Virus record (IMG/VR): IMGVR_UViG_3300020172_001259
Location: 1-21,997 of that record
DNA: 21,997 bases
Reading direction: 5' to 3' (one strand)
From: a virus
Under the pieces are notes generated by a model, which saw nothing but the letters and a program-made list of their open reading frames with translations, was not told where the DNA came from and did not search any database. A program made the position numbers and the translations under genes. How positions within the stretch are numbered: position 1 is the first letter of the stretch; every line of letters starts with the position of its first letter. Shown here piece by piece: positions 1 through 21,997 of the stretch.

Positions 1-196
1 AAGACCTAATATAGACAAGAGCGTAGGCAAGAGCAGAGAAGATAAAACCGTACTGGTCAGTAGTTAGCGCGTAACCAATCCACAAGACTTCGTTAAAAAG
101 AAGCACTAGCCAGCCCCAAATAGTTTTACGTCCAACAAAGTAAATCCCGCCAACGCCTATAACAGCAAGGACCCAGGACCCATACTCCATAATCAT
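1..196 (-). CDS. Small membrane protein, 3' end cut by window edge
   Basis: An open frame runs from ATG at 196 to the window edge, giving about 65 residues without a stop. The ATG overlaps the TGA of the dNMP kinase gene (ATGA), so translation is probably coupled. The protein starts MIMEYGSWVLAVIGVGGIYF and is hydrophobic, with two or three likely membrane segments (residues about 7-20, 26-41 and 50-63) separated by short polar turns such as GRKTIWGW and TTDQYG. The pattern of short Trp-rich helices resembles small phage membrane proteins that look like half of a PnuC-type nicotinamide riboside transporter, but that is an impression and not a domain match. No function is assigned. The end of the protein lies outside the window. 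Confidence 0.7.
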   Translation of the reverse strand, partial: MIMEYGSWVLAVIGVGGIYFVGRKTIWGWLVLLFNEVLWIGYALTTDQYGFIFSALAYALVYIRS

Positions 197-735
197 GAGT
201 ACCCTCTCATTCTAGTTTGTATAAGAATCTTAAGGTCATCAAGGGTGCCGTTGTTAAGAAATATCTGGTTAACCTTTTCACCATCCATAGCAGTCTCTGA
301 CGCGTGAGCGTTTACTGGGATGACTCCACTGCGCTTTATGCGCCAAATCTGTGAGTTGTCGTAGTCTCTAATAGCCTTAGCTTCGTTTGGGTACCTAACA
401 TCCGTAATAACATAGTTAACTTCTCCAAACAACTGAAGTTCATTTAATGCTTGCTTTACCCAAAACATATCACCAAAAGTTTTACGAGCGCCTACACCTA
501 AACTTTGTAACATAGTGCGAATTTCTGGGAAAGCAGTCTTGGCAACATCCCAACCATAACTGTCAACGACGGGCTGAACCCTATACCCGCCATCTTTAAC
601 TATAGGGTTCATCTCATAAAGAAGTTTGCGAATAGGGTCTGCAAAAGCGATACGTGTATAGCCATAGTGTTTAACAAGGATGTCAGCAACAGAGTCTTTG
701 CCAGACTGAGCATAACCTGTAAGTCCAATAATCAT
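193..735 (-). CDS. Deoxynucleoside monophosphate kinase
   Basis: A 180-aa P-loop kinase that would phosphorylate dNMPs to dNDPs in the host cytoplasm to feed phage DNA synthesis. The N-terminus carries the nucleotide-binding loop GYAQSGKDS (residues 7-15), with Asp after the Lys as is common in phage dNMP kinases. The motif YVITDVRYPNEA (about residues 108-119) is the second hallmark of this family (T4 gene 1-like). Length is close to the usual 180-240 aa. The ATG overlaps the stop of the primase gene, and its own stop overlaps the next small membrane gene, so it is the nucleotide-supply member of the replication operon. A cellular-type adenylate or thymidylate kinase is less likely given the DVRYPNEA motif. 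Confidence 0.88.
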   Translation of the reverse strand: MIIGLTGYAQSGKDSVADILVKHYGYTRIAFADPIRKLLYEMNPIVKDGGYRVQPVVDSYGWDVAKTAFPEIRTMLQSLGVGARKTFGDMFWVKQALNELQLFGEVNYVITDVRYPNEAKAIRDYDNSQIWRIKRSGVIPVNAHASETAMDGEKVNQIFLNNGTLDDLKILIQTRMRGYS

Positions 736-1661
736 CGAAGCGCCTTCTTTCCATGAACCATGTGACGAGCCTTCTCTAAGCCGTACTGTATCTCGGCTTT
801 GCTCATTCCGCCAACATCTTTCATTTCAGTCTGCTCATAATTAAAGAACCAAGCTTCCTTGCCGTACTCTTGACAAAGAATTAACAGGTTTACGGACGAC
901 TCACGCCCAGACGTGTCATTGTCCATAGCAAAAATAACCCTATCGGCTCCTCTAATAACATTAAACTGTTGCATAGATACTATTGAACCGTAAGTACTAA
1001 CCCCACCTTTAATCCCTACAGATGCTAAACGAACAACATCTAACGGCGACTCAACAACAATCATGTCTCCGCCTGTGTATTGTTTAAAACCAAATAAGGA
1101 ATTACTTTTCTGTACGCCAGTAGGTTGGTTTCTAAAAAACCTAGACTTGTGACCCTTCTCCTGCCATCCCAAAAGCTTGTGGGTATATGGGTCGCGTATA
1201 ACAGTAATCCAATTGCTGTGTCGGTTGTCCCACAGAACTTCGTAGTCTGCTGCCGCAGACGCTGCTAAACCTCTAGCCTTTAATGCTTCCTCTGGTGGCG
1301 TACCAAACGCAGATAACATTGACTCAGTTATATAAGTCAGCTCTTCAAATACTTTTTTAGGCTTTACTGCTTTTTGTAATGCAGCACTAAGATTTGTTGT
1401 TCCATCTTCAAGCCACTCTTTAGATTTGTCGAAGTCCCATTTTTGAATATAAGAGACCAGGGACAACAACCCACCTTTGAAGTGGCATGAAAAACAGATA
1501 TGAGCACCTGTGTCTGAGTTAATCCACCACGACGGGTTACGGTCTTCGTGACCTGTACGCTCAACGTGTGCTGGGCAATAGCCTTGGATTTCGGAACCTC
1601 TAGTAGAGACAACTTCAATACCTAACCTTTCGAGTGTGTCTTCCATTTCCTCTATGGTCAT
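732..1661 (-). CDS. DNA primase (zinc finger plus TOPRIM)
   Basis: A 309-aa DnaG-type primase that would make RNA primers at the phage fork. The N-terminal CHC2-like zinc finger is visible: C29-P-A-H32 followed by C56-x-x-C59 (CPAH and CFSC). The TOPRIM core has the acidic VVESPLD motif with E204 and the FAMDNDTSGRE motif with D247 and D249, which bind Mg2+ for catalysis. The protein is half the length of bacterial DnaG and lacks the C-terminal helicase-binding domain, as in many phage primases. The gene follows the DnaB-like helicase gene with an ATGA overlap (1658-1661) and overlaps the dNMP kinase gene in the same way, so primase and helicase are probably made in a fixed ratio and act together. 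Confidence 0.93.
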   Translation of the reverse strand: MTIEEMEDTLERLGIEVVSTRGSEIQGYCPAHVERTGHEDRNPSWWINSDTGAHICFSCHFKGGLLSLVSYIQKWDFDKSKEWLEDGTTNLSAALQKAVKPKKVFEELTYITESMLSAFGTPPEEALKARGLAASAAADYEVLWDNRHSNWITVIRDPYTHKLLGWQEKGHKSRFFRNQPTGVQKSNSLFGFKQYTGGDMIVVESPLDVVRLASVGIKGGVSTYGSIVSMQQFNVIRGADRVIFAMDNDTSGRESSVNLLILCQEYGKEAWFFNYEQTEMKDVGGMSKAEIQYGLEKARHMVHGKKALR

Positions 1662-2881
1662 AGGTCACTTCCATCAATCTCACGGAACTGGCCATTATTC
1701 CAATCCCACATAAGTGATACTTCTGCGCGACCAGAGTTACGACTGTCAAGAATCTTTAATAGACGTGTGTCGTCTACCGCTTCATCTTCACGCTGTAAAC
1801 CAAACAAAACGTCTGCGTCTTGATGGAAAGATGATGAGTAACCAATAGAGTCAGCAGTTACTTGACCCTTGCTCATCTTCCATTTCAATGCCTGAGTTGA
1901 TACAACAATAGGCACTTTAAACTTTTGAGCCATGCGCTTTAAAGAACGGGTGATGTTAGTGATAGCAAGGGGCTCGTTTGACTTACCAGTCTGCTCATCA
2001 ATCATTAAGTAAGTACCATCAATAAAAACAATGTCTGGATGCAGTACCTGAATCTTGCTGGCGATACCAGTTACGGTCATGCCTGATGCGGCATCAACTA
2101 ACCAAAACTTCTCACGCATCTTTGTAATGTTCTCAAGCTTTTGCTTATACCGTGCTTCTTCTTCTGGTGTTAGCAAGCCATTGATTAATCGACTGTGGGA
2201 AATGCGAGCTCGCATAGAGTCATAACGGGTAATTTGTTCGCTGTTGCTCATCTCAAACGACTGGAACATAACTTTCTTGTCTTGCATGTGCACGTTCTGT
2301 GCAATCTGTAATGCAAGTGTTGACTTACCAGTCTTAGGTGGAGCCACAATAACAATTAACTGACCGTCTTGTAGACCACCAGTTGCTAGGTCCATAGTTG
2401 GGAACCCTGTTGGAACTCCAAGAAGCCCTGGGTTGTTCTTTCGGTACTCATACTCATCCCAACGAGATAGAGGCTCGTTAGTTACATCTAGGTCGCTGCT
2501 CTTACTTAGGCCGTCTTCTTCAAGACTAGAGATACCACTCTGTAATGTAAGCAACGCTGTCTCATGGTCTTGAGCATCAATAAATTTAATAGCCCCATCA
2601 ATCATCCTGATGGTGGCTGCAACGCGGCGCTCTTTAACTACAACATCAATTAGATACTCTAAAGAATCATGTACATCTACTAACTTATAGTTAGGGAAGT
2701 TTTGTCTGATTACATCAAGGCTTGGAACTTCAGCATAAGTGGTGAAGTGTTCACGGGTTAGTTTCCATACCTGTTTATTATCTGGGTCAACAAACCAGGA
2801 GTCATGGACACCGCGTTCAAATAGAAGAGCTAGGTCGCGGTCAGCAAGTACTTTGCTTAATAATTTAGTTTCATTGTTCAT
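1658..2881 (-). CDS. Replicative DNA helicase, DnaB family
   Basis: A 407-aa RecA-fold helicase expected to form a hexamer and unwind the phage fork. The Walker A motif APPKTGKST lies at about residues 180-188, just after the DnaB-typical phrase TGFPTMDLATGGLQDGQ. FQSFEMSNSEQ (about 206-216) is the catalytic-glutamate region. The Walker B strand DIVFIDGTYLM starts near 283, and the QALKWKM and DADVLFGLQRED segments match the later DnaB motifs. The N-terminal 130 residues fit the DnaB N-terminal helical domain, although they are short. The stop overlaps the primase start, and the start (2881) overlaps the stop of the upstream unknown gene. A RecA-type recombinase such as UvsX is excluded by the DnaB-like domain order. 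Confidence 0.93.
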   Translation of the reverse strand: MNNETKLLSKVLADRDLALLFERGVHDSWFVDPDNKQVWKLTREHFTTYAEVPSLDVIRQNFPNYKLVDVHDSLEYLIDVVVKERRVAATIRMIDGAIKFIDAQDHETALLTLQSGISSLEEDGLSKSSDLDVTNEPLSRWDEYEYRKNNPGLLGVPTGFPTMDLATGGLQDGQLIVIVAPPKTGKSTLALQIAQNVHMQDKKVMFQSFEMSNSEQITRYDSMRARISHSRLINGLLTPEEEARYKQKLENITKMREKFWLVDAASGMTVTGIASKIQVLHPDIVFIDGTYLMIDEQTGKSNEPLAITNITRSLKRMAQKFKVPIVVSTQALKWKMSKGQVTADSIGYSSSFHQDADVLFGLQREDEAVDDTRLLKILDSRNSGRAEVSLMWDWNNGQFREIDGSDL

Positions 2882-3285
2882 AAGCCTTTAAAGTCTCGCC
2901 CCCAGTGCCCGTATCGTAGAAGTCTTGATTGTATATCAACAACACCTACAACTTCGGGTCTGAGAGGTAACTCAGATACCAAATGGTTGACCGTGTCGTA
3001 TGCCGTGAAGTATCTAAACGGGTTAGTACCTGCCTTGTCAAGCTGGTCAACCAATGTAGATAAATCTTGTTCCGTTAAATCATATGAGACAAGCTCTAAT
3101 GTAAAGCCTGTTTTGTTTGTATACAGATACAACCAGCTAAGGATGGCTCTGTCAATCTTTTTGTCTATCTTAACAGTTGGAATTATTTTAAACTTTTTGC
3201 CTTTTTTAATTTCAAGTGTTAAAAAAATGTCGGTGGTAACAAGTAGCCTTTTTGGTAACTCGTTACTTATATCCCCATGCTTCAT
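2878..3285 (-). CDS. Unknown protein in replication operon
   Basis: A 135-aa protein I do not recognise. It has a beta-rich N-terminal half with a basic stretch (EIKKGKKFKIIPTVKIDKK) and an alternating alpha/beta C-terminal half. It ends with a striking segment, RPEVVGVVDIQSRLLRYG, followed by HWGRDFKGL. The fold looks compact, with no membrane segment or signal peptide. It lies between the SWIM zinc-finger gene and the helicase gene, four bases after the former and with an ATGA overlap with the latter, so a role in replication or recombination is plausible from context only. The best Shine-Dalgarno match (AGAGGT) lies about 12 bases upstream of the ATG, farther than usual. The overlapping plus-strand frame at 2987-3397 is treated as a shadow. 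Confidence 0.75.
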   Translation of the reverse strand: MKHGDISNELPKRLLVTTDIFLTLEIKKGKKFKIIPTVKIDKKIDRAILSWLYLYTNKTGFTLELVSYDLTEQDLSTLVDQLDKAGTNPFRYFTAYDTVNHLVSELPLRPEVVGVVDIQSRLLRYGHWGRDFKGL

Positions 3286-3289
3286 GGGG

Positions 3290-3604
3290 TTAGAATACCT
3301 CTATCTTTCCAAACTTGATAACAAATTCTCGAAAGTCTGTATTAGATTGGCGAGCCTTGTCCGCATCGTCTTTGGATGCACGGCTAGAAATTTCTAAAGG
3401 ATAGTTGCCGTTATTATTTTCAATGCGCGTCTTTACAAACTTAACATGCTTGCAAGTGGCACGACCTTTAAAGCCAGGGCATGTACAAAATAATTTCTCA
3501 GTTCCTTCTTGAACCGATACTTCGTAGATTCCTGGACCTGGGGTCTGAGTCTGGCTTAGGAAAACCTGCACCAGTCTGTACTCTTCATTCACAGCATTCC
3601 TCAT
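3290..3604 (-). CDS. SWIM-type zinc-finger protein
   Basis: A 104-aa protein with a clear SWIM zinc-binding pattern, CxC...CxH: C40-T-C42-PGFKGRAT-C51-K-H53. SWIM domains bind DNA or protein and occur in Swi2/Snf2 proteins, MuDR transposases and in Sws1-type recombination mediators. Here the domain is nearly free-standing: about 35 residues precede it and a short polar tail follows, with no ATPase or nuclease attached. The start ATG overlaps the stop of the loader ATPase (ATGA at 3601-3604), and the next gene follows after four bases, so it is made with the replication proteins. A role as a single-strand DNA or recombination accessory factor is inference. The zinc site itself is well supported. 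Confidence 0.8.
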   Translation of the reverse strand: MRNAVNEEYRLVQVFLSQTQTPGPGIYEVSVQEGTEKLFCTCPGFKGRATCKHVKFVKTRIENNNGNYPLEISSRASKDDADKARQSNTDFREFVIKFGKIEVF

Positions 3605-4290
3605 TTACGTAGGTCTCCTCTTTGTGACACGACTGGTAGATAGGCAAACGCACCTCTTGCGAAACTCTCTGTTGCGTCTCCATAGAGGCCTGCCCAATCA
3701 TTTAATTCTACGTTTGTTGTAATGATAGTTGGTAATCCGTTGTTATATCTAGTGCGCAAAAGATGGTGGAGCATGTTCTTTTGCCACCCAGAGAGACCCG
3801 CATGTTCCTTGCCAATATCGTCTAAAACTAATACACGAATATTGTAGGCATCCGCTAAAGACTCACCTAGAACACCATGATAGAGGGTGTCCTGGTCATC
3901 TGTCGGCTCATTCATCATAGAACCTTTGAGGTTTAAGAAATCATTAAAGGTCATAAAGTAACAAGGCCTAATCAATGACTCGCTAGCCTTTACGTCAAAA
4001 GCCTCAATTGGCAGGGTTAACATCATTTCTTGGATAGTCGACAAAGCTAAAGTAGTTTTTCCACGCCCTGGGTTGCCGTATAATAGAAGACCTTTTCCAC
4101 ATGATGGATTACCAGCGGCCCGTACTACTTTGCCATCAGCCACAGCCTGAACCCAAGCACGTATTTTTTTAATATCTTCTTGGTCTGATTGTTGGCAGTC
4201 ATCTAAAGTCCAACCCTGAAGTAGGTAGGGAATACCAGCAGACTGTATCCAAGAACGACGTCTAACTTTTTGTTCTTCTAACTTATACAT
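3601..4290 (-). CDS. DnaC-like helicase loader ATPase
   Basis: A 229-aa AAA+ ATPase of the DnaC/IstB type, expected to load the DnaB-like helicase on the origin. I chose the ATG at 4290 (MYKLEEQKVR) and not the longer frame from 4338. It has a strong GGGAGG site six bases upstream and only a short overlap with the preceding stop at 4283. The Walker A motif is GNPGRGKT (residues 72-79), Walker B is VLVLDDIG (153-160), and TIITTN (about 188-193) is the sensor 1 strand. The end (TESFARGAFAYL...VSQRGDLRK) carries the arginines expected in the DnaC family. It sits directly after the winged-helix initiator-like gene and is in the operon with the helicase, the same arrangement as lambda O-P. Confidence 0.9.
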   Translation of the reverse strand: MYKLEEQKVRRRSWIQSAGIPYLLQGWTLDDCQQSDQEDIKKIRAWVQAVADGKVVRAAGNPSCGKGLLLYGNPGRGKTTLALSTIQEMMLTLPIEAFDVKASESLIRPCYFMTFNDFLNLKGSMMNEPTDDQDTLYHGVLGESLADAYNIRVLVLDDIGKEHAGLSGWQKNMLHHLLRTRYNNGLPTIITTNVELNDWAGLYGDATESFARGAFAYLPVVSQRGDLRK

Positions 4291-5203
4291 TAAAACCCTC
4301 CCATGATTTAGATGCGTCATCCTTAAGTGCTGCAACATCGACGTCAGTGTTATTACTTCTGCGGATGTCTGGAAGCATATCTGGCGCCCTCTTTATAAAC
4401 ATACGCCACACCCTATCTGGGTTGTCAAGTCTCTTGTCGTGCTTGATAGTTGATAAAAACTTATCAATTAAAGTTCTTTCTTCTTCGCCGTTGGTTCCGT
4501 GTTTTTCGCGGAGCAACTCGATAGCGCCATTTAATCCAGAGCGGTTGGTTGTCCACTCAGCGATGTGCCAGATTTGTTTCATCTGGTCCGCAAAGTATGT
4601 AGAGACCTGGCTAGGTGTCCAGTCCTTAGTCTCACGGCTAGCAAGTTCAATAACTTTATCCGAGTGACGACTTTGACGAGCCTCTGTTTTTTCGCGGCGC
4701 TTTCGCTCGCGGTCCTTTGCCTTTAGTTCCGCCAAATCATCAGGGTCAATTGGGTCCCCGCCTAACATCTGTTCTCCAATCTTTAGGTCCATAGTTTCAA
4801 AAGTTTCATTGTGGTCCGACTCCGTCGGACCCTCTTTTAATAAAGAATTTGTATATAGACTATTAGGATAATTAGCTATATTGCTATTCTGTGAAATGGA
4901 GTTGCCTTTTTTGGCATGCGGTCCGCGTTCCTTTTTGGCACTCCGTCCGTCTGCCTTTTCGGCATACCGTGATAGATACTCTAGTCCCTCTTCAGTGATT
5001 AGCAACTGACTCCAGTAGTGACCGCCCTGACCCCTACCCTTCTCTAGGGCCACGTAGCCCCTAGAACGGAGCTCAGTCAGCCCTGAGCGGATTACCTTCA
5101 CACCCGTCTGGAAGGCCTCAGAAAGGCCCTCAGCGCCTCGTAGAGCCCCGAATGAGCGAATATGTAGGAGTATACCTAGGGCTTTAGGGCTTATCGGTTC
5201 CAT
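4283..5203 (-). CDS. Winged-helix replication initiator-like protein
   Basis: A 306-aa protein with an N-terminal winged helix-turn-helix (residues about 4-75; helices SPKALGILLHIRSFG and VKVIRSGLTELRSRGY, wing YVALEKGRGQGGHYW) that should bind DNA. A low-complexity linker follows (81-135), with an 8-residue repeat (AEKADGRS, AKKERGPH, AKKGNSIS) and an Asn/Ser-rich stretch. The C-terminal part is charged and helical (about 150-306), with no catalytic motif. I prefer ATG 5203 over the upstream ATG at 5245 because the protein then begins directly at the winged helix and overlaps the upstream gene by only 20 bases. The next gene is a DnaC-like loader, so this is the likely phage initiator, comparable in role to lambda O. 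A transcriptional regulator is the alternative. The linker DNA has origin-like structure. Confidence 0.72.
   Translation of the reverse strand: MEPISPKALGILLHIRSFGALRGAEGLSEAFQTGVKVIRSGLTELRSRGYVALEKGRGQGGHYWSQLLITEEGLEYLSRYAEKADGRSAKKERGPHAKKGNSISQNSNIANYPNSLYTNSLLKEGPTESDHNETFETMDLKIGEQMLGGDPIDPDDLAELKAKDRERKRREKTEARQSRHSDKVIELASRETKDWTPSQVSTYFADQMKQIWHIAEWTTNRSGLNGAIELLREKHGTNGEEERTLIDKFLSTIKHDKRLDNPDRVWRMFIKRAPDMLPDIRRSNNTDVDVAALKDDASKSWEGFNV
4813..4831. repeat. Perfect inverted repeat within initiator gene
   Basis: GGTCCGAC, a 3-base loop TCC, then GTCGGACC form an 8-bp perfect stem. It lies inside the coding sequence, after the A+T-rich stretch in the direction of transcription. Read on the plus strand it is followed by CTCTTTTAATAAAG, so it could also act as a terminator for antisense transcripts; no plus-strand gene is present to need one. 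Confidence 0.7.
4905..4964 (-). repeat. Three 24-bp-spaced direct repeats (iteron-like)
   Basis: On the minus strand the 12-base core TGCCRAAAARGG recurs three times: TGCCGAAAAGGC (4964-4953), TGCCAAAAAGGA (4940-4929) and TGCCAAAAAAGG (4916-4905). Start-to-start spacing is exactly 24 in both intervals. The first two copies also share CGGAC three bases after the core. I looked for a fourth copy one period on either side and found none. The spacing of about 2.3 helical turns and the position beside an A+T-rich stretch fit initiator binding sites. Confidence 0.75.
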
Positions 5204-5852
5204 CACCCTTAGCCTTCTCCAATTCTTCAATAAATACTTTAGCAAAGATACGGGCTATGGCTTCTATTCCTTGATGGAGATTCTCCATATCCTCGACCTC
5301 GTCTTCTTCTTCGTCGTCTTCCCAATCTTCTTCTTCTTCGTAATCTTCTTCCTCCTCCTGAACAATAGGAGCCTCTTTCTTTTCTATAACCTCTTCCTTT
5401 GGAAACTCTGGCTCTTTGATTGCCTTGATATCTGGAGCAGCAGAGATAGGTGAGAGTCCATCACTTAAATCAAAACAAGGAACATCGTTCTCTTTACAGA
5501 CTGCCAAGATGTGCTGGGAGTCCTGGTCTTCATCATCCCACAAGATAAATGCTGAGGTCTTAGAGCTCTTTAATTTTGATGCAGCTTCCTCGAACGGCTT
5601 TATAGTTACGTTCATACTGGCCGCGGGGATGCCTTCGTGTGTTGCATCCTCTGGGGCAAAGATTAAAATATCTTTGTGTTTATCTTTTGCGTACTGGGCA
5701 GCAAAGACCTGACCCTGTGACGGCTTTAATTTATACGGGAGTACTAAGAATCCCTCATTACCATTTGCATAGTAATAATCTTCCATAAGGGCTTCAATGT
5801 TTGCCCGACTTGTTTCCCCGTTACCACCTACGATAACAAAGTACTTTTCCAT
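5184..5852 (-). CDS. Alpha/beta protein with acidic tail, unknown
   Basis: A 222-aa protein. Residues 1-135 alternate hydrophobic strands with helices in a Rossmann-like way (KYFVIVGGNGET, GFLVLPY, DILIFAPEDAT, SAFILWDDEDQDS, DVPCFDLSDGLSPI). The glycine-rich GGNGET turn at residues 9-14 and the late GL-SP motif recall nucleotide-binding SLOG/DprA-like folds, but I cannot confirm a family. Residues 140-190 form an extremely acidic low-complexity linker (21 of 25 residues Glu or Asp at 166-190), then a short amphipathic helix (GIEAIARIFAKVFIEELEKA) ends the protein. A near-perfect AAGGAGG site lies four bases before the ATG, the strongest in this part of the window, so it is probably abundant. 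It is the first soluble gene of the replication block. Acidic tails often recruit DNA-replication partners or mimic DNA; either is inference. Confidence 0.75.
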   Translation of the reverse strand: MEKYFVIVGGNGETSRANIEALMEDYYYANGNEGFLVLPYKLKPSQGQVFAAQYAKDKHKDILIFAPEDATHEGIPAASMNVTIKPFEEAASKLKSSKTSAFILWDDEDQDSQHILAVCKENDVPCFDLSDGLSPISAAPDIKAIKEPEFPKEEVIEKKEAPIVQEEEEDYEEEEDWEDDEEEDEVEDMENLHQGIEAIARIFAKVFIEELEKAKGDGTDKP

Positions 5853-5890
5853 AAGACCTCCTTGTTAGGAGACCCATACTACACAATTTC

Positions 5891-6172
5891 TTATTCTGGT
5901 CTAGTCGGGTTAACAATGGCTGGTTTGTATACAGCTACTCGTTCTACAATAGCTAACAGAGCTGAGCCAAGAAACGCACCAGATACGGCATATAGTACGA
6001 CTCCCTTGGTAGTTGAAACTTCAACTAACCAGCATGCGATGCTTGAAAAACTAATTGAGGAAATAGCATTGGTAACCCTATTACTAATAAAAATACTTAG
6101 AATAGAAACTAGCGGCTCTATGACTGCAAGCAAAAATGCTGTAAAGCATCCGATGAGTATTAGGTCTAGCAT
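5891..6172 (-). CDS. Small integral membrane protein, unknown
   Basis: A 93-aa hydrophobic protein with two strong membrane segments: about residues 4-29 (ILIGCFTAFLLAVIEPLVSI and following) and about 57-78 (GVVLYAVSGAFLGSALLAIV). A weaker one lies at 36-52. The tail VYKPAIVNPTRPE is polar. The ATG at 6172 has a TAGGA site about seven bases upstream, overlapping the stop region of the large baseplate gene. It lies between the tail block and the replication block, where lysis or membrane-associated phage genes often sit. It could be a holin by size and topology, but no endolysin gene lies beside it in the window, so this is not claimed. A plus-strand frame at 5862-6200 covers the same DNA, but that strand has no supported gene anywhere in the window. 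Confidence 0.65.
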   Translation of the reverse strand: MLDLILIGCFTAFLLAVIEPLVSILSIFISNRVTNAISSISFSSIACWLVEVSTTKGVVLYAVSGAFLGSALLAIVERVAVYKPAIVNPTRPE

Positions 6173-6184
6173 AGGGCTATCCTA

Positions 6185-8974
6185 CTACGTCTTTGGTTGA
6201 GCAAGATACACGGCATAGGAAGCACCTAGGCCAACGTACTCGTCAAGGGCTCCTGCGTTCATACGGCTTTCAATAGCCACGCGGTTCTTGTAGTAGTGGC
6301 TACGCCCAGCATTAGGAGCAGCGCCTTCCCAGAAGAGCTCAGCTGTAGAGCTAAAACCTACGCTGCCGTCAAAGTACTCTAATACAAAGAAGCTATTTTC
6401 AAATAGAGAAGCGTCTGTATAAAGGATGTCTGATGCCGCTAGTGGGGTCCAGGCTAGCTGCACGTGTGCGTAAGCTGCGTTATCTGGAGCTACAGCTGTG
6501 ACTGAAGCTCGTACCCATCCAGTAGCGTTAACAGGGAATGCACTTCCCGACGCCGTACTAATAACTGTCTTGCTTGAGTTGTACCAAACAATAGATGGTG
6601 TTACAGGGTTAGAGGTCTGCCCAGCTTTTACGTACACGCTAAATGAGTACGCAGTCTCAGGGTAGTAGATTCCCATAAGGTCAGCAGATGTTGTAGTTGA
6701 CTTAACCAATACTTGGGTAGTTCCTGAAGATGTAACTCTAAACGCGTTTCCAGATTTGTACACTTCTCCAACAGTAACCGCTGTAGGAACGACAGTTGAA
6801 CCAGATGCATTAAAGGTTAACTCATTATCACCAGCTGAGAGTAACGTTTTTACTCCATCAAATGGGGCACCCATATTTGTAACAACTACAACATCGCCAG
6901 ATTTGTAAGTATGAACTATATCTGTAATAAGTTTTGCTACTCCAGCTGTTAGCTGCTTACTTGTTACTTTGTAAAAATCAATGTTAGGTTCTGCGGAACC
7001 ACTAACTACAGAAGAAGTTGCGTTGGTCACTGACCATGGGGTGGTAGGGGATTCAAACCTAGGGTTCTTAAGTTCATTAATTCTGTTTGCTTTAAAAGTT
7101 AAATGTACAGTTCTAGCATCATCATAAGAGGTTACCGTTGCTGATTTTTCAAACTGAGCGGCGTCAATAAAATGATACTCATTTAAAGAGCTAGCGCCAA
7201 CGCTTGAGATAATAATTTGTGGTACAGCGTAGTAACACTCTTGAGCTTTCTGTACAGATAATAGAAGACCAGAACCTGTTCCACCAAGTAATGAGTTGTT
7301 GATAGTAAACACTGTAGTTGTATCAGCACCAGCTCCACCATTAGGGATAGATGCAGATAGTACTACACCGCCGCTAATAAATACGTTTGCTAAAGGAGTA
7401 ATGGTTGGTTGTTTTCCAGATACATAAGTTAGGGGAACGTTGGTAAATGAGCCATTACCATACCCAGTTCCACCACTAGTAATAGCATTTAAAAATAGTT
7501 TTGTAGGGGCAACGTCTGTTACGTATGGGCGAGCGCCCAGTGACCCAACAGTATTATTTACAGAAGTACCAGTAGAAGTTTGGATTAAAACGCCAAAGCG
7601 GTCGTACCATTTAACAGCTGCCTGCATAGAACGAGAGTTTAAATTAGAACCGCTGTAGAAACTAAAGGTATAAGTTTGACCACTGTCAACAGGTACGCCA
7701 TCAGTAACAGGGTTGTTATCTCCACAAGATACAGTTACTTCAGCAGTTTCATTTAAAGCATTTTTTATGGCTAACAAGCCTTTTCTTTTATTAGGAAACA
7801 AAGCTGGAGTTGTTGCTTCAACCCATGGCTCTGGTTGCGGAACAATGTAGGGCGCCTCATCAATTGTGTAATTGTAGGCATTACGTAAAGATATATCAGG
7901 TGAAGTTAAAGAGTAAGAAATAGAATTGTTGTCTACCGCTGTGATAGCTACAGACGTAACTGTTTTATTAAAGATAGGGTAAGGAACATTAAAAATAAAA
8001 ATCTTCATTCCAACTTTATATCCGTGGGAACCCACGTATAAACGGCCAGTGTTACTTACTACCGAAACTTGAGTGATTTCTTTTCTAGCAACTTGGGATA
8101 AGGTACCGCTAGAGTTTGGAGACACCCAGTGTCCAACGCCTTCTTCAAAAGAAGCATCGTTGTAATCAAGCAAAATATTGTGGCTTATTTGAATGCCTTC
8201 AGTTGGCTTGTTTGCTACTGTAGCGTCTTTGTTCTCAATAACACCCCATCCAGTAAACCCACGAACATAGTTGCGAAGTCCGTCACGGCTTCCCTTTGAT
8301 TTCTCTACAATAAGCGCATCTCTTAGTAGTACACGAGAGCGCTCAAACCCAATCTCAGGTTCATAGTTAATACCAAACTGAGTTAACAATGGTGCTAGAA
8401 GTACTCCAGGAGTTTTTTCTGGGTTGTACTTCTCTCTAGATATCTGAGCTAATGATTTAATATAGTCAAACTGAAACCCAAAAAGACCTAAGAAGTTTCG
8501 TAAATCTGCGTTATCTGTTCCAGAGTTTGCTGTGTATGGCTGGGTTAACTTCATAGCTTCTGGTATGTACTCATATAGCTTTGTTTGCATTTTGTAATTA
8601 AATACAGACAAGCCAGATACTCGTCCAGCAATTACCCACTGCAGCTGTGTTGTTTCTAATACAAATAGAGAGTAATAAAAGATTCTTGGCTCTGTAGCTG
8701 GAAGTGTGTCGTCAAAGAACTGAGGGTCTAAGCCACGTGTAGTATCAAAGACAGTCAAGCCATCCGTAATATTCACAGGGTAGCCGTACTTGTTTCTTAC
8801 AATCTTGAGTTTTGCCCAGGCTCCAACAGGAGTAATCCATGACAAAGTAATCTTTCCATAGGAAGTAGAAAGAGCCTGAAAGTCTTCGGCTACAAATGAA
8901 AGCGGAGAATCGGGACCATAGTAGCTTAGAGGAAAATCTAAACTGCTATAGTAATCAAGACCGTAACGTGCCAT
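6185..8974 (-). CDS. Baseplate protein I / tail fibre, CBM-like domains
   Basis: A 929-aa baseplate periphery protein. Residues about 29-125 look like a fibronectin type III domain (QALSTSYGKITLSWITPVGAW...RIFYYSLFVLE). Residues about 128-265 match tail protein I of P2-type baseplates (TKLYEYIPEAMKL, LRNFLGLFGFQFDYIKSL, LLAPLLTQFGINYEPEIG, RSRVLLRDALIVEKSKGSRDG). The rest is beta-rich and resembles two carbohydrate-binding (galactose-binding-like) domains, starting near 268 (YNDASFEEGVGHWVS) and 634 (LKNPRFESPTTPWSV) and ending in AAQFEKSATVTSY and DASLFENSFFVLEYFDG. A recurring beta module is inserted in each (302-362 and 668-738), and a Gly-rich GGTGYGNGSF...LLGGTGSG repeat lies at 498-580. 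It would attach to the wedge and probably bind the host surface. Its start overlaps the stop of baseplate J (TAATG). Confidence 0.85.
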   Translation of the reverse strand: MARYGLDYYSSLDFPLSYYGPDSPLSFVAEDFQALSTSYGKITLSWITPVGAWAKLKIVRNKYGYPVNITDGLTVFDTTRGLDPQFFDDTLPATEPRIFYYSLFVLETTQLQWVIAGRVSGLSVFNYKMQTKLYEYIPEAMKLTQPYTANSGTDNADLRNFLGLFGFQFDYIKSLAQISREKYNPEKTPGVLLAPLLTQFGINYEPEIGFERSRVLLRDALIVEKSKGSRDGLRNYVRGFTGWGVIENKDATVANKPTEGIQISHNILLDYNDASFEEGVGHWVSPNSSGTLSQVARKEITQVSVVSNTGRLYVGSHGYKVGMKIFIFNVPYPIFNKTVTSVAITAVDNNSISYSLTSPDISLRNAYNYTIDEAPYIVPQPEPWVEATTPALFPNKRKGLLAIKNALNETAEVTVSCGDNNPVTDGVPVDSGQTYTFSFYSGSNLNSRSMQAAVKWYDRFGVLIQTSTGTSVNNTVGSLGARPYVTDVAPTKLFLNAITSGGTGYGNGSFTNVPLTYVSGKQPTITPLANVFISGGVVLSASIPNGGAGADTTTVFTINNSLLGGTGSGLLLSVQKAQECYYAVPQIIISSVGASSLNEYHFIDAAQFEKSATVTSYDDARTVHLTFKANRINELKNPRFESPTTPWSVTNATSSVVSGSAEPNIDFYKVTSKQLTAGVAKLITDIVHTYKSGDVVVVTNMGAPFDGVKTLLSAGDNELTFNASGSTVVPTAVTVGEVYKSGNAFRVTSSGTTQVLVKSTTTSADLMGIYYPETAYSFSVYVKAGQTSNPVTPSIVWYNSSKTVISTASGSAFPVNATGWVRASVTAVAPDNAAYAHVQLAWTPLAASDILYTDASLFENSFFVLEYFDGSVGFSSTAELFWEGAAPNAGRSHYYKNRVAIESRMNAGALDEYVGLGASYAVYLAQPKT

Positions 8975-10686
8975 TAGAGAGTAATACCTCCAGAAGCACT
9001 AACAGTTAGACTTGAAAGTGTTGGGAGCTCACTCTTAGCACACTCAATATCATTAACTTCATATACGGTAATAGAGCCAGTAGCCGCAGCAGTGCTTACG
9101 TTGTTAAAAAGGGCTTCATATGAAATAGTATTGGCACCCTTAGCTGTCACTCTTGCAACACCATTAAAGGTACTGTCTACACCAGTCACAGATATAAACT
9201 GACCAACAGTTACGTTGTGGTTTATTGAAGTTGTAAGTGTTGCAACTCCACTGCTAAGCACTTTATTAGTTACAGTAAATGTCTGGTCGCTAGCTGTTCT
9301 TACAAGCTTCTGTAAGTTAGCACGGCTAACGCCTTCAACTCCATCCATAGCTTTTAGTACATCAGAGTAACTAATGTAATCATTAAACACTACGTTATTA
9401 AAGTCGAATAGATTTTGAACTGCAGCCTTAACATTTTCCAACACCTTATCCTGTCGATAGGTAGGCAGAACAATAATGCCTCCAGCAACAGTTACTTGAA
9501 CGTAAGTAGGTGGTTGAAGTGTTACCGTAGTTCCAGCTGGAATCTTATCAACTAGGTATTCGTCAATCTCAGTCTTCAAGTTGTTAAAGACTACGGATGT
9601 TGTAATACCATCGCTTTGTAGGCCGCTGTCTCCATAAGGAGCAAAGTAAACAGTTACGCTGCTATACACATCTGCAACAGATATAGCTTTAGCCACACCT
9701 GATACTTGAATTACAAGAGACGCGTAGTCACTTAGAGACACAGCTCTGTTCAAGGCTCTAATACTCTTAGGAGCATTAATACGGATAGAGTCTGTTGACT
9801 CTTCATCCGCACCGCCAGAAGCAGCGCCAGAGATTAAACCTGAGTTTTGGTTATTTACAGACAGTCCGTTTGAGGCATTGGTCTTAATAAACTTAATTGT
9901 GTTAGCAGGAATATTTCCAGATGTGCCACCACCTACGCGGTAGGTAGCTTCAAGGCTCACACCATTTAATGGAATTCTTCCGCTGATGCTGTCACCAAAT
10001 TGAACAAAGGTTGTTCCATCAGAGTTTGTATAAGTAGAGAACACTGGGTCGTATCCGCTGTAATCAACTAGGTAAGGAACCTCTGTATAGATAACACCGT
10101 TGACGTCAATCAAGATGCTTCCTTTAATAACTGAAAGCTCTCCAAGTTCAAAGACTTGGTTAGCACTACCATCAGATGTTCCAATAGTCTCTGCTTCAAT
10201 AGTTTCACCCTGTGTAGCGATTACAGTATTAGAGCCATTAGTAGCACCAGACTTAGCTGGTACTGTAATTGCACTATTTGTTTCAAATAGAATCTGTGAG
10301 GTAACGCCGTTGTTAGTTATGTTAGCCGCAACTTTTGTACGTTTTGGTACAGTAATAATGTTGGCAGAAGAGTTCTGGAAAGTAAGAAGTACTTCTGACG
10401 GAGTTGTTCTTGTTGGGGTATAACCAAGTAGGCGGGCAATCTGAAGGACAGACTCTCGCTGGCTAGCAGTCTCAATGAAGGATTCGTTTGCTGTGCGGTC
10501 AATGTAGTAATGCAAACCATCGCCAATATAAGCAAACAACTCCAATATGGTCATGCCAAAATCCGCTGGGTCGCGGTTGGTCCACTGAGGAGCGTAGTAG
10601 GGGATTAACTCAATTAGGTCTTCTCGAATAGACGAGTAGTCTCTAGACGTATAATCAACTTGGGGTATGTAGTTATCGTCAGCCAT
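8974..10686 (-). CDS. Baseplate J-like protein
   Basis: A 570-aa baseplate wedge protein of the gpJ family (T4 gp6 / Afp11 role), which forms the ring that opens during sheath contraction. The start is typical (IPQVDYTSRDYSSIREDLIE, then DFGMTILELFAYIGDGLHYY and AYIGDGLHYYIDRTANESFI). The central J core has STDSIRINAPKSIRALNRAVSLSDY (about 297-321). The C-terminal part has QVTVAGGIIVLPTYRQDKVLENVKAAVQNLF and ISYSDVLKAMDGVEGV. Residues about 470-545 carry an extra beta module (SGVATLTTSINHNVTVGQFI and onward) that also occurs in the neighbouring baseplate I protein. A GGAGGT site lies nine bases before the ATG. The start overlaps the gp25-like stop and its stop overlaps the next start, both TAATG. 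Confidence 0.95.
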   Translation of the reverse strand: MADDNYIPQVDYTSRDYSSIREDLIELIPYYAPQWTNRDPADFGMTILELFAYIGDGLHYYIDRTANESFIETASQRESVLQIARLLGYTPTRTTPSEVLLTFQNSSANIITVPKRTKVAANITNNGVTSQILFETNSAITVPAKSGATNGSNTVIATQGETIEAETIGTSDGSANQVFELGELSVIKGSILIDVNGVIYTEVPYLVDYSGYDPVFSTYTNSDGTTFVQFGDSISGRIPLNGVSLEATYRVGGGTSGNIPANTIKFIKTNASNGLSVNNQNSGLISGAASGGADEESTDSIRINAPKSIRALNRAVSLSDYASLVIQVSGVAKAISVADVYSSVTVYFAPYGDSGLQSDGITTSVVFNNLKTEIDEYLVDKIPAGTTVTLQPPTYVQVTVAGGIIVLPTYRQDKVLENVKAAVQNLFDFNNVVFNDYISYSDVLKAMDGVEGVSRANLQKLVRTASDQTFTVTNKVLSSGVATLTTSINHNVTVGQFISVTGVDSTFNGVARVTAKGANTISYEALFNNVSTAAATGSITVYEVNDIECAKSELPTLSSLTVSASGGITL

Positions 10687-11096
10687 TATCTAGGCACCTC
10701 CAGTAGTGTCTCTCCTGCTCTGCTTAGGATAGCAGTCTTTATCGTTACACTCTCGCTTATCGTGTCTCCCGCATATGTGTAAAAGACATCGAAGTAGTGC
10801 TGCTCGCTACTATCTAAGTTATAAGTAACCTTGGTTAAACTTAATGGCTTTAGCCACATACCAAAGGCAGTTGTTACAGCCTGATTGATTAAACTTTTAG
10901 CAAGTTCTTCTGGTTCAAATACAGCGCTTTTAGCTCCGCTTCCAAAGTTTGGTCGCATAACTCTTTCACCGTAGGCAGTCATAATTGCAATAACAACTCG
11001 GTCCTGCCATATTTTTTTAGGGTCGTTTGTTACAGTAATCGACCCATTTGAGTTAAAAGAAAACGGCAAGCTTATAGCCGTTGATACATCACTCAT
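10686..11096 (-). CDS. gp25-like baseplate wedge protein
   Basis: A 136-aa protein of the gp25/W (lysozyme-like fold) family, which joins the baseplate wedge to the first sheath ring. The family core is visible: PKKIWQDRVVIAIMTAYGERVMRPNFGSG, where the ERVMRPNFGSG motif is diagnostic of gp25/Afp9. I take ATG 11096 and not 11114: it forms an ATGA overlap with the stop of the spike gene and has a GGGAG site seven bases upstream. Size matches the family (about 110-140 aa). It is followed directly by baseplate J, the conserved W-J-I order. Confidence 0.93.
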   Translation of the reverse strand: MSDVSTAISLPFSFNSNGSITVTNDPKKIWQDRVVIAIMTAYGERVMRPNFGSGAKSAVFEPEELAKSLINQAVTTAFGMWLKPLSLTKVTYNLDSSEQHYFDVFYTYAGDTISESVTIKTAILSRAGETLLEVPR

Positions 11097-11647
11097 AGTT
11101 CTACTCCCATCCATACTGGAAAGTTAGGGTCTCCAGCAATAAACATAACCCAAACTTTTTGTCCTACCGCTGGCACCAACCTGTGTGGCGTGTGCTCAGG
11201 GAATTCTGTAGTTATTTCTAAATCATCATTCCATTTGTTCTCTGTATCAGCGTCAGTCTCATGAGCATGGTCTAAGTTCCACGTACTGTCAGGACTTTTA
11301 CCTGTGTGGTTATTAGTGTGAGCATCATGAGCCAGGCTGATGGCTACGGTGTGGGTGTGAGAACCAAAGGTACTAACAGTTGCACCGCTTGTTGTAATGG
11401 TTTCTGAGTGAGTAGCGTGAGTGGCATGAGCCTGTAAAAGGGCAGCAACTTCAGAGGCTAGATGTTTCTTATGGTCAGGGTGATTAGAGTTAGAGGTTAC
11501 AGGAAGGCATGGTCTTGCCCACTCTGTCATCTCCTGTCCCATGACTTGAGGAACTTGAAGCTTAATTTTGTTTTCGCCTTCAGGGTCATCGTTATCAGCA
11601 CAGAGGCCTTCATAAAGTCCGTAGAACTTTGCGTCGTAGTCTTTCAT
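11093..11647 (-). CDS. Baseplate spike/assembly protein V with His-rich insert
   Basis: A 184-aa protein with the two halves of a gp5/gpV-type OB domain. The N-terminal half is FYGLYEGLCADNDDPEGENK...LQVPQVMGQEMTEWARPCLP and the C-terminal half is HRLVPAVGQKVWVMFIAGDP then NFPVWMGVEL (about 155-184). Between them lies a roughly 100-residue insertion with 13 histidines from 56 to 129, including HTH (97-99), HAH (127-129) and HATHATH. It would form the central membrane-piercing complex under the hub. There is no separate C-terminal beta-helix and no PAAR protein in the window, so the insertion may supply the tip. The ATG overlaps the hub gene stop (ATGA at 11644-11647). Confidence 0.8.
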   Translation of the reverse strand: MKDYDAKFYGLYEGLCADNDDPEGENKIKLQVPQVMGQEMTEWARPCLPVTSNSNHPDHKKHLASEVAALLQAHATHATHSETITTSGATVSTFGSHTHTVAISLAHDAHTNNHTGKSPDSTWNLDHAHETDADTENKWNDDLEITTEFPEHTPHRLVPAVGQKVWVMFIAGDPNFPVWMGVEL

Positions 11648-12984
11648 CGTGTTCTTGCCACCGCCTTAGCAACACGTGCGGCAGTAGCAGCCGTACGCTT
11701 AGGTTCTGTAGAAGCAGTTCGTTTTCCAATCGCTTTATTAGCAGTCTTCCAAACAGCTGCGCTGTTATTAACAGTGGTTATCTTACTTCTATTTTTAATC
11801 TTTCCAAAACTGTCTTTTGTTGTTGGCGTATATTTAATACCTGTACGAACAAGTTTAGTCTTTGCTTTAATTTTTGTGTTTTTTTTATTAGGTATTATTA
11901 CACGGTTTCCACCTACAGGATTTTGAATATCCTGCCCGTCTTCCCAACGATTAGCTTGACCTAAACCATCAGTACCTAAACTAACAACAGTTGTATAAAC
12001 GTAGCTCTTTAAATTTTCTTCTTTAATTTTATGCTCTGTACTTAGTACAGTCCAAAATCCAGAGTAGTTAGGCCCCAGTCCATTTAAATAAACAGGCATA
12101 CCTGGTCTTAGTGAAGGATTACCTAAAAGCTCAGCCTCTGCTCTATATGGGAACGCGTTTCTAAGTTCGGCAGCTTCTGCTTCATACTCAGCTATTTCTG
12201 CGTTTGTAGTTACGGCGTCAGTGTTGTACCTATCAAAGAATTCTTCTTGAGTCTTAGCTCGTGTTTTTTTGTTACGCTTTTGTTTAGTAGCAGCGTAAGC
12301 AGACTTACTGTTTTTATCTACGCCGCCTACCGCAACAGCAGCTTTCATATCTCCATCAAAACTTAAAGACTCACTAATAATTGGTTTAAAGCTATAGATG
12401 CTGCCGAGACCCATACCAACCTGTATTTGAGTAAAGGTTGGAGCTTCAGCCCTAAGCTCTTTGTAATCTTCTAGCAAAGGCTTTAGATAAACTTCAGTAT
12501 TTTCGGTTCTTAAACCCCACCCAATTTGTTTAGCTAACTTAACAAGCATCTGCCAGTCCGTTAATCCAGGGTGAGATATTTGTTCAAACACTCTGGGGTG
12601 TGGGTTAGTTATAGCTACAAGTCCATGCTTACTAGATATCTCATCTACAACCATATCGGCTGTGTAACCTTTATAGAGTCCTTGAGACGCTTGTTTCAAT
12701 GGAAAAGAGCCACCAATACAAGTAACAGTAATAAAGTTTTTGCCAGCCGTTTGGTCGGTCTCTACATGATGAATATAACCATAGAAATCTCGGCTATCAA
12801 CCATAGATGAAAAAGTAGCTTCTACAGGAGTGCCTGGTCTAACGTTGTCGTAATCGTATCCCCAGTCTTTAAATGTAAACTCTACTACTTCATGTTCATA
12901 AAATTTTTGTTTTAAAGTTGCCGAATAAACGTATGTTGGGTCATCAGCGGCATTTGGAAATGAGACAGTTACTCGATTAGACAT
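11644..12984 (-). CDS. Baseplate hub protein, gpD/gp27-like
   Basis: A 446-aa hub protein of the phage late control gene D / gp27 type, which links the tube to the spike. It has family features: an N-terminal beta-barrel segment with an early charged surface (EVVEFTFKDWGYDYDNVRPGTPVEATF), DFYGYIHHVE, ITVTCIGGSFPLKQASQGLYKGYTADMVVDEIS (about 85-117), LTDWQMLVKLAKQIGWGLRTEN, and a C-terminal hub segment (NPSLRPGMPVYLNGLGPNYSGFWTVLSTEHKI). After residue 360 the sequence changes to a basic low-complexity tail with about two dozen Lys/Arg and only two acidic residues. The start has an AAGGA site six bases upstream and overlaps the LysM stop by eight bases. Confidence 0.87.
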   Translation of the reverse strand: MSNRVTVSFPNAADDPTYVYSATLKQKFYEHEVVEFTFKDWGYDYDNVRPGTPVEATFSSMVDSRDFYGYIHHVETDQTAGKNFITVTCIGGSFPLKQASQGLYKGYTADMVVDEISSKHGLVAITNPHPRVFEQISHPGLTDWQMLVKLAKQIGWGLRTENTEVYLKPLLEDYKELRAEAPTFTQIQVGMGLGSIYSFKPIISESLSFDGDMKAAVAVGGVDKNSKSAYAATKQKRNKKTRAKTQEEFFDRYNTDAVTTNAEIAEYEAEAAELRNAFPYRAEAELLGNPSLRPGMPVYLNGLGPNYSGFWTVLSTEHKIKEENLKSYVYTTVVSLGTDGLGQANRWEDGQDIQNPVGGNRVIIPNKKNTKIKAKTKLVRTGIKYTPTTKDSFGKIKNRSKITTVNNSAAVWKTANKAIGKRTASTEPKRTAATAARVAKAVARTR

Positions 12985-13255
12985 TAGGAATCCTTAAGAT
13001 GGTGCCATTAGGAATGTTCTCAAAGTCATCTACTTCAGGGTTAAATTCAGCAATTAACCACCATAAGCTTGGTCGTCTATAGTATTTTTCAGCAATAGAG
13101 TCTAGTCTTTCACCAGTTATATATTTATGAGTGTCGTAAGTAACATAGCCAAGCTCACTAAAATCATAAAATACAACTGGGTTTTTACTAGCACCAGCTT
13201 CTACAGCGTAGAAATCAACTAGAGAAAACTCATATCTAGAGCCTGCTTTTATCAT
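12977..13255 (-). CDS. LysM-domain baseplate protein (gp53/Afp7 C-term like)
   Basis: A 92-aa protein whose C-terminal half is a LysM domain: YITGERLDSIAEKYYRRPSL followed by WWLIAEFNPEVDDFENIPNGTILRIP (about 45-90). In contractile tails such LysM domains (P2 gpX, T4 gp53, C-terminus of Afp7) sit at the inner baseplate and act mainly in baseplate assembly rather than peptidoglycan binding. The N-terminal 40 residues form a short beta-rich adaptor. AGGAG lies six bases before the ATG. The position between the tube-initiator-like gene and the hub gene is the conserved one. Confidence 0.9.
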   Translation of the reverse strand: MIKAGSRYEFSLVDFYAVEAGASKNPVVFYDFSELGYVTYDTHKYITGERLDSIAEKYYRRPSLWWLIAEFNPEVDDFENIPNGTILRIPNV

Positions 13256-13264
13256 CAGTATCTC

Positions 13265-14653
13265 CTATACAATCATTGAGCCAGCAAAACAGTCAACTGA
13301 CATGTTTAGTACTGTTCTTAAAGGAACCATGTTTTCGGCAAAAGATGTGTGGTTGATAGATAAAGAACTTAACCACCCAACGTATGACAAGCTGTTCATT
13401 GAGCTAATGCTACTGACGTCTCCGCCTAATTCAAAAGCTAAAAGCGTAGGTTGTAGGTATCCTAAGTCCGCTGTTTTTTTACCTAACAAGTTTTTCCAAC
13501 CGTCTGCAGAAGCATCTCCAAACTTTCCATCACCATTGATAGCTTTAAATAGATACTCCAAATCAGCCATTGTTCCAAGCTCGGCAAGTTTTTTAATTTG
13601 TAGTGCATAATCTTCAGTTTTTGCTAATGGATGCTTTCCACCGTTTGTGTAATACTGATTAAAGTCTACATAGTTGCCATCATTACCAATATTAGCAAGT
13701 TGATAAAAATTTCTAATACAAGCAAAATCATTAGTTCTATCTAATGTGATAGATAAGCTAACGCTTTCTTGACCTGGAAACGCACCAGATACCGAAGTAT
13801 ACACATCGGCAGATGACGGAGTAATCTCCATGTTTCTATTAACACTGACAGAAATAGACTCAGGATTCCACAAAAATTGGAATCCGTATTTATAAGAGTC
13901 GTCGCCAATAATTGTTCGTCCATCAGGTTTGTAAGTTTTATTTCCAATTTCTTTTTGACGTTTGTCACCCATGGTAGAAACTTCGCCAGTTGTTCTATCA
14001 ATAGAGGTTGCATTAGCTGCGTTGTCGTAATACCAAATTCTACCTCGTCGTGAGCCGTGAAACGCGTACCCAAATCCACCTACATCACCTGGGATAACCT
14101 CTTGAGGTCTTATTGGAAGGCTCCAATTGTGTGGGGGTAAATTAAAACTATAATTGTAAGGACTAGGAATTGGAGGAGTCTTTGAGGCTTTTTTACCGCC
14201 ACCACCTTTGTTTCCACCCTTGCCGCCAGACCCACCAGACCCACCAGTGCCTCCAGGACCAGAGCCCGTTTTGTTTTTATTAGCTAGCATCTTACTTAGA
14301 GCTAGTGCACCGATAGCTGCAACACCAGTACCAACTGGTCCAGCACTACCGCGGGCAGCAGTAGCGATTCCCGCTCTTGTAAAACCGTAAATCTTTGAAG
14401 CTAAGCTTGGAGCAGCAACTACTGCAGCTCCCTTAAGCGTAGTACCTGCCGTACTCTTAGTTGTTTTAACAACAGAAGTTTTTACTCCTGGATTTTTGCT
14501 CAACTTTAAAACAGTAGTTTTATTACTTTTTATCCCTGTCTTAGTAACGTTGACTGCAACTTTAGCGACGCTTACCGCACGTGAGCGAGTAAGGACTGCG
14601 GCACCAACACGGATTGCACCTAATGCTAGCGGTACGGCTAATGGAAATGGCAT
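13265..14653 (-). CDS. CIS-tube-like tail tube initiator, long N-terminal extension
   Basis: A 462-aa protein in three parts. Residues 1-125 are hydrophobic and basic, with no acidic residue that I can see. Residues 130-156 are a Gly/Ser/Lys linker. The C-terminal part resembles the tube-like domain of contractile injection systems (N-terminal part of Afp7/Pvc7): FQFLWNPESISVSVNRNMEI, PGQESVSLSITLDRTNDFAC, LGYLQPTLLAFELGG, and YVGWLSSLSINHTSFAENMV then PLRTVLNMSVDCF. It would form the first tube ring on top of the hub. Afp7 carries a LysM at its C-terminus; here the LysM is the next gene. The start shares TAATG with the tape measure stop, with AGGAGG seven bases upstream. The domain call rests on motif spacing by eye. 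Confidence 0.7.
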   Translation of the reverse strand: MPFPLAVPLALGAIRVGAAVLTRSRAVSVAKVAVNVTKTGIKSNKTTVLKLSKNPGVKTSVVKTTKSTAGTTLKGAAVVAAPSLASKIYGFTRAGIATAARGSAGPVGTGVAAIGALALSKMLANKNKTGSGPGGTGGSGGSGGKGGNKGGGGKKASKTPPIPSPYNYSFNLPPHNWSLPIRPQEVIPGDVGGFGYAFHGSRRGRIWYYDNAANATSIDRTTGEVSTMGDKRQKEIGNKTYKPDGRTIIGDDSYKYGFQFLWNPESISVSVNRNMEITPSSADVYTSVSGAFPGQESVSLSITLDRTNDFACIRNFYQLANIGNDGNYVDFNQYYTNGGKHPLAKTEDYALQIKKLAELGTMADLEYLFKAINGDGKFGDASADGWKNLLGKKTADLGYLQPTLLAFELGGDVSSISSMNSLSYVGWLSSLSINHTSFAENMVPLRTVLNMSVDCFAGSMIV

Positions 14654-16911
14654 TATTGTCCTCCTAGTTGCTTGTTAAAGTTTTGACTAGATAAAAGTTG
14701 CTTAAGCGCTTCTGCAGTTGCAGCTGGGTTTCCGCCACCTTCAATTTTAATAGTTACTCCACCCATGTTGTATGTACTAGCAGAAGGTGTTGGTTGAGCA
14801 AATGCTTCTGGCTTTTCTTTTTTATCAAACCCCGCCCATCGGTCTGATTTTGATAAAAACTCTTTCCAAGATACGCCACTAGCACCGTCACTACTATTAC
14901 CAGGAAGCATCCCAGACCAACCAGAGTTAGTTGTTGGGGTCGTCTTGCCGTCAAAGTTATATGGACTTCCACCAACTTTACCTGTAACCCAAGCAGAACT
15001 ATTAATAGCAGCAAGAATATCTTCTTTACTCTTACCAGCTTTTAACGCTTCAATAATGTCTGTGTATCCACGCTTGTCTGCGCTCTTACCAGTAAGGGTA
15101 TCGATAGTTGCATTAAGTCCATCTTCCCAGCTCTTATAAACCTTTACGCCTACGTGGTTCATAGACTCTGAGCCGTACTTGCCACCTAAAGTTGTATTAA
15201 GTGGGTTGTACTTAGCAGAGTTTTTAAAGTGACCACCCTCATGGTTCTGCCATATCTTTAAAGCATCAATAGAATCTTGGCTTTGAGGAGCACCAATCTT
15301 TTTTAAGAAAGCTTTAGCAAAGTCTTCGTTTGAAGATTTCTCATCTAATCCTGTGCCTTTTCCAAACACCCAACCACCGTCACCACGGAATGGGTAGTTC
15401 TTTAAATCGTGGTTAGGAACAATGTATCCATCTTCTTTAGGTACAAAGAGTTCTGGTCCGCGCTCGCCAACAATGTAAGGTGACTTTTTGTCTACGTCTC
15501 CGCCCTCAGCTTTAAATATTCCTGTAAGGGCTCTTGATACTGGGTTACCAACTAAGAAACCAGTGAGAGCACTTATGGCGTTATTACCGCCGCTACCTAG
15601 TGTTTCAAAGAAACCTTTAGTTGCACCTAGAGCAGATATAAGACCAGTAAACTTATCCATCTCGGTAAAGAAACCACTTACATAAGACATAAGCTGGTCT
15701 GCTCTACCCTTAGCGTCAGCAATAGCTGGAGCTGTTGTAGAGATAAATTCTGATGCTTGAGCAGTTCTTTGCCCCTGCATGTTTGCAGCAAAAGTAGAAA
15801 GACCTGCGTCTTGAGATAGCTTCTTCATTCTGTCGCCACTCATACCAGCAAACTGTGCTCCGCCTGTAGACGCCTTAAGTAGAAGTCCGTCTTCAATCAT
15901 CTTTCTTAGGTACGGGTCATTACCAAAAAGATTATCAAGCATGGTGGCAATTGCGTTACCAGGCAATAAAGAAGTTTTAATATCTTGAAGAGTAGAACCA
16001 GAACCACCAGTGCGTCTCTTTTGACTCTCAAGTTTATTCCACAAGTCATCAATGATAGCTCTTGGGTCGCGAGGCATTCCGTTTTCATCACGAACCCTAA
16101 TACCAACCGCTCTTAACATGTTTACGCTTCTACCGCGGTTAAGTGCGCCCACTGCTTGAGCAGCGCCTTCTCCACCCATACCAGGAGTCATGTTAGATAA
16201 AACTGCAGAGCCCATAGCAACCTGCTGCATGTTTTGCTGGGAACCGCCATAGATACCACCTTGTGCAAAGGTAGCCATCATTCGCATATTATCTAGCGGG
16301 TCTTTCATAAGACCAGCTTTTGCTATTTTGTTTAAGAAATCTCGTGTCTGGTCATAAGCGCCGTTCTTTCCGCTCATGTCAGATAATCCACCAAGCACTC
16401 CTGGCATACCCGCTTGAACGCGGCCTCCGCCACCTAAAGATATAGCAGCACGTGATGTATATAGCTGTGCTTTAAATGCATCGTCTGTGCCTGGCATTGC
16501 CATGGCAGCAGCAGTAACACCAGCTGCAGCTATTTGAGCAGGTGATGGTTGTCTAAAGACGTTTGTATTTCCGCCACCTTGAGGTGCGCCTGCAGCAGCA
16601 GGACCTGTACCACCTGGACCAGCAGGACCAGCGGGGCCGCCTGGGCCGCCTGCTTGTGGAGTAGAAAAAGTAGGGCCAGCCATAACAGTATTGGCGCCAC
16701 CTGGGCCACCAATACCGCTAAAGGCGTTTTTAAATTTAGCACCCATGCGGGTGATTTTTTGTTCGGCTGCATTAAGTGAGCTGTTAATTCTGTACTCAAT
16801 GGTGCTAGCCATTTGTAAAAGGGTAGAGTGAGCCCCACGGCTTGATTGTTCAAACCGCTGCATGTTGTTCGCAGCATTTCCACTACTGGAGTTGCTAGGC
16901 ATATTTAACAT
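14653..16911 (-). CDS. Tail tape measure protein with cell-wall hydrolase domain
   Basis: A 752-aa tape measure protein that sets tail length and is ejected with the DNA. Residues about 68-115 are a collagen-like Gly-Pro-rich stretch. Residues 120-460 are Ala/Gly/Met-rich and helical, as in tape measures. FKAEGGDVDKKSPYIVGERG followed by PELFVPKEDGYIVPN (467-500) is a tape-measure hallmark. Residues about 527-655 resemble a lysozyme/transglycosylase-like hydrolase: a Glu in WQNHEGG (E558, possible catalytic residue), NSAKYNPLNTTLGGKYGSES, VGVKVYKSWEDGLNATIDTL, and YTDIIEALKAGKS...INSSAW. By the 0.15 nm-per-residue rule of thumb the tail would be at most about 110 nm. AAGGA lies seven bases before the ATG. 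The start shares TAATG with the preceding start-less frame. Confidence 0.93.
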   Translation of the reverse strand: MLNMPSNSSSGNAANNMQRFEQSSRGAHSTLLQMASTIEYRINSSLNAAEQKITRMGAKFKNAFSGIGGPGGANTVMAGPTFSTPQAGGPGGPAGPAGPGGTGPAAAGAPQGGGNTNVFRQPSPAQIAAAGVTAAAMAMPGTDDAFKAQLYTSRAAISLGGGGRVQAGMPGVLGGLSDMSGKNGAYDQTRDFLNKIAKAGLMKDPLDNMRMMATFAQGGIYGGSQQNMQQVAMGSAVLSNMTPGMGGEGAAQAVGALNRGRSVNMLRAVGIRVRDENGMPRDPRAIIDDLWNKLESQKRRTGGSGSTLQDIKTSLLPGNAIATMLDNLFGNDPYLRKMIEDGLLLKASTGGAQFAGMSGDRMKKLSQDAGLSTFAANMQGQRTAQASEFISTTAPAIADAKGRADQLMSYVSGFFTEMDKFTGLISALGATKGFFETLGSGGNNAISALTGFLVGNPVSRALTGIFKAEGGDVDKKSPYIVGERGPELFVPKEDGYIVPNHDLKNYPFRGDGGWVFGKGTGLDEKSSNEDFAKAFLKKIGAPQSQDSIDALKIWQNHEGGHFKNSAKYNPLNTTLGGKYGSESMNHVGVKVYKSWEDGLNATIDTLTGKSADKRGYTDIIEALKAGKSKEDILAAINSSAWVTGKVGGSPYNFDGKTTPTTNSGWSGMLPGNSSDGASGVSWKEFLSKSDRWAGFDKKEKPEAFAQPTPSASTYNMGGVTIKIEGGGNPAATAEALKQLLSSQNFNKQLGGQ

Positions 16912-17090
16912 TATCTAGTCCTTCTAGAACGTTCTAACCAATTAAGACGCTCTCTGGGTGAGAGGCTTCTTATATCTGATAGTGACCAACCAACGAAAGT
17001 TCTTGTAAGAATCTCGTACTGGTCTAACAGGCTTTCGTAATCTGTTTCACTAAATGCGAAACAAGTCGAGCAAGGACAGCGGAAGAGCCA
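16911..17090 (-). CDS. Start-less overlapping frame, probable +1 frameshift extension
   Basis: Between the gp26-like gene and the tape measure gene, the frame shifted +1 from the gp26-like gene is open for 59 codons (from 17090) and ends with a TAA at 16913-16911 that overlaps the tape measure ATG. It contains no ATG, GTG or TTG codon. Its translation is protein-like: ETDYESLLDQYEILTRTFVG, WSLSDIRSLSPRERLNWLER, SRRTR. The overlap with the gp26-like frame spans 17050-17090. A plausible slip site is TTT followed by C (17061-17058), where a Phe tRNA could re-pair on TTC. That would give a 262 + 48 = 310-aa fusion. A single-base assembly error or a degraded gene is the alternative. Confidence 0.6.
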   Translation of the reverse strand, partial: WLFRCPCSTCFAFSETDYESLLDQYEILTRTFVGWSLSDIRSLSPRERLNWLERSRRTR

Positions 17091-17844
17091 TTAACTCACC
17101 ACATGCCTTACAAGCCCTGGTCACCTCCCCAAGGCGTGGACCTGGGTTACGCTTGATGATTTCATCAACAAGCTTGGTTCTATCTGCCATACCCAAAGAT
17201 AAAGCAGTCATAGCACCTTCAGATGGTTCTCCGTTTAGTGACACTAAGCATCCAGCTAGTAAAATTGTATTTACTTCTGCAGGTGTTCGTTCAAAGTTCT
17301 CCATGAGTTTTCTTTGAGTAACACCGTTTGGTAGAGCCACTATGGCTGTACCTGTTTTTGTTTCAACTTCAAAAGTTCTATCTTCTTTAGCATCTTTTAA
17401 TTCCACTACTGGAACGTCTGATGATAAAAGGATAGAGACATCTTGCGTATCACCACAGTCACGACAACGTGCGGTGATATTAATGTCATCCCCGAAAGTC
17501 ACCTTTCTAATTGCTAGAAGGATGGTGTCTCGGTCGCCAGCTAGGATAGAATCTAGGTCTGCCTTCTCAGCGTTCCTAGAGCCAATCTTTACAAGGCCTC
17601 GTTGCAAAAGGACATTGAGAGCTTTGCCTGAGGTACCTGCTTTTGCTACAGCTTCCTCGTCAGCCCCGTTAAGTTCTCGTACTTCAACTGTGTTGATTAC
17701 TTCACCATTTGGCTCAATGAAGCCGCCTGGCAACTTAACAGAAGACTCTGAAGGGGCCCGCGTCTTAATGACTTGTGCGGGCTCCTCCATCGCCTTTGCT
17801 GCAAATTTCTGTATTAGTTCTGCGTCTGTGATAATTTCAGTCAC
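17050..17844 (-). CDS. T4 gp26-like baseplate/chaperone protein, 4-Cys
   Basis: A 264-aa protein resembling the T4 gp26-type family (hub assembly or chaperone), usually found just upstream of the tape measure gene. It has two CxxC pairs, C127-RD-C130 and C245-KA-C248, that could together form a zinc ribbon. Other family-like pieces are NTVEVRELNGADEEAV, ILLAIRKVTFGDDINITARC and MTALSLGMADRTKLVDEIIK. The start is GTG (17844) with AGGAG eight bases upstream. The frame stops soon after the last Cys pair, at LLDLFRI, and a +1 frame continues with helical sequence, so a longer frameshifted form is likely. By place and architecture it may be the tail assembly chaperone pair (short form plus extended form), as in lambda G/GT. 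Assignment to gp26 rests on context and the Cys pairs. Confidence 0.72.
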   Translation of the reverse strand: MTEIITDAELIQKFAAKAMEEPAQVIKTRAPSESSVKLPGGFIEPNGEVINTVEVRELNGADEEAVAKAGTSGKALNVLLQRGLVKIGSRNAEKADLDSILAGDRDTILLAIRKVTFGDDINITARCRDCGDTQDVSILLSSDVPVVELKDAKEDRTFEVETKTGTAIVALPNGVTQRKLMENFERTPAEVNTILLAGCLVSLNGEPSEGAMTALSLGMADRTKLVDEIIKRNPGPRLGEVTRACKACGELMALPLSLLDLFRI

Positions 17845-17869
17845 GATTTATGCTCCTAAGGTTTGTTAA

Positions 17870-18478
17870 TTAAGAAATTTTTCCTGCTGCGTCTTCTTCT
17901 TTGCCGTCCTTAGTAAAGAAGACTGACAAGCCTTCATGTACTAATGTCATTGACTCAAACAAGATTGCGCCATCTGCTGCGTTAAGGTCTGTATAGTTTA
18001 GCGCAGTAATCCATGCATTGTGAATCTTGAAACCCATCTTGTACTTCTGAACCTCTGTTGGTCCAGAGTTTGGATGGTCAGCTACAAACACCTTGATGTT
18101 AACGCGGAAGCTTTCAGCAGCTCCTGTTGTGCCGCCGTTTACAGCAATACCTTCTCCAGATGCTGCTGCAAATAGACCACGCATCCATGTGATTGCCTGG
18201 TCATTACCAGCCAATACTCCACGCTGCATAGTGATTGGTGTAAAGGTAGTCATACCAGGTACCTGATGTACTGTGGTGTTGTAGCCACCTTCACGATATT
18301 GAATGGCCTGAGTGTTGATGCTCAACCCACTGATACTGCTAAATCCGCCAGACCAGGTGATAAGTTTCTGGTCAAAGACCTTACCGTCCTTTGCTACCTC
18401 AAACTTAGCGAAGAACCGAAACGAGCGTAACGGGTCTGTTGCTAGTGTTGAGTGGCGATTGATTATGCTACTTGTCAT
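17870..18478 (-). CDS. Tail tube protein (gp19-like)
   Basis: A 202-aa inner tube protein that polymerises inside the sheath. Family features of gp19-type tubes are visible: DPLRSFRFFAKFEVAKDGKV near the N-terminus, GGFSSISGLSINTQAIQYRE, HQVPGMTTFTPITMQRGVLA, NDQAITWMRGLFAAA, and late YKMGFKIHNAWITALNYTDL then NAADGAILFESMTLVHEGL. Length fits (150-210 aa). It follows the sheath gene by 15 bases, the conserved sheath-tube order. An AAGGAG site lies about ten bases before the ATG. Confidence 0.95.
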   Translation of the reverse strand: MTSSIINRHSTLATDPLRSFRFFAKFEVAKDGKVFDQKLITWSGGFSSISGLSINTQAIQYREGGYNTTVHQVPGMTTFTPITMQRGVLAGNDQAITWMRGLFAAASGEGIAVNGGTTGAAESFRVNIKVFVADHPNSGPTEVQKYKMGFKIHNAWITALNYTDLNAADGAILFESMTLVHEGLSVFFTKDGKEEDAAGKIS

Positions 18479-18493
18479 TGGTGGTTATCTCCT

Positions 18494-20011
18494 TTACGCC
18501 ACAGTAACGGTGGTGCCACCGTCAAACTGTCCAATTTTAATAATGATAAATTCAGCTGGACGCTGTAGAGCAACGCCAACTTCAATGTTTACGTACCCAT
18601 TGTCAATCGAGCTTTGTGGGTTGTTTTCTGCATCAACCTTTACAAAGAACGCTGCTTGTGGGGTAGCGCCTCGTAGCCCACCCTTGCTCCAGAAATCAGT
18701 AAGGAAAGTACTGATTGAAGAGTTAATGCGGTTCCACAAGAACTCGTCGTTTGGCTCAAAGATTGCAAACTGTGTAAGGTCTGTAAGAGACTTACGTAGA
18801 TAGATAAGTGTGCGACGTACAGGTACGTACTTGTCTACATATCCACCCTTTAGAGTGCGTGAACCCATGATTACAATGCCTGAACCAGGTACAAACTTGA
18901 TTGCGTTTACTGGATAAGCCGCAGAGTTAAGAGTATCAAGTTCACTATTTGTTAATGTTGCCACTGAAACAACGCCTGATACGCGAGCAAGAAGACCAGC
19001 GGGGGCCTTGAATACTCCACGTGATGCATCAGTTGTTGCGATAACGCCCATAACCGCTGCGCCAGAACCAACTGCTCTTACACGCCCTGTGCCAGAACCA
19101 GGAGCAAGTGTTGGGTCAGAAATAAGAAGATTTGGATAATAAACAGCGGCAAGTGAGCTTGCTGTGTACTGTGCAGCCAAAGCCAACTGTACAGAGGACT
19201 CATCATAGACGCCGTCAATAACTACAAACACATCTTGACGAGAGTTTGCATAACCAATAGCTGCGTTAATAACTGGAACGGTTGAGTTACCAGGTATATT
19301 CAAAATTAAAGATTGTTTAATGGTGTCAAAGTTTAAAAGACCATTTGAATAATCTGTATTACCTATAGCGGTTCCATTGATTCCAGTAGCTAAAGTTTGG
19401 TTTGTTACAACAGCTGGGTTACGAGTAGAACCTGTGTTTGCTGAGTTAAGGTCAGTTAGTCGTACGTAGCCAGAAGCTGCGTTAACGATAGCTGTTGCAT
19501 AACGAGCATTTGTTGCTGTCATTGAAAGGTCAACGTGACGCTCAACTAGGTTTGCATCTGTATTGCCACCGTAGTAAACAAACAAATCAAATAGACCTGT
19601 TGTTGCTGAGTTACCAATACTGATATTAATGTTGTTACCCCAAGCTCCAGCGTTATTAGCTTGAATTTGAAGTGTTGCTGATGGGCTTGCTGCTCGGTCG
19701 GAAAGTGAACGAGTTGCTGATGTTGCGCCTGGTGCAATGCGGTTAACGTAGCACTGGCTTCCACCGTTTGTAAAGAACATGTACACAGCAAGTGGTAAAT
19801 CATTACTAGCTGCTCCTGTTCCAGTACTTGTGTTCCAAGTACCGTACAGTGTTGAGTACTGGCTCCATGATGTAATTAATTGAGGTATTCCAACTGGACC
19901 ACGGTCGTTTGCGCCAATAAATGCGCCGACAGAATCTGAGTTTGGACCAACCACAGGTGCGACAGGATTTAACGTTTCTTCAACGTAAACTCCTGGACGT
20001 AGAACTGCCAT
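18494..20011 (-). CDS. Contractile tail sheath protein
   Basis: A 505-aa sheath protein that contracts to drive the tube through the host envelope. The N-terminus LRPGVYVEETLNPVAPVVGP and GAFIGANDRGPVGIPQLITS are typical, followed by FFTNGGSQCYVNRI. The C-terminal sheath domain has LKGGYVDKYVPVRRTLIYLR (with KSLTDLTQFAIFEPND after it) and a final strand region, YVNIEVGVALQRPAEFIIIK. The central part (about 120-400) is more variable, as usual for the surface domain. AAAGGAGA lies six bases upstream of the ATG. This gene establishes the myovirus-type tail. Confidence 0.97.
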   Translation of the reverse strand: MAVLRPGVYVEETLNPVAPVVGPNSDSVGAFIGANDRGPVGIPQLITSWSQYSTLYGTWNTSTGTGAASNDLPLAVYMFFTNGGSQCYVNRIAPGATSATRSLSDRAASPSATLQIQANNAGAWGNNINISIGNSATTGLFDLFVYYGGNTDANLVERHVDLSMTATNARYATAIVNAASGYVRLTDLNSANTGSTRNPAVVTNQTLATGINGTAIGNTDYSNGLLNFDTIKQSLILNIPGNSTVPVINAAIGYANSRQDVFVVIDGVYDESSVQLALAAQYTASSLAAVYYPNLLISDPTLAPGSGTGRVRAVGSGAAVMGVIATTDASRGVFKAPAGLLARVSGVVSVATLTNSELDTLNSAAYPVNAIKFVPGSGIVIMGSRTLKGGYVDKYVPVRRTLIYLRKSLTDLTQFAIFEPNDEFLWNRINSSISTFLTDFWSKGGLRGATPQAAFFVKVDAENNPQSSIDNGYVNIEVGVALQRPAEFIIIKIGQFDGGTTVTVA

Positions 20012-20049
20012 TAGATTTTCTCCTTTGTTTTAAACAAGTTTGACATTTT

Positions 20050-20691
20050 TTATACTTTTGTTAATCCAGTAGGGATGTTCGATGTTTGGTCCGTTAACTC
20101 AGGAAGGTTAACAAGTACTTCTTCAACTCGTGAAGCCCTACGGCCTGCATCAAGTGGAGTAAGTTCACTGATTACTCTTACTGTGTAAATGTTGCGTAGC
20201 AATCTGCGGTTTCCAGTTTCTCCGTCTACCGCATCTCGTTTTGCAAACCCATCAAGAAACATATGGCGGCGTGAGGTCTCTGTGCCTAGTTCGTTTGGAA
20301 CTAGTAGACCGCCATACTTTGATGGAAATTTGTGCGTCAATTGAAACATCATTGCCCTGTCGTGACGCGGGTGACGGGCATAGGTTGTAATTTGATATAT
20401 CAAATCAAAAGCTACTGGTACTTCATAGCGGTAAGTCTTGCCAGATAGTGGGGCAACTGTTCCGCGATAGTCATTGTCTACCAGTTGACCAGATGTCTGA
20501 CGGTCATTAGCTGGAATCATGTCTATCAAATCAATAGTCACAAATGGAAACTCCTGTGCTCTAATCTCAACATCAGGGTATCCAAACCACACCTTAACTG
20601 GGCGTGAGGCTGTCTTCTCATCTCCCACAGTCATACCTTGGAGCAAAGTCTTAAGAGCAGTGTCCTCAGCAATTAGAAACGGATTTCCCAT
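20050..20691 (-). CDS. Probable tail terminator / tail completion protein
   Basis: A 213-aa protein directly upstream of the sheath gene, the usual place for the protein that caps the finished tail and joins it to the head (T4 gp15 role). The sequence is alpha/beta: PVKVWFGYPDVEIRAQEFPF, FVTIDLIDMIPANDRQTSGQ, YRYEVPVAFDLIYQITTYAR, and late RNIYTVRVISELTPLDAG. This pattern (strand pairs around a conserved EFPFVTIDL) is common in phage proteins with this position, but I do not see an invariant motif. The function is inferred mainly from position and size. The ATG lies one base after the preceding stop, with GAGGTG about ten bases upstream. Confidence 0.58.
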   Translation of the reverse strand: MGNPFLIAEDTALKTLLQGMTVGDEKTASRPVKVWFGYPDVEIRAQEFPFVTIDLIDMIPANDRQTSGQLVDNDYRGTVAPLSGKTYRYEVPVAFDLIYQITTYARHPRHDRAMMFQLTHKFPSKYGGLLVPNELGTETSRRHMFLDGFAKRDAVDGETGNRRLLRNIYTVRVISELTPLDAGRRASRVEEVLVNLPELTDQTSNIPTGLTKV

Positions 20692-20692
20692 T

Positions 20693-21016
20693 TTATAGGT
20701 TCACCTCTTCCAACATATCTTCAGGGTGGGTCTCGTAAATCTTTGTTGCAAAATCTTCCATCTGATACTGAAAAGAGCGAATAGCTGAAGCTGGGGCCTG
20801 CGCACCAGAGCCATACTCTAAGTCTTCAATTTTTTGTTTAAACTCTGCTGGGTAGTCAACAGCAAACACACCTTGCTTTACCACAACAGAAAGGGCCTGA
20901 GAAACGTCATCGGGCCAGCCGCGAGTAGCTGCTTCCTTCCTTAGGCTAGCCGTAAGGGCAGGTGCAGCGGACTCTAAATTAGAATCAAGATTTCTTTTTA
21001 GATTTTTTATTGACAC
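20693..21016 (-). CDS. Neck / head-tail connector-like protein, unknown
   Basis: A 107-aa protein starting with GTG (21016), no ATG being available in a suitable place. It is mainly helical at the start (LKRNLDSNLESAAPALTASL) with a beta segment VVVKQGVFAVDYPAEFKQKI then EDLEYGSGAQAPASAIRSF. The phrase Y-x9-LEYGSG-x-A-x-A-IRSF is reminiscent of HK97 gp10-type neck proteins, where a similar strand-turn precedes the C-terminal helix. Its place between head genes and the tail terminator supports a neck role. It overlaps the upstream 55-aa gene by 32 bases and leaves one base before the next ATG. The assignment is tentative. Confidence 0.6.
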   Translation of the reverse strand: MSIKNLKRNLDSNLESAAPALTASLRKEAATRGWPDDVSQALSVVVKQGVFAVDYPAEFKQKIEDLEYGSGAQAPASAIRSFQYQMEDFATKIYETHPEDMLEEVNL

Positions 21017-21152
21017 CAGTAATTACCCCACGAGCTGCCGCTCCTAGTAGCAATGCTTTCCACACTCCTGCGCCCGTGCCTTTATTACTCTCGGCCAAAG
21101 CTTCAATGAACTCAACGTCCGAAGCCTTGTCAACGTGATTATCTTTAGGCAT
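20985..21152 (-). CDS. Small basic protein (55 aa), unknown
   Basis: A 55-aa protein, MPKDNHVDKASDVEFIEALA and onward, ending GVNKKSKKKS. I prefer ATG 21152 because GGAG lies five bases upstream; the longer start at 21185 has no good ribosome site. It has an acidic-amphipathic first half and a hydrophobic Gly/Ala-rich segment (VWKALLLGAAARGVITGV) with a Lys-rich end, so it could touch a membrane or the virion core. It is the first gene after the intergenic terminator and overlaps the neck-like gene by 32 bases. No known family recognised. Confidence 0.65.
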   Translation of the reverse strand: MPKDNHVDKASDVEFIEALAESNKGTGAGVWKALLLGAAARGVITGVNKKSKKKS

Positions 21153-21201
21153 GTCATCTCCATAGGAGTAGTAAGCAAAGTACATCGCAGGGGGTGGTGC
21201 T

Positions 21202-21222
21202 GTGAGCCCCGCATGGGCTCAC
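21202..21222. promoter_or_regulatory. Perfect hairpin in tail-operon leader
   Basis: GTGAGCCC, a five-base loop, then GGGCTCAC make a perfect 8-bp stem. On the minus strand it lies between the terminator and the 55-aa gene, about 50 bases before that start. No T-run follows it on either strand, so it is not a classical terminator. It may be an RNA processing or stabilising element at the 5' end of the tail transcript; this is inference. Confidence 0.5.
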
Positions 21223-21231
21223 TACTAGGAT

Positions 21232-21259
21232 AAAGCAAAGAGGGGCCTTTCGGCCCCTC
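21232..21259 (-). terminator. Intrinsic terminator after tiny-gene cassette
   Basis: On the minus strand GAGGGGCC, a GAAA tetraloop and GGCCCCTC (21259-21240) form an 8-bp G+C-rich stem, followed by TTTGCTTT (21239-21232). It starts seven bases after the stop of the Lys-rich 73-aa gene. It would separate head-side transcripts from the tail operon, perhaps only partly. Confidence 0.75.
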
Positions 21260-21265
21260 AACTAC

Positions 21266-21487
21266 TTACTTCTTTTTATCGGACTTCTTAATCTTCTTAA
21301 TAATCTTGGCGTCAATCTTCTTATCCTCGGCCATGGTCTTAGGCTTCTTCTTAGCTCCGTGAGCCTTGTCAGCCTTCTCAAACTTAGCCTTTTCGTCCTT
21401 GTCAAAGCCAGCCTTCTTAAGCATCTTAGAGTCCTTCTTCTTATCCTTAGACTCTGTGTACTTGCCCTTCATAAAACCTGCAGCCAT
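21266..21487 (-). CDS. Lys-rich tiny protein (73 aa)
   Basis: A 73-aa protein of which 28 residues (38%) are Lys, starting MAAGFMKGKYTESKDKKKDS and ending KIIKKIKKSDKKK. It has no Cys and only scattered acidic residues. It should bind nucleic acid, or be disordered. The start shares TAATG with the previous gene, with GAAGGG about six bases upstream, and the gene ends just before the intrinsic terminator. The position next to head genes would fit an internal DNA-associated virion protein, but nothing in the sequence proves that. Confidence 0.7.
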   Translation of the reverse strand: MAAGFMKGKYTESKDKKKDSKMLKKAGFDKDEKAKFEKADKAHGAKKKPKTMAEDKKIDAKIIKKIKKSDKKK

Positions 21488-21630
21488 TACATGCCCTTCT
21501 TTCTGTTCATTACAGCTTTCTTAGCTGGGGCCTTAGTAGCAGCTTTCTTAGCAAACTTCTTGTTGGCGTCCTTTAGGGACTTCATGCCGTGCTTATCCTT
21601 TGGCTTACCGCATCCACATGTTGCACACAT
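21487..21630 (-). CDS. Cys-motif Lys-rich tiny protein (47 aa)
   Basis: A 47-aa protein beginning MCATCGCGKPKDKHGMKSLK. C2, C5 and C7, perhaps with H15, could hold a metal ion. The rest is Lys/Ala-rich (KKFAKKAATKAPAKKAV), like a histone-type tail. A longer in-frame start at 21711 exists, but it would overlap the whole preceding gene; the ATG at 21630 sits one base after the stop of that gene, which fits coupled translation. The opening CxxCxCGK motif recurs in small phage proteins as far as I recall; no function is assigned. Confidence 0.68.
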   Translation of the reverse strand: MCATCGCGKPKDKHGMKSLKDANKKFAKKAATKAPAKKAVMNRKKGM

Positions 21631-21631
21631 A

Positions 21632-21772
21632 TTATTTACTCGCTTTCTTTGGTTTAGAGACTTTCTTTTTTCCAGAACCTGCAGGGACGCAGTTCGGAAC
21701 CTTCTTGCCACCCTTAGTCTTCATGCCTACTTGAACGTAGCCATCCCAACAAGGGTTAGTATCTTTAGCCAT
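21632..21772 (-). CDS. VPNCVP-motif tiny protein (46 aa)
   Basis: A 46-aa frame from ATG 21772 to TAA 21634-21632: [20 protein letters not shown], then GGKKVPNCVPAGSG and a Lys-rich end KKKVSKPKKASK. The GYxQVGMKxKxGKxVPNCVP motif is a recurrent element in phage structural genes, often as a short gene or appended to head-proximal proteins, as I recall. The two Cys (C8, C28) flank the motif and may form a disulfide or a metal site. The ATG overlaps the TAA of the preceding gene, and the stop lies one base before the next ATG, so the three tiny genes form a coupled chain. The motif supports a real gene despite its small size. Confidence 0.75.
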   Translation of the reverse strand: MAKDTNPCWDGYVQVGMKTKGGKKVPNCVPAGSGKKKVSKPKKASK

Positions 21773-21997
21773 TATGCTGGTCCAATTGTTGTAATCGTTC
21801 CTGAAGAACCTCTGTACTTCAAGGCTCCAGCTTCTACATAAAGGATTCCGCCGCCTGTTAAGTTAGCGGTGGGGGCTGTTCCATTTTGCATAAGAAGCTT
21901 ATCTGCGTTTATATTCTGGAAATAATCAATAGAGTTAGTAGTTCCACCAGTGCCTGATAGTGCCACTAGGGTTGACCCTGGCTTATCAAATACGCAG
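21772..21997 (-). CDS. Structural protein C-terminus, 5' end outside window
   Basis: The frame is open from the window edge to TAA at 21774-21772. A GTG at 21966 could start a 64-aa protein, but the frame continues upstream without a stop ([10 protein letters not shown] before the GTG), so I read this as the end of a longer protein. The visible part is Gly/Thr-rich: [20 protein letters not shown], then [20 protein letters not shown] and a final TIGPA. The [23 protein letters not shown] ending looks like the beta-rich C-terminus of phage virion surface or fibre proteins, as I recall. It shares TAATG with the next gene. Function beyond virion structure cannot be said. Confidence 0.65.

Follow-up and report, generated by a model that had tools for sequence, protein, structure and literature searches.

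A contractile-tailed phage from a lake very probably produces a pair of tail assembly chaperones, one short and one long, from a single gene by +1 ribosomal frameshifting at UUU_CRN, a motif of the influenza PA-X type. The comparative evidence for a real programmed +1 frameshift site in this chaperone of the T4 gp26/gp51 family is strong. The sequence under study (hereafter the window) is the whole 21,997-base virus record IMGVR_UViG_3300020172_001259 of IMG/VR. The order tail tube, gp26, extension and tape measure is found both in the window and in its relatives, and the features of the window are as follows:

18494..20011, minus strand: tail sheath gene (phrog_23, E=1.9e-44)
17870..18478, minus strand: tail tube gene, gp19-like, upstream of the gp26-like gene (PF06841, E=3e-23)
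17050..17844, minus strand: gp26-like gene, putative short form TAC-N (PF12322 T4_baseplate; phrog_150 baseplate hub)
17455..17466, minus strand: first CxxC (C127, C130) of the gp26-like protein, in nearly invariant columns
17101..17112, minus strand: second CxxC (C245, C248), part of the predicted fold's second repeat, in nearly invariant columns and with repeated secondary structure in the model
17056..17064, minus strand: candidate +1 slip site TTG_TTT_CGC (E-, P- and A-site codons), with TTT-C in 77/77 distinct relatives
17050..17052, minus strand: TAG, the 0-frame stop of the short form, two codons beyond TTT_CGC, with the spacing kept in relatives
16911..17057, minus strand: +1-frame extension (putative TAC-C or gp51-like domain), 48 codons plus TAA, with a conserved motif, a dN/dS estimate and a three-helix model
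14653..16911, minus strand: tape-measure gene (phrog_10574 tail length tape measure, E=3e-7)

The gp26-like protein is 264 amino acids long, starts with GTG, ends at the TAG at 17052-17050 and matches Pfam PF12322 (T4_baseplate) with E=1.1e-7 (32.3 bits, cut-off 24.5). The 3' end of its gene reads GAC TTG TTT CGC ATT TAG on the minus strand; a slip of the P-site codon from TTT to TTC would fall on 17061-17058, and the codons CGC and ATT precede the stop. This is the pattern of a UUU_CGN +1 site, an in-frame UUU followed by CGN (here TTT CGC) with the extension in the +1 frame. Most phages with chaperone frameshifting slip backwards, not forwards. No X_XXY_YYZ heptamer is present at the window site and the extension lies in +1, so the gene falls outside the canonical -1 chaperone class.

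An earlier note on this DNA had described a +1 frame open from 17090 to 16914 (59 codons) without any ATG, GTG or TTG, whose stop TAA at 16913-16911 overlaps the tape-measure ATG at 16911 (TAATG), and had named TTT-C at 17061-17058, two codons ahead of the 0-frame stop, as the candidate slip site. All of this was reproduced, the open frame in full. Taken alone, a startless open frame is not evidence beyond chance, as there is another in the window: of the stop-to-stop frames with 59 or more codons, one of 42 on the minus strand (the extension frame) and one of 46 on the plus strand lack a start codon. The second one (14857-15042, plus strand, 62 codons) is antisense to the tape-measure gene and is probably due to chance. 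The startless frame becomes significant through the conserved TTT-C site and the conserved extension.

From this arrangement we infer that a shift occurs, with some efficiency and in the +1 rather than the -2 direction, and that its products act as chaperones. Most ribosomes would stop at the TAG at 17052-17050 and release the 264-residue short form (TAC-N), and some would pause with tRNA-Phe on UUU in the P site and CGC in the A site. The tRNA-Phe would then re-pair one base forward, from UUU to UUC, a better match for its GAA anticodon, and 48 more codons would be read. The resulting long form (TAC-NC) of 310 residues, the likely equivalent of T4 gp51 and lambda gpGT, would contain a transframe peptide such as ACGELMALPLSLLDLFAFSETDYESLLDQYEILTR. 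If lambda G/GT is a guide, the tape measure would be coated by many copies of the short form and few of the long one, which would recruit tube subunits and then leave. In the lambda model, many G and few GT sit on the tape measure and neither is in the virion (PMC5009743).

Relatives were gathered with gp26 alone, with the junction and with the extension alone, and isolates were added. Clustering of the gp26-alone, junction and isolate sets at 95% nucleotide identity gave 77 distinct relatives, whose protein identity with the window runs from 100% down to 34%, Streptomyces phages among them. The earlier note had proposed looking among relatives for a continuous fusion of the two frames or for the same overlap with a conserved slip site; the close relatives hold no continuous in-frame fusion, and all 77 distinct relatives have an in-frame TTT-C ahead of the gp26 stop, followed by the same +1 extension. 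The stop lies three codons from the slip codon in 71/77 and four codons in 6/77, and since these six clusters keep the extension start at the site, the site and not the stop is the anchor. The A-site codon is CGN in 67/77 and CAR in 10/77, and TTG stands in the E site ahead of TTT in 57/77, compared with 13% of Leu codons. In the gp26 genes of the relatives, TTT accounts for 77% of Phe codons and CGN for 68% of Arg codons; with independent draws, the probability of TTT at every one of the 77 sites would be 1.6e-9 and that of CGN in each of the 67 Arg cases 7e-12, values that ignore kinship and are indicative only. Other in-frame occurrences of TTTC[GA] are limited to two of the 19,132 upstream gp26 codons of the relatives.

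The single-part queries gave the same picture. With gp26 alone, 77 of 80 loci directly show TTT-C and the +1 extension; of the other three, two have an earlier break in the gene yet retain the site, and the third is unscorable at a contig end. With the extension alone, TTT CGY is in the same position in 80/80 loci. In the records L079/L088 and L028, the gp26-like gene is interrupted upstream by a deletion or an in-frame stop, which may be either an error or a real defect, and the slip site and extension are intact.

A scan of bacterial genomes returned 18 loci, and in 12 of these, with a GC content of 61-68%, the extension is in +1 and TTT-C is at the site (Streptomyces, Saccharothrix, Nonomuraea, Terracoccus, a Bacillota MAG and a MAG labelled Proteobacteria). 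TTT is used at all 12 slip sites, as opposed to 7 of the 74 other Phe codons in the same genes (TTT 7, TTC 67; about 10%). These high-GC loci are the strongest single argument for the site, because their codon bias pushes against TTT. Their A-site codons include CTC, CTG and CCG besides CGC and CAA, leaving the first C as the common element. Contractile injection systems were considered as the setting of the chromosomal loci and were ruled out for the two that were checked: a portal protein, DnaB and a primase surround the Terracoccus locus, and DnaB and a helicase the Streptomyces locus, so that both look like prophages. Six proteobacterial and acidobacterial loci have a -1 extension behind runs of T. 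This third set, opposite in direction, comprises L346-L351 on Lysobacter, Burkholderiales, Ramlibacter and Acidobacteriales chromosomes and reads TTT TTT TTG; the acidobacterial homologue L349 weakly matches PF10109 Phage_TAC_7 (E 0.0016, under the cut-off).

Across the 77 relatives, a Shine-Dalgarno-like 4-mer upstream of the site is found in only five, which is no signal, and downstream RNA structure at the site gives no signal either (mean z 0.07). Given that no stimulator was found, the efficiency of the frameshift may be low. In 302 other ORFs of the relatives' loci, TTT is under-used before C (8.9%, compared with 16.2% for the remaining NNT codons and 23.8% for TTC), as expected if TTT-C is avoided as shift-prone, though codon-pair bias may also have other causes.

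By its substitution pattern, the extension is evolving as a protein. Lack of protein-level conservation had been named as an outcome that would count against the frameshift, but the median dN/dS of the extension is about 0.19 (0.19 over 178 usable pairs), and the entropy in its +1 frame is 0.79, 0.54 and 1.34 at codon positions 1, 2 and 3, the third being the most variable. The consensus is xYxxxxYExLLDQYExLTRxFxGWTLxDIRxLSxRERxNWLERA, with R35, R37 and W40 invariant. The gp26-like part and the extension were modelled apart, and the AlphaFold model of the extension has three helices (pLDDT 90). Pfam and PHROG scans with the window extension alone gave no significant match. PF06528 (Phage_P2_GpE) is weakly matched by 24 of 43 extension relatives (best E 2.2e-4); the window copy scores 13 bits, below the gathering cut-off of 23, and we therefore did not file the extension under this family. 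Profile comparison with the end of P2 E' gave 75% (reversed control 1.5%). Foldseek returned weak matches only for this very small domain; the extension superposes on gp51 of Acinetobacter phage ZZ1 with a TM of 0.82, at an E of 2.8. A search by sequence for a solved structure found none.

More distant relatives extend the pattern into Bacillota phages. Streptococcus phage GXN1, Bacillus SP-15 and Listeria LIS04 have the same gene with the extension in +1; their gp26 ends read TTC TTT CGT, TTT TTT CAC and TTT TTT AGT, respectively, and the extensions start with VPD or TPD directly after the slip codon. The LIS04 site (L235) lacks TTT-C, and slippage there may take place on the first TTT (TTT_T); LIS04 and SP-15 share a conserved +1 extension. 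A second scan of viral contigs with the SP-15 gp26 returned only SP-15 itself.

The earlier note had considered a gp26-like short form unusual. This expectation no longer holds, as T4 gp26 (TAC-N) and gp51 (TAC-NC) have already been identified as the short and long tail chaperones (Vladimirov, Gautam and Davidson 2022, Virology 566:9-15, as cited in PMC10885494 and PMC12846349). T4 and the window gene share a homologous short form (PF12322). In cyanophage-like loci (L242-L321, L238 and L240), T_TTT_TTC precedes the gp26 stop and gp51 is in the -1 frame in 77/77 distinct cases. Vladimirov and co-workers, in 2022, are said to have reported frameshifting in other T4-like groups. T4 gp51, over its full length, aligns with the cyanophage -1 fused form in profile comparison (98.1%, E 1.3e-13), an end-to-end alignment that includes its C-terminal helical domain, and full-length T4 gp26, which lacks the extension, aligns with the gp26 part of the fused form (96.7%). 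The window fused family matches the Bacillota fused forms (98.4%), the combination of the two matches the cyanophage forms (96.7%), and the pooled set of all fused forms matches T4 gp51 (97.1%, E 7e-11), with reversed controls at or below 0.5% throughout. The window family alone matches T4 gp51 weakly (34%), so that the link goes through the intermediates. In terms of sequence, T4 gp51 is the fused form encoded as one gene. The same two products would come from two genes in T4, from a -1 heptamer (T_TTT_TTC) in cyanophages and from one gene with a putative +1 shift at TTT-C in the window.

Together, the gene arrangement, the conservation of the slip site across phages and prophages of Actinobacteria and Bacillota, the purifying selection on the extension and its fusion homology to T4 gp51 can all be read from sequence, and they support the earlier proposal of a short form plus a +1-extended tail assembly chaperone that would slip at TTT-C.

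There are other accounts of the junction. A single-base sequencing or assembly error splitting one continuous gene would look alike in one genome, and a base more or less merging the frames had been named as a possible refutation; however, 20 near-identical records, 77 divergent lineages, isolate genomes and bacterial chromosomes all share the junction, and these independent records refute an indel, the probability of which we regard as negligible. The extension could instead be a separate small gp51-like gene, translated from a non-standard start codon or by ribosomes that re-initiate past the gp26 stop, and several annotations read it this way: KVP40, S-SSM7, Bellamy and Rhizobium RL2RES have a separate gp51 starting near the gp26 stop, and among the Streptomyces phages of L148-L151 a later start or a separate hypothetical gene, its start codon internal to the extension, is called in BRock, GiJojo and LuckySocke, and none in pSt2308. 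Relatives with the extension as a gene of its own had also been named as counter-evidence. Such annotations do exist in T4-like phages (KVP40, cyanophages), yet they do not refute the frameshift, because cyanophage gp51 sits behind the strictly conserved -1 heptamer and several copies have no usable start: L266 lacks any start codon within the first 60 bases of the gp51 frame, and the only start codons of L261, L269 and L277 fall inside the conserved core. The site reads TTT TTC in KVP40, whose small annotated gp51 matches the C-terminal 40 residues of T4 gp51, and TTT TTG in Rhizobium RL2RES. The window frame is startless, and where relatives do have an ATG, GTG or TTG inside the extension its placement is inconsistent and mostly within the conserved core, with no conserved start codon. 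Protein similarity already sets in at the slip site, ahead of the gp26 stop, in the Streptomyces phages too, and a separate gene leaves the invariant TTT-C unexplained, which makes it very unlikely in our view. The same frame would also be reached by a -2 ribosomal shift, as used for Mu gpGT (PMC3498833), or by transcriptional slippage. But tRNA-Phe moved back two bases would meet UGU and pair poorly, where +1 gives UUC; a run of only three T is too short for polymerase slippage; and the constant base is the C after TTT, as +1 predicts. We thus see hardly any room for either.

The function of the products leaves more scope for another reading. The gp26-like protein may be a structural part of the baseplate hub, its extended form serving baseplate assembly and not the chaperoning of the tape measure, as the database names 'baseplate hub' and 'hub assembly catalyst' imply and as older genetics, which put T4 gp26 in the hub (PMC3004832), would suggest. 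The same source, however, also counts gp26 and gp51 among the chaperones of hub assembly and describes gp51 as missing from the particle, and later work identifies them as TAC-N and TAC-NC (as cited in PMC10885494 and PMC12846349). The gene moreover adjoins the tape measure. The AlphaFold model of the gp26-like part (pLDDT 88.5, pTM 0.81) has as its two best matches among 350,542 PDB chains the HK97 tail assembly chaperone 2ob9 (probabilities 0.94 and 0.85), with E-values of 0.32 and 1.0 that are not significant alone; the match points in the same direction as the proposed chaperone role. We therefore consider a hub role unlikely, and a tail assembly chaperone the better reading. The model of 17053-17844 also looks like an internal duplication, with two similar halves and one CxxC in each.

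Similar arrangements are known from other phages. Lambda gpG/gpGT and P2 gpE/E+E' are, like the window gene, located between tube and tape measure and gain a C-terminal extension by recoding near the 3' end, and the end of P2 E' resembles the window-family extension; they differ in using a -1 shift at other heptamers and in having N-terminal domains without recognisable sequence relation. The haloarchaeal myovirus HSTV-2 very likely uses a +1 shift in its tail chaperone (PMC5009743), a likeness to the window in the direction of the shift. Listeria PSA and SPP1 also have +1 recoding in structural operons (PMC5009743, PMC3498833), but it extends a capsid or tail-tube protein, not a chaperone, and PSA slips on a proline codon (PMC5009743).

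The closest likeness of the site itself is in eukaryotic viruses. Influenza A PA-X uses UUU_C with an A-site CGN, its +1 shift was shown by peptide analysis, and tRNA-Phe has been argued to re-pair from UUU to UUC (PMC3498833); plant amalgaviruses have a UUU_CGN +1 site (PMC5052127). Both share with the window the P-site UUU, the following C and the A-site CGN, and PA-X has a conserved E-site codon (PMC3498833), as the window family is constrained to TTG in most relatives. They involve eukaryotic ribosomes, RNA viruses and unrelated proteins, whereas the window relatives also use CAR and the prophages CTN or CCG. The training set of PRFect holds 350 forward cases, and forward shifts are annotated in the chaperone genes of other phages; according to PRFect, no general forward motif is known. 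Open-access papers yielded no account of a +1 UUU_C chaperone site in the gp26/gp51 family, and this version of the chaperone appears to be unannotated.

In a broader view, to which we give even odds, UUU_C with a restricted A-site codon and a preferred E-site codon would be a self-sufficient bacterial +1 signal, acting without a Shine-Dalgarno-like stimulator or RNA structure, that sets the ratio of the two chaperone forms across phages and prophages of Actinobacteria and Bacillota, with TTT-C avoided elsewhere as shift-prone; one homologous family would have switched between -1 (T4-like cyanophages, proteobacterial loci) and +1. The finding adds a deeply conserved +1 form of the tail-assembly recoding switch in phages of lake bacteria and Streptomyces, where it had gone unannotated, and offers a sharp forward motif, TTR_TTT_CRN. 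Influenza PA-X has this same motif, so that one short sequence could be tested on both bacterial and eukaryotic ribosomes. Within one gene family, +1 frameshifting, -1 frameshifting and gene duplication would all yield the same two proteins.
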